Assembly (NCBI GenBank): GCA_903894155.1
Contig: CAITPF010000094.1
Coordinates: 1 to 64,000, forward strand
Length of the DNA stretch: 64,000 bases
Origin: an uncultured beta proteobacterium
Lineage (GTDB): Bacteria > Pseudomonadota > Gammaproteobacteria > Burkholderiales > Burkholderiaceae_B
Direction: 5' to 3'
The notes under the pieces were generated by a model that was not told where the DNA came from, ran no database searches, and saw only the letters and a program-made list of their open reading frames with translations. Positions 1 through 64,000 of this stretch are shown in pieces. Both the position numbers and the translations under genes were made by a program. The number at the start of each line of letters is the position of its first letter. Positions within the stretch are counted from its first letter, which is position 1.

Positions 1-19
1 ACCCAACAGGAGCCGGCAG

Positions 20-811
20 GTGATCACGAAAGATGGCGTATTGCAGATTCACTCAATGAAAGGCAAGGTATCAGATGCCGAATGGCAGGCGCGGGTGGAT
101 CTCGCCGCCTGTTACCGGCTGGTGGATCTCTACGGGATGGCCGACATGATGGCCAACCACATCTCGGCGCGCGTGCCGGGCGAGGAAGGCACCTTCCTGA
201 TCAATGCCTACGGCCTGATGTACGAGGAAATCACCGCCTCGAGCCTGCTCAAGGTCGATCACCACGGCAATATCCTCACCAAGCCGGATTTCGGCGATCT
301 GGGCTACGGCCTGAACCGGGCGGGCTCGGTCATCCACAGCGCAGTGCACGCCGCGCGCCCCGAAGTCGCGTGCGTGATCCACACCCACAGCTGGGCTTCG
401 ATGGCCGTCTCCTCGCTCGAGTGCGGCCTGCTGCCGCTGACGCAAACCGCGATGCGGTTCCTGAAGATCACTTATCACGACTATCAGGGCGTCGTCCTGA
501 ACGAATCAGAGCAGGAGTCGCTGGTGCGCGACCTTGGCAATGCCGAGGCGATGATCCTGCGCAATCACGGCGCGCTCACGGTTGGGCGTTCGATCGGCGA
601 GGCCTTCAACTGGCTGCACCGCCTTGAGCTTTCCTGCCGCGCCCAGATCGGAACCATGTCCTGCAACAGCCCGCTCGCCAAGGTAACGCCCGAGGTGCTG
701 GAAGACACCTGGAACCAGTATCAGCCAGGCACCCGCAGGCCGTACGGGCTGATGGAATGGCCCGGGCTATTGCGCAAACTTGACCGCATCGATCCGTCGT
801 TCCGCAACTGA
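20..811 (+). CDS. class II aldolase/adducin family protein (start may be the internal ATG at 59)
   Basis: ORF; motifs NHISARVPG, VIHTHSW, RNHGALTVG typical of class II aldolase/adducin head domains. Confidence 0.9.
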   Translation: MITKDGVLQIHSMKGKVSDAEWQARVDLAACYRLVDLYGMADMMANHISARVPGEEGTFLINAYGLMYEEITASSLLKVDHHGNILTKPDFGDLGYGLNRAGSVIHSAVHAARPEVACVIHTHSWASMAVSSLECGLLPLTQTAMRFLKITYHDYQGVVLNESEQESLVRDLGNAEAMILRNHGALTVGRSIGEAFNWLHRLELSCRAQIGTMSCNSPLAKVTPEVLEDTWNQYQPGTRRPYGLMEWPGLLRKLDRIDPSFRN

Positions 812-869
812 TTGGTATGCAGGCGGCGATGCCTGATCGCCGCTTCCAGCGCCACAATTAGGAGACAAC

Positions 870-1835
870 ATGCTACGCAGAACCATACTCAAGGCGCTCG
901 GCGCCGGCGCCGCGGCAGCCAGCCTGCCGAGCCTCGCGCAGATTTCATCCAGGCCGATCACGCTGATCGTGCCGTTCGCGGCCGGCGGCAACATCGACCT
1001 GGTCGGGCGCATCATCGCCCCGCCCCTGGCAAAGCTGCTTGGCCAGACCGTCGTGGTGCAAAACCGTGCCGGGGCCGGCGGGGCCATCGGGGTATCCGAA
1101 GTCGCACGGGCGGAGCCCGACGGTTCGACGCTGCTCGTGAGCACCCCCAACGCCATCGTGGTGGTGCCGCGCATGGTCCACACAACCTACGACATGGCCA
1201 GTTTCGCCAGCGTGGGGCTGATTTCGTTCACGTCCCAGGTCATCGTGATCCGGGCCGAGAACCCGAAGTTCAAGAGCTTTCCTGACCTGATCGCCTATGC
1301 GCGCGCCAATCCCGGCCGCGTCAGCGTCGCGCATTCGGGGATCGGCACGACCAACCACATGGCCATCCTGCAATTGCAGGAAGCGGCTGGAATCCAGCTC
1401 AACGTCGTGGCCTACAAGGGATCGGGGCCTGCCATCGTCGATCTGCTGGGCGGCCAGATCGACGTGCTGGTCGATCAGCTCTCGAGCTCGATCAGCAACA
1501 TCAAGGCTGGCAAGTTCATCGCCCTGACCGTCCTTTCCAACGCGCGCGATCCGCTGGTGCCCGATGTGCCCGGCACCAAGGAAGGCGGGCTGGCTGCGGT
1601 CGACACCAGCACGACGACGGGCCTGCTCGCGCCGGCAAAAACGCCGCCGGCAACGCTGGCGACGCTCAATGCCGCGTTGAACAAGGCACTCGGCGAAGAA
1701 GAAACCAAGGCACAGTTGCTGCGCGTGGGCAGCATCGCGCGCCCAGGCCCCGCCGAGGCGTTCACCGCGCTTCTCAAGGCGGAAGACCAGCAAGCACAAG
1801 CCCTTGCCGCGGCGGGCAAGCTCAAGACGGAATAA
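870..1835 (+). CDS. Bug/TctC family tripartite tricarboxylate transporter substrate-binding protein
   Basis: Signal peptide; RPITLIVPFAAGGNIDLVGR...VVQNRAGAGGAIG...VAYKGSGPAIVDLLGGQIDVLVD. Confidence 0.95.
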   Translation: MLRRTILKALGAGAAAASLPSLAQISSRPITLIVPFAAGGNIDLVGRIIAPPLAKLLGQTVVVQNRAGAGGAIGVSEVARAEPDGSTLLVSTPNAIVVVPRMVHTTYDMASFASVGLISFTSQVIVIRAENPKFKSFPDLIAYARANPGRVSVAHSGIGTTNHMAILQLQEAAGIQLNVVAYKGSGPAIVDLLGGQIDVLVDQLSSSISNIKAGKFIALTVLSNARDPLVPDVPGTKEGGLAAVDTSTTTGLLAPAKTPPATLATLNAALNKALGEEETKAQLLRVGSIARPGPAEAFTALLKAEDQQAQALAAAGKLKTE

Positions 1836-1862
1836 TCCGCCCTGCCCGCACGGCGTCGCGGC

Positions 1863-2888
1863 GTGCCGCGACGGCAACAACATCCGGAGACTCGCGTGCG
1901 CTTTCCTTCATCACACCCGTTGCTGGGCCGCGCGTGCGTGACCCTCGCGACCGCCCTTCTGTGTATTCCCTGGGCGGCAAACGCCGAGGTCGCTGACGAC
2001 TGGCCCTCCAGACCGGTGAAAATCGTGGTCGCGTTCACTGCGGGCGGCACCACGGACGTCATCGCCCGCAGCGTCGGCCAATTGCTGTCCGAGCAGTTCA
2101 AGCAACCCTTCGTCATCGAGAACAAGCCCGGGTCGGGCGGCAATATCGGAAACGAGATGGTGGCCCGGTCACCGGCCGACGGCTATACGATCACCATCGC
2201 CTCGGTCGGCCCGATTGCGGTGAATCCGACGATGTTCAAGAACCTCAAGTACGATCCGCTGACAGACCTCACCCCCGTGATCCTGATCGCGGATGTGCCC
2301 AACGTGCTGGTGATCAACCCCAAGACCCCTGTCACGAACTTCGCCGAATTCGTCGCCTGGGCCAAATCGAAAGACGGCACGCTCAACTATGCGTCGACTG
2401 GCGTGGGGACGACCTCGCACCTGTCGAGTTTCATGCTGATGTCCACGATTGGCGTCCAGGCGCAACACATCCCCTATAAGGGCGCCGAGGCATTGACCGA
2501 CCTGCTCGCGGGGCGCACCGACTTCATGTTCGCAACGATCCCGTCGGTCATCAGCCAGATCAGGGCGGGCAAGCTGCGCGCGCTCGCGGTCAGCAGCCCG
2601 CAGCACTCGCGCGCTCTGCCCGGCGTGCCCACCGTGGCCGAGAGCGGGTATCCGGGATTCTCCGCCGGATCGTGGTTCGGCATGCTTGCGCCGGCGGCCA
2701 CGCCGCCCGCCATCATCGACAAGCTTAACAAGGGCGTTGCCCAGGCCATGGCAAGCCTTGAGACACAGTTCGTCAACGAAGGCGCCGATCCCGTGGGGGG
2801 CTCGCCGCAGTTCTTCGGCGAATTCATCCGGAAAGAATACGAAAAGTGGAAAAAAGTCGTCCTTGAGTCTGGCGCCGCGGAACGCTAG
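1863..2888 (+). CDS. Bug/TctC family substrate-binding protein (start possibly GTG at 1896)
   Basis: RPVKIVVAFTAGGTTDVIAR...VIENKPGSGGNIG...HIPYKGAEALTDLLAGRTDFMF. Confidence 0.95.
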   Translation: MPRRQQHPETRVRFPSSHPLLGRACVTLATALLCIPWAANAEVADDWPSRPVKIVVAFTAGGTTDVIARSVGQLLSEQFKQPFVIENKPGSGGNIGNEMVARSPADGYTITIASVGPIAVNPTMFKNLKYDPLTDLTPVILIADVPNVLVINPKTPVTNFAEFVAWAKSKDGTLNYASTGVGTTSHLSSFMLMSTIGVQAQHIPYKGAEALTDLLAGRTDFMFATIPSVISQIRAGKLRALAVSSPQHSRALPGVPTVAESGYPGFSAGSWFGMLAPAATPPAIIDKLNKGVAQAMASLETQFVNEGADPVGGSPQFFGEFIRKEYEKWKKVVLESGAAER

Positions 2889-2889
2889 C

Positions 2890-3036
2890 GTATGCCGTAT
2901 ACCGCAAGCCGCAAACTGTAGTCTGCAAGCCGTAAGCCGTAAGCCTTAGGCCGCAAGCCGCAAGCCGCAAGCCTTAGGCCGCAAGCTGCAAGCTGCAAGC
3001 TGCAAGCTGTAAGCCGTAAGCCGTAAGCCGTAAGCC
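2890..3036. repeat. Heptanucleotide tandem repeat, 21 x 7 bp (GCAAGCC/GTAAGCC/GCAAGCT variants)
   Basis: Read directly: gtatgcc gtatacc gcaagcc gcaaact gtagtct gcaagcc gtaagcc gtaagcc ttaggcc gcaagcc x3 ttaggcc gcaagct x4 gtaagcc x4. Confidence 0.97.
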
Positions 3037-3060
3037 GTCATGGAACACACTGGAGCCCTC

Positions 3061-4071
3061 GTGAGCGCAACCGACCACACCGCCAAACCCAAAATCCTGC
3101 TGTCAGACCCGACCGCCGTCGAACTCGCGCCCCAGATCGAAGCGATTTTCGGTAAAGGCGGATACGAGCGGGTGTCCGCCGACCAGGTTCATGCGGGCAC
3201 CACGGGCGCGGACGTTGCCTTCGTTTCGCGCGACATCACCGGGCATTCGACCAAGCACAACATCCTGCCCACAACGCAGCATTACTACGATGCGCTGATC
3301 AAGGGCGGGCTGAAGTGGGTGCACGTGCACTCTGCCGGCGCGGATCGCCAGGTGTTTCTCGATCTCGTCGAGCGCGGGGTCGCTCTCACCACGTCCTCTG
3401 GCGCGAGCGCGGGGATGGTCGCGCAGACCGCCCTCGCGGGCCTGCTTTCGCTCGCGCGCCGCTTTCCCCAGCTCGCCGACGCGCAGCGCAGGCACGCCTG
3501 GGAGCCGTTCTTCAAAACCGGCCTGCCGCCCGATCTCGAAGGGCAGACCGCCACGATCGTCGGCTGGGGTCCGATCGGTCAACGCCTGGGCGCATGGCTC
3601 AAGGCCATCGGGCTGAACATCATCGCCGTGCGCCAGTCGGCCAGCGCCCAATCCGACGGGGCCGAGGTCGTGTCGTTCGCCGATTTCCGCAACGTCCTTG
3701 CTCGCACGGACTGGCTGATCCTGGCCTGCCCGCTGACAGCAACCACCACCAACCTTCTGAGCGCCGACGCGATCGCGCTGATGAAGCCCGGGTCACACCT
3801 GGTGAACATCGCCCGCGGAACCGTGGTCGATGAGGATGCGCTCATCAAGGCACTGCAGGATCGCCACCTGGCCGGCGCTTACCTGGATGTATTCCGGCAC
3901 GAGCCGCTTGCCGCGGATTCGCCGCTTTGGGATATTCCCAACGTCATCGTCACCCCGCACACCGCCGGGTTCTCGGATGCGATCCTGCGTCGCATGGCGC
4001 AGATGTTTATCGAGAACCTCGCCCGCTGGCAACGGGGCGAGAAACTGGTCAACGTGGTGGAGAAGGGCTGA
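3061..4071 (+). CDS. D-2-hydroxyacid dehydrogenase (NAD-binding); ORF opens at 3040 but GTG 3061 has an SD (GGAG)
   Basis: ATIVGWGPIGQRLGAWLKAIG Rossmann motif, HLVNIARGTVVDEDAL, DVFRHEPL...TPHTAG. Confidence 0.92.
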   Translation: MSATDHTAKPKILLSDPTAVELAPQIEAIFGKGGYERVSADQVHAGTTGADVAFVSRDITGHSTKHNILPTTQHYYDALIKGGLKWVHVHSAGADRQVFLDLVERGVALTTSSGASAGMVAQTALAGLLSLARRFPQLADAQRRHAWEPFFKTGLPPDLEGQTATIVGWGPIGQRLGAWLKAIGLNIIAVRQSASAQSDGAEVVSFADFRNVLARTDWLILACPLTATTTNLLSADAIALMKPGSHLVNIARGTVVDEDALIKALQDRHLAGAYLDVFRHEPLAADSPLWDIPNVIVTPHTAGFSDAILRRMAQMFIENLARWQRGEKLVNVVEKG

Positions 4072-4081
4072 CCGAAGGGGT

Positions 4082-4099
4082 CGCAAGGCGGGGCTTGCG
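4082..4099. terminator. Hairpin CGCAAG-GCGGGG-CTTGCG between convergent genes (possible bidirectional terminator, no clear T-tract)
   Basis: 6-bp perfect inverted repeat between the 4071 stop and the convergent CDS stop at 4129. Confidence 0.35.
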
Positions 4100-4128
4100 C
4101 ACCGCGCGCGAGGCCAGCCCAGGAAAAC

Positions 4129-5019
4129 TCAGCCGGTGACTTCCTCGGAAGTCACGGCGATCTTGAGCTCATGATCGCCACCGCCGCGGATCACGCCCCG
4201 CAATGGCGACACATCCCCGAAATCGCGGCCGTTGGCAAGACGCACGTGCGAGAGCCTCGCCAGGACATTGTTGGTCGGATCGAGTTCGAGCCAGTCGCCA
4301 GGCGCCCCCGGGCAATACACCGAGGCCCACGCATGCGATGCATCCGCGCCGCGCAATTTCGGCTTGCCCGGTGGTGGCCGCGTGAGCAGATACCCGCTGA
4401 CGTATTGCGCCGCCAATCCAATCGAGCGCAGGCAGCCGAGCATGATATGCGTGAAATCCTGGCACACGCCCGCGCGTTTCTGAAACGCCTCGAGCACCGG
4501 CGTGTGCACATCGGTCGCGGCCGACGAGAACTTGAATTCCTTGTGGATGCGTGACATCAGCTCCTGGCTCGCCACGGCAATATTGCGGCGCGGCGTGAAC
4601 GACAGCGCGGCGTACGCCCGAAGCTCGGCCAGGCGCGGCACGTAGGGGCTTGGGAACGCAAACTCGCACGCCTTCTGATAGGGCCGATCCAGCGCGTAGG
4701 CCAGCGATTCGCGCACCTCCTCCCAGGCCGGGGCCACGTCGGGATCAAAGTCGGCATAGCGATCGGTCAGGCACACGGTCGAGAGCGCCTTGACCTCAAG
4801 CGCGTCGTGCGGACGAAACAGCGAAAAGAACGTGCATTCATTGCCGAACGCATCGCTGCTTTCGGTCGTGCTGTCCGGCGTCGGCGTAATGCGCATGCTG
4901 GAAGACACCACGCGCTGCCAGTCCGTTGAAAGAGGCTGCAGGTGCGCCAGATGGTGCGCCAGCTCGACATCGGTCTGGTATTCGTAGCTGGTGATGTGTT
5001 CGACCTGGATATGCTTCAT
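4129..5019 (-). CDS. transglutaminase family protein (COG1305-like)
   Basis: MKHIQVEHITSYEYQTDVELAHH; GVCQDFTHIMLGCLRSIGLAAQYVSGYLLT; DASHAWASVYCPG; ELDPTNN (Cys-His-Asp triad). Confidence 0.93.
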   Translation of the reverse strand: MKHIQVEHITSYEYQTDVELAHHLAHLQPLSTDWQRVVSSSMRITPTPDSTTESSDAFGNECTFFSLFRPHDALEVKALSTVCLTDRYADFDPDVAPAWEEVRESLAYALDRPYQKACEFAFPSPYVPRLAELRAYAALSFTPRRNIAVASQELMSRIHKEFKFSSAATDVHTPVLEAFQKRAGVCQDFTHIMLGCLRSIGLAAQYVSGYLLTRPPPGKPKLRGADASHAWASVYCPGAPGDWLELDPTNNVLARLSHVRLANGRDFGDVSPLRGVIRGGGDHELKIAVTSEEVTG

Positions 5020-7586
5020 GATGCAAAGTGCCGTTCGACGGCGTGGGCAAAGAACCGCCGACTGATTTCGTCCGAGAGCTGCGCGCCCCACGCCCCGGCG
5101 CGACGTACGGCCTCGACCTGCCGCAGGATGGAATCCTCCTCAAGGTCGAAGGCCGGCATCCCGCTGAGCAGCACATCACCATTCGGAAGGTGCCCGACCG
5201 CGCGCGCGAGCTCCTGCAGGATGCAGCTGAAAGCGCGCGGGTTCGTCTCGTCCGTGACGATCAGATCGAGCAGCGCGGGGATATCCTGATTGCGCTGGTA
5301 GCGCGTGCGATACGTGATCGAACTGTCAAACAGCACGAGGATCGTCTCGAAGCCGCGCGGCGTGTAGATGGCGGCGTGCTTGAAGAACGCGGCCAGGATC
5401 GCCGAAAGCGAGATCAGTCGTTCGATCAGCCGCCCTGCCGTAAGCATGTGCCAGCCGAGGTCGCGTGTCATGCGGTCGGACTGGAATCCCACCAGGGCAA
5501 CCATCTGCACGCCGATCTGGTCCAGAAGCTCGATCGTATCGATGGCCGAGCGCTCGTGTGCGCGCGCGCCGCGACGTCCGCGCGTGCGTGCGCCGGGCTC
5601 CGGGGCGACCGGGTCCTGGCCGGCCTGCAACATGGCCTTCATTCCCTGCGTGATCTCGGCGTGCTCCGCCGGAAGGCGATCGCGGACTGACTTGAGGGTG
5701 TGCTCAAGGCAATCCAGGTGGTCCGTGAACCCCTGGTTGCCCTTTTGCGAGAGATGCCGGATCAGCGTGCGGCCGAACACTGCGGCCGAGCGGGTCAACC
5801 CGGGTGTGCCGGCCGGAATCAGGCCATGCGTCAGGACAAGGCTGCCGATCGCGTCGTTGAGCGCGGGCAGACTGTCCTGCTGGTTGGTGCTGACCAGCAC
5901 CAGCGCCTCTTTGGCCAGGCGCACCATCTGCTCGCAGCGCTCCGTATACCGGCCAAGCCAGAAGAGGTGTTCGGCCGATCGGCTCGATACGAGCTCCTGC
6001 GAATGATTCCAGCGCGGCAGCTTTTCGCGGCTCGGCAACATGGTGTAGGTGTCCACCGGGTCGTCGGTCATCACCCAGGTATCGAGCGTGCTGCCACCGC
6101 TCTGCATCGACACGATATGCGGATCGACCGTGGCAATGCGCGTCATTCCGCCAGGCAGCAAATCCCATTCGCCGTCGGGCGAGGCGATGGCGAACACGCG
6201 CATCATGGCCGTGCGCGGCGCGATGCGACTGTCCTGCCAGGTCGGCGCCTGCGAAAACGGCAGGTAGCTCTGGGTCGTGTACATGTCGGGCTGCAGGTCG
6301 ATGCGGTCACGCCACTTCTGCAGCTCTTCGCCGTTGAGCAGGCTACCGATCGCTGGCTGGAAATTCATGCGTGTGCTGGTCGCGAAGGTCGGTTTGATGA
6401 CCTGCGTATGCAGGTCGGGCGAGATATCATGCCAGGCGGCCGACTCGCCGCACCACCAGGTGTTGAGCGAGGGCATTTTCAGGGGCTGCCCAAGCAAATG
6501 CTCAGAGATCGCCGGCAGGAACCCCATCACCGCAGGAGACTCCAGGAAACTGGCGCCCAGGGCATTGGCCATGACCACGTTGCCCGCGCGCAGGGCCTGC
6601 AACAAACCGGGGATCCCAAGGCTCGAATCCGCGCGCAGCTCCAGCGGATCGCAGAAATCGTCGTCCAGGCGACGCAGCAAGCCGTGGATCGGCTGCAAGC
6701 CGTTCATGGTCTTGAGGAAGAGCCTGTCGTCGCGCACCGTGAGATCGGCGCCCTCGACAAGGGGCAACCCGAGGTATCGCGCGAGATACGCGTGTTCGAA
6801 GTAGGTTTCGCTGTAGGGCCCGGGCGTGAGCAGCGCAAACCGTGGCGAGCCCTGCGCAATGGCGGGCGCGCACGCCCGCATGGAATCGAGCAGGCGCCGG
6901 TAGCTCGAGGCGACGTGTTGCACGCGCATCTCGCGGTAGGCTTCCGGAAAGAGCCGGGAGACGACAAGTCGGTTTTCAAGCGTGTAGCCCAGGCCCGAGG
7001 GGGACTGGGTGCGCTGCCCGATGACCCACCAGCGGCCATCCGGGCCTCTCGCGATATCGAAGGCCACGACATGCAGGTAGATGCCGCCTGGCGGCTTGAC
7101 GCCCCGCATCGACCGAAGGTAGCCCGGGTTGCCGAGCACCAGCGCCGCTGGCAGATACCCGTCGTGAATCAGTGACTGCTCGCTGTAGGTGTCCTGCAGG
7201 ATGGCGTTGAGAAGCTTCGCCCGCTGGCTGAGGCTCGCACGGATCGTGCGCCATTCGGCAGGGCCGATCAGCATGGGCAGTGGATTCAGCGACCAGGGCC
7301 GCGTTTGATCCTGGTCGTCGGCGAAGACGTTGTAGGTCACCCCGTTTTGCTGGATCAGGCGTGCGACGGTGTCGGCATTGGGGCGGAGATCCTGAATCCC
7401 CGATTCGCCGAGATAGTCAAAAAACGTCTGCCAGGCCGGGCGCAGCTTGCCCGTCGCGTCCCGCAATTCGTCAAAGTGGCCCAGCTTGGTCTGGGCGGTG
7501 AGTTTACGCACCAGATCCGCGACTGAGGCGTGCGTGCTCTCGTCGGTACCCTCAGTGGTTTGCAACGGTTTCGGTGGGGAAGACAT
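5016..7586 (-). CDS. Fused circularly permuted type 2 ATP-grasp + alpha-E domain protein
   Basis: N-terminal half: WSLNPLPMLIGPAEW, LLTPGPYSETYFEHAYLARYLGLPLVEGADL; C-terminal half: LVSSRSAEHLFWLGRYTERCEQMVRLA (alpha-E). Confidence 0.92.
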   Translation of the reverse strand: MSSPPKPLQTTEGTDESTHASVADLVRKLTAQTKLGHFDELRDATGKLRPAWQTFFDYLGESGIQDLRPNADTVARLIQQNGVTYNVFADDQDQTRPWSLNPLPMLIGPAEWRTIRASLSQRAKLLNAILQDTYSEQSLIHDGYLPAALVLGNPGYLRSMRGVKPPGGIYLHVVAFDIARGPDGRWWVIGQRTQSPSGLGYTLENRLVVSRLFPEAYREMRVQHVASSYRRLLDSMRACAPAIAQGSPRFALLTPGPYSETYFEHAYLARYLGLPLVEGADLTVRDDRLFLKTMNGLQPIHGLLRRLDDDFCDPLELRADSSLGIPGLLQALRAGNVVMANALGASFLESPAVMGFLPAISEHLLGQPLKMPSLNTWWCGESAAWHDISPDLHTQVIKPTFATSTRMNFQPAIGSLLNGEELQKWRDRIDLQPDMYTTQSYLPFSQAPTWQDSRIAPRTAMMRVFAIASPDGEWDLLPGGMTRIATVDPHIVSMQSGGSTLDTWVMTDDPVDTYTMLPSREKLPRWNHSQELVSSRSAEHLFWLGRYTERCEQMVRLAKEALVLVSTNQQDSLPALNDAIGSLVLTHGLIPAGTPGLTRSAAVFGRTLIRHLSQKGNQGFTDHLDCLEHTLKSVRDRLPAEHAEITQGMKAMLQAGQDPVAPEPGARTRGRRGARAHERSAIDTIELLDQIGVQMVALVGFQSDRMTRDLGWHMLTAGRLIERLISLSAILAAFFKHAAIYTPRGFETILVLFDSSITYRTRYQRNQDIPALLDLIVTDETNPRAFSCILQELARAVGHLPNGDVLLSGMPAFDLEEDSILRQVEAVRRAGAWGAQLSDEISRRFFAHAVERHFAS

Positions 7587-7605
7587 CTGGCTCAGGTTTG
7601 GTTCA

Positions 7606-10600
7606 TCAAGTACGCCTCAGGTCGAGTGTAAAGGGAAATTCCGGGCTAGGGGGCTGGGGCTGCAGCTGCATCACGCCGGGCGTATGCTCCAGCCGGAAGA
7701 ACCGCGCCAGGCGCCGGCTCTCCGCCTCGAACGCGTTGACGGGAAGCGTGTCATAGCTGCGTCCGCCCGGGTGCACTACGTGGTAGCGGCACCCACCGAG
7801 TGAGCGCGAGAGCCAGTTATCCACGATATCGAACGAGAGCGGGGCGTGTGCGTCGATCGAAGGGTGCAAAGCCGAGGGCGGTGACCAGGCCTTGTAGCGC
7901 ACGCCCATCACAAACTCGCCTTCCACGCCGGTCGGTTGCATCGTCGGCGCAACGCCGTTGATCGCGATGGCGTAACGGTTATCGGTGTAGCCCGAGACCT
8001 TCAGCTCGATGCGCTCGACCGACGAGTCGACATAGCGCACGGTGCCGCCCGCGCCACCTTCCTCGCCCATGACATGCCAGGGTTCGAGTGCGCTGCGCAA
8101 GGTCATGCGCATGCCGCGCACATCCGTCTCGCCGATCATCGGGAAGCGGAACTCGGCGTGCGGCGCGAACCATGCGGCATCGAACGGATAGCCGGCATGG
8201 TTGAGCTCGGCAATGACATCCTCGAAGTCCATCAGCACGAACGTCGGCAACATGAAGCGATCATGCAGCTGCGTGCCCCAGCGCGTCAGGCGGGTTTTCG
8301 AGGCGGGCTGGTACGGCGTTTTCCAGAACCACGCCACGAGCGCGCGAATCAGCAGCTGCTGCACCAGGCTCATGTGCGGGTGCGGCGGCATCTCGAACCC
8401 CCGCAGCTCCAGCAGGCCCAGACGCCCGGTCGGCCCGTCGGGTGAGTAGAGCTTGTCAATGCTGAATTCGGCGCGATGCGTGTTGCCGGTCACGTCGATC
8501 AGGATGTTGCGCAGCGCGCGGTCGACCATCCAGGGCGGGCATCCGCCGGGCTCGCTCATCTGGCGCTCGATCTCGCGCAGCGCGATCTCAAGCTCGTAGG
8601 TCTGGTCGTTGCGGGCCTCGTCCACACGCGGCGACTGGCTGGTCGGTCCGATGAATAACCCGGAGAACAGATACGACATCGACGGGTGGTTGTGCCAGAA
8701 CGTCAGCAGGCTCGCCAGCACGTCCGGCCGGCGCAGGAACGGGCTGTCCGCCGGCGTGGCCGCACCCATGACGAAGTGATTGCCCCCACCCGTCCCGGTG
8801 TGGCGCCCGTCGATCATGAACTTTTCCGTGCTCAGGCGCGTCTGGTGCGCGGCCTCGTACAGGAACTCGGTGTGGTCGACAAGCTCGCTCCAGTCGGACG
8901 AGGGATGAATATTGACCTCGATGACGCCCGGGTCCGGGGTGACCTGCAGGACCTGCAGTCGCGGATCCCTTGGCGGCGGGTAGCCTTCGATGACGATGCT
9001 GTAATCGAGCGCCTGGGCGGTTTCCTCCACGGCGCTCAACAGAGCAAGGTAATCCTCGAGCGCCGCGACCGGCGGCATGAAGACATACAGCACCGAGCTC
9101 GGCGTACCCTTGAATTCCTCTTGCGGGCCGTTGGCCCGATGCGGATTGCGCGTTTCCACGCACAGGGCCGTGCGCACGGTCGTGCGCGCCGATTCGAACT
9201 TCTCCGGTGGTGTCTTCTGCGGCAGGCTGTCCTTGTCGGACGCGGCCACAGCCTCCTCACCGGTGCCGCGGACCTGCTGTCGCAATGCCGCGGGGCCAGG
9301 CAAGGCGTCGCGCGGCGCGAACGGATCCGCGTCGATGTTGAAGGGGTAATCGGTAGGCGCCACCCATGGCAGGGAATCCAGCGGCAACCGGTATCCCATG
9401 GCGGAGTCGCCCGGGGTCAGGGCCATGCGCCCGTCACGCAGATACCACGGGCCAGACTCCCAGCGGGTGCCGGCACGCGTGGGCTTGTCCGAACGCCGGA
9501 TTGGCAGTGCGTAACCGACCGGCTCAGAGAGGTGGTGCTCAAAGACCCGGCGCAGCCGCGCGCGCTCCATTTCGTCATCCAGGCGCGCGTCATACGGATC
9601 AACGTTGACGGGCAGTCGCCCCTCGCGCCACAGGAAGTACCAGGCGTCCTCAAAGCCAGGCTCGATATAGTCGCGCGAAAGCCCAAGCCGGTCGACCAGC
9701 GCATGCATGAAAATGTGCGCATCGTCGACGCCGTAGTGATGCGTATCGCGCTCGTCGGCAAGCAGCGCCGGGTTGCTCCAGCACGACAAACCGTCCTTGC
9801 GCCAGTAAGCGGAAAGCGACCAGCGTGGCAGTTGCTCGCCGGGATACCACTTACCCTGCCCGAAGTGCAGGAATCCTCCCGGCGCGTAGCGCGACGACAG
9901 CTTGTGCATCAGCTCCGCGGCAAGCCCTCGTTTGGTCGGGCCAAGCGCCGCTGTATTCCACTCTTCGCCGTCGCGGTCCAGCGCCGAGACGAACGTCGGC
10001 TCCCCGCCCATCGTCAGCCGCACGTCGCGCGCGGACAGATCGGCATCCACCGCGTGACCAAGCGCTTCGATATCCCGCCATTGCTCCTGCGCGTAGGGTT
10101 TGGTCACGCGCGGGGATTCCTGCACCCGGAACACCTCCATTTGGTGCATGAATTCGACTTCGCAGGGGTCGTGTGCACCAGAAATGGGCGCGGCCGACGA
10201 GGGTTCGGGCGTGCACGCCACCGGAATGTGCCCTTCGCCGGCCAGCAGGCCCGATGTCGGATCCAGGCCGACCCAGCCGGCGCCGGGCAGGTAAACCTCG
10301 CACCAGGCGTGCAGGTCGGTGAAGTCCTTTTCCGCGCCGGTCGGGCCGTCTACCGCCAGGACGTCGGGCTTGAGCTGGATCAGATACCCCGAAACAAACC
10401 GCGCCGCCAGACCACGCTGGCGCAGGACCTGTACCAATAGCCAGGCAGAATCGCGGCACGAACCTGAGCCGAGCTCGAGCGTATGTTCAGGCGTCTGCAC
10501 GCCCGGCTCCATGCGAATCGTGTAATCCACCCGCCGGTGCAGCATGCTGTTGACTTCGACGAGGTAGTCAATCGTACGCATCGCTTCGGTTGGCAATTTG

Positions 10601-10995
10601 GCCAGCAACGACGCCAGGAGCGGCCCGGGCGCTTGCTTGCGCAAATACGGCGTAAGATCGGCCGTGAGCTCCGGTTCGTAGGAGAACGGGAATTTTTCCG
10701 CCTCTGGCGTCAGGAAGAAATCGAACGGGTTGTAGACCGACATCTCGGCGACAAGATCGACCGTGATCTCGAGTTTGCGCGTGGGCGTCGGGAACACCAG
10801 CCGCGCCTCGTAGTTCGAAAACGGATCCTGCTGCCAATTGAGGAAATGCTCCTCGGGCGTGACCCTCAGCGAATAGGAAAGGATTCGCGTGCGGCAGTGC
10901 GGGGCCGGGCGCAGCCTGACGACTTGCGGCCCGAGACCGATTCGTTTGTCGTAACTGTAGGAGGTTACGTGATGGAGTGCGACATGGATGCTCAT
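7606..10995 (-). CDS. Large transglutaminase-like / DUF2126 protein
   Basis: N-terminal transglutaminase ([53 protein letters not shown]) followed by DUF2126-like region ([25 protein letters not shown]). Confidence 0.95.
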   Translation of the reverse strand: [1129 protein letters not shown]

Positions 10996-11007
10996 AGCCT
11001 TTCACCT

Positions 11008-11023
11008 AGCAATAAGCATGCCA
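11008..11023 (-). promoter_or_regulatory. sigma-54-like -24/-12 element (minus strand TGGCATG-CTTA-TTGCT)
   Basis: Reverse complement of 11008-11023 reads TGGCATGCTTATTGCT; matches TGGCAYG-N4-TTGCW. Predicted start lies within a few nt of the 10995 ATG. Confidence 0.5.
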
Positions 11024-11046
11024 ATTTGCCCGCTTTGTAACGCCTT

Positions 11047-11062
11047 TGGCATGGATGTTGCT
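11047..11062 (+). promoter_or_regulatory. sigma-54-like -24/-12 promoter (TGGCATG-GATG-TTGCT)
   Basis: Sequence tttggcatggatgttgcttatcc; matches TGGCAYG-N4-TTGCW; about 28 nt between predicted TSS and ATG at 11101. Confidence 0.7.
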
Positions 11063-11100
11063 TATCCTGTGATGAAACTAGGGTCATAGAAGGTGTCCAG

Positions 11101-12573
11101 ATGGTCAAAGCGGTCCCCATGAAGGCATTCGACGAAATGGTCGAAGGCGGCTTGTATCGCGGCGCCCAGGAACTCGGTGACCCCGAACGCCTGCGAACAC
11201 ACTACGGAAAATTCGCCGCCTGGCTGGGCCGGCAGCCTGAACAAACCATCGCGGCACGACGCGAGGAGGCGGAATTACTGTTTCGCCGCGTCGGGATCAC
11301 GTTCGCGGTCTATGGCGACAGCGACGGAACCGAACGCACGATTCCGTTCGATCTTATACCCAGAATCTTTCCGGCAAATGAATGGACGCGGCTCGAGCGG
11401 GGGCTGCGCCAGCGCGTGCAGGCGCTCAACATGTTCCTGCACGATGTCTACCATGAGCAGCATATCCTGAAGGAAGGGATCGTGCCGGCCGAGCAAGTGC
11501 TCAACAACTCGCAGTATCGCCCCGAGATGAAGGGCATTGCCGTCCCGCTCGGTATCTATGCGCACATCGCCGGCATCGACATCGTGCGCGCCACGCACGG
11601 CCCGGACGTCGGCAAGTTCTTCGTGCTCGAGGATAATCTGCGCGTGCCGTCGGGCGTGTCCTACATGCTGGAAAACCGCAAGATGATGATGCGGCTGTTC
11701 CCGGAACTGTTCGCCAGCCATCGCGTGGCCCCGGTCGCCCACTACCCCGATCTGCTGCTCGACACGCTGCGCCAGTCCGCGCCGCACACCGAGCGCCCGA
11801 ATGTCGTCGTGCTCACGCCAGGCATGTATAACTCCGCGTATTTCGAACATGCGTTCCTCGCCCAGCAAATGGGCGTGGAGCTCGTCGAGGGCCAGGACCT
11901 CTTCGTGAAGGACGACGTGCTCTACATGCGCACGACGCAGGGGCCGCGCCGCATCGACGTCATCTATCGGCGCGTCGACGATGATTTCCTGGATCCTGAG
12001 GTCTTTCGCGAAGATTCGACGCTCGGCGCCAAGGGGCTCATGCGCGCGCTGCGCGCGGGCAACGTGTCGATCTGCAATACCATCGGCACGGGCGTGGCAG
12101 ATGACAAGTCGATCTATCCCTACGTGCCGGAGATGATTCGTTTCTACCTTGATGAAGAGCCGGAGCTCGCCAACGTGCCGACCTTCATGTGCCGCAAGCC
12201 CGACGAACTCGACTATGTCATCAGCAACATGGCGGAGCTGGTGGTCAAGGAAGTCCACGGTGCGGGCGGCTACGGCATGCTGGTCGGCCCTGCGTCGACG
12301 CGTGCCGAGATCGACGATTTCCGCACGCGCGTGCTGGCCAACCCGACCAATTACATCGCGCAACCGACGCTCTCGCTCTCGACCTGCCCCACGTACGTCG
12401 AATCCGGCGTCGCCCCGCGGCATATTGACCTGCGCCCGTTCGTACTGTCGGGCCGGCAGGTGCGGCTCGCGCCAGGGGGGCTGACGCGCGTGGCGCTCAA
12501 GGAAGGGTCGCTGGTGGTGAATTCCTCTCAGGGCGGAGGCACCAAGGACACCTGGGTGCTCGAAGAAAACTGA
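11101..12573 (+). CDS. Circularly permuted type 2 ATP-grasp protein (COG2308-like, DUF404/DUF407)
   Basis: GITFAVYGDSDGTERTIPFDLIPRI, LEDNLRVPSGVSYMLENR, VKEVHGAGGYGMLVGP. Confidence 0.95.
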   Translation: MVKAVPMKAFDEMVEGGLYRGAQELGDPERLRTHYGKFAAWLGRQPEQTIAARREEAELLFRRVGITFAVYGDSDGTERTIPFDLIPRIFPANEWTRLERGLRQRVQALNMFLHDVYHEQHILKEGIVPAEQVLNNSQYRPEMKGIAVPLGIYAHIAGIDIVRATHGPDVGKFFVLEDNLRVPSGVSYMLENRKMMMRLFPELFASHRVAPVAHYPDLLLDTLRQSAPHTERPNVVVLTPGMYNSAYFEHAFLAQQMGVELVEGQDLFVKDDVLYMRTTQGPRRIDVIYRRVDDDFLDPEVFREDSTLGAKGLMRALRAGNVSICNTIGTGVADDKSIYPYVPEMIRFYLDEEPELANVPTFMCRKPDELDYVISNMAELVVKEVHGAGGYGMLVGPASTRAEIDDFRTRVLANPTNYIAQPTLSLSTCPTYVESGVAPRHIDLRPFVLSGRQVRLAPGGLTRVALKEGSLVVNSSQGGGTKDTWVLEEN

Positions 12574-12597
12574 CGCAATCACAAGGCTGAACCCTTC

Positions 12598-13554
12598 ATG
12601 CTCTCAAGAACCGCCGATCATCTGTACTGGATGGCCCGCTATACCGAGCGCGCTGAAAACACCGCGCGTATGCTCGACGTCAACTACCAGATGTCCCTCA
12701 TGCCGCAGTCGGACAAGACGACCGAACGCGCCTGGCGCGCGATGCTGGAAATCTCCGAGCTGACGCAGGCGTACGGGGCGCGTCACACGGGCGTCACCGC
12801 GAGCGAGGTCATCCAGTTCATGGTGAGCGACATGGATAACCTCTCGTCCATCATGCGCTGCCTGCTTGGTGCGCGGGAGAACGCGCGCGCAATCCGCGGA
12901 TCGATCACGACCGAGCTCTGGGAAACGATCAACAGGACCTGGCTCGACGCGCAGCGGATGATGCGCGAGGGCGTGCTGGCGAACGCGCCGGCCGCCTTCT
13001 TCGAATGGGTCAAGTTCCGTTCACACCTGACCCGGGGCGTGCACGAGGGCACCATGATGCGTGGGGACGTCTACGACTTTATCCAGCTCGGCGCCTTTCT
13101 GGAGCGTGCGGACAACACCGCACGGCTACTCGACGTGAAGTTCCTCGCCGCGACTGAATTCCGTGACGGGCAGTCCGATCCCGTGGACGATTTTTATTAC
13201 TGGGCGGCCATCCTGCGCTCGGTCTCCGCGTTCGAGACCTATCGCAAGGTCTACCGCGACGTGATCACGCCGGAGCGGATCGCCGAGCTGCTGATCCTCA
13301 ACCCGAATATGCCGCGATCGCTCGAGGCCTGCCTGCAGGAAGTCGTCGATACGCTCTCGCGCGTGCGCAACCGCGTCTCGGGCGGCACCCAGATGCTGGC
13401 GCTCAACCTGCTGGCCGAGCTGCAGGATCACACGATCGAGGAAATCCTCGAGAAGGGACTGCACGTCTTCCTGACCGAGTTTCTCGCGCGCGTCAATGAT
13501 GTCGGCAGCGGTATCAGCAAGGACTTTCTCGTCCCCCTGGACGAGGCCGCCTAG
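12598..13554 (+). CDS. alpha-E domain-containing protein (COG2307-like)
   Basis: [50 protein letters not shown]. Confidence 0.95.
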
Positions 13555-13631
13555 CCGGCCTTCCCGCGCGCGCCAAATGGTCTGCGCGGGTGGCGCCGTC
13601 GTGCGTACAACCTTGTCCGCCCCCGGGTGGC

Positions 13632-13660
13632 TGGTCAATTCGGGCCTCAACGGGTACAAT
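13632..13660 (+). promoter_or_regulatory. sigma-70-like promoter candidate TGGTCA-N17-TACAAT
   Basis: Read directly upstream of the DEAD-box gene; spacing 17. Confidence 0.45.
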
Positions 13661-13810
13661 GCTCCCACGGCACAACGTTCCAGTCCTCGTGTCGCACCCA
13701 GCCCGGCTTCTTCGGGCGCTCGCCCCAACGGCGTTTTTTCCTCCCTGTTCGTCTGCCCCGATTGGAGCTCGCGCATATTCGCGGGCCGGCATGACGATGG
13801 AGCATTACTT

Positions 13811-15283
13811 TTGACTACTGCGATTTCATTCGCCGACCTCGGGTTGGCTGATCCCCTTTTGCGTGCGATTGCGGACGCCGGCTACACAACGCCGACGCCC
13901 ATCCAGGCACAGGCCATCCCACACGTGCTGGCAGGCGGCGATCTCCTCGCGGCCGCCCAGACGGGCACCGGCAAGACGGCCGGCTTCGTGCTGCCGATCC
14001 TGAACCGGCTCATGGCCACCCCACTCGCGCAGCGCGCCGCAGGCCGCCCGCGTGTCCTCATCATGACCCCGACGCGCGAACTCACCGCGCAGGTCGAGGA
14101 ATCCGTACAAACGTACGGCCGTCATTCCCGCATTTCATCGATGGTGATGTTCGGCGGCGTCAACATCAATCCGCAAATCAGCGCGCTGCGCCGCCCGCTT
14201 GACATCCTGGTGGCCACGCCTGGCCGCCTGCTCGACCATTGCGGCCAGAAGACGGTCGATCTCTCCGGCGTCGAGATCCTCGTGCTCGACGAGGCCGATC
14301 GCATGCTTGACATGGGCTTCATCCGCGATATCCGCAAGATCATCGCGCTGCTGCCCCGTCAACGCCAGAACCTCCTGTTCTCGGCCACGTTCTCGGACGA
14401 GATCCGCGAGCTCGCCAAAGGCGTGCTGCGCGACGCGATCGAGGTTTCAGTTGCAGCGCGCAACACGACGGCCGAGCGCGTGAACCAGACCGTTCACATG
14501 GTCGACCAGGCCCACAAGCGCGATATCCTGAGCCACATCATCCGCGAAAGCGGGTGGCACCAGGTGCTCGTCTTCACCCGCACCAAGCACGGCGCCAACC
14601 GCCTGGCCGAAAAGCTCGTGAAGGACGGTCTCGCCGCCTCCGCCATTCATGGCAACAAGAGCCAGAACGCCCGCACGCGCGCCCTGGACGACTTCAAGTC
14701 GGGCAAGGTCGCCGTGCTGGTGGCCACCGACATCGCCGCGCGCGGCCTGGATATCGACCAGCTGCCGCAAGTCGTGAACTTCGAGCTTCCCAACGTGCCT
14801 GAAGATTACGTGCACCGCATCGGCCGCACGGGCCGCGCCGGGGCAGCAGGCTCGGCCGTGTCGCTCGTGGATTCGAGCGAGATCAAGTACCTCAAGGCGA
14901 TCGAGCGCGTCATTCGTCGCCAGATTACCCAGGTGCCAGCGCCCACGGGCTGGACAGCCTCGGCAACGCCCGCGGGCGGCCACGATGACGAGCACCGCGA
15001 AGCCCCGAGGCGCGACCACGGACGACGCACGGGCCAGGCGCCCGCACACCGTCAGGGACAAGCAGCCCGGCCAGGCCAGAGATCGTCCGGCCAGCCGGCC
15101 GGCCACGGTGGCGGCCCCGTTTCGCGCCAGGAACCACGCAGCGAGGGACGGCCCGCCGTGCGTCGCGAGGGCTCCGGCAGCTCGGGTCACCCGGGCGCAC
15201 CGCGTCCCGCGAACACCTCGGCCCATCGCCCCGCAGGCAGTCCGGGCGCGCGGCCGCGCACACCCGCGCTCCTCTCGAAGTGA
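13811..15283 (+). CDS. rhlE: DEAD/DEAH box RNA helicase (RhlE-like), probable TTG start at 13811
   Basis: [48 protein letters not shown]; basic low-complexity C-terminus; homology-like sequence starts at [12 protein letters not shown]. Confidence 0.9.
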
Positions 15284-15324
15284 TCCTGAACAAGCTGCCA
15301 ACCCACGACTGACTGATCCGCACC

Positions 15325-16935
15325 ATGAGTATCCCTGCCGAAGTCGCGCGCAGACGCACGTTCGCCATCATTTCGCACCCCGATGCGGGCAAGACGACTC
15401 TGACCGAAAAGCTCCTGCTGTTCGCAGGCGCCATCCAGATCGCCGGTAGCGTCAAGGCGCGCAAGGCCTCGCGGCATGCGTCGTCTGACTGGATGGAAAT
15501 CGAAAAGCAGCGCGGCATTTCGGTCGCGTCGTCCGTCATGCAGATGGAATACCGCGACTGCGTCATCAATCTGCTGGATACGCCGGGGCACCAGGATTTT
15601 TCGGAAGACACCTACCGCGTGCTGACGGCGGTGGACGCCGCGCTCATGGTGATCGACGCCGCCAACGGCGTCGAGCCCCAGACGATCCGGCTGCTGCAGG
15701 TCTGCCGTGCGCGCAATACGCCCATCATCACCTTCATCAACAAAATGGACCGCGAAGTCCGCGAGCCGCTCGAGCTTCTTTCCGAAATCGAGCAGCACCT
15801 GGGCATGGATGCGGTGCCGTTTTCCTGGCCGGTCGGCATGGGCAAATCCTTTGGCGGCGTTTTCGATATCCGCCGGGACCGCATGCGGCTGTTCCGACCG
15901 GGGCAGGAGCGGCGCGTTGGCGAAGATGACTCCTTCATCGACGGCCTGAACAATCCGGAGATCGCGCATCGCTTTGGCGATACCTACAAGCAGGCAGTCG
16001 GCGAAATCGAGCTCATCCAGGCTGCTGCGCCCGAATACGACCCCGCCGCCTTTCTGGCGGGCAGGCAAACACCGGTTTTCTTTGGCTCTGCCATCAATAA
16101 TTTTGGCGTTCAGGAAGTGCTCGATGCGCTTGTCGACATGGCACCTGCGCCAGGTTCGCGTCAGGCGATCGAGCGCGAAGTCCACCCCGAAGAACCCAAG
16201 TTCACCGGAGTCGTCTTCAAGGTACAGGCCAACATGGACCCTGCCCATCGGGACCGCGTCGCGTTTGTGCGCGTGAGCTCAGGCCAGTTCGAGCGCGGCA
16301 TGCGCCTGAAGGTGAGCCGCAACGGCAAGGAAATCCGCCCGAACAACGTCGTTTCGTTCCTTTCACAGCGGCGCGAACTCGTGGACGTTGCCTATGCGGG
16401 CGATGTCATCGGCATTCCCAACCACGGGATCCTGCACCTTGGCGACGTACTGACCGAAGGCGAAGCGCTGCACTTCACGGGTTTACCGTTTTTCGCACCA
16501 GAGCTGTTCCAGGCCGTCGAGGTCAAGGATCCCCTCAGGACGAAGCAACTGCGCACCGGGCTGACCCAGCTTGGTGAAGAAGGGGCCATCCAGGTGTTCC
16601 GCCCGCTCGTGGCCGGAGGCTCGCTGCTGCTCGGGGCGATTGGCCAATTGCAGTTCGAAGTGGTGGCCCACCGGCTCCACGCCGAGTATGGCGCGCAGGC
16701 ACGGATGATGCCCTCGCGCTACAGCATGGCCCGCTGGATCACCGCCGAGGACCCAAAGGAGCTGCGCAAGTTCATTGATGCCAACGTAGCCCATATCGCC
16801 TATGATGTCGTCGAAGCGCCGGCGTTCCTGGTGACGTCATCGGCTCAGCTTCGCGTCGCTGAAGAGCGCTACCCGGCCATCCGTTTTCACGCTATGCGGG
16901 AACACGGTGGTCAGGTGTTCGCCTCCAAGGCCTAA
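15325..16935 (+). CDS. prfC: peptide chain release factor 3
   Basis: RRRTFAIISHPDAGKTTLTEKLLLF...GISVASSVMQMEY...DTPGHQDFSEDTYR. Confidence 0.96.
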   Translation: MSIPAEVARRRTFAIISHPDAGKTTLTEKLLLFAGAIQIAGSVKARKASRHASSDWMEIEKQRGISVASSVMQMEYRDCVINLLDTPGHQDFSEDTYRVLTAVDAALMVIDAANGVEPQTIRLLQVCRARNTPIITFINKMDREVREPLELLSEIEQHLGMDAVPFSWPVGMGKSFGGVFDIRRDRMRLFRPGQERRVGEDDSFIDGLNNPEIAHRFGDTYKQAVGEIELIQAAAPEYDPAAFLAGRQTPVFFGSAINNFGVQEVLDALVDMAPAPGSRQAIEREVHPEEPKFTGVVFKVQANMDPAHRDRVAFVRVSSGQFERGMRLKVSRNGKEIRPNNVVSFLSQRRELVDVAYAGDVIGIPNHGILHLGDVLTEGEALHFTGLPFFAPELFQAVEVKDPLRTKQLRTGLTQLGEEGAIQVFRPLVAGGSLLLGAIGQLQFEVVAHRLHAEYGAQARMMPSRYSMARWITAEDPKELRKFIDANVAHIAYDVVEAPAFLVTSSAQLRVAEERYPAIRFHAMREHGGQVFASKA

Positions 16936-16958
16936 CCCAACTCCATCGCTGATCGCCC

Positions 16959-17654
16959 ATGTCCTGGCGCTTTCTTTTTCTTTTCCTTGTGCTGGCTGCC
17001 GCAAGCGCCGTATTCGGCGGGATCGAACTTGGGGATTGGCTGATCGAGCACGCGCCGGAGTCAATCTCCCAGGCGGCGTCGGCCAACTCCAAAAACGATC
17101 GCGATATCGTGCTGGACGCCAACGGCAAGCCCTTCAGGGCGCAGCCGCCACAACCCCGCATCGACGGAACGCTCGGCGTCCCCCGCGAAATGGCGCCGGT
17201 CGGGTGGACGATCGCCGCAGTCACGGCCACGCAGATCGCGCCGGAGGAGAATGCGACCCAGGTGGGTACCGACGAAGCGCAGGAGCTGCCCACCGCCGGT
17301 GTCGGGCTATCGAGCGCGGCCAGCGACATCGCCACCGTGGATGTCAGCGGGGCGCGATCTGCGGTGCCCATACCCGCCCCGGTTACCACGCCGCCCGCCG
17401 GTGGCAGGCCCCCGGCCCCGGCTCCCGTCGCACCCCGGGATCGTGCACCGCCCCCTGCCGCGGCAGCCGCGGCATCGAACATTCCGGGTTGGCAACAATC
17501 CCTGCACCGCGAAATCGAGATCTGCAATAACCTGGGATTTTTCCAGCGTCCGTCGTGCGTACAGAACGCACGCAACAAGATCTGTACGCCAAACGACGGT
17601 TGGGGAAAGGTGCCTGAGTGCCCGCCCCGCACGTACGACAGGCCGGGCGCCTGA
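16959..17654 (+). CDS. hypothetical protein: N-terminal hydrophobic segment, Pro/Ala-rich linker, Cys-containing C-terminus
   Basis: MSWRFLFLFLVLAAASAVFGG N-terminus; PAPVTTPPAGGRPPAPAPVAP linker; ICNNLGFFQRPSCVQNARNKICTPNDGWGKVPECPP. Confidence 0.75.
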   Translation: MSWRFLFLFLVLAAASAVFGGIELGDWLIEHAPESISQAASANSKNDRDIVLDANGKPFRAQPPQPRIDGTLGVPREMAPVGWTIAAVTATQIAPEENATQVGTDEAQELPTAGVGLSSAASDIATVDVSGARSAVPIPAPVTTPPAGGRPPAPAPVAPRDRAPPPAAAAAASNIPGWQQSLHREIEICNNLGFFQRPSCVQNARNKICTPNDGWGKVPECPPRTYDRPGA

Positions 17655-17724
17655 GCGCGGCGCACGCCGCTGCGATGCGCGCCTGCGCTGCGATCGCATC
17701 AACCGCCCACGCGCTCTGGCCCCG

Positions 17725-19221
17725 CTAGCCTGCGCCGGCCTGGGATTTTCTCAACGGCGCCGTGGGAATACGCAGCAGTTCACGGTACTTGGCGACCGTA
17801 CGGCGCGCGATCTTCACGCCTTCTGTTTCAAGCACCGCGACGAGCTGACTATCCGAGAGCGGACGCGACCGATCCTCGGCCACGATGAGTGCCTGGATGC
17901 GCGTCTGCACCGACGTCGCGGACGCGCCCTCGCCACCCCCGGATCCGGCCGACAGACCCGCGCTGAAAAACCGCTTGAGCTCAAGCGTGCCAAACGGGGT
18001 GAGCATGAACTTCTGCGTCGTCGCACGCGAAATCGTCGACTCATGCATCCCGAGCTCGGCGGCGATGTCCTTCAGGGTGAGGGGCCTGATGGCTTCCCAG
18101 CCCCGCGAAAAAAAGGCCTGCTGGTGTACGACGATGGCCTGCGAGACACGCAGGATCGTCTCGAACCGCTGGGCGACGTTGCGGATCAGCCAGCGCGCCT
18201 CCTGGAGTTGACCGTGCAGCGCGCTGTTGGTGCCGGCGCGCGGGCTGCCGAGCGCCTCGGCGTAGAGCTGATTGATCCGCAAGCGCGGAACCACGGCGTC
18301 ATTGAGCATCGCCACCCACCCCGCGCGCGTCTTGCGCACAATCACGTCCGGTATCGCGAAATCCGCAGCCGGAACGTTCCACGCGCTGCCGGGGCGTGGA
18401 TTGAGTCGCAGCACCAGCGCGTGGGCCCGGCGCAACAGCTCGGCATCGCACTGCAGCGCCTCGCGCAGCCGCGCCATATTGCCTGTCGCGAGCAAGGGCA
18501 AGTGACGCTGGCACAACGCGCGAGCCACCCCGATCAGTTCGGCATCCCGTGCCTCGGAAAAATGCACCGGATCCGCGTAGGCGAGCTGCAAATCCAGGCA
18601 CTCCGCGAGATCCCGTGCGCCGACACCCGGCGGATCGAACGAATGCAACAGGTTGAGCGCCGCGCGAAAGTCCTCCGCCTCGATGCCGAGCGCGGGCTCA
18701 ATCCAGCCGACGATCTCCTCGATGGGTGACGCAAGCATGCCATCGTCATCAAGCTCATCGATCAGCATCTCGACCAGCGCCGCATCGCGCGCGGAAAAGC
18801 GGGTTGTCGCGAGCTGCGCCAGCAGGTGCTCGCGCAGTGTGGTCTGGCGCACTGTCTCGGGCCGTGTGTCGCTCTCGTCATCGCGCGAGGAGCGGGCTTC
18901 ACCGGAATACTCCGTGCGATCGCGCTCGAATTCGCGGTCCGATTCCGCCTTGTCGCTATCGGCCGCCGGGGCCTCCGGGGCTTGCTCGGTCGACGCGGCG
19001 GAATCACCCGGCGCGTCAGATCCCGGCCAGTCCGCGGGGGCCGCCACGGGCGCGGCTGACGGGTCGCCCTCCTGCTCCAGCATCGGGTTTTCCGCGATCG
19101 CCTGGGAAACTTCGGCCTCAAGATCAAGCGTCGAGAGTTGCAACAGACGGATCGATTGCTGCAATGCGGGGGTCAGAGTCAGGTGCTGACCATGGCGAAG
19201 TTCGAGAATGTGGCGACTCAT
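17725..19221 (-). CDS. rpoN: RNA polymerase sigma-54 factor
   Basis: MSRHILELRHGQHLTLTPALQQSIRLLQLSTLDLEAEV; LTLKDIAAELGMHESTISRATTQKFMLTPFGTLELKRFF; ARRTVAKYRE RpoN box. Confidence 0.97.
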   Translation of the reverse strand: MSRHILELRHGQHLTLTPALQQSIRLLQLSTLDLEAEVSQAIAENPMLEQEGDPSAAPVAAPADWPGSDAPGDSAASTEQAPEAPAADSDKAESDREFERDRTEYSGEARSSRDDESDTRPETVRQTTLREHLLAQLATTRFSARDAALVEMLIDELDDDGMLASPIEEIVGWIEPALGIEAEDFRAALNLLHSFDPPGVGARDLAECLDLQLAYADPVHFSEARDAELIGVARALCQRHLPLLATGNMARLREALQCDAELLRRAHALVLRLNPRPGSAWNVPAADFAIPDVIVRKTRAGWVAMLNDAVVPRLRINQLYAEALGSPRAGTNSALHGQLQEARWLIRNVAQRFETILRVSQAIVVHQQAFFSRGWEAIRPLTLKDIAAELGMHESTISRATTQKFMLTPFGTLELKRFFSAGLSAGSGGGEGASATSVQTRIQALIVAEDRSRPLSDSQLVAVLETEGVKIARRTVAKYRELLRIPTAPLRKSQAGAG

Positions 19222-19237
19222 AGGTACAATATTTTGC

Positions 19238-19852
19238 ATGATGAATAACTTCAGTGCCGAAAATCTGCGCCAGGACACGCATTTACTGCGTTCCACGCTG
19301 CTCAAGCTGGCGATTCCCAGGCTGCTCACCCGGGTTGCGGTCGTGCTCGCCACGGTCGCCGTCTGGCTCTGGCTGTGCTCGACCATCCTGCAGCGCGGCC
19401 GGACCGTGCGCTATGACGGTTTTGAGGCCTTTGGCCCTCAGGTTGTCGATTTTCTGGTCCGGATCAACCCGTACATCTGGTGGGGCGTCGTGCTGATCCT
19501 GTCACTTTGCGTGCTGGGCGGGTTGCGCGGCTGGCTGCGCCGCAGCTACGCCCGTGGCCGGGCCGCCACGGTGCCGCTGGGGGTGGTCACCCACCTGGCG
19601 ACCAGTCTTTCGCCGGAAGCGCTCGACGTGCTCCGCTGGGTCTGGGAAGACAAGGAAGTCCCCATCACCGTCGGCATGCTGTATGCAACGTTGCGTCAGA
19701 TGCGCACCGGACGCGTCAACAAGATGGCACTGGCGCGTGCGCAAAAGGCCGCGCTCGATCGGGCGGCCGAGCCTCCCCCGGCGCCGCTCTATCCCCAGGG
19801 GCCAGCGCCGGGCGCCCCCGCAGGTCCGCGCGAACCCACCCTCTTCGCCTGA
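19238..19852 (+). CDS. hypothetical membrane protein
   Basis: Two hydrophobic segments; ORF with consistent coding composition; divergent from rpoN. Confidence 0.65.
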   Translation: MMNNFSAENLRQDTHLLRSTLLKLAIPRLLTRVAVVLATVAVWLWLCSTILQRGRTVRYDGFEAFGPQVVDFLVRINPYIWWGVVLILSLCVLGGLRGWLRRSYARGRAATVPLGVVTHLATSLSPEALDVLRWVWEDKEVPITVGMLYATLRQMRTGRVNKMALARAQKAALDRAAEPPPAPLYPQGPAPGAPAGPREPTLFA

Positions 19853-19930
19853 CGCGCGAGCGCGACGCCCGGCCGGGCGGAAAGGGCACAGAACTTGCAA
19901 AGATCGCCGTTTTATGGTGAACTCAGCGAC

Positions 19931-20074
19931 ATGAATGCGACCGTCGCAGCGCCTTGCTGCCTTCCCATCACCCTGACCCCGTCCAAGATCGGACGTGGCC
20001 TGGTGCTGCGCGATCTACCGGCATCGCGTTCTGGCGCCCTATCGCTACTGCTAGCGATCGGTTGCCGGGCCTAG
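19931..20074 (+). CDS. candidate leucine leader peptide upstream of leuA (47 aa)
   Basis: MNATVAAPCCLPITLTPSKIGRGLVLRDLPASRSGALSLLLAIGCRA*; C-terminal CTA TCG CTA CTG CTA cluster uses rare CTA codons in a GC-rich genome; followed by hairpin. Confidence 0.5.
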   Translation: MNATVAAPCCLPITLTPSKIGRGLVLRDLPASRSGALSLLLAIGCRA

Positions 20075-20097
20075 CGCCCCGTGGCAGTCCGGCAACC
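20060..20097 (+). promoter_or_regulatory. Candidate attenuator hairpin GGTTGCCGG...CCGGCAACC
   Basis: 9-bp perfect inverted repeat overlapping end of leader ORF; preceded by ATCGCTA-CTGC-TAGCGAT (20041-20058). U-tract is weak (CCTTTCG). Confidence 0.5.
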
Positions 20098-20237
20098 ACC
20101 TTTCGCCACACGGTTTACCCCCTTTTCTTTGAAACTGAACTGATCCGGCTCAGGCCGGAACCTGGCCAACGCCAGTCCAGGGACTGCGCTGATTCAAGCA
20201 AGTCGCGCATCCTGGCACCCGAACTGAGGTTAAAAAC

Positions 20238-21950
20238 ATGCTCGCGAACCCGGCAACCAAGTACATCCCGTTCAAACCGTTCGAGCGGGATTTCCACGAA
20301 CGCACGTGGCCCAGCAAGCGGATCACCCGCCCGCCGATCTGGATGAGCACCGATCTGCGTGATGGCAACCAGTCGCTGATCGAGCCAATGAGCGTGTCGC
20401 GCAAGCTGCGCTTCTTTGAAATGCTGATCAAGATCGGCTTCAAGGAAATCGAGGTCGGATTTCCTTCCGCCTCGCAAACCGATTTTGATTTCGTGCGCGC
20501 GCTCGTCGATGAAAACCGCATTCCGGACGATGTCAAGATCATCGCGCTGACACAAGCCCGGCCTGAACTGATCGAGCGCACCGTGCAGGCATGCGCCGGC
20601 GCCAGGCAGGCCATGATTCACCTCTATAACGCCTGCGCCCCGGATTTTCGCCGGATCGTGTTCAACATGAGCCGCGACGAGGTCAGGCAAGTCGCGGTCG
20701 ACGGCACCCGCTGTGTCATGGACTGCATGGCCAAACACCCCGAGACCGACTGGTTCTACGAATACTCGCCCGAGGTTTTCAGCACCACCGAACCCGAGTT
20801 CGCCCTTGAAGTCTGCAATGCGGTCACCGAAGTCTGGAAGCCGACACCGCAGAAAAAGATTGTCTACAACCTGCCCGCCACGATTGAGGCAACCACGCCC
20901 AACATGTACGCCGACCAGATCGAGTACATGAACAACAACCTGAAACAACGCGATTGCATCCTCATCAGCCTGCACCCGCACAACGACCGGGGCACGGCCG
21001 TCGCGGCTGCCGAACTCGGCCAGATGGCGGGCGCGGATCGCGTCGAGGGCTGCATTTTCGGCAACGGCGAGCGCACGGGTAACGTCGATCTGGTCACCCT
21101 CGCACTCAACCTCTACACGCAGGGCATCCATCCGGGACTCGACTTTTCCGATATCGACGAGGTGCGCCGGTGCGTGGAGTTCTGCAACCAGTTGCCCGTG
21201 CACCCGCGTCACCCGTATGCCGGCGATCTCGTCTACACCGCGTTCTCGGGCTCGCACCAGGACGCCATCAAGAAAGGGTTCGCCGTGCAGGATCCGAACG
21301 GCTTCTGGGCCGTGCCCTACCTGCCGATCGACCCGGCTGACCTCGGCCGCAGCTATGACGCGGTGATCCGCGTCAACAGCCAGTCGGGCAAGGGCGGGGT
21401 TTCTTACCTCCTCGAGCAGGAGCACGGACTGGCGTTGCCGCGACGCCTGCAGATCGAGTTCAGCCGCGCGATCCAGCGCGTGACCGACGAAACCGGCCGC
21501 GAAGTCACCGCCGACGACGTCTACTCGATTTTCAGCAGCGAATATCTCGACAAGACCACCCCCTGGAAGCTCGTGAAGCACAGCATCACGGGCGATCCGT
21601 CGGCGGCAGAAGGCCAGCACTTCACGATCGAGGCCGAGCTTGAGATCGACGGCACTCGCCGCACGCTGACCGGGGCCGGCGACGGCGCGATCTCGGCCTT
21701 CGTCAACTGCCTCGGGATCCCGGTGCGCATTGCGGATTATCACGAACACGCGATTGGCACCGGCACCGACACCCGGGCCGCCTGTTATGTCGAAGCGCGC
21801 GTGGGCGATGCGGCAACGGGCTTTGGCGTCGGGGTCGATCGGGATATTGTCACCGCCTCCTTCAAGGCCGTTCTCGGCGCGGTCAACCGGCACATCGCCG
21901 GGGGTGGCCAGCTGCCCGCCGCGGCCCCCACGGTAAGCGTCGCCGCCTGA
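20238..21950 (+). CDS. leuA: 2-isopropylmalate synthase (long type)
   Basis: [93 protein letters not shown]. Confidence 0.97.
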
Positions 21951-21958
21951 GCACCGGC

Positions 21959-22756
21959 TCAGTCGCGCCCCGGCGTGCCGCCGGGCGCGATGGCCTCGAG
22001 CTCCTCGGGCGCGAACCCTGCCGCGAGGCGCGCCTCCATGTTCAACGGGCCCCTGAGTTTCGGGGCACGATAGTCCTCGGCTAGCCGTGCGTAGACCAGG
22101 ACCGGATCGAGGCCGCGGCGCGCGCACTCCCACCGATACCATTTGTTGCCCAGGGCGACATGGCCGATCTCGTCGCGCAGGATGATGTCGATGATCGCCG
22201 CGCCCTCCTGATCGCCCACGCTCGCCAGTTTGTGCCTGACCAGCGGGCACGCATCGAGTCCGCGCGCCTCCAGCGTGCGCGGCACCAGCGCCAGCCGCGC
22301 CAGCAGATCGTCGCGCGTGCGCTCGGCCATGTCCCAGAGCCCGTCATGAGCAGGGAAATCGCCGTAATCGTGACCCAGCCGCGCCAGGTGCGCCTCAAGG
22401 TGCCGGAAATGGACGGACTCTTCCTGCGCCACGCCTACCCAGTCCCGGTAAAACGATTCCGGTAAACCCGGAAACCTCCAGACGGCATCGAGCGCGAGGT
22501 TGATGGCGTTGAACTCGATATGCGCCAGCGCATGCACGAGAATGGCACGCCCTTCGACGGTGGCGACACTGCGGTTACGCAGTTCGGCGGGCGACACGAG
22601 CACCGGGCGCGCAGGCCTGCCAGGGATAGGCTGGGCAGGCACCAGCGCCGCATCGGGGCAAAGGGTGACCTGTGGGGTCATCGTGTCCAGAATGGCGCGC
22701 TTGTCCTGCCAGGACGTGCCAGCGAGTGCCTGCAGCGCTAATTGTCGTAGTTCCAT
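21959..22756 (-). CDS. ferritin-like DUF455 family protein
   Basis: HALAHIEFNAINLALDAVWRF, AQEESVHFRHLEAHL, DEIGHVALGNKWYRW. Confidence 0.9.
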   Translation of the reverse strand: MELRQLALQALAGTSWQDKRAILDTMTPQVTLCPDAALVPAQPIPGRPARPVLVSPAELRNRSVATVEGRAILVHALAHIEFNAINLALDAVWRFPGLPESFYRDWVGVAQEESVHFRHLEAHLARLGHDYGDFPAHDGLWDMAERTRDDLLARLALVPRTLEARGLDACPLVRHKLASVGDQEGAAIIDIILRDEIGHVALGNKWYRWECARRGLDPVLVYARLAEDYRAPKLRGPLNMEARLAAGFAPEELEAIAPGGTPGRD

Positions 22757-22868
22757 GGGATTGCCGTTGTCGATTTGCCGCTGTCTGACCGAAATTATGC
22801 GTGAGACGCGCGCCGTTTGGTTATAGTTCGGGGATCCAGTGACCAGCCCAGTTCAATAGGCAAACCGC

Positions 22869-23351
22869 ATGTACGATTTTGACGAGTCGACGCATAACGA
22901 CCCCGATGCTTCGATTCCCCGCACCGCTCTCGTCCCGGGCCTGATGGGCCTGATCCCGATTTTCGTGCTCTGCTGGAGCACCATGAAGCCCAGTGGGCTC
23001 ATGACGCCATCGCAGGCCCTGATGGCGCTCAACATTTATGCGGCGATCATCCTGACCTTCATCGGCGCGCTCTGGTGGGGCCTGGCCGCGCGCATGCCCA
23101 CCTCCGTCGTCAGCAACGTCATGATGGGCTGGAGCGTCGTTCCGGCGATTTTTGCGTGGATCGCGATGCTGCTGGGCCCGCGTGCGGCCCTTGAGGCGCT
23201 GATCGTCGGTTTTGTGGTGCAGTGGGCCATGGACAGCGTGCTGATGTATGTTGCGGATGGCGTCATGCCGTACTGGGCCTACCGGCTGCGCACGATCCTG
23301 ACCCTGATCTCGGCCAGCGTGATGGCCTTCACGGCTTGGTTCATCCACTAA
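22869..23351 (+). CDS. DUF3429-like multi-pass membrane protein
   Basis: Several hydrophobic segments; YAAIILTFIGALWWGLA motif. Confidence 0.8.
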   Translation: MYDFDESTHNDPDASIPRTALVPGLMGLIPIFVLCWSTMKPSGLMTPSQALMALNIYAAIILTFIGALWWGLAARMPTSVVSNVMMGWSVVPAIFAWIAMLLGPRAALEALIVGFVVQWAMDSVLMYVADGVMPYWAYRLRTILTLISASVMAFTAWFIH

Positions 23352-23433
23352 ACCGTGCCACACAAGGCCGGGCGTTGGGGCTGACGCGGGCGATTTCCGG
23401 TCATCGGCGTCGCTCGCAGCCGACCGCGCCGCG

Positions 23434-23931
23434 CTAGCGGGTCGAAGCGGCCTTCCTGGCCCGTGCCTTCTTCTTGATCGCCAGCATGGTACCCCTGCAA
23501 TTGGCGGATCCGCAGCGGCACTGATACTGTGATTTAAGGGTCTTCGTCATCTTTTCGTCAATGACCAGCCCATAGTCGTAGTTGAGTTCCTCACCGCGGC
23601 GGATATCGCGCCTGGCGATGATGTGCACGCGCTTGCCGCCCTTGCCCTCGAGGCTCTCGCAATTCGGATCGCAGGCGTGGTTGATCCAGCGCGCATCGTT
23701 GCCCTCCTCATTGCCGTCGATCACCCTGCCGGAACTGAGCGCAAAGAAAAACGTGTGAAAAGGATCGTCCGGATTGGTCGGGTGACGACGATCGGCCTCC
23801 TTGGCGCTGATCCGCGTGCCGGCATATTCGATGACGCGCGTCCCGGTCGGGATCGCCCGCGCGGCAAACACGCCCGAGCCATGGATCTTGGATTGACGGA
23901 CGATGTGCCAGGGTTTTTCGCTAGTTGCCAT
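23434..23931 (-). CDS. SET domain-containing protein (putative lysine methyltransferase)
   Basis: SKIHGSGVFAARAIPTGTRVIEYAG; WINHACDPNCES; RRGEELNYDYG; post-SET-like CRCGSANCRGTM. Confidence 0.93.
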   Translation of the reverse strand: MATSEKPWHIVRQSKIHGSGVFAARAIPTGTRVIEYAGTRISAKEADRRHPTNPDDPFHTFFFALSSGRVIDGNEEGNDARWINHACDPNCESLEGKGGKRVHIIARRDIRRGEELNYDYGLVIDEKMTKTLKSQYQCRCGSANCRGTMLAIKKKARARKAASTR

Positions 23932-23961
23932 GAATATCGATTGATCGCCTGAAAACGTCGT

Positions 23962-24780
23962 TCAAGGTTTCTTGACGGCGAAACAGTGCTGGGCTTCGGG
24001 AAACTTGCCGGCGCGGACCTCGTCCGCGTACCGCTCCACGGCAATGCGCATGGCCTCTTCAAGGTTTGCGTAGCGCTTGGCGAATTTCGGCGCGCGTTCG
24101 GTCAACCCCAGCATATCTTCGATGACGAGGATTTGCCCGTCGCAGGCGGGCGAGGCACCGATGCCGATGGTAGGAATTGACAGTGCGCGGGTGAGCTCGG
24201 CGCCAAGCGCCTCGGCCACGCCTTCGACCACGACCGCAAAGGCGCCAGCCTGCTCGAGCGCCTGCCCATCGGCCAGGATGCGGGCCGCCGATTCAGGCGT
24301 GCGGCCCTGCGCGAGGAAACCACCCATGGCGTTGACATACTGGGGCATCAGGCCGACGTGGGCGAGCACGGGGATGCCGCGGGCGACCAGGTATTGCACC
24401 GTCTCGGCCATGATCGCGCCGCCTTCGAGCTTGACGGCATCGGCACCATGCGCCACCAGCGTGGCGGCGCTGCGAAACGCCTGTGCGGTCGACTCCTGAT
24501 AGCTGCCAAACGGCATGTCGGCGATCACGCAGGCGTGCCGCGTTGCGCGCACCACCGCCGCCGTGTGCTGAGCCGTCTGCTCCAGCGTGAACGACAGCGT
24601 ATTGGGATGCCCGTAGGCCACCATCGCCGTCGAATCGCCAATCAGGACGAAGTCGAGATACTCGTCGATGATCCGGGCCGTCGTGAAATTGTGGGCCGTG
24701 AGCGAAACGATCTTGCGCTGGCCCTTCAGTGCACGCAGTTGCGGCACCGACACGCGCTTGACTTCAGTATGGACACTCAC
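23962..24780 (-). CDS. panB: 3-methyl-2-oxobutanoate hydroxymethyltransferase
   Basis: KIVSLTAHNFTTARIIDEYLDFVLIGDSTAMVAYGHPNTLSFTLEQ; AHVGLMPQYVNAMGGF; IGIGASPACDGQILVIEDMLGL. Confidence 0.96.
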   Translation of the reverse strand: MSVHTEVKRVSVPQLRALKGQRKIVSLTAHNFTTARIIDEYLDFVLIGDSTAMVAYGHPNTLSFTLEQTAQHTAAVVRATRHACVIADMPFGSYQESTAQAFRSAATLVAHGADAVKLEGGAIMAETVQYLVARGIPVLAHVGLMPQYVNAMGGFLAQGRTPESAARILADGQALEQAGAFAVVVEGVAEALGAELTRALSIPTIGIGASPACDGQILVIEDMLGLTERAPKFAKRYANLEEAMRIAVERYADEVRAGKFPEAQHCFAVKKP

Positions 24781-24795
24781 GATACACCTCGCCGA

Positions 24796-27468
24796 TTAGT
24801 CCGCTACTTTCTTCGCGGCAACCTTCGTGACTTTCCGGGCTGCCTTTTTAGCAGGTGACTTTACCGCAGTTTTCTTTGCCGCAGTTTTCTTTGCCGCCGT
24901 TTTCCTGGCTGCAGTTTTCTTTGCCGCTGGCTTGGCGAGCGTCGCGCCTGCGGTCTTGCGCGCAGTCTTGCTCGCGACTTTCGCAGCAGGTGCGCCGGGA
25001 CGGCGTGCGCCGGGGCGCTCAGGCCGCGCCTCGAACTCGAACCCGACCTTGCCGTCCTCGCCGCGCGACAGGAACGCCTTGAACTTGCGGTTGGTGCGGC
25101 TCGACACGAATCCTTCGAGCAGATCCGTACGGCCGGTGGTCAGAAGCTTCACCATCTGGGCGGCCGTGATTTCCTGTTGCAGGATGACTTTGCCAGAGCG
25201 GAAATCGCAGGAGCGTTCGGGTCCGACCGACTTTTCGCAGATGTAGCTCATGCCATGCTCGAAGACGTTCGCGCCGCACTTCGGGCATGGGCCCAGGGCC
25301 GAGTGGCCCGAAAAATCGACGGGCTCACTCGCCTCTTCGTCGCGCTGGCCGAAATCGAATTCCAGCTTGCTCTCGGCGTCCAGACGCAGGATCGCGGCAA
25401 ACGGCCGACCCATCTTGCTGATAAAGCCCTGCAGCGGCCCGATCTGGCGATCCGTCAGGAGCGTTTCGACCTCCGGCGGCTCAAACGTACGCCCGCCCGG
25501 GTGCTTGCCGATCGAGAAGTCGCACGCGGTGCACGCATAGCGACGATAGTTTTCCTTGACCACTGCGCCGCATTTCGGACAGGGCGTCGTCAGAGTGACA
25601 TATTCGCCGGGAACCGTGTCGCGATCGTATTCCTTGGCGCGCTTGACGATCACCTGCGTCATCTGCGCAATTTCGCGCATGAACGCCTCTCGCTGCAACG
25701 CGCCCTGTTCGATTTGCCCGAGCTTGAACTCCCACTCGCCCGTCAACTCGGGCGAGGTGAGCTCGTTGACATCAAGCCCGTTCAGAAGCGTCATGAGCTG
25801 GCGCGCCTTGGCCGTCGGGATAAGCTCGCGCCCGTCGCGGCGCAGGTAGCTCTCCATGATCAGGCCTTCGATAATCGACGCGCGCGTGGCCGGGGTTCCG
25901 AGCCCCCGCGCGGACATGGCCTCGCGCAGTTCGTCGTCATCGACCAGCTTGCCCGCGCCTTCCATTGCGGACAGCAGCGTCGCTTCGTTGTAGCGTGCCG
26001 GGGGCCGCGTGGCGAGGGCAACGGCGTCGATATTTTCCGTGCGAACTTTTTCGCCGTCGGCGACCAGCACCAGCGTGGCGTCCTCGCCCTGCGCCTCCTT
26101 GCCGTAAACGGCAAGCCAGCCAGGCGCGACCAGGACCTTGCCCTCGGTCTTGAAGCGGTGCTGCGAGACGATGGTAATCCGGGTCGTCAGACGGTATTCG
26201 GCAGCCGGGAAGAAGACGGCGAGAAACCGCTTGACCACCAGATCGTACAGTTTGGCCTCGGCATCGCTCAGCTCATTGGGCACCTGCAACGTGGGGATGA
26301 TCGCGAAGTGATCCGAAACCTTGGTGTTATCGAAGATCTTCTTGTTCGGTTTGACCCAGTCGCGGTCGACCACCTGTCTGGCATGCGGCGCAAGCGCCCG
26401 GACCACGCCGTTGCCTTCTGCCAGCCCCGCCATGGTCTCGCGCACGGTGACCAGGTAATCCTGGGGCAGGTGGCGCGAATCGGTACGGGGGTACGTCAGC
26501 GCCTTGTGGCGCTCGTAGAGCGACTGCGCAAGCGCCAGCGTGGTCTTGGCCGAAAAGCCGAAGCGCCCGTTCGCATCACGCTGCAGCGAGGTCAGGTCAT
26601 ACAGGGCCGGAGACAGCTGCGTCGAGGGCTTGGATTCTTCCGTCACCTCGCCGGGCTGATTGCGGCACGCGGCAACGACGCTTTTGGCGGCCGCCTCGGA
26701 CCAGAGCCGTGAGTCGCGGCGCTCGGGGTCGGTTTCATCCCGCGTGAAGGTCTGATCAAACCACCGGCCCTCGTACAAACCGGCTGCGGCGACGAAGGTC
26801 GCGCGAACTTCCCAGTAATCCCGGGAAACGAACTTGCGGATCTGCTCCTCACGGCGGGCAACGATGGCAAGCGTCGGGGTCTGCACGCGACCGACCGGGG
26901 TCTTGAAAAAGCCCCCGTCCTTGCTGTTGAACGCTGTCATGGCGCGCGTGCCGTTGATGCCGACCAGCCAGTCGGCTTCGGCGCGCGAACGGGCTGCGGC
27001 TTCCAGAGGCTTCATGACCTCATCCGGGCGCAGCTGCGTAAACGCCTCGCGGATCGCCGCCTGGGTCATCGACTGCAGCCAGAGGCGCCTCACGGATTTG
27101 TGCTGCCCCGCATATTGTTCAATATAGCGAAAGATCAGTTCGCCCTCGCGCCCGGCGTCGCAGGCATTGATGATGCTGTCGACGTCCTTGCGCTTGATGA
27201 GGCGAACGAGCATCTTGAGGCGCTCGGCCGACCTCTTGTCGGTCGGGCCGAGTTCGAACTGGGGCGGAATCACGGGCAGGTGCGTGAAACTCCACTTCCC
27301 CTTGACCGGGTCGTTAGGGGCCACAAGGCTCAGCAAGTGGCCAACGCTCGAGGAAAGCACGTATTGTTCGCTCTCGAAGTAGTCCCCCTCACGGGTAAAC
27401 CCCCCAAGTGCGCGCGAGATGTCCATCGCAACCGACGGTTTCTCAGCAATGATGAGTGTCTTGGTCAT
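24796..27468 (-). CDS. topB: DNA topoisomerase III with Lys/Ala-rich H1-like C-terminal tail
   Basis: MTKTLIIAEKPSVAMDISRALGG; LTYPRTDSRHLPQDY; C-terminal Zn-ribbon repeats and AARKTAAKKTAAKKTAVKSPAKKAARK tail. Confidence 0.96.
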   Translation of the reverse strand: MTKTLIIAEKPSVAMDISRALGGFTREGDYFESEQYVLSSSVGHLLSLVAPNDPVKGKWSFTHLPVIPPQFELGPTDKRSAERLKMLVRLIKRKDVDSIINACDAGREGELIFRYIEQYAGQHKSVRRLWLQSMTQAAIREAFTQLRPDEVMKPLEAAARSRAEADWLVGINGTRAMTAFNSKDGGFFKTPVGRVQTPTLAIVARREEQIRKFVSRDYWEVRATFVAAAGLYEGRWFDQTFTRDETDPERRDSRLWSEAAAKSVVAACRNQPGEVTEESKPSTQLSPALYDLTSLQRDANGRFGFSAKTTLALAQSLYERHKALTYPRTDSRHLPQDYLVTVRETMAGLAEGNGVVRALAPHARQVVDRDWVKPNKKIFDNTKVSDHFAIIPTLQVPNELSDAEAKLYDLVVKRFLAVFFPAAEYRLTTRITIVSQHRFKTEGKVLVAPGWLAVYGKEAQGEDATLVLVADGEKVRTENIDAVALATRPPARYNEATLLSAMEGAGKLVDDDELREAMSARGLGTPATRASIIEGLIMESYLRRDGRELIPTAKARQLMTLLNGLDVNELTSPELTGEWEFKLGQIEQGALQREAFMREIAQMTQVIVKRAKEYDRDTVPGEYVTLTTPCPKCGAVVKENYRRYACTACDFSIGKHPGGRTFEPPEVETLLTDRQIGPLQGFISKMGRPFAAILRLDAESKLEFDFGQRDEEASEPVDFSGHSALGPCPKCGANVFEHGMSYICEKSVGPERSCDFRSGKVILQQEITAAQMVKLLTTGRTDLLEGFVSSRTNRKFKAFLSRGEDGKVGFEFEARPERPGARRPGAPAAKVASKTARKTAGATLAKPAAKKTAARKTAAKKTAAKKTAVKSPAKKAARKVTKVAAKKVAD

Positions 27469-27519
27469 TCTTGTCCAGTGTGTGACCCTGCCATATCGGA
27501 GACGGCTCCCGGGCCGACG

Positions 27520-28446
27520 CTAGCGCGGATAATAAGAGCCAAAATTGTTGCCGCGCAAGTTGGCATGCCTCGGGTCCTCCCCCCAGATGCGGGTCGCGAG
27601 GATCCAGAACTCCCCGACGGAGCGCGCCGCCAGGGGCTCAAAACCCAGGGCGCGCCACGCCTGGTCCAGCACGGCAAGAGGCTGTGCGATATCAATTGCG
27701 GCGGCACCGTTCTGCTTGGAAAGCTTCTGCCCGCTGGCATCCGTCACCAGAGGCACATGCAGCACGGACGGCAGAGGATAACCCAGTATTCCCGCCAGCA
27801 CCCGCTGCCGGGCGGTGCTCCCCAGTAGATCCGCACCGCGCACGATGTGCGTCACGCCCTGGGCGGCGTCGTCCACCACCACCGCGAGCTGGTAGGCCCA
27901 GACGCCGTCGGCGCGGCGGATCACGAAATCCCCGACGGCCTGTGCGACGTCCTGCAGGACCGATCCGACCCAGCGATCTTCGAACCGAACCACGCCCTCG
28001 GGAACCCTCAGGCGCCAGGAAAGCGCCGTTCGGCCCGGGGGCACGCCGTTGCGACAGGTTCCGGGATAGGGGCGCTCGCCCTCCGGAAATAACCCTTGCA
28101 ATCGCAGGACCGAATCGGCGATCTCCCTTCGTGTGCATCCGCAGGGATACACGAGATTCGCGCCGCGCAAGGATTCGAAGGCCGCCTCATAGGCGGCAAG
28201 GCGCGCGGACTGGGCCATGACGTCGTCGTCCCAGTGCATGCCAAGGGCTGTCAATTGCTGCAGGATGACGTCGGTCGCTCCGGGCACGTTGCGCGGTGTG
28301 TCGAGATCTTCGATGCGCAGCAACCAGCGCCCGCCATGCGCCCGGGCATCAAGATAGCTGGCGACGGCCGCAACGGCGGAGCCCGCATGCAGGGGGCCGC
28401 TGGGGCTGGGCGCAAAACGTCCGGTATAGGTGGTGTTACCGCGCAA
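27520..28446 (-). CDS. gluQ: glutamyl-Q tRNA(Asp) synthetase
   Basis: [48 protein letters not shown]-like Zn site; [10 protein letters not shown]. Confidence 0.93.
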
Positions 28447-28455
28447 CGCCGCCTT

Positions 28456-28920
28456 TCAGTGGAGAAGCCGATCGTCGTCGTCGCGCAGAAGCTCTTCGAG
28501 GATCAGGTGATCCACTTCGGATTCCTGGCTCCAGAGCACCATCAGCGCGATGATCTTCATCTTTTGGAGCGAAATGGGCGAATCGGCTGCGGCCATGGAG
28601 CGATCGATGACGATTTCCCGCAACGCCGGGGAAAGCGCGCCGGTCGCCTCAAGGAAAGTGATAAACCCGATCGCCGCAGAGCCAAGATGCCGGGCTTCGG
28701 ATTCCGCGTACACCCGCGTTCCGCTCCCGGGGGATTGCGCCAGACCGACGCACTGCTCGGTGGTCTCGGCCAGACCGACGAGCCAACCCAGGGCGTCGTC
28801 GATGTCTTCGTGCTCGAAGCCAGCGGCCACCAGACGTTTCGCCAACACATCCGCAGAGGGGCAAGCCTCAGGGTTGTAGTAGTTTTCGAACAGGTATACC
28901 AGAATATCAAACATATGCAA
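28456..28920 (-). CDS. smg: Smg/DUF494 family protein
   Basis: MHMFDILVYLFENYY N-terminus and overall length typical of Smg; near topB. Confidence 0.88.
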   Translation of the reverse strand: MHMFDILVYLFENYYNPEACPSADVLAKRLVAAGFEHEDIDDALGWLVGLAETTEQCVGLAQSPGSGTRVYAESEARHLGSAAIGFITFLEATGALSPALREIVIDRSMAAADSPISLQKMKIIALMVLWSQESEVDHLILEELLRDDDDRLLH

Positions 28921-29040
28921 AAACCGGCCGCCTGTTACTGACCGAACACCGGGTGCCAGTGCCCGTAGTCTGGATTTTACTTTACGCCCAAAAGATCACG
29001 CCGACAATGCCCCTGTTCCAAAATCAGACAGTCTGTGCGA

Positions 29041-30009
29041 TCAGTCGCTTTGCGCCCCGGAGCGGCGCACCGCCTGCGCCCATTTGTCGACCTCGGTGCG
29101 CAGGAAAACTGCGGTATCGGCCCGCGTCTTGGGTAGCGGCTCGGCACCCTTGTCGCGGATGTAATCCTGCAACGCAGGCCGCGCCAGCGCTTCGGTAGCT
29201 GCCTTGTTGAGGATGTCGAGCACCGCCGGCGGGGTCCCGCGCGGCGCCAGCAACGTGGCCCAGCCGATCGCCTCGAACCCGGGATAGCCGGATTCGGCGA
29301 CGGTAGGCACCTGCGGGAGCTGCGGCACGCGGGTGGCGGTGGTCACTGCCAGGGGAATCGCACGACCCGCTTTGATGTGCGGCATGGCCGCCGTCACCGA
29401 GTCCGCCATGAGGGGCACCTGGTTGCCGAGGAAATCGGCTTGCGCCGGCCCGCTGCCCTTGTAGGGAATGTGCCGGATCTCGATATTCGCGGCGGCCTTG
29501 AACATTTCTGCCGACAGGTGCTGGGTGCCTCCGACGCCTGCGCTTGCATAGGCGAGTTCGTCCGGATGCGCACGGGCGCGATCGACGAGTTGCTGCAGCG
29601 TCGTGATCCCCGAGGCTGGCGTCGCCAGCAGGACCAGGGGCACCAGGAACACGGTCGTGATGGGATCAAAGTCCCGGACAAGGTCATAGTTCAGCTTGCG
29701 GTAAAGCGTCTGGTTCACTGCGGCCGCACTGCCGGCCACGACCAGCGTGTAGCCGTCGGGCTGGGCGCGGGCGACCTGTTCCATGCCGATATTGCTGCCG
29801 GCACCCGCCCGGTTTTCGACGATGACAGGCTGGTGCAGGATCTCGCCCATGCGTTCTCCCAGCGCGCGCGCGAAGATGTCGGTGGCCTGCCCCGGGGGGA
29901 AAGGCACGACAAGCCGCAAGGCATGATCGGGAAATGCCTGCGCGTGTGCGACTGCGCTCGCCAGCGCGAGCACCCCCAGCGAAAAGATCCGGCGCATCCT
30001 CATCGTCAT
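29041..30009 (-). CDS. Bug/TctC family substrate-binding protein
   Basis: [70 protein letters not shown] overlap with upstream carboxylase. Confidence 0.95.
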
Positions 30010-32006
30010 TCCACGCTGATCAGTGAGGCACCATCGGTCACCTGGTCGCCGACGGCGAAAAACACCTCTTTGACCAGGCCAGCGGCAGGCGCGGAGATCG
30101 TGTGTTCCATTTTCATTGCCTCCATCACGAGCAACGCCTGTCCGCGCTTGACCTTGTCGCCCGCCTTGACATGCACCGCAATGATTTTGCCGGGCATTGG
30201 CGCGGTCAGGCCGCCGGCGTGCTCGACATCTTCGTCACCGGCGTGGGCCAGCAGATCATGCAGCACCAGCGCCGTGCCGCGTCCGTCCTCGAACACCTGG
30301 AGCTTTTCGCCCTGAATCACGATCGTACCCGCAATGCGTGCCGAACCCAGCGTCAGGTCGATGTGGTGGACGCCGGCGACCTCGCCGGGACGATCGACCC
30401 ACCGCGCCGCCATCACCGCCTCACCGATCGCGAGCGTCTGTCCGCTGCCGTCGCGCACCAGCGCGACGCTGTGGCGGGTCTCGCCATCGAGCACCGTGAA
30501 CGTACGCCGATACTGCCCTGACAAGCGCCATCCATCGACGATGCCCCAGGGATCGTCGTGCTGCACACGGCCTTCGCGCTCGGCGCACACGACCCCGGCG
30601 ACCGCCAGTGCAAGCGCCTCGCGTGAGGCGGGGCCGCGCTTGGGCAATAGGGTCTCGCGCCGGCGTTCGATCAGGCCGGTGTCGAGATCGCCGTCGGCGA
30701 ACGCCGCATCGGTCATCAACCGGCCGAGAAACGCCACGTTGGTGTGCACCCCGACCACCTGCGTCTGCGCAAGCGCACGGGCCATGCGCGCGCGCGCCTG
30801 GTCGCGATCGTCGCCGCGCACGATCAGCTTGGCGATCATCGGATCGTAGAAGGGAGAAATGGTGTCGCCCGTGCGCACGCCGCCATCAACCCGGACGTCG
30901 CCGTTCGTGAACGACACATGCTCGGGCAGTCCGAGGTAGGACAGCCTGCCCACGGAAGGCAGGAAGCCCTTGTCGGGATTTTCCGCGTAGATGCGGGCCT
31001 CGATGGCATGGCCCTGAAACCGCAGTTCATCCTGCAGCAGCGGCAGACGCTCGCCGCACGCGACGCGCAGTTGCCATTCGACGAGGTCGACGCCGCAGAT
31101 CATCTCGGTCACCGGATGCTCGACCTGCAGCCGGGTATTCATTTCCATGAAATAGAAGCGACCGTCGGGTTCGGCGATGAACTCGACCGTGCCCGCGCCC
31201 ACGTAGCCCACCGCGCGCGCGGCCGATACCGCCGCTTCGCCCATCGCGCGCCGGCGCGCGTCGGTCATCCCGGGGGCCGGCGCCTCTTCGATCACCTTCT
31301 GGTGGCGGCGCTGCACGGAGCAGTCCCGCTCGAACAGATAGACGCAATTGCCCAGGGTGTCGGCAAACACCTGAATTTCGATGTGGCGCGGCTTCTGGAG
31401 GTAGCGCTCGATGAGCACGCGGTCGTCGCCGAAGCTCGAGCTCGATTCGCGTTTGCACGAGGCGAGCGCCTCTTTGAACGATCCCGTCTTTTCAACGACG
31501 CGCATGCCCTTGCCGCCGCCGCCGGCGCTCGCCTTGATGAGCACGGGGTAGCCGATCCTGTCGGCCTGCGCATGCAGGAAATCGGGATCCTGGTCGTCGC
31601 CGTGATAACCCGGCACCAGCGGGACGCCCGCCTTCTCCATCAGCGTCTTTGCCGCGGATTTGCTTCCCATCGCTGCGATCGCGGCGATGGGCGGCCCCAC
31701 GAAGGCAACGCCCGCATCGGCGCAAGCCTGCGCGAAGCCTTCGTTCTCCGAAAGGAACCCGTAGCCCGGATGCACGGCTTGCGCGCCCGTGGCGAGGGCT
31801 GCCTGAAGGATCACGTCGGACTTGAGGTAGCTCTCGCGCGCGGGGGCTGCGCCGATATGGATCCCGACATCGCACGACGTGACGTGCTTAGCGCCCGCAT
31901 CCGCGTCCGAATAGACCGCCACGGTGCGGATTCCGAGTCGCCTCGCGGTCGCCGCGACGCGGCAAGCGATTTCGCCGCGATTGGCGATCAGCAAAGTAGT
32001 GAACAC
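30006..32006 (-). CDS. liuD: Biotin-containing acyl-CoA carboxylase alpha subunit (probable methylcrotonyl-CoA carboxylase)
   Basis: [53 protein letters not shown]; biotinyl motif [11 protein letters not shown]. Confidence 0.92.
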
Positions 32007-32027
32007 AGTTGCTCCTTGATTCTTTTC

Positions 32028-33644
32028 CTACATGCGGAACACGCCGAAGCGCGTGTCCGCGATGGGCGCGTTCAGCGCCGCCGACAGGCCCAGGCCCAGC
32101 ACCCGGCGCGTATCGGACGGGGCGATCACGCCGTCGTCCCACAGGCGCGCCGTCGCGTAATAGGGATGGCCCTCGCGTTCGTACTGGTCGCGAATCGGGG
32201 TCTTGAAGGCGTCTTCTTCCTCGCGCGGCCATGCACCGCCCCTGGACTCGATGCCTTCGCGGCGCACGGTGGCCAGCACGCTCGCGGCCTGCTCGCCGCC
32301 CATCACCGAAATCCGCGCGTTGGGCCACATGAACAACAGGCGCGGCGAATACGCGCGCCCGCACATTCCGTAATTGCCGGCGCCGAACGAGCCCCCGATC
32401 AGCACCGTGAACTTCGGCACCGCCGCAGTCGCGACCGCCGTCACCATCTTGGCCCCGTGGCGTGCGATTCCCTCGTTTTCATACTTGCGACCGACCATGA
32501 ACCCGGTGATGTTCTGCAGGAACACGAGCGGGGTCTTGCGCTGTGCGCACAGTTCGATGAAATGCGCGCCTTTCTGGGCCGATTCCGAAAACAGGATGCC
32601 GTTGTTCGCAATGATGCCCACGGGCATGCCGTGAATGTGCGCAAAGCCCGTCACCAGCGTGGTGCCAAAGCGCGCCTTGAATTCGTCGAACTCCGAGCCA
32701 TCCACCACGCGCGCGATGATCTCCCGCACGTCATAGGGCTTGCGCGTGTCGACCGGGATGATGCCGTTGATTTCCCCGGGGTCGTAACGCGGCTCGACCA
32801 CCGGCCGCAAGGCCAGCGGACTCGGCTTCTGCCGGTTCAGGCGCGCGACCGCGTTGCGCGCGAGCTGCAACGCGTGCAGATCGTTTGCCGCAAGGTGATC
32901 GACGACGCCGGAAAGGCGGGTGTGCACGTCGCCCCCGCCCAGATCCTCGGCCGTGACCTCTTCACCGGTGGCGGCCTTCACGAGCGGCGGGCCGCCCAGG
33001 AAGATCGTGCCCTGGTTGCGCACGATGATCGACTCGTCGCTCATGGCAGGCACATAAGCGCCGCCCGCGGTGCACGAGCCCATCACGACGGCGATCTGCG
33101 CGATGCCCTGCGCGGACATGTTCGCCTGGTTGAAGAAGATTCGCCCGAAGTGGTCGCGATCAGGGAACACCTCATCCTGACGCGGAAGGTTGGCGCCGCC
33201 TGAATCGACCAGGTAGATGCAGGGCAGATTGTTTTGCTGTGCAACCTCCTGCGCCCGCAAGTGCTTCTTGACGGTCAGTGGATAGTAGGTGCCGCCCTTG
33301 ACCGTCGCGTCGTTGCAAACGATGACGCATTCGACGCCAGAGACACGGCCGATTCCGGTGATGAGTCCGGCTCCGGGCGCCTCGTTGTGGTACATGCCGT
33401 TGGCTGCGAGCGGAGAAAGCTCCAGAAACGGTGTGCCCGGGTCGATGAGGCGCTCGACGCGGTCGCGCGGCAGCAGCTTGCCGCGGGCCAGGTGCTTGTG
33501 GCGCGCGGCCTCGGATCCTCCGAGCGCCGTCTGCTCGAGCTGTTGACGCAGATCGTCGACCTGGGCCTGCATCGCGCGCGCATTCTCGGCAAACTCCGGG
33601 GAGCGCGTGTTGATGCGAGTTTCTATCTGGGGCATTTCATCCAC
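32028..33644 (-). CDS. liuB: Acyl-CoA carboxylase beta subunit (probable methylcrotonyl-CoA carboxylase)
   Basis: [95 protein letters not shown]. Confidence 0.93.
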
Positions 33645-33654
33645 CCTGTCCGTG

Positions 33655-34836
33655 TCAAACCATCTCGATGGCCATGGCCACCGCTTCGCCGCCGCCGATG
33701 CACAGTGTCGCCACCCCGCGCTTGCCGCCCGTCTTGCGCAACGCGCCGACCAGCGTCACCAGCAACCGGGCGCCCGAGGCGCCGATTGGGTGGCCCAGGG
33801 CGGTCGCGCCTCCGTGAACGTTCACCCGATCATGCGCAAGGTCGAAATCCTTCATCGCTGCCATGGTGACCACGGCGAACGCCTCGTTGATCTCATAGAG
33901 GTCGACGTCCGATGCCTTCCAGCCGGTCTTGGCGAACAGGTTCTTGAGCGCGCCGACGGGCGCCGTGGTGAACCATGCGGGCTCTTGCGAATGCTGGCTG
34001 TGCGCCACGATGCGCGCCAGCGGCTTGATGCCGAGGCTGGCGGCCGTGGATTCACGCATCATCACAAGTGCCGCGGCGCCGTCGGAGATCGACGAGGCGT
34101 TGGCGGCGGTGACGGTACCGTCCTTCTTGAACGCCGGCTTGAGTGTCGGGATCTTCTCCGGCATGGCCTTCTGGGGCGACTCGTCCGTGTCGATCTGCGT
34201 ATCGCCCTTGCGGCCCGCGACCGTCACCGAGGCGATTTCCCACTTGAATGATCCGTCTTCGGTCGCCGCGCGCGCACGCTTGAGCGACTCGAGCGCGAAG
34301 GCATCCTGGAGCTCGCGGGTGAATTCATACTTGTCCGCGCAAATCTCGGCGAACACGCCCATGGCCTTGCCGCGGTCATACGCATCCTCCAGGCCGTCGA
34401 GGGCCATGTGGTCATAGACCGTCGAATGCCCATAGCGGTATCCCTGGCGACCGCGCAGCAGCAGGTAAGGCGCGTTGCTCATGCTTTCCTGCCCGCCGGC
34501 CACGACGACGTCGGTCGATCCCGCCTTCAGCATGTCATGGCCGAACATCGCGGCCTTCATCCCGGAGCCGCAGACCTTGTGGACGGTCGTGCAGGCAACG
34601 CTGAGCGGCAACCCGGCGCCAAGCGCGGCCTGACGCGCGGGCGCCTGGCCCTGTCCGGCCTGCAGCACGTTACCCATGATCACTTCATTGACCTGGTCGG
34701 GCGCGAGCCCGGCACGCTCGACTGCCGCCTTGATCGCGATGGCGCCCAACTGGTGGGCGGCAAAGCCCGAGAGGCTGCCCATCATGACGCCCATGGGTGT
34801 GCGGGCGACCGATACGATGACGATTGGATCCGACAT
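33655..34836 (-). CDS. acetyl-CoA C-acyltransferase (thiolase)
   Basis: [16 protein letters not shown] nucleophilic Cys; [39 protein letters not shown]. Confidence 0.95.
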
Positions 34837-34857
34837 GGATTGCTCCTGTGTTGTTGT

Positions 34858-36702
34858 CTAGGGTGTTGAAACGATCGCGCGGCCCTGATTGTCCAGCCGC
34901 CGCTCCTGGTCGTAGGGAAAGAAACTGTCGATCTTGCCGATCGCGATCTGGTCGCGGCATTGTTGCCACCAGCGCGCCGTCAGCAAATCGGCGTGGTAAC
35001 GCATGAAGGACTCGCGCACGCGGGAATCGCCCAGCAGGAAGATCCCGAACTCCTCCGGGAAGACGTCGTTCGAAGCGACCGAATACCAGGGCTCGCTCGA
35101 CATCTCGGCTTCTTCGTTCGGCGCGGGCGGGATGACCCTGAAGTTCATCTCCGTCATGCGCTGGATCTCGTCGTAATCGTAGAACACGACGCGACCGAGC
35201 CGGGTGACACCGAAGTTCTTGTAGAGCATGTCGCCGGGGAAAATATTGGCCGCCGCGAGTTGGCGGATCGCATCGCCGTACTCGCGCACCGCGTGATCGC
35301 GCATCGCGTCCGTCGCGTGCTGCAGGTAGATATTCAGCGGGGTCATGCGCCGCTCGATGTACACGTGGCGCAGCACCACCGTGTCATCGCTGACCTCGAT
35401 CAGGCTCGGCACCAGCGCCCGCAGCTCGTCGAGCATGGCCTCTGAAAACCGGTTGCGCGGCAATGCGACCTGCGAATATTCCCACGTATCGGCCATGCGC
35501 CCGACGCGATCGTGCAGCTTGACCATCTGGTACTTGAGCCGAACGGTCGCGTGATCCATCCCGTCCTTGGAGATCCGGTCCTTGATGAGCTTGAACACAT
35601 ACGGATACGACGGCAGGTCGAACACGCACATGACCATGCCCTTGATGCCGGGCGCGATGTCGAACTGATCGTGGGAATGCGCAAGATGCTGCAGGAAATC
35701 CCGGTAGAAAAGCGTCTTGCCCTGCTTTTGCAGGCCGATCATGGTGTAGAGCTCGGCCTTGGGCTTGCGCGGCAGCAGTGTGCCCAGGAAATGCACCGTA
35801 GCGGCCGGGACTTCCATATCGACCAGAAAATACGCGCGCGTGAAGCTGAAAAGCGTCGACAGATCATCCTCATCGCGCAGCAGCGCGTCTAGCCGGACCT
35901 GGCCTGCCGGCGTGCGAACCAGCGGTATCGCGAAAGGGAAGACGCTGCCGAGGTTGACCAGACGACCGACGATGTAGGCACCCTTGTTGCGAAAGAACAG
36001 CGTGCCCAGCACGTTGAGCTGGCAGTCGGGCGCAACGCGGTTGCCGCTGGCGCGCGCAATCAGCCGATTCAGGCGGCGCACCGCAAGCCGGGCCACCAGC
36101 CGGGCATCGCGCGGCAAATCTTCGAAGGGCGTGGCCAGGCCGAAATCGGCGACCATGCGGATCAGCGTTTTGCGCAATCCGTCACGCGAGGGATAGTACG
36201 AGCGGTAGACCGGACGCTCGCTATCGAGGTAGTCGGTCGCGACTGCCGGGCGCACGAACAGGAAATCGTTATGGAAGTAGTCGCGGTGCAGCACGCGGCA
36301 CGACACGGAATTGAAAAACGTTTCCGCGCACTCAGGCTGGCGGTGATCCGCCAGTAACTGCACATACACCGTTTTGATGGCCTGCCAGAACGCACGCTCG
36401 GCCGGCTGCATGACCGTGTCGGCTCCGACGGCGACGTCTTGCGTGGCGTGCCTGAGCGCCTTCTGCACCAGGTTGATGCACTCGCGCACGCGCATGTCGT
36501 AATACTCGATCCGCTCGCGCGACAACTGCGCGATGCCGTGCCAATCCCCCGACTCGAACAGCGCCTTTGCGCGCTGGGCGCCATAGCGAAACAGCGCATA
36601 GTGCCGGTTGAAGCCCGCCAGGATCATCGCAGCGATCTCCGCCGGCGCAGGTCCTGCGGGCCGGACTTGCGTGACGGTCCTGGTGTCTGCTGTGTCCTTC
36701 AT
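34858..36702 (-). CDS. aceK: isocitrate dehydrogenase kinase/phosphatase
   Basis: [25 protein letters not shown]-type region, [52 protein letters not shown]. Confidence 0.96.
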   Translation of the reverse strand: [614 protein letters not shown]

Positions 36703-36774
36703 CGCGCGTTGGCCCTCGCCGTTTTGCAGTTCAGGTCATGCCGGCCACGAGGGTCGGCACCCCTTTGGCCGCCC

Positions 36775-37953
36775 CTACATGGTTTCGTTGAACAACTCGC
36801 GACCGATGAGCATGCGCCGGATTTCACTGGTGCCCGCGCCGATTTCGTAGAGCTTCGCATCGCGCCAGTATCGTCCGAGCGGGTATTCGTTGATGTACCC
36901 ATTACCGCCAAAAATCTGGATGCCCTCGCCGGCCATCCAGGTCGCCTTCTCCGCACAATACAGGATCACGGCGGCGCAGTCTTTGCGCACCTGCCGGACA
37001 TGCTGCGGGCCCAGGCGGTCGAGGTTCTTGCCAACGGTATAGCAAAATGCCCGGCATGCCTGCAGCGTCGTGTACATATCGGCCACCTTACCCTGGATCA
37101 GCTGGAATTCGCCGATCGACTGGCCGAACTGCCGCCGGTCGTGAATATAGGGAATCACGTTGTCCATGACGGCCTGCATGATCCCGACCGGGCCGCCGGT
37201 CAGCACGGCGCGCTCGTAATCGAGCCCGCTCATCAGCACCCTGACGCCGCCGTTCACCTCGCCAAGCACGTTCTCGCCGGGCACGCGACAGTTCTCGAAC
37301 ACCAGCTCCCCGGTGTGACTTCCCCGCATCCCCATCTTGTCGAGCTTTTGCGCGATGCTGAAGCCCGGCATCCCTTTTTCAACCAGAAACGCCGTGACGC
37401 CCCGCGCGTTGGCCTCGGGATCGGTCTTGGCGTACACCACGAGCGTGTCGGCATCCGGCCCGTTGGTGATCCACATCTTCGTGCCATTCAGGACGTAGTC
37501 CGGCCCGCTCGGATCGGCGCGCAGCTTCATGCTCACGACATCGGATCCGGCGCCAGGCTCGCTCATGGCCAGTGCGCCGATATGTTCGCCGCTGATGAGC
37601 CTGGGCAGGTACTTGCGCTTCTGGGCCTCGCTGCCGTTGCGGTTGATCTGGTTGACGCACAGGTTGGAGTGCGCGCCATAGGAGAGCCCGATCGAGGCGC
37701 TCGCCCGCGAGATTTCCTCCATTGCCACCATATGCGCCAGGTAGCCCATGTTGGCCCCGCCGTATTCCTCGCTGACCGTCATCCCGAGCACGCCGACCTC
37801 GCCCATCTTGCGCCACAGGTGCATCGGAAACTGATCCGTACGATCCGTTTCGGCGGCGAGCGGGGCAATCTCGGCTTCGGCAAAAGTCCGCACGGCATCG
37901 CGCAGCATGTCGATATCTTCGCCCAATTCGAAATTCAGTCCAGGCAGTTGCAT
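36775..37953 (-). CDS. liuA: isovaleryl-CoA dehydrogenase
   Basis: [93 protein letters not shown]. Confidence 0.95.
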
Positions 37954-38000
37954 GTGTCCTCCGGGATAACGCGTTTTACCCATGATCGTTTGTCCGTTAG

Positions 38001-38022
38001 TTTACGTTTACGTAAACGTAAA
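38001..38022. promoter_or_regulatory. 22-bp perfect palindrome TTTACGTTTACGTAAACGTAAA, candidate LiuR operator upstream of liuA
   Basis: Read directly; self-reverse-complementary; between liuR stop and liuA start. Confidence 0.85.
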
Positions 38023-38041
38023 GCAAACCTCGGGCAAACCC

Positions 38042-38422
38042 TTATGTTTTTTTACTCAGCAGCATCTCGCACTGGTCTTCCTGGGTGGCGATTTCACCCA
38101 GGATTTCCTCGATGTCATGCTTTTGCTGCTCCAGGGTCGCGCGCTGCGACTGCAGCACGGACAAGTAATGCTTGAGTTGGGCGGTCGTATCGCGCGGCCC
38201 GTCGTACATGTCGATCAGGTCGCGGATCTCGGAAAGCTGCAGCCCAAGCCGCTTGCCACGCAGGGCGAGTTTGAGGCGGGTGCGGTCGCGCGCCACGTAG
38301 ACCCGGTTGCGCCCTTGCCGCGCCGGGCTCAGGATGCCCTGATCCTCGTAGAAGCGGATCGTCCGGGGCGTGATGTCGAACTCCTTGGATAGTTCGGAAA
38401 TCGTCCAGGTCGCTGTGGGCAT
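38042..38422 (-). CDS. liuR: MerR family transcriptional regulator (LiuR-type)
   Basis: TISELSKEFDITPRTIRFYEDQGILSPARQGRNRVY HTH; adjacent to liuA and operators. Confidence 0.92.
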   Translation of the reverse strand: MPTATWTISELSKEFDITPRTIRFYEDQGILSPARQGRNRVYVARDRTRLKLALRGKRLGLQLSEIRDLIDMYDGPRDTTAQLKHYLSVLQSQRATLEQQKHDIEEILGEIATQEDQCEMLLSKKT

Positions 38423-38456
38423 AAAGGATAAGCGCTGAGCGCGGTTAGATTGGCAG

Positions 38457-38472
38457 TTTACGTAAACGTAAA
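38457..38472. promoter_or_regulatory. Candidate LiuR operator TTTACGTAAACGTAAA between liuR and divergent MBL-fold gene
   Basis: Read directly; TTTACGT-AA-ACGTAAA, the same 16-mer as 38007-38022. Confidence 0.8.
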
Positions 38473-38516
38473 TTATGATGGCCTGATCTTGCCGTCAAGT
38501 CTGGAGAACATAAAAA

Positions 38517-39575
38517 GTGAATCCCCTCGAGCAGCAGTTGCAATATCCCGTGGGCGACGTCATGCCCGAACCGGGCAGCTCCATGGAGCTTGCGCCCGGC
38601 GTGCGCTGGGTGCGGATGCCACTGCCTTTCGCGCTCGACCACATCAACCTGTGGCTGCTGCGCGATTGCATCGAGGGGCGCGAGGGCTGGACAATCGTCG
38701 ACTGCGGCATCAGCCGTGACGAGGTCAAGGTGCTGTGGGAGCAGATCTTCAGCACGCAACTCGAAGGATTGCCGGTGTTGCGGGTGGTGGTGACGCACAT
38801 GCACCCCGACCACATCGGGCTTGCGCACTGGCTGTGCGAGCGCTGGGGCTGCGCACTGCATGTCAGCATGACCGATTACATGGCTGGGCGGCTCTGGTCG
38901 GCGCTCAACGACGGGGGTGCCTCCGGCGGCGAAAGCGCGGTGCGCCACTTCGCGCGTCACGGCCTCACGGATCCGGATTCGCAGGAAAAGATCCGCGGGC
39001 GCTCCTCCTATTACGGCGAGCTCGTGCCAGATCTCCCCCGCAGCTTCATTCGCGTGAGGCACGCAGATAAGCTCGAGATCGGCGGCCATGACTGGGAAGC
39101 GATCGCAGGCTTCGGCCACGCACCAGAACACATATCGTTCTACTGCGCGGACAAGCGCGTGCTGATTTCCGGCGACATGGTGCTGCCGCGGATCTCGACC
39201 AACATCAGCGTGTTCGACTTCGAACCGATGGCCAACCCGCTGCCGCTCTACCTGAACTCGCTGGATGCGTACGGCCCCCTGCCACACGACGCGCTCGTGT
39301 TGCCTTCGCACGGGCGGCCCTTCCGCGGCCTGCACGAGCGCATCGCGCAACAGCACGCCCACCACGCCGACCGGCTGGCCGAGGTCATCGAAGCCTGTGT
39401 GACGCCCCAGTGCGCCGCGGATATCGTGCCAGTCCTGTTCAAGCGCAAACTGGACCTGCACCAGATGACATTCGCGATGGGCGAAGCGCTCGCGCACCTG
39501 CACGCGCTTTACTATGAGGGGAAACTCACCCGGTGCGTCGGCGACGATGGCATCATCCGGTTTGTGAGAACCTGA
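38517..39575 (+). CDS. MBL-fold metallohydrolase
   Basis: VVTHMHPDHIGLAHWLCERWG; ISGDMVLPRISTN; VLPSHGRPF. Confidence 0.95.
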   Translation: MNPLEQQLQYPVGDVMPEPGSSMELAPGVRWVRMPLPFALDHINLWLLRDCIEGREGWTIVDCGISRDEVKVLWEQIFSTQLEGLPVLRVVVTHMHPDHIGLAHWLCERWGCALHVSMTDYMAGRLWSALNDGGASGGESAVRHFARHGLTDPDSQEKIRGRSSYYGELVPDLPRSFIRVRHADKLEIGGHDWEAIAGFGHAPEHISFYCADKRVLISGDMVLPRISTNISVFDFEPMANPLPLYLNSLDAYGPLPHDALVLPSHGRPFRGLHERIAQQHAHHADRLAEVIEACVTPQCAADIVPVLFKRKLDLHQMTFAMGEALAHLHALYYEGKLTRCVGDDGIIRFVRT

Positions 39576-39620
39576 TCGATTTTCATCGACGCCCGATCGA
39601 CGGTCAAACAAGGAGCGGCC

Positions 39621-40811
39621 TTGACCCATCATCTCGACACCCGCCTGCTACACATCGGCAGCGCACCCTTCGACCCGGAGACCGGCACCGCGCCGGTCAG
39701 CCTTCCTTCGATCCGCACCAGCACGGTGAGGTTCGAATCACTTGATGCGCTTGACCGCGCCATGGCCCGCCGGCTCGCTGGCGAGCGGGCGATCACATAC
39801 GGGCGCTCGGGCATGGATACGCACCGGTCCCTGGAAGACATCTTCATGCAACTCGAGGGCGGCACGTATTGCGTGCTCGCGCCTTCCGGCATGGCCGCGA
39901 TCAACATCGCGTTCCTTGGGCTGCTCAAGAGCGGCGATCACGTACTGGTGGCCGATTGCGTCTACGGGCCGGTGCGCAATCTCGATCGCACGCTGCTGCG
40001 CGGCCTGGGCATCGAGGTCAGCTATTTCTCGCCCGGGCGCGATGACGTCGCGGCGCTCGTCCGCGCCAACACGCGACTGATCTACGTTGAATCGCCCGGT
40101 TCGCTGTTGCTCGAAATGCTCGACATGCCGGCGCTGGCCGCCATCGCGCAGGAGCGCGGGGTTCTGCTCGCCACCGACAACACATGGGGCTCCGGTTATA
40201 TCTACCGCCCGCTGGCGCTTGGCGCCGACGTGTCTGTCGTTGCGGGCACGAAGTATATCGCCGGGCATTCCGACGTGATGCTCGGGGCCGTCGTCGTGAA
40301 GGACCCCGCAGTCGCTGCGCGCATTCACGCCGCGCAGTATGCGATGGGCAACTCGATCAGCGCCGACGACGCCTGGCTGGCAATGCGCGGCGTGCGGACG
40401 ATGGCGGTGCGCATGCCCCAGCACGCGCGCAACGCGCTCGAGGTCTGCAAGTTCCTGGACTCGCGCCCCGAGGTGTCCCGCATCTTTCACCCTGCCTGGC
40501 CGAAGGATCCGGGGCACGCGCTATGGCAGCGCGACTGCACCGGCTCGAACGGCATGCTGTCATTCGCGCTTCATTGCACACCGAAGGAGGCGCGCGCATT
40601 CGTCGATGCGCTGACGCTGTTCGGTATCGGATTTTCCTGGGGGGGGTTCGAGAGCCTGGTGCAACTCGTCGACCACGGCGCGCTGGCGTCGCACTCATAC
40701 TGGGGCAGCAACGAGCATGCCCTCGTGCGATTGCATATCGGCCTGGAGTCGACCGACGATCTGATTGCAGATCTTGGCCAGGCGCTGGACCGCATCGGCG
40801 CGCCCGCCTGA
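39621..40811 (+). CDS. metC: cystathionine beta-lyase / PLP-dependent Cys-Met metabolism enzyme
   Basis: TYGRSGMDTHRSLEDIFMQLEGGTYCVLAPSGMAAI; ATDNTWGSGYIYRPLALGADVSVVAGTKYIAGHSDVMLG. Confidence 0.93.
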   Translation: MTHHLDTRLLHIGSAPFDPETGTAPVSLPSIRTSTVRFESLDALDRAMARRLAGERAITYGRSGMDTHRSLEDIFMQLEGGTYCVLAPSGMAAINIAFLGLLKSGDHVLVADCVYGPVRNLDRTLLRGLGIEVSYFSPGRDDVAALVRANTRLIYVESPGSLLLEMLDMPALAAIAQERGVLLATDNTWGSGYIYRPLALGADVSVVAGTKYIAGHSDVMLGAVVVKDPAVAARIHAAQYAMGNSISADDAWLAMRGVRTMAVRMPQHARNALEVCKFLDSRPEVSRIFHPAWPKDPGHALWQRDCTGSNGMLSFALHCTPKEARAFVDALTLFGIGFSWGGFESLVQLVDHGALASHSYWGSNEHALVRLHIGLESTDDLIADLGQALDRIGAPA

Positions 40812-40869
40812 ACGCGCACGGCAAACGACGACGGATCGTCGCGGCCCGCCCGATCCGGTGCGTGACAAC

Positions 40870-40889
40870 CCTCGCCCTTCAGGGCGGGG
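40870..40889. repeat. REP-like hairpin CCTCGCCC-TTCA-GGGCGGGG between convergent metC and dsbA
   Basis: Inverted repeat read directly; related hairpin at 53427-53446. Confidence 0.55.
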
Positions 40890-40905
40890 ATGCCAACGGC
40901 GCGCG

Positions 40906-41556
40906 CTACTTGGCGGCGCGCACCTGCCTGATCAGGGCATCGGCCTGGTCAATCGTTTCCTGGTAGCCGCCCGCCTCGGAGGGCGAAACGACGTAGCGGC
41001 CAGCGACCGCGATCGACGGCGTGCCCTGAATCTTGTAGGCGTTGACCAGCTGGTCGGCGCGGCTCGTCTTGGAATTCACGCCAAACGAATCGAACACCGC
41101 TTCGAACTTGGCGCGATCCACGCCTTGCGCAGTCACCCAGGCGACGATGTCGGGCTTGGTGAACACGCGCTTCTTTTCCTCGTGAATCGCCTGGAAGACC
41201 TTGGCGTGCAGATCCATCCGATCCATCGCCTCAAGCGAGTAGTACAGCTGCTGTAACGGCCGCATGCTCGCGTTGAACGCGACCGGCACGCGCTTGACGA
41301 CGACATCCGCCGGCAGGCCCTTGATCCACTTCTCAAGCAACGGTTCAAGCACCGCGCAGTGCGTACAGGAGTACGCGAAAAACTCCAGCGCTTCAACCTT
41401 GCCGGGCTCCGTCGGCTGCGCAGGACTGAGCTCCATGTACTTCTTGCCCCCAGGCGCACCCTGCGCCAGCAGCGTCGCGCTGAACAGCGTCAGGACACAG
41501 GCTGCCAAAACCATCCAAATACGCGAAATCTGTGAAAAACCCATTTTGATGAACAC
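40906..41556 (-). CDS. dsbA: DsbA-type thiol:disulfide interchange protein
   Basis: Signal peptide; EALEFFAYSCTHCAVLEPLLEKW active site; YKIQGTPSIAVAGRYVVSP cis-Pro loop. Confidence 0.93.
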   Translation of the reverse strand: MFIKMGFSQISRIWMVLAACVLTLFSATLLAQGAPGGKKYMELSPAQPTEPGKVEALEFFAYSCTHCAVLEPLLEKWIKGLPADVVVKRVPVAFNASMRPLQQLYYSLEAMDRMDLHAKVFQAIHEEKKRVFTKPDIVAWVTAQGVDRAKFEAVFDSFGVNSKTSRADQLVNAYKIQGTPSIAVAGRYVVSPSEAGGYQETIDQADALIRQVRAAK

Positions 41557-41559
41557 CTT

Positions 41560-42279
41560 CTATTGACGAACGACGGTAGCTGGAATTTTTTCTTCGCCGA
41601 GCCTGGCGCGTGTGCGGTTCATGTCGTCGATACGCGCGAACGGCCCGACCCTGACACGGTTGACCTGCATGCCGTTGACCTCGGCGCGCTGGATCTCGAC
41701 CGGCATGCCCATCATGATGATGCGCGCGCGCAGCGTCTCGGCATCCTCAAGAACGCGGAACGAGCCGACCTGAAGGAAATAGGCGCCGGATTGCCCTGCC
41801 GCCCCGGGGGACGCACCGGACACGGTGCCGGACGACGTGCCGGATGAAGCGCTTGTCGACGGGGATGGCTCCGCAGGCGCGGTGGATTGCGAAGCCCGGG
41901 GCGACGAAGGCGCCGGGGTTGCAGGCGTGCTGCTGCCCGGGCGCTTGAGCGTGGCGATGAGCGCGCCGAGATCGTCGGGCGGCGCGTTCGACTTGCCCGA
42001 TGACTGCGCCGGTGCGGAAGGAATGGGTATCAGGGGCGCATCGCCCATACCCGGTGGCGGCACGCCCGATGCGTCGTGACCCGCCAACCCCGCATTGGGA
42101 TCGGGCGCGTTGCGCGGATCCGGGGCTGCCCGCGAATCCGGCGTGCGGCTGGCCTTGTCCACGAAGGGCATCGGCGCCTTGATCACGTAATAGGCGACGG
42201 CGGCCGCGACCGCAAGGCCGAGCAGCACACCGGCCAGGACGCCGTACAGTACGCTGCCAGAGGACTTTTGTTTCGCCAT
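41560..42279 (-). CDS. SPOR domain-containing protein (FtsN-like)
   Basis: N-terminal TM helix, Pro/Ser/Ala-rich linker, C-terminal YFLQVGSFRVLEDAETLRARIIMMG...VNRVRVGPFARIDDMNRTRARL. Confidence 0.93.
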   Translation of the reverse strand: MAKQKSSGSVLYGVLAGVLLGLAVAAAVAYYVIKAPMPFVDKASRTPDSRAAPDPRNAPDPNAGLAGHDASGVPPPGMGDAPLIPIPSAPAQSSGKSNAPPDDLGALIATLKRPGSSTPATPAPSSPRASQSTAPAEPSPSTSASSGTSSGTVSGASPGAAGQSGAYFLQVGSFRVLEDAETLRARIIMMGMPVEIQRAEVNGMQVNRVRVGPFARIDDMNRTRARLGEEKIPATVVRQ

Positions 42280-42288
42280 ACGACGATC

Positions 42289-43974
42289 TTACATCCGTTC
42301 AGGGGCCGAAACGCCCAGCAAAGCCAGGCCATTGGCGAGCACCTGCCGGGTGGCATCGGCAAGGCGCAATCGCGCCAGGCGCAGCGCTTCGTCATCGACC
42401 AATACCCGCTCCGCGTTGTACCAGCCATGGAAATCCGCGGCACATTCCCGCAACCAGAACGCAACCAGGTGAGGCGAAAGCTCCTGCGCAGCCTGTGTCA
42501 CCAGCGCCGGAAATTCGGCCAGCCGCTGCATCAGCGCAAGCTCGGTCGGCGCCTCAAGCGGCTCGACCGAAGCCTGATCCAGCCGGGCACGGCCGACAGC
42601 AGCCGTGGCAAGCATCGAGCAGATCCGGGCATGCGCGTACTGAATATAGTAGACCGGGTTTTCCTCGCTTTGCGAGCGGGCGAGATCGACGTCGAACACG
42701 AACTCGGTATCCGCGCGGCGCTGGATGAGGAAGAAACGGACCGCATCGCGGCCGACCCAGTCGATCAGGTCACGCAGCGTGACATAGCTGCCTGCCCGCT
42801 TGGAAATCTTGACCTCCTCGCCACCGCGCACGACCTTGACCATCTTGTGCAGCACATAGGCCGGATAGTCACCGGGGATGCCCAGGTTCAGCGCCTGCAG
42901 GCCCGCGCGCACGCGCGCCACCGTACCGTGGTGATCGCCGCCCTGGATATTGATGGCACGCGTGAAGCCGCGCTGCCATTTGGTGACGTGATAGGCGACG
43001 TCGGGCACGAAATATGTGTAGCCGCCCTCGGACTTGCGCATCACGCGGTCCTTGTCGTCTCCTGTGCCAAGCTCCGTGGAGCGCAACCAGAGCGCTCCGT
43101 CGGCTTCGTAGGTATGGCCGCTGGCCACCAGTTTGTTGACCGTGTCCTCGACGCGCCCGGAGGTATAGAGCGAGCTCTCGAGATAGTAGTTGTCAAAGGC
43201 CAGGCCGAAGGCCTGGAGGTCAAGATCCTGCTCGCGGCGCAGATAGGTCACGGCGAACCGGCGGATGTTGTCCAGGTCATTGATATCGCCGTTGGCCAGC
43301 ACAGGCTCGCCATCGCTGGCGGCAACCGTCTTTTTTGCCAGGAAATCGCTGGCAACATCGCCGATGTAGTCGCCGCGGTAACCGTCGGCGGGGTATTCGG
43401 GCGCGGCGGGATCGATGCCCCGCGCACGCGCCTGGACGCTGATGGCGAGATTATTGATCTGGTTGCCGGCGTCGTTGTAATAGAACTCGCGGCTGACATC
43501 GCTTCCGCTGGCATCGAACAGACGGCAGAGCGCATCGCCCAGGGCCGCCTGGCGTGCGTGCCCGACGTGCAGGGGACCCGTCGGGTTGGCCGAGACGAAT
43601 TCCACCAGGACCTTTTGCTGCTTGCGCGGCGCGCGTCCAAAGCCCTCGCCCTGACTCGTGATCGCCTGCAGAACGGCGCGCCGGGCGGCGAGCGTCAGGC
43701 GGAAATTGATGAACCCGGGGCCTGCGATTTCCGCGCTGGCCACGATGTCCGTCGCCACGGGATCGGCCATCAGCGCGTCGATGACGGCCTGTGCCAGCTC
43801 GCGCGGATTGCGGCGGGCCGGCTTGGCCAGCTGCATGGCCACGTTGCTCGCCAGGTCACCGTGGGCAGCGACCTTCGGACGCTCCAGGATGATCGCGGGA
43901 GTCGCGCCGGGAAGCGCGCGCGCCACGGCGCGCTCGAGACAGGAGATCAGGGTATGTTGTTGCTCGGGGAGCAT
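42289..43974 (-). CDS. argS: arginyl-tRNA synthetase
   Basis: [60 protein letters not shown] opens at 44001. Confidence 0.97.
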
Positions 43975-44010
43975 GAGGGCGTTCGATGCGATGTAAAGCA
44001 TTGAATTCTA

Positions 44011-44176
44011 GCGTGAATCGCCCACCCGGGGCTCGGGCCGGCCGCCCGCACGCCGGGATGCGCCTGCCGCGCAATGAAGGTTTCGACTTCGCTGCGCAAC
44101 CGACGCCCCATCACCGGAAGATCGTCCTGGTGGCTCACCCACCGGAAGCCGTCGGCCCGGCTCACGCTTCGGTCGG
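44011..44176 (-). pseudogene. Duplicated, truncated remnant of the 3' end of the RHS-DUF2235 gene plus its downstream 27-bp segment
   Basis: Translates to SRADGFRWVSHQDDLPVMGRRLRSEVETFIARQAHP versus SRADGSRWVNYQDDLPVMGRRLRSEVETFITRQAHP in the intact gene; 27-bp identical segment gcgtgaatcgcccacccggggctcggg at 44011-44037 and 45160-45186. Confidence 0.9.
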
Positions 44177-44238
44177 AATTCTTAGCGGACCAAGATTGAT
44201 ATATTGTGCAATCTGTCTAAACCTGCTGGTCCAAGCCC

Positions 44239-45159
44239 ATGCCCCTGTCTTACACACAAAACCTTGAGGATTACCACCTGTCACTCGCCTTTGCGGGGCA
44301 AGAGCGGGGTTTTTACATCGATGTCGGTGCAGGCCACCCTGTTGCGGACAATGTTTCGCTCTGGTTTTATGAGCGTGGCTGGAGCGGCATTGTTGCGGAA
44401 CCCATTGCTGAACTTGCTGACTTGTATAAGAAAATCCGACCGCGCGATACGCTGTATCAAGGCTTGATTGGGCGCTCCGTTGGCGAGGTTGATTTTTTTC
44501 ATGTGAATCGCTTGCATGGTTTTTCAACAACGATTGAATTGCATGCTGATGTCGCAAAAGAGTTTGGAGCAGACTATCAGCGCCTGACGTTGCCGATGCT
44601 CACGCTGGAAAAGTTATGCGATCAGTACCAGGTGCAGCAAATCGACTTCTTGAAAATAGATGTCGAAGGCGCCGAAAGCGATGTGTTGGCCGGTAACGAT
44701 TTCAATCGTTTTCGCCCTAAAGTCATCGTGGCCGAAGCGGTAACGCCAGGAAAGGGTGAGCCCGCCTGGGAAGCTTACGAGCCACTGTTATTGGCGAATG
44801 GTTATAAATTTCGTTTATTTGATACGTTGAACCGCTTTTATGTTGCCCAGGAGTGCCCTGAGATTTTTGAGCGCTTGCCTGCAGAGCGTGCACCCTGGGG
44901 CGATGTCACCCACATGTACGAAATCGGACGTGCGCCAGAGATGGCGAATCATCCTGATTTTGCGCTGGCCCAGCAACTGGGACGTGGTTTTTGGGCAGCA
45001 TTGCCTCATCTGGATCAAGAGGTTTTGAGGGACATTCTTGCCCGAGGCAAGCGTCCAAACGACATAACGACTTTTGATCAGGTCAGCTCGCCCGAGTTGC
45101 GCATTGCGCTTGGGCGTATTGCCTGCGGCTACGATGGTGGACAAGTTTTCAATGAGTAA
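44239..45159 (+). CDS. FkbM family methyltransferase
   Basis: RGFYIDVGAGHPVADNVSLWFYERGWSGIVAEP; LTLEKLCDQYQVQQIDFLKIDVEGAESDVLAG; visibly AT-richer than surroundings. Confidence 0.92.
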   Translation: MPLSYTQNLEDYHLSLAFAGQERGFYIDVGAGHPVADNVSLWFYERGWSGIVAEPIAELADLYKKIRPRDTLYQGLIGRSVGEVDFFHVNRLHGFSTTIELHADVAKEFGADYQRLTLPMLTLEKLCDQYQVQQIDFLKIDVEGAESDVLAGNDFNRFRPKVIVAEAVTPGKGEPAWEAYEPLLLANGYKFRLFDTLNRFYVAQECPEIFERLPAERAPWGDVTHMYEIGRAPEMANHPDFALAQQLGRGFWAALPHLDQEVLRDILARGKRPNDITTFDQVSSPELRIALGRIACGYDGGQVFNE

Positions 45160-45186
45160 GCGTGAATCGCCCACCCGGGGCTCGGG
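45160..45186. repeat. 27-bp direct repeat, second copy of 44011-44037
   Basis: gcgtgaatcgcccacccggggctcggg; begins immediately after the fkbM stop codon. Confidence 0.95.
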
Positions 45187-45249
45187 GCAACCGGCATTGC
45201 CGAGGCCGGCGGCGCCCCGGGAAGCACCCGACGCACGCCGACGTGCGTA

Positions 45250-48200
45250 TCACCGCAACCCCATCGTGCGCTCGAGCCACTGCGCATAGGCCGCCATATC
45301 CACCCACCCGACCGCATCGGCGCCCTGCAGGCGCGGATGCGCCTGCCGCGTGATGAAGGTTTCGACTTCGCTGCGCAACCGACGCCCCATCACGGGAAGG
45401 TCGTCCTGGTAGTTCACCCAGCGGGAACCGTCGGCCCGGCTGACCCTTCGATCGGTATCCTGCATCCGGCGTGAAAAGACCGCGCGCTCGTCGTGAATGA
45501 CGGGCGAGCGCACCGACGCGAGGCGCCCCGAGCCGTCGATCGCCACGCCGGCCGCGCGCGCCTGCCACTGCATCCACGCGAGCGCCACGTGCGACAGGTC
45601 GCCGGGGGTCGAGCCCGGCGAGGCTTGCGGCGTGAGATAGCCGCCCCCGATATCGGCGTGGGCACCGACAAACGGGCGCTCAATGACATTGGACGCTCCC
45701 TGCGCCGAGGTCAGCGGAAACAGCCATCGCCGTTCGTGCAGCGCGACGGCATGGGCCACCCACTTCCAGGCGGGTGCGATCGTCAGGTCAAAGGCGGCGT
45801 TGCCTGCGCCCAGCGCATTGAATTGCGCGACCGTGTCGAAAAGCCCCATGAACCGCAGGTCGACGCAATGCGAAACAACGCCATGCACGGGATGGCGGGC
45901 CCAGAAGCGTCCGTCGCGCACGTGCTTCGCAACCCGGTTGCCGAAATCCCGGCCCAGCGCAGCGCCCCGGGAGAACCCGACGACATCGAGCGCTAGCGTA
46001 CGCCCCTGCTGCTGGTTCGCCAGCGCGTTGAGCAATCGCTCCCAGTGGCTGTCCACGCGCGTCGCGCCCGACCAGGCGAACGCCACGTCCGAGGTGTTCG
46101 CCGCAGCCGAGATCGTCCTCGCGGTGCCCGGCCCCGGCACGTAGTGAACCGCGCCGTCCCGGTAGGACTGCGCCATGAGCCATACGTTGGTGAGCGACTC
46201 TGGCCGATTGCCCGTGCCGTCGAACGCGAACAGCATGAGGCCCAGGGGATCGGCGTAGCGTCGGGGCTGCTGATCCGCATAGCCATAGAGGCTGTTGCCG
46301 GGAACCGGCCCCAGGGGATCCGGCTCCAGATAATGGCCCCAGCCAGGGTCGTACGTGCGCTGGACATTGTCGTGCCAGCCGGTCAGCGGGTCGGCGACCT
46401 GGCCGGGCAGGCGCAACGGCATGCGCAGATCGCCCGCTTCCTCCAGCAGTTGGCCCAGCGGGCTGAAGCGCCCCTGCCACCGGACGCGCCCCTGCATATC
46501 GGTCACGAGGCGCGGCAGACCGACCGGATCGGTGTGAATCATGTAGAGGTGCGCGCCCGATGGCGTGTAATCAATCATCGCAACCGGCACGTGGCGGGCG
46601 TGGAGGTAACGGCGCGTGACGCGCAACGTGCCGTCGATGGAATGCGCCTCGGCCGCAAGCCGGTAGTCGTCGTAAAAGTAGTGCGTACGAACTGTGCCGT
46701 CGTCGCGCCAGATGCGCTCGCCAATCGCGTTGTGACCATACTCGACCCGGATCGTCGGATGCTCAATGCGTGTAGCCCGGACAAGCCGGCGCTGTGCGCC
46801 GTATTCCGTCATGAAGCGGCCCACGCGCACGGGTTGCCCGGTCGCATCGCGCACGATGTCCGGGGCGAATTCATCGGCCCCGTCGCGCATCGCGCGCGCG
46901 GCACCCGAAGCGTCCCAGGCGATCTGGCGCATGGTCACGCGCACAGGCGCGAACGACCCTGGCTCCGTGCGCCACGTGCGAAATCCCGTCAGGCGGCCAT
47001 CGTGATCGCGCAGATAGACCGTGCTTTGCCGGCCGTTGGCCGTCACGTCGTCTTCCCGGGCAACCCGGCCGCGCGCATCGTAGGACCTTGTCTGGAAGAA
47101 GGGCGCCGTGCCCGTGCCTGGCTGATACACCACCAGCGCGGCGAGGCCCGCCGGCGACATGACGCCCGCCGTCAGCAGACCATTCCCATGCCGCACGCCG
47201 GCCGCGGTGGCGTCGATGACAGGGCGGCGCACGCCGCCTGCATCCTCCCACGCGATGGAAATCAGGCGCCCGCCCGGCGTCCACGCGAAATGCACGCGCC
47301 CGCCCTCGGGCAGCACGTGCTCGGTTCGGCGCCCGCGCGCATCGTAGGCATAGCGTTCGCTCAGGCGCACGCCGGGCTGGCCGGACGCCCCCGGGCGCAC
47401 GATGACGCGCGCGCGCAAGCGCCCCAGCCGGTTACGCCGCAGCGTCTGCGACTCTTGCGGATGCTGCACGACGACAGGCTGCAGACCGCGCCAGTCGATG
47501 CGTGTCTCGACCGTCTCGCCCGGCGCCGTGGCGCGGATGGTGACGATGCGGCCGTGGCGATCGGTGCGCCACTGCCAGCGGGCTGCGGCGCCAAACGCAC
47601 GCTCGCGCAACAGCCCGTCGGCGCCATGCGCCAGCCGCTCCCCTGCGAGGCCCCTGGCGGTCCATGCGGTCATGAAGCCGGCGGCATCAAATTCAAGCCG
47701 CAGGCCAGGCCAGCCCGGCGCCGGCATCGATAGGGCGCGGATCTGCCCACGGGCGTCGTGCCGGGCTTCGAGGCCAAGCGCGTGATCGTCGAAGGCGATG
47801 GGCAGCCGCACCGGGCTCCCGATCTGCGCTCCGGGGATAAAAGCGTTCGCGCGCCCTGTCGGGTCGTATCGCCAGGATTGGGTGCGCAGCGAATGCTTCC
47901 CGTCTGCCGAGGCGATCGAGATGCCGGTCAACGCGTCGGCATGGCCCGATTGAAAGGCTGGCTCATGGTAATAGCGGCGCTGCATGCCGTCGGGGCGCGT
48001 CACCGCCGTCAACCGTGGCCTGCCGCCTTCGGGTAACTCAACGCGATAACGAAAAGTGCCGGCAGGCGTCTCCACCGCCCGGAGGATGGGGTGCCCGCCG
48101 GCCTCGCCGTAACGAAACCGCAGGCTCGCGCCCGAGGGATGCGCGGTCACCTCGTCAAGCGCCCCGGCCAGCGCCGATCCGCCAGGATGCCGGCGAGCCT

Positions 48201-48858
48201 CGATGCGTCCACTTGCGCCGTGGTCGATCCGGGAAAGCCTGCCGTCGCGATCAAAGTGCAGCGCCGTACCCTGGGGCCAGCGCCAGCGCCACCCATCGCC
48301 AAGCATCCGGATGCGGCCATGCTGTGGATCAACGGCACGGCAGCCCGGGGCGAGGGCGCCTGCGGCAGCACACGAAAAATCCAGTCGGCTGCCATCGGCC
48401 TGCACGATCTGAATGCCATCGGGCATCCGGTAAAGCCGCGTGTCGTAAGACCAGGACCAGCCCCGCCCGAGGGCTCCCCCGCGCGGGTCCAGCGCGTTGT
48501 AGTGCCGCACGAGCTCCAGCCCCGGCGCCGACCACAGCGCCGGCATATCGGTATCGCGCTGGTATTTGTTGCCGCTGCGCCGATCGACGGGGTTGCCCAT
48601 GCCGAAATCGGGGCCGGGGCGCGCCGCGCCCATCGTCGCGACTCCGCCCTGGGCGCAGGGATCGCCCATTTGGGTCGCAAGACACTGCGCCGGCTGCGCG
48701 CGCTGAGCGTCTCCCGATCGGTTCATGGGTGCCTGCGCAGCGGGAATTCCGGTTGGCCGCACGACACCGCGAGCCCAATCGGAAAGCGCCCGGGTCGCGT
48801 GCGCCTGCCCAGACAAAACCATCACCGCCGGCAGCAGGCACGTCAACATTGTTCTCAA
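45250..48858 (-). CDS. RHS repeat protein with Sec-type signal peptide and C-terminal DUF2235 (Tle1-like alpha/beta hydrolase) domain; probable TTG start
   Basis: MLTCLLPAVMVLSGQAHA signal; RHS core WHDNVQRTYDPGWGHYLEPDPLGPVPGNSLYGYADQQPRRYADPLG; DUF2235: LFAFDGTGNRPESLTN, DVVGFSRGAALGRDFGN, FMGLFDTVAQFNA; SD ggagg 5 nt upstream of TTG 48858. Confidence 0.9.
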   Translation of the reverse strand: MRTMLTCLLPAVMVLSGQAHATRALSDWARGVVRPTGIPAAQAPMNRSGDAQRAQPAQCLATQMGDPCAQGGVATMGAARPGPDFGMGNPVDRRSGNKYQRDTDMPALWSAPGLELVRHYNALDPRGGALGRGWSWSYDTRLYRMPDGIQIVQADGSRLDFSCAAAGALAPGCRAVDPQHGRIRMLGDGWRWRWPQGTALHFDRDGRLSRIDHGASGRIEARRHPGGSALAGALDEVTAHPSGASLRFRYGEAGGHPILRAVETPAGTFRYRVELPEGGRPRLTAVTRPDGMQRRYYHEPAFQSGHADALTGISIASADGKHSLRTQSWRYDPTGRANAFIPGAQIGSPVRLPIAFDDHALGLEARHDARGQIRALSMPAPGWPGLRLEFDAAGFMTAWTARGLAGERLAHGADGLLRERAFGAAARWQWRTDRHGRIVTIRATAPGETVETRIDWRGLQPVVVQHPQESQTLRRNRLGRLRARVIVRPGASGQPGVRLSERYAYDARGRRTEHVLPEGGRVHFAWTPGGRLISIAWEDAGGVRRPVIDATAAGVRHGNGLLTAGVMSPAGLAALVVYQPGTGTAPFFQTRSYDARGRVAREDDVTANGRQSTVYLRDHDGRLTGFRTWRTEPGSFAPVRVTMRQIAWDASGAARAMRDGADEFAPDIVRDATGQPVRVGRFMTEYGAQRRLVRATRIEHPTIRVEYGHNAIGERIWRDDGTVRTHYFYDDYRLAAEAHSIDGTLRVTRRYLHARHVPVAMIDYTPSGAHLYMIHTDPVGLPRLVTDMQGRVRWQGRFSPLGQLLEEAGDLRMPLRLPGQVADPLTGWHDNVQRTYDPGWGHYLEPDPLGPVPGNSLYGYADQQPRRYADPLGLMLFAFDGTGNRPESLTNVWLMAQSYRDGAVHYVPGPGTARTISAAANTSDVAFAWSGATRVDSHWERLLNALANQQQGRTLALDVVGFSRGAALGRDFGNRVAKHVRDGRFWARHPVHGVVSHCVDLRFMGLFDTVAQFNALGAGNAAFDLTIAPAWKWVAHAVALHERRWLFPLTSAQGASNVIERPFVGAHADIGGGYLTPQASPGSTPGDLSHVALAWMQWQARAAGVAIDGSGRLASVRSPVIHDERAVFSRRMQDTDRRVSRADGSRWVNYQDDLPVMGRRLRSEVETFITRQAHPRLQGADAVGWVDMAAYAQWLERTMGLR

Positions 48859-48952
48859 GGCTTCCTCCCTTTGGGAAAAAGCCCCGAGCATGCCGGTTGG
48901 CATCGACCGCCGCATCAGTTAGTGTATGGTTGTCTCCAATGAGGAAATCACC

Positions 48953-49291
48953 ATGCTAGTCACTTTCAGCAGCAAGGCAGGGGCCGACATCCTGATGCTG
49001 GGCGAACACGCCAAGCCCCTGCTTCGCATCGCCGGAAAAATCATCGAGACCCCGTTTCCGGCCCGTGGGGTGTTCGCCGCCGATCAGCTCCCCGACGCCA
49101 TCGGCCGCCTGGAGCGGGCAATTGACGCCGATCATGCGCCGGCGCCGTCCGCCGACGAGGACGACGCAGGGGGCCCCGAAAACCGGATCGGCGTTTCCCT
49201 GCGCCAGCGGGCGTTCCCACTGCTCGACCTGATGCGGCGCGCCCAGAAGTCCGGGCACCCGGTTTTGTGGGAAGCGGGTTCCGGGTGGTAA
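48953..49291 (+). CDS. DUF1840 domain-containing protein
   Basis: MLVTFSSKAGADILMLGEHAKPLLRIAGK; VSLRQRAFPLLDLMRRAQKSGHPVLWEAG. Confidence 0.85.
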   Translation: MLVTFSSKAGADILMLGEHAKPLLRIAGKIIETPFPARGVFAADQLPDAIGRLERAIDADHAPAPSADEDDAGGPENRIGVSLRQRAFPLLDLMRRAQKSGHPVLWEAGSGW

Positions 49292-49329
49292 CGTCTTGGT
49301 TTGTGAACTGATTATTCTGGAGGCGGTCA

Positions 49330-49647
49330 ATGCGCTGCGAGATTTCGTTCGTGTTCAGTCCACGGAACACGCTGGACGTGGTCGTCGACACCGATCCGAC
49401 TGTTGCCGACGCTGCGGCTGCGCGAAAGTGGCTTGACGATACGTGGGAAGCGATGGGCTGCGAGCCCGTGCGCCCAAGCGGCAAAGTGCTATTGCTCGAC
49501 AAGATCCTCGGGGTGACGGATGCCTATGGCTACAGCGCCCTGTCGTCGGACAGCGCCCGCGCGCAGGAACTCGCGCGCCACATCGCCCACGCGCTGGGCA
49601 GGCCGCGCGTCACGGTCGATCTGCCCGGGCTGCGGGTCGGCTACTAG
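49330..49647 (+). CDS. hypothetical protein (105 aa)
   Basis: ORF with SD (tctggaggcggtcaATG); no family recognised. Confidence 0.65.
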   Translation: MRCEISFVFSPRNTLDVVVDTDPTVADAAAARKWLDDTWEAMGCEPVRPSGKVLLLDKILGVTDAYGYSALSSDSARAQELARHIAHALGRPRVTVDLPGLRVGY

Positions 49648-49692
49648 CGGCGTGCCGCGCTCGCCCACCGGCCCGCGCAGCAGGCCCCCGGC

Positions 49693-50880
49693 CTAGTACG
49701 CCTGGTCAAACAGCGCGCGAAAATCGGCGGCCGTCGTGTGCCGCGGATTCCAGCGGTTGTAGTTCGCCTGCGCGCAGAGCGTGGCCATTTCGTCAAATGT
49801 CTCATGGCGCGCACCGACATCGCGCAAGCGCGCCGGAATCGACAAATCCCTGCACAACCGCTCGATCGCCTCGACGGCAGCACTCGCCGCGTCGAGCACC
49901 GGCAACTGCTGCACCGGGCGCCCCATGGCGGCCGCGACGCGGGCGTATTTTTGAGGATTGGCCACCAGGTTGAACCGCGCGACATGCGGCAGGCAGACCG
50001 CATTGGACAGCCCGTGTGACAAGTGAAAATACGCACCCACGAAGCGCGCCATGCAGTGCACGTTCCCAAGGCCCGTTTGCCCGAACGTGATGCCCGCAAG
50101 GGCTGATCCGCACAACATGTTCAAGCCAGCCTCGAGATTCTCGCGATTGGCGACGAACTGGCGGATGTTGGAGGCGATCAGCTCCATGGCGTAAAGATTG
50201 ATCGCGTCGGTCATCAAATTGGCCCCGCGCGAAATATAGGATTCAAATGCGTGCACGAACGCGTCCATCCCCGAATGGGCCGCCACGTGGGCGGGCACCG
50301 TGCGCAGCGCAAGCGGGTCAAGGATCGCAACCGTCGCCGGGTTCAGCGCCGCGTGGCGAATCGACATCTTGAGATTTTTTTCCGTGTCGGTGATCACGCA
50401 CGAGCCGGACACTTCGGATCCCGTACCCGCGGTCGTGGGAATCGCAATCAGCGGCAGGGGCGGGATCGAAAACTTTTCGATGCCCTCATAGTCGTGGATG
50501 CGCCCGCCGTTGGTGGCGAGGATCCCGACCGCTTTGGCGACATCGATGGTGCTGCCCCCGCCGATCGCGAGGATCACACTCGCACCGTGATCGCGGCACA
50601 CCGCAAACGCGCGCTCGACTGTGATGGCACTGGGGTCTGGCTCGATATCGGTATAAGTGGCAATTTCGACGCCCGCTTGCGCGAGCAGCGCCGCGATCCC
50701 CTTGTAAAAGGGCGTATCGACCAGTGCCGCGTCCACGGCGACAAACAGGCGGTCACACGCCTGCTGGCGCATGACTTCAAGAATTCGCTCGTGCGCGCCC
50801 ACACCCATAAAAATCCGGGTGGGACAAAAAAAGGAAGAAATGTCAGCGGGGATCATGGGCATTCTCGGTTCGGAAGGCAA
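49693..50880 (-). CDS. iron-containing alcohol dehydrogenase
   Basis: FFCPTRIFMGVGAHERI; ILAIGGGSTIDVAKAVG; IPTTAGTGSEVS; HGLSNAVCLPHV. Confidence 0.95.
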   Translation of the reverse strand: MPSEPRMPMIPADISSFFCPTRIFMGVGAHERILEVMRQQACDRLFVAVDAALVDTPFYKGIAALLAQAGVEIATYTDIEPDPSAITVERAFAVCRDHGASVILAIGGGSTIDVAKAVGILATNGGRIHDYEGIEKFSIPPLPLIAIPTTAGTGSEVSGSCVITDTEKNLKMSIRHAALNPATVAILDPLALRTVPAHVAAHSGMDAFVHAFESYISRGANLMTDAINLYAMELIASNIRQFVANRENLEAGLNMLCGSALAGITFGQTGLGNVHCMARFVGAYFHLSHGLSNAVCLPHVARFNLVANPQKYARVAAAMGRPVQQLPVLDAASAAVEAIERLCRDLSIPARLRDVGARHETFDEMATLCAQANYNRWNPRHTTAADFRALFDQAY

Positions 50881-50913
50881 AACGCCGTCCCGGGTGTTCT
50901 TGTGGGATTCCTG

Positions 50914-51927
50914 TTACTGATCAGGCGTCGCGCCAAGCTCGATGATCAGGGGTCTCCATCGGGCGACCTCGCTCTTGAGCAATTCAGCGGCACCCGGCGC
51001 CGTCTGCTGCACGGCAATGGGCGTCTCGATCCCGGAAGCCTCGAAGCGGGCGCGCACGTCCGGATCAAGCAGCGCCTGCCGCAGGCCTTCGCCCAACCGC
51101 GTCACGATCGGCCCGGGGGTGCCCGCAGGCACAAGGATCATATTCCAGATGTCGTATTGCAAGTCAGGAAACCCGGACTCGCCCGCTGACGGGACATCCG
51201 GAAGTGCCGCCAGCCGCTTACCGCGCAAAACCACGACGCCCTTGACCATGCCGGACTTGACATAGCGCACGGCGGTCGTGGTGCTTTCGACCATGTAATC
51301 GATGTGCCCTGCCATCACGTCATTGACCGCCTGGCCTGCGCCGCGGTAGTTCACGCCGTTGACCTTCACGCCCAGCCTGACGTTGATCAACTGGCCGCCG
51401 AGCCATGTGCCGGAGCCGACGCCCGCCGCACCGAAATTCAGTTTCGGCGCGTTCTGGCGCAGGTAGGCGGCAAATTCGTCAAGCCCGAGCGCCGGGAAAT
51501 CCTTGCGGGCCGAGACGATCTGGGGCGCATCGCCCACCGACGCCACCGGGATGAAATCCCGCATCACGTCGTAAGACAGATTGCGATAGAGCGTCGCCGT
51601 CACGGCAAGGGTGCCGACGTTGCCGATCAGCATCGTGTAGCCATCCGGCGTCGCACGTGCGGCGCGGGTATTGCCGACCGTGCCGCCAGCGCCCGGCGTG
51701 TTTTCCACGATAACCGTCTGACCGAGGTTTTTTCCAAGACTCTCGGCGATCACCCGCGCCAGCACATCGGTCGGCCCGCCCGCCGCAAAGGGGACGATCA
51801 GCGTGAGCGGCTTTTCGGGAAACCCTGCCGCGCAGGCCCCGCCGCCCGCAAACATGAGCGCGCCAAGCATCGCTGCGCGGAAAATCCTCGCACATGCTCG
51901 TGCGCCTGTCCTGGTGATTGCTTTCAT
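50914..51927 (-). CDS. Bug/TctC family substrate-binding protein
   Basis: MKAITRTGARACARIF signal; KPLTLIVPFAAGGPTDVLARVIAES; VNYRGAGQAVNDVMAGHIDYMVES. Confidence 0.94.
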   Translation of the reverse strand: MKAITRTGARACARIFRAAMLGALMFAGGGACAAGFPEKPLTLIVPFAAGGPTDVLARVIAESLGKNLGQTVIVENTPGAGGTVGNTRAARATPDGYTMLIGNVGTLAVTATLYRNLSYDVMRDFIPVASVGDAPQIVSARKDFPALGLDEFAAYLRQNAPKLNFGAAGVGSGTWLGGQLINVRLGVKVNGVNYRGAGQAVNDVMAGHIDYMVESTTTAVRYVKSGMVKGVVVLRGKRLAALPDVPSAGESGFPDLQYDIWNMILVPAGTPGPIVTRLGEGLRQALLDPDVRARFEASGIETPIAVQQTAPGAAELLKSEVARWRPLIIELGATPDQ

Positions 51928-51947
51928 GACGATGGGCTCCGGTTCAC

Positions 51948-53390
51948 TCATGTTGCACTGCGCTGGGGTGCCAGGTCGATCGCCGCCCCGGGCGCCGGCC
52001 ACTCGCCGGGCGGGCGCCGAAGCATCTCCGTGTGATCGGCGATCTGCGCCAGCACGCCAAGCGCCTGCGTCTCGTTGGCAAAGGTCGCCACGCCCCGCGC
52101 CCGAAACGCCGCTGCGACGGGCTCCTGCCACGCCGCGACCGCGACGGGCTTGCCCGTCAGCGCCTCGAACGCCGCCGCGTCGCGTGCGAACCGGTCGATG
52201 TCATAACCGGCGCCGGCAACGGGGATGTTGATGAAGAACATATCGGCCGCGGGATCGCCCGCCACGGCCGGCAGCACTTCACCGAACAGCCCGCTGTTGG
52301 TCAGCAGGGCGGCAGTAATGTCGATCGGGTTGCTCGTGGTGGCAAAGCCTGGCAGCGACTTGCGGATCGTCGCCTCGGTGGCGGGCGCGAGGCGCGCGAG
52401 TTGCAGGCCCAGCCTGTCGGCCGCATCGGCGGCCATCACGCAGCTTGCGCCCGAATTGCTGATCACCACGAGCCGACGGCCCGCCGGCTTCCATCCCTTG
52501 AGATAGCCCTCGGCCGCCAGCGCCAGCGCGTGCGGGTCATCCACACGGCAAATACCGTGCTGGCGAAAGAACGCTTCGACCTTCGCTTCGTCGTTGGGAA
52601 GCGATCCCGTATGCGAGGCCGCCGCCTTTTGCCCCACCGCCGTGCGGCCGGCCTTGACCGCGACGATCGGCAGCCCGCGCTCACGCGCGTAGGCCGCCGT
52701 GCGCGCGAGCACCTCGGGCTTGGCCACGCTCTCCATGTAGAGCAACATCAGCCTGATCTCGGGATCATGGGCAATGGCCCAGGCCATTTCCGACACGGTG
52801 ACGTCGGCCTCGTTGCCCGTTGCATGCACGTGTCGCACCCCGATCCCGCGCCCACGCAGCAACCCGTACGCCATCGCGCTCATCCCGCCGCTCTGGCTGA
52901 TGACCGCCACCGGGCCGTCCATGGGCGGGACTTCGATGAACATGGTGGAGAAACTCAGGATCGCGCCGCAACCGAAATTGGCCAGGCCCTGCGTGTTGGG
53001 CCCATAAACGCGCATGCCAGTGCGCGCGGCGATTTGCGCCCACTTGCGCTGCATCGCCTGGCCGGCCTCATCGACTTCGCCGAACCCCGAAGCCAGCACC
53101 ACCGCCGCCTTTACGCCGAGGGCTGCGCACTCGTCCACCGCCGCGACCGCCGCATCACCGGCCACCACGATCAGCGCAACCTCCGGGACTTCGGGCAGGT
53201 CGGCCAGCTTCGCGTAGCACTTGAGTCCCTGCACTTCGGTTCGGGTCGGATTGACCGGGTAGATCTTGCCCTTGTACCCCTGGCGCTGCATATAAAGGAT
53301 CGGCCGCCCGCCAATCTTGTTCGGGTTCTCGGACGCGCCGATCACCGCCACGGATCGGGGATTGAGTGCGGACTCTAAAAGCTCGGACAT
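51948..53390 (-). CDS. CoA-binding / succinyl-CoA ligase-like protein (NDP-forming acyl-CoA synthetase alpha-type, no ATP-grasp domain)
   Basis: LNPRSVAVIGASENPNKIGGRPI; GPNTQGLANFGCGAILSFS; AVISQSGGMSAMAYGLLRGRGIG; KAAASHTGSL. Confidence 0.9.
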   Translation of the reverse strand: MSELLESALNPRSVAVIGASENPNKIGGRPILYMQRQGYKGKIYPVNPTRTEVQGLKCYAKLADLPEVPEVALIVVAGDAAVAAVDECAALGVKAAVVLASGFGEVDEAGQAMQRKWAQIAARTGMRVYGPNTQGLANFGCGAILSFSTMFIEVPPMDGPVAVISQSGGMSAMAYGLLRGRGIGVRHVHATGNEADVTVSEMAWAIAHDPEIRLMLLYMESVAKPEVLARTAAYARERGLPIVAVKAGRTAVGQKAAASHTGSLPNDEAKVEAFFRQHGICRVDDPHALALAAEGYLKGWKPAGRRLVVISNSGASCVMAADAADRLGLQLARLAPATEATIRKSLPGFATTSNPIDITAALLTNSGLFGEVLPAVAGDPAADMFFINIPVAGAGYDIDRFARDAAAFEALTGKPVAVAAWQEPVAAAFRARGVATFANETQALGVLAQIADHTEMLRRPPGEWPAPGAAIDLAPQRSAT

Positions 53391-53426
53391 GGATTGCGTT
53401 CGCCTGGTAAAGAAGTTTGCTGAGGT

Positions 53427-53446
53427 CCCCGCCCTGGAGGGCAGGG
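53427..53446. repeat. REP-like hairpin CCCCGCCC-TGGA-GGGCAGGG
   Basis: Imperfect inverted repeat similar to 40870-40889. Confidence 0.5.
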
Positions 53447-53462
53447 CTTGCCGCGCGCCTGG

Positions 53463-53837
53463 TCAGCCGGGGGTGAAACGGATGAGCTGGCGCCCGAGGT
53501 GTTCGAAAAATCCGGCGCGCACGCGCTGGCCGATCGCCACGCCGGGGGCTGCGTGGCCCATCAGGCGCGCGCCTTCGTCGAGCTCGACGATCACCAGCGT
53601 GTACGGTGCCAGCGGTCGGTACTCATCGGACGGTGCGCGCTTGACCTCGGTGACGGCATAGACCGTGCCAACGCCCCCGGCGGTGCGCCATGCCAGCGCA
53701 ACGCTGCCGCAGTGCTGGCAGGCATAGTGCGCGAGCGTCTGCGCCGCGCCGCAATCAGCGCATGACTGGTAACGCAGCTCACCCGCCGCGAGCCCTTGGA
53801 CAAACGGGCGCGCCACTTCGGAAATGGATGCGGACAT
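53463..53837 (-). CDS. DUF35 / Zn-ribbon OB-fold acyl-CoA-binding protein
   Basis: YQSCADCGAAQTLAHYACQHCGS Zn ribbon; APYTLVIVELDEGARLMGH OB-fold. Confidence 0.92.
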   Translation of the reverse strand: MSASISEVARPFVQGLAAGELRYQSCADCGAAQTLAHYACQHCGSVALAWRTAGGVGTVYAVTEVKRAPSDEYRPLAPYTLVIVELDEGARLMGHAAPGVAIGQRVRAGFFEHLGRQLIRFTPG

Positions 53838-53839
53838 GA

Positions 53840-54994
53840 TCAGGCCTCCCGCGAAAGAATAAGACTGACGTGCGAAGACATCACGCCCCCGTCGCCATGG
53901 GCAAAGGCATGGCGCGGCGCGCGGGCGATCTGTCGCCCTTCGGCCTGCCCGGTCATCTGGCGGTACGCCTCGACCAGATGCGCCATGCCGCCCGCCACGC
54001 CGCAATGGCCGAACGACAGAAGTCCGCCATGCGTGTTCAGGGGCTGCGCGCCATCGGCATAAAAGTCGCCGCGACGCAGCCGGTCCGCGGCCCCGGCGCG
54101 GGGCGCAAAGCCGGTCTCCTCCAGCAGCATCGCGAGCGTGATCGTGAACGAGTCATAGACCGCCAGGTAATCGATATCGTCACGGACAAGGCCCGCCTCG
54201 TCGAACGCGCGTGCGGCGGCAGCGGCGGCCCCGGTGTTCATGACGTCGCGCATTGCGGTCACATGCTGGTGAAAGTGGGCCTGCCCCGCGCCAGCCATGC
54301 GCACGGGCCCCGCATCGCCGGGCTCGACTGACACGACGAGCGCCATGGCGCCGTCGGAAATCGGGCAGCAGTCCATCAGCTTGAGCGGCGTGGCGATCGG
54401 CTTGGAGGCCAGGACATCCTCACACGTGATTGGCGTCGTCAGGTGCGAATCGGGATGCCGGATCGCGTTGTCGCGCATGAGCACCGCGAACTCGGCCAGG
54501 TCCGCCTGTGTGACACCGGTCTGGTGCATGTATCGCGACGCCATCAGCGCGTAATACGCCGGGACAGACCCGCCGTTGCCCACCTCGAAATCGGCGTCGC
54601 CCACCTGCGCAAGCGTCTGGATCGAGCTGTCGCGCGTCTGCCCCGTCAGCCGGTTTTCGCCCGCGACGACGAGCACATTGCGGCACCTTCCCGAACGAAC
54701 CAGTTCGCGCGCCAGCATCAGCATCGCCGCACCCGTCGCGCCGCCCACCTGGAGACTGTGCGCATACGCTGGCCGCAGCGAGAAGCGCTCGCAAAACAGC
54801 TCGGACAGCATCAGGTGCGGCAGCGTGGTGGCATAGCCGCACAGCACCCCGTCGATGTCGCCGCGACGCTTTTGCGCGTTCGCCAGCGCCTTGCCTGCGG
54901 CCTCTGCCATCAGGTCGATAGCGCCGCGGCCTTCGTGTCGGCCAAACGCGGTGTTGCCCACACCGGCGATGTACGCGTTGTTCATCATCATCAC
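53840..54994 (-). CDS. thiolase-fold protein of the SCP-x/Ltp2-like group, lacking the nucleophilic Cys
   Basis: AYIAGVGNTAFGRHEGRG; SLQVGGATGAAML in place of the Cys motif; LNTHGGLLSFGHCGVAGGMAHLVEAY. Confidence 0.92.
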   Translation of the reverse strand: MMMMNNAYIAGVGNTAFGRHEGRGAIDLMAEAAGKALANAQKRRGDIDGVLCGYATTLPHLMLSELFCERFSLRPAYAHSLQVGGATGAAMLMLARELVRSGRCRNVLVVAGENRLTGQTRDSSIQTLAQVGDADFEVGNGGSVPAYYALMASRYMHQTGVTQADLAEFAVLMRDNAIRHPDSHLTTPITCEDVLASKPIATPLKLMDCCPISDGAMALVVSVEPGDAGPVRMAGAGQAHFHQHVTAMRDVMNTGAAAAAARAFDEAGLVRDDIDYLAVYDSFTITLAMLLEETGFAPRAGAADRLRRGDFYADGAQPLNTHGGLLSFGHCGVAGGMAHLVEAYRQMTGQAEGRQIARAPRHAFAHGDGGVMSSHVSLILSREA

Positions 54995-56013
54995 TTCAGC
55001 GTTATGTTGTTGGTCTTTGCGACCTTACTCCACTTGGCGAGCTCGGCGCGAATGAACGCGCCGAACTCTTCCGGCGTGTTGCCAACAGGCAGCGCGCCCT
55101 GCTCGAAGAATAGCTTCTCGACCTCTGGCGTCTTGAGCACGGCAATCACGTTGCGATTGAGCTCGTCGATCACCGCGCGCGGCGTGCCGGCAGGCGCCAG
55201 CAGGCCGAACCACGCATCGACCTCGTAACCCGGCACCCCGGCCTCGGCCATCGTGGGAATCTCGGGCGCGCCCGGCCAGCGCTTTGACGTGGTGACCGCA
55301 AGCGCGCGCACCTTGCCAGCCTTGATGTAGACCATCGACGACGGCAGGTTGTCGAATGCGATCGGGATCTGACCGCCCATCAGGTCGATCAGCATCGGCG
55401 CGCCGCCCTTGTACGGCACGTGCTGCATCTTGATGTCGGCCATCGACTCCAGCAATTCGCCGCTCATGTGCGGCGAGCCGCCGTGGCTGGTTGAGCCGAA
55501 GTTGATCTTGCCCGGCTCGGCACGCGCCATGGCGATGAGTTCGCGGACATCCCTGGTGGGCAGTTCGGCATTGGCCAGCAGCACGTTGGGCGTGCTCGCC
55601 ACGAGCGTGATCGGCGTGAAGTCGACCACCGGGTCGTAGGGCGGCGGATTTTGTAGCGCGGGGATGATGCCGTGCGACGCGATGCTCGCGAATACCAGCG
55701 TGCGACCATCCGGTGCCGCCTTGGCAACCTGCTGCGCACCGATCACGCCGCCGGCGCCCGCCTTGTTTTCGACCACGACCGCCTGGCCCAGACGCTCGCC
55801 AAGCCTTGGGGCGATCGCGCGCGCCAGCAGATCCGTGGTGCCGCCGGGCGGGTAGGGCACGACGATGCGGATGGTCTTGTCGCCGCCCTGCATGACGACC
55901 GGCGCCGGGACGAGCGCCTGCGCGATGCAGGCCATGGGTGCCAGCAAGGCGACGACCGCCGCCGCGGCCAGCCGACGCCGGGGAGCAGGGCGCTCAAGGA
56001 TAGTAGGTGTCAT
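54991..56013 (-). CDS. Bug/TctC family substrate-binding protein
   Basis: KTIRIVVPYPPGGTTDLLARAIAP; VVVENKAGAGGVIGAQQVAKA; HVPYKGGAPMLIDLMGGQIPIAFD. Confidence 0.94.
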   Translation of the reverse strand: MTPTILERPAPRRRLAAAAVVALLAPMACIAQALVPAPVVMQGGDKTIRIVVPYPPGGTTDLLARAIAPRLGERLGQAVVVENKAGAGGVIGAQQVAKAAPDGRTLVFASIASHGIIPALQNPPPYDPVVDFTPITLVASTPNVLLANAELPTRDVRELIAMARAEPGKINFGSTSHGGSPHMSGELLESMADIKMQHVPYKGGAPMLIDLMGGQIPIAFDNLPSSMVYIKAGKVRALAVTTSKRWPGAPEIPTMAEAGVPGYEVDAWFGLLAPAGTPRAVIDELNRNVIAVLKTPEVEKLFFEQGALPVGNTPEEFGAFIRAELAKWSKVAKTNNITLK

Positions 56014-56093
56014 GTTTGTGTCTCTCCCGTTACGCCCTGGCCGAAACCGCAATCGGCATCGCGTTGAAGTGCGCCGCGCGCACGATGCTGCGG

Positions 56094-56456
56094 CTATCGT
56101 GCCTCAAGCTGGTCGCGCCCGTGCAGCAATCCGGCCATCGTCTCGGGAACCTCGAGCTCGAAGCCCAGAATCGCGGCCGACAGCGCCTTGCCATAGTTGT
56201 CCAGGCACAGGCTGCGCGATACGCCGCCGCCCAAGGCCCCCTGGCAAACGAAGTTCATGGCGTGCAGGTTTTGAGCCTCGTAACGCGTGACGCAGCCCTT
56301 GATCGCGCCCGCGTAATAGGCTTTGAAGCGCTCCTCGGTGAGCTGCTCGCGCAACAATGGGTACAGTTCGGGCTCGTAGGCAAAGACTGCGATGTTCGAC
56401 GTATCGCCCTTGTCGCCCGAGCGGCAATGCGCGACGTGCTGGAGTTTGACTTTCAT
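56094..56456 (-). CDS. small AtuA C-terminal-domain-like protein
   Basis: VKLQHVAHCRSGDKGDTSNIAVFAY...LHAMNFVCQGALGGGVSRSLCLDNYGKALS; adjacent to AtuA-like gene. Confidence 0.85.
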   Translation of the reverse strand: MKVKLQHVAHCRSGDKGDTSNIAVFAYEPELYPLLREQLTEERFKAYYAGAIKGCVTRYEAQNLHAMNFVCQGALGGGVSRSLCLDNYGKALSAAILGFELEVPETMAGLLHGRDQLEAR

Positions 56457-56459
56457 GGT

Positions 56460-57815
56460 TCAGCTCTCGAAATAATTGACGGACGCGGGCACGCGTTCGC
56501 GTGGCACGAGCGCGGACCACACGCCGATCACCTCGCGCGTGCGATCCTGGTGCGGCACCCGCTTGCCGGTGTGCGCAATACCGGATACCGCCATCCCGTC
56601 AACCTCGCGCCCCACCTTGACGGCCTCCTCGCGCGTGCGCGTGCGGGCCGCGACGCGAACCGCGACCTCATAGGGCTCAGGTGCCCAGGCCGGCGTCGCG
56701 TCGCCATGAATTGCGTTCAGGCCGAGAAAATCGATCCGAACCTCTTCTGCCTTGAGGTTGACGATCTTGAAGCGCTCCTCGAGCACCTTCTTCGCAAGCT
56801 TTGCGCGCCGCAGCGCGCCAGGCCCGGCATAGAAGAACATGTCCTCGCCGATGAACCCTTCGGTGCAGCCAATCGATACCTTCAGCGTCGGCGTGCGGGG
56901 CTTGCCCCCGATGTGGGTCACGCGCACGCGAGCGGGTCCCACCTGCTCGAGCCTGGCCGTCGTGAAGTCGACAACCACGTCCGGCGTGATGTAGTTTGCC
57001 GGATCGTGCACCTCATACAGCATCTGTTCCTTGACGGTACGCAGGTTCACCGCGCCCCCGGTGCCGGCAACCTTGGTGATCACCGCGCTGCCGTCGGCGC
57101 TGACTTCGCAGATCGGGAAGCCGAAATTCCACGGCTCGGGTACATCCTTGAAACCCGGGTCTGAAAAATAGCCGCCGGTGACCTGCGCGCCGCATTCGAG
57201 CAAATGGCCCAGGCCCGTGCCCTGGCCAATCTTTTCATGGTCCAGCGGATCCCAGCCGAATTCGAACATCATGGGCGCAAGGAAGATCGACGGGTCGGCC
57301 ACGCGCCCGGTGACGACGATCTGAGCGCCCGCCCTGAGCGCCTCGACGATCGGCTCCGCGCCCAGGTAGGCCTCGGCCGAAATCAGCGTCTCCTTGAGCG
57401 TTGCGGTCGGCTGTCCGTTCTCAAGGATGCGGTCAGTCAGTTCGAGCACGTGCTCGGTAATCAGGCTGCCGTTGACCGACGCGACCTTGACGCCGGGATA
57501 GCCGAACTCGCGCAGCCAGTGGACAATCCGGCGTGCCGCAGCATCGGGATTGATCCAGCCCTGGTTGGTGACGATCTTCGTGCCGCGCTTCATGCAGGCA
57601 GGCAGCACGGCGCGCATGCGGTCGTCGAGGTAGGTGTCGTAGCCTTCGAAGGACGGGTCGCGCCGCGCGCGCACCTGCGCGGCCGAGACGGTCGCCTCGG
57701 CCATGGTCTCGAAACAAAGGTAATCGAGATCACCCTTTTCGGCGTTGAGCGCGGCGGGCTCGACCCGGTCGCCCCACCATGCCGCGCCGGATCCAATTCT
57801 TATCGTGTCTTTCAT
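56460..57815 (-). CDS. AtuA-like acyclic terpene utilization family protein (DUF1446)
   Basis: IRIGSGAAWWGDRVEPA; LDYLCFETMAEATVSAAQ; GRVADPSIFLAPMMFEFGW. Confidence 0.9.
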   Translation of the reverse strand: MKDTIRIGSGAAWWGDRVEPAALNAEKGDLDYLCFETMAEATVSAAQVRARRDPSFEGYDTYLDDRMRAVLPACMKRGTKIVTNQGWINPDAAARRIVHWLREFGYPGVKVASVNGSLITEHVLELTDRILENGQPTATLKETLISAEAYLGAEPIVEALRAGAQIVVTGRVADPSIFLAPMMFEFGWDPLDHEKIGQGTGLGHLLECGAQVTGGYFSDPGFKDVPEPWNFGFPICEVSADGSAVITKVAGTGGAVNLRTVKEQMLYEVHDPANYITPDVVVDFTTARLEQVGPARVRVTHIGGKPRTPTLKVSIGCTEGFIGEDMFFYAGPGALRRAKLAKKVLEERFKIVNLKAEEVRIDFLGLNAIHGDATPAWAPEPYEVAVRVAARTRTREEAVKVGREVDGMAVSGIAHTGKRVPHQDRTREVIGVWSALVPRERVPASVNYFES

Positions 57816-57847
57816 TTTTCCCCCAAATGACCTCGCGCCGCGACGCG

Positions 57848-58903
57848 TCAAACCGTTGCAACCGCAGTCGTTGGCGAACCGACCGCGCCAGGCAGACGCA
57901 GCGGCGGCGCGGTCAGCAGGAAGCGGCTCCTGCCATTGGCCCGCAACCAGTGCGCCAGCGGCGTCAGGTGGAACATTTCACCCAGGTGAATGCCCTGCTT
58001 GAAGAGACAGTGCTCGTGCAGCGGCAGCGTGGCGCAGCAGCCAATATGGCTGGTCGCCGGATGCGCCTCCACGGCGTAGTTGTCGGCGATCAGGACGGCC
58101 AGGCCGCTGTCGCTGATCCAGTTGAGCAATTTTGCGTCGCGCCCGTCGAGCGCCGCGCCGAACTTGTCCAGGACCCCCGCGTCCGGGTTGCGGTTCATCT
58201 CGAGCAGCTTCTGGGCAAACCCCGTGTGCAGGCAGACCATGTCGCCGGTCTCGACGACGACCTTGTCCGCCTCGAGCACGCGCATCATCTGGTCGTAGCC
58301 GACGGCAACGCGCGTATCCCCCACGTGCGCGTGCAAGTCGATCATGACGCCGCGCCCCTGCACGCACGACTCGGCCATGTTCTGGATGCCCAGTTTGATC
58401 GCGTTGGAGGTGGACTCATGCTTTCCCGGTCCGGGGTACCCCGCGTCGGCACCGTCGGACGGCCCCACAACATCCTCGCCAGCCCGGTAGCCGTTGTAGT
58501 AGACCGCCTCGGGGATGCCGTCGCCGTTGGCGTCGAACATCGAGCCCACGTGTGCGAGGCTGTCCCACTGTGTCGAATATTGCAGGTGCATGATCACGAG
58601 GTCATCGCTGATCACGTCGCTTTGTGTCTCGTCGTCGGCAAAGAGCCGGTAGTTCATGTTGGGCCGGCCGTTGCGCAGTGTCGGGCGGATCACCGGCGGA
58701 TGGCGGCGGGGGTTGAGCACATTGCCCCCGGGGAAATCGAGCGGCAGGCTCAGACAGAACGTGCGGCCCTCGCGAACCTCGGCAACGCCCTGGCGCACTT
58801 TTTCCGGCGTCAGCAGATTGATCTTGCCGCGCTGGTCGTCGGCGCCAAAATCGCCCCAGTTGGATCCTGGCGGGCGTTTTACCCACCGCTTGTTCGCACT
58901 CAT
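57848..58903 (-). CDS. cyclase family protein (kynurenine formamidase-like)
   Basis: NWGDFGADDQRGKINLLTPEKVRQG; QYSTQWDSLAHVGSMFD; GRGVMIDLHAHVGDTR. Confidence 0.92.
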   Translation of the reverse strand: MSANKRWVKRPPGSNWGDFGADDQRGKINLLTPEKVRQGVAEVREGRTFCLSLPLDFPGGNVLNPRRHPPVIRPTLRNGRPNMNYRLFADDETQSDVISDDLVIMHLQYSTQWDSLAHVGSMFDANGDGIPEAVYYNGYRAGEDVVGPSDGADAGYPGPGKHESTSNAIKLGIQNMAESCVQGRGVMIDLHAHVGDTRVAVGYDQMMRVLEADKVVVETGDMVCLHTGFAQKLLEMNRNPDAGVLDKFGAALDGRDAKLLNWISDSGLAVLIADNYAVEAHPATSHIGCCATLPLHEHCLFKQGIHLGEMFHLTPLAHWLRANGRSRFLLTAPPLRLPGAVGSPTTAVATV

Positions 58904-59667
58904 CAAAGAACCTCCACTTGATCGACGGGTTCGCCCCCGCCCAAAAACACACGGTGCAGCAGGTCGCCCTGCGCGATTTCCTTCGAGGACGCCGCAGCAA
59001 CCATGCGTCCCGTTTCCATCAGATACGCGTAATGCGCATGGTGCAAGGCCTTTTCGACCAACTGCTCCACCAGCAGGATCGCCAGGCCGCTCTTGCACAG
59101 ATCGGACGCCACCGACAGGATGCGATCCACCACGATAGGCGCCAGCCCGCCCGACGGCTCGTCAAGGATCAGCAGGCGCGGCTCGCCGATGATCCCCTGC
59201 GCAACGGCCAGGATTTGCTGCTGTCCGCCGGATAGCCGCGAGGCCATCTGGTGCCGCTTTTCCGCCATTTCGGGAAACAGTTCATAGATGGCATCGAGCT
59301 TGCTGCGGTCGCCGTGCGGCGTGCGGGCATAGGTGCCGATCAGCAGGTTGTCTTCAACGGTCAGCGTATGGAAAACGCGGTGACCCTCGAGCACCTGAAC
59401 GATGCCGGCCTGCACCGTCTGGCGCGGCGACGCATGGGTCAGGTCCGTGCCTTCGAACGTGATCTTGCCCGAGCGCTTGGGCACGAGCCCGGAGATCGCG
59501 TGCAGCAGCGTGCTCTTGCCGGCGCCATTGCGCCCGAGCACGACCACGAACTCCCCGGCGCGCACATCCAGGGAAACGCCGTGCACCACCTCCGCCTTGC
59601 CATAGGCCACATGCAGGTCTTCGACCGACAACAGAATCTTTTCCGGTCTGGCGTTATCGAGACTCAT
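58903..59667 (-). CDS. livF: branched-chain amino acid type ABC transporter ATP-binding protein
   Basis: GRNGAGKSTLLHAISGLVPKRSGKITFEGTDLT; LSGGQQQILAVAQGIIGEPRLLILDEPSGGLAP. Confidence 0.95.
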   Translation of the reverse strand: MSLDNARPEKILLSVEDLHVAYGKAEVVHGVSLDVRAGEFVVVLGRNGAGKSTLLHAISGLVPKRSGKITFEGTDLTHASPRQTVQAGIVQVLEGHRVFHTLTVEDNLLIGTYARTPHGDRSKLDAIYELFPEMAEKRHQMASRLSGGQQQILAVAQGIIGEPRLLILDEPSGGLAPIVVDRILSVASDLCKSGLAILLVEQLVEKALHHAHYAYLMETGRMVAAASSKEIAQGDLLHRVFLGGGEPVDQVEVL

Positions 59668-59670
59668 TCG

Positions 59671-61467
59671 TCATGCTCCCAGATACACCCGGATCACTTC
59701 CGGATCGTGGCGAACCTCGGCGGGCGAGCCGTGCCGGATCATGCGCCCGACGTTCAGCGCGGTCACGTCATCACAAACGCGGAAGACGAAATCCGTGTGA
59801 TGCTCGACAAGCAGCACGCCAACGCCCGCCTTGCGGATGGTGCGAATCACCGTGCCCAGCTGGTCGATTTCCACGCCGGTCAGGCCGCCCGCGGGCTCAT
59901 CCAGAAGAATGTACTGTGGCCCCAGCGCCAGACCGCGCGCAATTTCGAGGAACCGCTGTTGCGCATGGTCGAGCAGATTGGCACGCCAGTGCATAACGGC
60001 GCCCAGGCCAACGCCGCACAACAGTTCAGTGGCCCGCTCGCGAATCCGCATATCCTCGGCGCGCACCGACGGCAGGCCAAACGCCGCATCGACGAACCCG
60101 GCGCGTGAATGTTGCCAGGCGCCCAGCATGACGTTTTCCAGGACCGTGAGATCGGGCACGAGGCGCGGCTTCTGGAACGTGCGGGCAATTCCCATGCGCG
60201 CGCGCTCCTGCACCGGCGCGTTGCCGATATCCTTGTGGCGGAAATTCACCGTGCCTTTGGTCGGCTGGTAATAGCCGCAGAGCATATTGAGCATCGTTGT
60301 CTTGCCGCTGCCGTTCGGGCCGATCAGGCCATGCACCCGGCCAGGCGTGAGCGTGATGCTGACGTCGTCGAGCGCCACGAGCCCGCCGAACTGCTTGGAG
60401 ATGTCGATCGCGCGCAACGCGGCGCCGGGGTTGCGTGCGTCCGGATGCCCTGCAACCGCAGTGGCTGCGACGATCGCCGATTCGAGGCGACCAAGCTCCG
60501 GCGTGATCGCAACCGATTGCTGCTTGCGCGGGCGAAACTTCTCGTAGACCTTTTCCAGCATACGGCCGATCCCCTCGGGGATGAGCAGCACGACCAGCAG
60601 CAGCAACAGGCCATAAAAGAAATTGCCGAGCTTCGCGAGCGACGCCACCATTTCCGGCAGCGCCGTCAGGACCACGGTCCCGAGCAAAGGGCCCAGGATG
60701 CTGCCGCGCCCGCCGATGATGATGCAGACAAAGAAGAACATGCTCAGGTCGAAGACGAACGTCTCTGGCGTAATGTAGCTTTGCAGCGAAGCGAAGAGCG
60801 CGCCCGAAACGCCTGCCGTCACGCCGCTGAAGACGAACACGACGAGCTTGGCCCGGAAAACGGGCACGCCGACCGATTGCGCCGTGACCGGATTGTCGCG
60901 TACGGCCATCAACCCCCGGCCCCACATGCTGCGCGCGAGATTCCAGGTCAGCAGCGTCACAAAGGCGGAGACCAGCAACGCAAGGTAATAGAACCCCACG
61001 GGCGAATCGAAAGGCTCCGGGTACAACGGCCCCATCAGGCCGATACCACCGCCCGTCAGGTCGACCTGGGCCAGGATGATCTCGTTGACGATGAGCGCGA
61101 ACGCCATCGTGGCCATCGCAAAATAGAAGCCCGGCAGACGAAGCGAGGGCAAGCCCAGCGCGAGGCCGCACAAGCCGCCCAGCATGCCGGCCACGGCGGT
61201 CGACGTATAGGCGTCAAGCCCCCACTTGCCGACCAGGATGCAAAACGCGTAAGAGCCGATCGACAGCAAGCCGACGTGACCGATGGATAGCTGGCCTGTG
61301 TAGCCGACCACCAGGTTCAGCCCGGCGATGAGCACCCAGTAGACGGCGATCAGGGCCGCCAGATGCAACTGATACTGGTCTGCCGCCCAGAATGGCAGCA
61401 ACAGCAGGGCGCACGCCGCAACCGCAAGTGCGACAGCCCGCTTTTGCGAGGGGTGGGTCAAGGTCAT
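59671..61467 (-). CDS. fused branched-chain ABC transporter permease + ATP-binding protein (LivM-LivG)
   Basis: N-terminal LivM-type membrane region (VVGYTGQLSIGHVGLLSIGSYAF); C-terminal ATPase GPNGSGKTTMLNMLCGYYQP, YILLDEPAGGLTG. Confidence 0.95.
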   Translation of the reverse strand: MTLTHPSQKRAVALAVAACALLLLPFWAADQYQLHLAALIAVYWVLIAGLNLVVGYTGQLSIGHVGLLSIGSYAFCILVGKWGLDAYTSTAVAGMLGGLCGLALGLPSLRLPGFYFAMATMAFALIVNEIILAQVDLTGGGIGLMGPLYPEPFDSPVGFYYLALLVSAFVTLLTWNLARSMWGRGLMAVRDNPVTAQSVGVPVFRAKLVVFVFSGVTAGVSGALFASLQSYITPETFVFDLSMFFFVCIIIGGRGSILGPLLGTVVLTALPEMVASLAKLGNFFYGLLLLLVVLLIPEGIGRMLEKVYEKFRPRKQQSVAITPELGRLESAIVAATAVAGHPDARNPGAALRAIDISKQFGGLVALDDVSITLTPGRVHGLIGPNGSGKTTMLNMLCGYYQPTKGTVNFRHKDIGNAPVQERARMGIARTFQKPRLVPDLTVLENVMLGAWQHSRAGFVDAAFGLPSVRAEDMRIRERATELLCGVGLGAVMHWRANLLDHAQQRFLEIARGLALGPQYILLDEPAGGLTGVEIDQLGTVIRTIRKAGVGVLLVEHHTDFVFRVCDDVTALNVGRMIRHGSPAEVRHDPEVIRVYLGA

Positions 61468-61482
61468 GCGTGTTCCTCTGCC

Positions 61483-62343
61483 TTACACGGGTCGAACGTT
61501 TCTTGACCCAAGCAGTCCCTCAGGCTTCAGAAGCAAGACCACCATCAGCAATCCGACGGCAATGGTCTGTTGATATTCGCCGCCGAACCAGTAGCTGGCG
61601 AACGCGTTGAGCAAGCCAAGCGCCACGCCGCCGATCAGCGCCCCGATATTGCTGCCCAATCCGCCGACGGCCAGTGCGATGAACCCGTTGAGCGTCAGCG
61701 TCAGCCCGAGCGCGAAATAGGCAAACGTCAGCTGCCCCGCCGCAAAGCCGGCAAGGCCGCCCAGGGCGCCCGAAAGTACATAGGACATCTGGCGAATCCG
61801 GTCGGTCGACACGCCGCGGGCACGGGCGGCGAAGGGGTCTTCCGACATGGCGAGGAACAGCTTGCCGTACATGGTGCGCCGATAGAACAGATCCAGTCCG
61901 ATGGCCATCAGTGCAGCGACGACGATCGGCAACCAGAACTTCTGGTCGGCGGCGCCCGCACCGAACTCCTGCGGGATCAGGCGCGGGAAGGGGCGCGGCT
62001 CGGTGCCCCACCACAGCCCCACCGCCTGCTGCACCATCGTCGCCAGCGCCAGCGTGCTCAGCAGCCAGAGATGCTCGTCGCTGCGCGCGAGCACGCGCCG
62101 GATGGCGACCACCTCGGTCAGCCAGCCGAACGCCGCGCCGATCGCCACCGCGCCGAGCAGCGCCAGATACCAGGGCCAGCCCAGCGTCCCGATGAACCAG
62201 GCACCGAACACGCCCCCGAGCATCGAGATGTGCCCGGTGGTGACCGACAGCACCTTCGAGGTCGAGAACATGACGTTGTAGACCAGCGCCACCGCCGCAA
62301 ACAGCATGCCCGTGGCGAGACCCGTGACAAAAACGCTCAACAT
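61483..62343 (-). CDS. livH: branched-chain amino acid type ABC transporter permease
   Basis: Multi-pass protein; GFIALAVGGLGSNIGALIGGVALGLLNAF. Confidence 0.94.
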   Translation of the reverse strand: MLSVFVTGLATGMLFAAVALVYNVMFSTSKVLSVTTGHISMLGGVFGAWFIGTLGWPWYLALLGAVAIGAAFGWLTEVVAIRRVLARSDEHLWLLSTLALATMVQQAVGLWWGTEPRPFPRLIPQEFGAGAADQKFWLPIVVAALMAIGLDLFYRRTMYGKLFLAMSEDPFAARARGVSTDRIRQMSYVLSGALGGLAGFAAGQLTFAYFALGLTLTLNGFIALAVGGLGSNIGALIGGVALGLLNAFASYWFGGEYQQTIAVGLLMVVLLLKPEGLLGSRNVRPV

Positions 62344-62355
62344 GGACAGCGAACC

Positions 62356-63537
62356 TCAGCGCGGCGCAGGCTTGAAGCTTCCGTCCTTGAACGTGCTGGC
62401 GATATTCATCATCATGCCGCTGTCGGGAAAGCCATTGCGTTCAGTGACACTGTAGCTGTAGGTGGCGTAGACGCCCGCAAATCCTTTGGTCGCCTCCAGC
62501 ACCTTCTGGATCGCAGCGGGATCCGTCGAGCCTGCCGTCTTCACGGCATGCTCGATCATCATGACCGTGTCGTAACCCAGTGCGATCCACCAGAACAGAA
62601 CGTCAATCTCTGCCCCGCCCAGGCGCGGGCGCATCTTGTCGACCAGCGCCTGCGTGCGCGCCGGCAACTTGCCGTCGGGCAGGAACGTGGTGCTGACATA
62701 GCCTGCCGCATAGGTTTTTTCCCAATATTCGGGCTTGTTGAGCAGCTTGCGGATCTGCGCGGCCATGAGCGCGGGATGGCCCACGACCGGCACATCCCAG
62801 GCCATTTCGCCCCGGGCATTCAGGAGCCGGGCCAGGAGCCCCGTCGCCGCCGACCAGGGCATGACAACGTCGGCGCCGGCATTGCGCGCCTTGGTCATCT
62901 CGTCGGTGAGGTCCGTCTTGTTGTTGTCGACCAGCACCGAGTAGACAGGCTTGATGCCTAATTTTTCGAGCATCTCGGTCGCCGTCTTGGCGCTGGAGGT
63001 GCCATAGCCCGAGGTGTCGGCGATGATCGCGACTTTCTTCTTCTTGAGCACGTCGATCGCGTAGCCGTTCGCCGACGAGATCCACTGCGCGTTGGTGTTG
63101 ATCATCCGGAACGCGCGCGGGTACTTCTTGGCGTCGATGAGCTCATCGACGGCACCGATCACCAGCGTGGGCACGCCCGCGCGCGCCAGGATCGGCGTGG
63201 CGGCCAGCCCCTCGCCCGAGTTGACCGGCCCGATGACAAAGCTGACCTTGTCGCTGAAGGCCAGCTGCTGGGCGAAGTTGACGGCCTTGGTCGGGTCGCC
63301 CGCCGTATCGCGCGTCAGCAATTCAATTTGTCGTCCCAGGATGCCGCCGCGCGCATTGATCTCCTCGACAGCGAGCTTGACCCCCTCGTTCTCGGCGAGC
63401 GCCGCCGAGGACAACGGCCCGGTCAGCGACGAAAGCCAGCCGACCTTGATGGGCTGCGCCACCGCCGTCGCGACCGACGCGCATAATCCTGCGGCCAGGA
63501 CAAATGCAGAAAACAGCTTACCTTGACGTATCGCCAT
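62356..63537 (-). CDS. ABC transporter substrate-binding protein (LivK-like)
   Basis: Signal peptide; IKVGWLSSLTGPLSSAALAENEGVKLAVEEINARGGILGRQIELLTRDTAGDPTKAVNFAQQL. Confidence 0.94.
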   Translation of the reverse strand: MAIRQGKLFSAFVLAAGLCASVATAVAQPIKVGWLSSLTGPLSSAALAENEGVKLAVEEINARGGILGRQIELLTRDTAGDPTKAVNFAQQLAFSDKVSFVIGPVNSGEGLAATPILARAGVPTLVIGAVDELIDAKKYPRAFRMINTNAQWISSANGYAIDVLKKKKVAIIADTSGYGTSSAKTATEMLEKLGIKPVYSVLVDNNKTDLTDEMTKARNAGADVVMPWSAATGLLARLLNARGEMAWDVPVVGHPALMAAQIRKLLNKPEYWEKTYAAGYVSTTFLPDGKLPARTQALVDKMRPRLGGAEIDVLFWWIALGYDTVMMIEHAVKTAGSTDPAAIQKVLEATKGFAGVYATYSYSVTERNGFPDSGMMMNIASTFKDGSFKPAPR

Positions 63538-63552
63538 GATGGTCTCCTCCGG

Positions 63553-63581
63553 GAATACTTGTTCTTGGGATTTGAGTATTC
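63553..63581. promoter_or_regulatory. Inverted repeat GAATACT-N15-AGTATTC upstream of livK-like gene (candidate operator)
   Basis: Read directly, 16 bp upstream of the start codon. Confidence 0.4.
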
Positions 63582-63673
63582 TTATTTTATCGACAAGGAT
63601 AAACGATCCTCAGGTCGCTCGCCTGCAAGTTGGCCTCAATCTCGTCTTGTCAGGGAAACCCCTAGGAGTGAAT

Positions 63674-64000
63674 GTGCCCATACAACCCAAGGCGGCCGGT
63701 TTCAACCAGACCTCCGCTACCTACGAGCGGGGGCGCCCCGAATACCCCGAGCAGGCGCTGCGCACCACGTTTGACGCGCTTGGCATCCATCCCGCGTCGA
63801 CTGTGGTCGATCTCGGCGCGGGCTCGGGAAAGTTCACCGGAACACTCGCGAAATCGGGCGCCACGATTCTGGCCGTTGAGCCGGTCGAGGGCATGCGCGA
63901 GAAATTTCGACGCCTGCATCCGGGGATCACCCTGCTGTGCGGCTCAGCCGAAAACATTCCCCTGCCTGACCACAGCGCAGACGCGGTGGTGGCCGCCCAG
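63674..64000 (+). CDS. class I SAM-dependent methyltransferase (truncated by window end)
   Basis: GTG with AGGAG SD; FNQTSATYERGRPEYPEQAL...TVVDLGAGSGKFTGTLAKSGATILAVEPVEGMREKF...GSAENIPLPDHSADAVVAAQ. Confidence 0.88.
   Translation, partial: MPIQPKAAGFNQTSATYERGRPEYPEQALRTTFDALGIHPASTVVDLGAGSGKFTGTLAKSGATILAVEPVEGMREKFRRLHPGITLLCGSAENIPLPDHSADAVVAAQ

What the first reader, a model, noticed from the sequence alone, without database searches (positions are those of the whole stretch)
11008..11062. Back-to-back divergent sigma-54 -24/-12 elements controlling the ATP-grasp/alpha-E/transglutaminase cluster
The 105-bp divergent intergenic region holds two TGGCATG-N4-TTGCT motifs on opposite strands (plus 11047-11062; minus 11023-11008), each close to the sigma-54 consensus TGGCAYG-N4-TTGCW. 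The plus copy places the TSS about 28 nt before ATG 11101. The minus copy would start within a few nt of ATG 10995, so it is either leaderless, non-productive, or the TSS is displaced. rpoN is in the same window. This points to nitrogen or stress control by an unidentified enhancer-binding protein.
Basis: partly seen in the sequence, partly recalled or inferred. Interest (0 to 1): 0.72.

Follow-up and report, generated by a model that had tools for sequence, protein, structure and literature searches.

The report
Back-to-back nitrogen-starvation promoters, one leaderless
Two real, evolutionarily conserved sigma-54 (nitrogen-starvation type) promoters sit back to back between two halves of a peptide-ligase/transglutaminase gene cluster; nitrogen control of this cluster is already known, but the tight geometry, a start site that falls almost on the start codon, and the absence of the usual activator site are unusual.

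Summary
In detail: two exact TGGCAYG-N4-TTGCW elements lie on opposite strands (11023-11008 and 11047-11062), 23 bp apart. They are not chance. The own genome has 20 exact sites against 3 for the reversed control. The pair recurs in 12 of 13 same-genus genomes with both genes closely divergent (one more, diverged, genome set aside); motif positions are 96% conserved, flanks 49-53%. Sigma-54 elements precede the ATP-grasp gene in 62 of 80 named loci (control 0) and DUF2126 in 35 of 36 loci where it heads its own unit (control 0). Sigma-54/NtrC control of this cluster is published for Burkholderia cenocepacia (and NtrC for Pseudomonas putida), so the core claim is not new. The activator is most likely NtrC: in 7 of the 12 pair-bearing genomes it is the only sigma-54 activator found. 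Unusual features: the minus element is 10-13 nt from the DUF2126 ATG in all 12 genomes, so its transcript should be (near-)leaderless; the 23-bp gap is nearly constant although its sequence is not; and no canonical NtrC site lies nearby, unlike other nitrogen promoters of the same genome. No transcription start site has been measured.

The parts
11047..11062 (+). sigma-54 -24/-12 element TGGCATGGATGTTGCT driving the ATP-grasp/alpha-E arm
   Evidence: exact match; conserved in 12 genus loci; sigma-54 element at this gene in 62/80 named loci, control 0/80
11008..11023 (-). sigma-54 -24/-12 element TGGCATGCTTATTGCT driving the DUF2126 arm
   Evidence: exact match; conserved in 12 genus loci at 10-13 nt from the ATG; DUF2126 has its own sigma-54 element in 35/36 loci where it heads a unit
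11024..11046 (.). 23-bp gap between the two elements; length nearly constant (22-24 bp in 10 of 12 genomes), sequence not conserved
10996..11007 (-). 12 nt from the minus element to the DUF2126 ATG; predicted start site at about 10997-10996 (inferred, not measured)
11063..11100 (+). 38 nt from the plus element to ATG 11101; predicted start site at about 11073-11074 (inferred, not measured)
7606..10995 (-). transglutaminase-like/DUF2126 putative amidoligase, 1129 aa
   Evidence: PF09899, PF08379, PF01841
5016..7586 (-). circularly permuted ATP-grasp + alpha-E fusion, 856 aa
   Evidence: PF14403, PF04174, PF04168
4129..5091 (-). transglutaminase-like protein, 320 aa
   Evidence: PF08379, PF01841
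11101..12573 (+). circularly permuted ATP-grasp protein, 490 aa
   Evidence: PF14403, PF04174
12598..13554 (+). alpha-E protein, 318 aa
   Evidence: PF04168
17725..19386 (-). RpoN (sigma-54), 553 aa
   Evidence: PF04552, PF04963, PF00309

Best explanation
Both elements are working sigma-54 promoters that turn on the two arms of the ATP-grasp/alpha-E/transglutaminase/DUF2126 cluster together when nitrogen is short. Two sigma-54 holoenzymes can sit back to back, 23 bp apart, and phosphorylated NtrC is the most likely activator of both. The plus transcript has a normal short leader (about 27 nt). The minus transcript starts at or within 0-3 nt of the DUF2126 ATG and would be translated as a leaderless mRNA. 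Shown by sequence: the elements, their conservation, the fixed geometry, and the presence of RpoN and NtrC. Inferred: the start sites, NtrC as activator, simultaneous occupancy, and leaderless translation.
For: Exact consensus twice. Own-genome sites 20 against 3 reversed, lying at glnK, glnA, amtB-type, urtA and amino-acid transport genes among others. Element positions 96% conserved against 71-77% for the N4 and 49-53% for the flanks in 12 genomes. Sigma-54 element before the ATP-grasp gene in 62/80 loci, control 0/80. Sigma-54 element before DUF2126 in 35/36 loci where it heads its own unit, 0/11 where it lies inside the operon, reversed control 0/47. Minus element to ATG 10-13 nt in 12/12, always ATG, with no conserved Shine-Dalgarno in that stretch and no alternative in-frame start in the first 16 codons. 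NtrC is the only strong PF00158 protein in 7 of 12 pair genomes and is confirmed as TIGR01818. Published: B. cenocepacia I35_5080-83 (DUF404/407, DUF403, two transglutaminase-like proteins) are among the common targets of sigma-54 and NtrC, with table values of -6.0 to -9.4 for the ntrC mutant (PMC5491218); P. putida PP_2685-2688 NtrC-controlled and induced by nitrogen limitation (PMC7801951).
Against: No canonical NtrC site (GCAC-N7-GTGC) lies near the pair in the own genome or in any of the 12 pair genomes (0/12 on each side), while chosen nitrogen promoters of the same genome have one. No start site is measured here. Jezberella montanilacus keeps the divergent genes and rpoN but has lost both elements (L014/L034), so the pair is not indispensable. 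The 12 genomes are related, so 12/12 is not 12 independent observations (about 8 lineages by eye).
Confidence: 0.72

Rival explanations
1. Both elements are sigma-54 promoters, but the activator of this pair is another enhancer-binding protein with its own, unrecognised site, not NtrC.
For: No canonical NtrC site at the pair. The own genome encodes 6 strong PF00158 proteins. Several pair genomes carry a GTGC-N6-GCAC-like inverted repeat in the plus leader (sequences), a different shape from the NtrC site.
Against: Seven pair genomes have no strong activator other than NtrC. In other Burkholderiales 24/60 ATP-grasp sigma-54 promoters have an NtrC site against 1.7 expected. The published activator of the cluster is NtrC.
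Confidence: 0.18
2. Only the plus element is productive. The minus element binds holoenzyme but serves as a silent or regulatory site, and DUF2126 is transcribed from another promoter with a normal leader.
For: The predicted minus start leaves no room for a Shine-Dalgarno. The own genome shows an AAGG-like stretch just before the ATG that could be a ribosome site of a longer transcript. Widespread intragenic sigma-54 binding is known in E. coli (PMC4591121, title and abstract only).
Against: The Shine-Dalgarno-like stretch is not conserved. The minus element is as conserved as the plus one. DUF2126 orthologues that head their own unit elsewhere in the order have a sigma-54 element, mostly with a normal leader. 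The large transglutaminase-like gene falls with the cluster in the B. cenocepacia ntrC mutant.
Confidence: 0.1
3. The two arms are one inverted repeat: an operator for a dimeric regulator, or an RNA hairpin, that happens to resemble sigma-54 sites.
For: The arms are reverse complements at the 12 informative positions.
Against: The N4 stretches of the two arms are not complementary, and exactly the sigma-54 positions are conserved. The gap ranges from 22 to 57 bp. Other families have only one arm per gene, or the two elements about 2.6 kb apart.
Confidence: 0.03

Closest known systems
NtrC/sigma-54 regulon cluster I35_5080-83 (BCAM1233-1236) of Burkholderia cenocepacia H111 (PMC5491218)
   Same: Same protein families (DUF404/407 ATP-grasp, DUF403 alpha-E, transglutaminase-like proteins), same order Burkholderiales, sigma-54 and NtrC dependent under nitrogen limitation.
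   Different: Listed there as consecutive genes I35_5080-83; no back-to-back promoter pair or leaderless start was described in the passages read.
Anbu operon PP_2685-2688 of Pseudomonas putida (PMC7801951, PMC6376114)
   Same: ATP-grasp, alpha-E and transglutaminase genes under NtrC, induced by nitrogen starvation.
   Different: That operon contains Anbu; the own genome here has only HslV and has DUF2126 and a fused ATP-grasp/alpha-E protein instead.
Divergent sigma-54 promoters of the Desulfovibrio vulgaris orp operons (PMC3897727)
   Same: Two divergent operons co-activated by sigma-54 and one enhancer-binding protein.
   Different: There functional IHF sites, and activator palindromes, belong to the region around the two promoters; here only 23 bp separate the elements and no activator site is recognisable.
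Leaderless mRNAs in proteobacterial start-site maps (Sinorhizobium meliloti PMC3616915, Bradyrhizobium japonicum PMC4842269)
   Same: Start site at an AUG with no Shine-Dalgarno.
   Different: Those are mapped experimentally, and the motif found upstream of B. japonicum leaderless mRNAs is an extended -10 (sigma-70 type), not sigma-54.

Membership tests
sigma-54-dependent promoter | TGGCAYG-N4-TTGCW with GG and GC at fixed spacing | tested here: met
   exact on both strands
sigma-54-dependent promoter | selective conservation of the element positions in relatives | tested here: met
   96% motif against 49-53% flanks in 12 genomes
sigma-54-dependent promoter | RpoN and at least one AAA+ activator encoded by the genome | tested here: met
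   rpoN in the window; 6 strong activators in the own genome
sigma-54-dependent promoter | rpoN-dependent transcript starting about 11-12 nt after the element | not testable with these tools
   needs 5'-end mapping in wild type and an rpoN mutant
NtrC regulon | NtrC encoded in the genome | tested here: met
   TIGR01818 679 bits, cut-off 558.6, on the same contig as glnA
NtrC regulon | NtrC-type enhancer site upstream of the promoter | tested here: not met
   no site scoring 13 or more within 260 bp upstream of either promoter in any of 12 genomes, and none above background within -700/+450 at the own locus; so regulon membership is inferred, not established
NtrC regulon | orthologous cluster NtrC-dependent elsewhere | tested here: met
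   literature only: PMC5491218, PMC7801951
leaderless mRNA | start codon AUG at or within a few nt of the 5' end | tested here: inconclusive
   predicted from the conserved 10-13 nt spacing and ATG in 12/12; the 5' end was not measured
Anbu operon | Anbu gene present | tested here: not met
   the only PF00227 protein in the genome reads as HslV

The most novel reading that the evidence does not exclude
A genus-wide pair of back-to-back sigma-54 promoters held at a near-constant 23-bp spacing, activated by NtrC without a canonical enhancer site, with one promoter producing a leaderless mRNA. That would be an enhancer-poor, sterically paired form of sigma-54 control.
Probability: 0.3. Interest if true: 0.62.

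Novelty: new variant of a known kind. Interest (0 to 1): 0.45.

Why it matters
Sigma-54/NtrC control of this poorly understood amidoligase/transglutaminase cluster is already published, so the finding mainly extends it and shows that the control is order-wide and applies to both arms. The new part is the architecture. It offers a natural test of whether two sigma-54 holoenzymes can be activated side by side, whether NtrC can work there without its usual sites, and whether leaderless translation is used for a nitrogen-starvation gene. It also strengthens the link between this cluster, of unknown biochemical role, and nitrogen scavenging.

Tried and rejected
Motif counts in the window alone: not significant with mismatches. 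Inverted-repeat operator or hairpin: rejected by the variable gap and the non-complementary N4. NtrC site in the window: the 64 kb has more weak matches than shuffles (67 against 47 at up to 3 mismatches), but none of weight at the pair. 'Chance pair': rejected by reversed controls of 0/398. Strict-consensus pair search in relatives found only the own genome and an unrelated G028 locus, which looked like non-conservation until one mismatch was allowed. In the first scan of relatives, minus-strand loci were read in the wrong orientation; this was corrected. NCBIfam has no model for the cluster proteins. Paper searches for leaderless or back-to-back sigma-54 promoters gave no direct precedent in this open-access library, which is incomplete.

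Full report
What is there. The 105 bp between the DUF2126 start (ATG at 10995, minus) and the ATP-grasp start (ATG at 11101, plus) carry two perfect TGGCAYG-N4-TTGCW elements: plus 11047-11062 and minus 11023-11008, with 23 bp between them. Pfam gives transglutaminase/DUF2126, an ATP-grasp/alpha-E fusion and a transglutaminase on the minus arm, ATP-grasp and alpha-E on the plus arm, and RpoN at 17725-19386.

Is it more than chance? The loose motif is no more frequent in the window than in shuffles, so statistics from the window alone are weak. The whole genome has 20 exact sites against 3 for the reversed pattern. Their neighbours include P-II (glnK), glutamine synthetase followed by an ntrB-like gene, an AmtB-type transporter, a urea-type ABC binding protein and other nitrogen transport genes (named here by reading the translations). 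Head-to-head pairs with 10-40 bp between occur in 8 of 398 Burkholderiales genomes, with 0 in the reversed control, and in 2 of 369 genomes of the class, one of them the own genome.

Conservation in the genus. Thirteen same-genus genomes have the ATP-grasp gene with its upstream region and a DUF2126 start directly divergent at close range, plus a diverged fourteenth (L015). Twelve of the thirteen (L001-L006, L008-L013) have both elements. Element positions are 96% conserved, the N4 71-77% and the flanks 49-53%. The thirteenth, Jezberella montanilacus (L014/L034), has lost both although it has rpoN. Rows are related: about eight lineages by eye.

Conservation in the order. Among 80 named loci, nearly all Burkholderiales by record title, 62 have a sigma-54 element with at most 2 mismatches on the plus strand within 250 bp of the ATP-grasp match; the reversed control has none. 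DUF2126 has its own element in 35 of 36 loci where it heads a separate unit and in 0 of 11 where it lies downstream in the same operon. The minus element is therefore an inherited promoter of DUF2126, not an echo of the plus one.

Geometry. The minus element lies 10-13 nt from the DUF2126 ATG in 12/12 genomes. With GC at -13/-12, the start site falls about 11-12 nt after the last base of the element (general knowledge of sigma-54 promoters), that is, on or within about 3 nt of the ATG. The stretch has no conserved Shine-Dalgarno, and no other in-frame start exists in the first 16 codons. In most other Burkholderiales the DUF2126 leader is normal (element to ATG mostly 55-80 nt), with a few near-leaderless cases (Limnohabitans Jir61 L106 at 11 nt, and L053 at 10 nt). 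The gap between the elements is 22-24 bp in 10 of 12 genomes, 32 and 57 in the others, while its sequence is not conserved and the plus leader varies from about 38 to over 100 nt. A constraint on gap length is plausible but rests on few lineages.

Which activator. RpoN is found in 31 of 32 genus genomes. Strong PF00158 proteins (E below 1e-50) number six in the own genome, but only one in G001, G003, G004, G009, G015, G017 and G019, all of which carry the pair. All seven of these, and the own genome's best hit, are NtrC by TIGR01818. These are incomplete assemblies (76-96%), but seven separate absences make a missed activator unlikely. Canonical NtrC sites (GCAC-N7-GTGC upstream of sigma-54) occur in 21 of 32 genus genomes, control 0, so NtrC uses its usual site there. 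At the pair there is none: 0/12 upstream of either element and nothing above background within -700/+450 at the own locus. Eight own-genome promoters used as a positive set all have one, but they were picked as nitrogen-type from sites already inspected, so that 8/8 is a yardstick, not a test. In other Burkholderiales 24 of 60 ATP-grasp promoters have a site, 1.7 expected; for DUF2126 promoters it is only 3 of 33, 0.6 expected. So NtrC is favoured by elimination and by literature, while its site is missing; how it would act (weak sites, half-sites or from solution) is open.

What is known. In B. cenocepacia H111 the cluster I35_5080-83 is among the common targets of sigma-54 and NtrC, with table values of -6.0 to -9.4 for the ntrC mutant (PMC5491218; the unit was not checked). 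In P. putida PP_2685-2688 are NtrC-controlled and induced by nitrogen limitation (PMC7801951). The Anbu operon of ATP-grasp, alpha-E, transglutaminase and Anbu is described in PMC6376114; the own genome lacks Anbu (only HslV). Divergent sigma-54 operons with shared activation are known in D. vulgaris (PMC3897727).

Verdict. Nitrogen control is already known for this cluster. The paired, probably leaderless, site-poor architecture is a new variant worth an experiment.

Noticed in passing
L032/L131 (G028 contig C1: 33556-33621): A second back-to-back sigma-54 pair (gap 34 bp) in a genus relative, between an MlrC-like (M81-type) protein and a tripartite/Bug-type substrate-binding protein (names from reading the translations).
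   Followed up: partly
L162 (G358), L163 (G297), L167/L168 (G253, G223): Other head-to-head sigma-54 pairs in Burkholderiales at unrelated genes, gaps 23, 22 and 30 bp; two lie before a type IV pilin gene.
   Followed up: partly
L014/L034 upstream region: Jezberella montanilacus lost both sigma-54 elements but has an NtrC-like palindrome TGCACTTTTTAGGTGCA close to the DUF2126 start.
   Followed up: partly
L003, L006, L008, L010-L013, plus leader: A GTGC-N6-GCAC-like inverted repeat or related GCGC-rich block between the plus element and the ATP-grasp start in several relatives, absent from the own genome; possible regulator site.
   Followed up: no
L053 and L106 (Limnohabitans and relative): DUF2126 sigma-54 element 10-11 nt from its ATG outside the genus: possibly a second origin of a leaderless start.
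   Followed up: no
L113 (G000:C2) and L128 (G000:C414): Two short contigs carry near-identical sigma-54 sites TGGCACGATAGTTGCA with similar downstream sequence: a duplication or two strains in the assembly.
   Followed up: no
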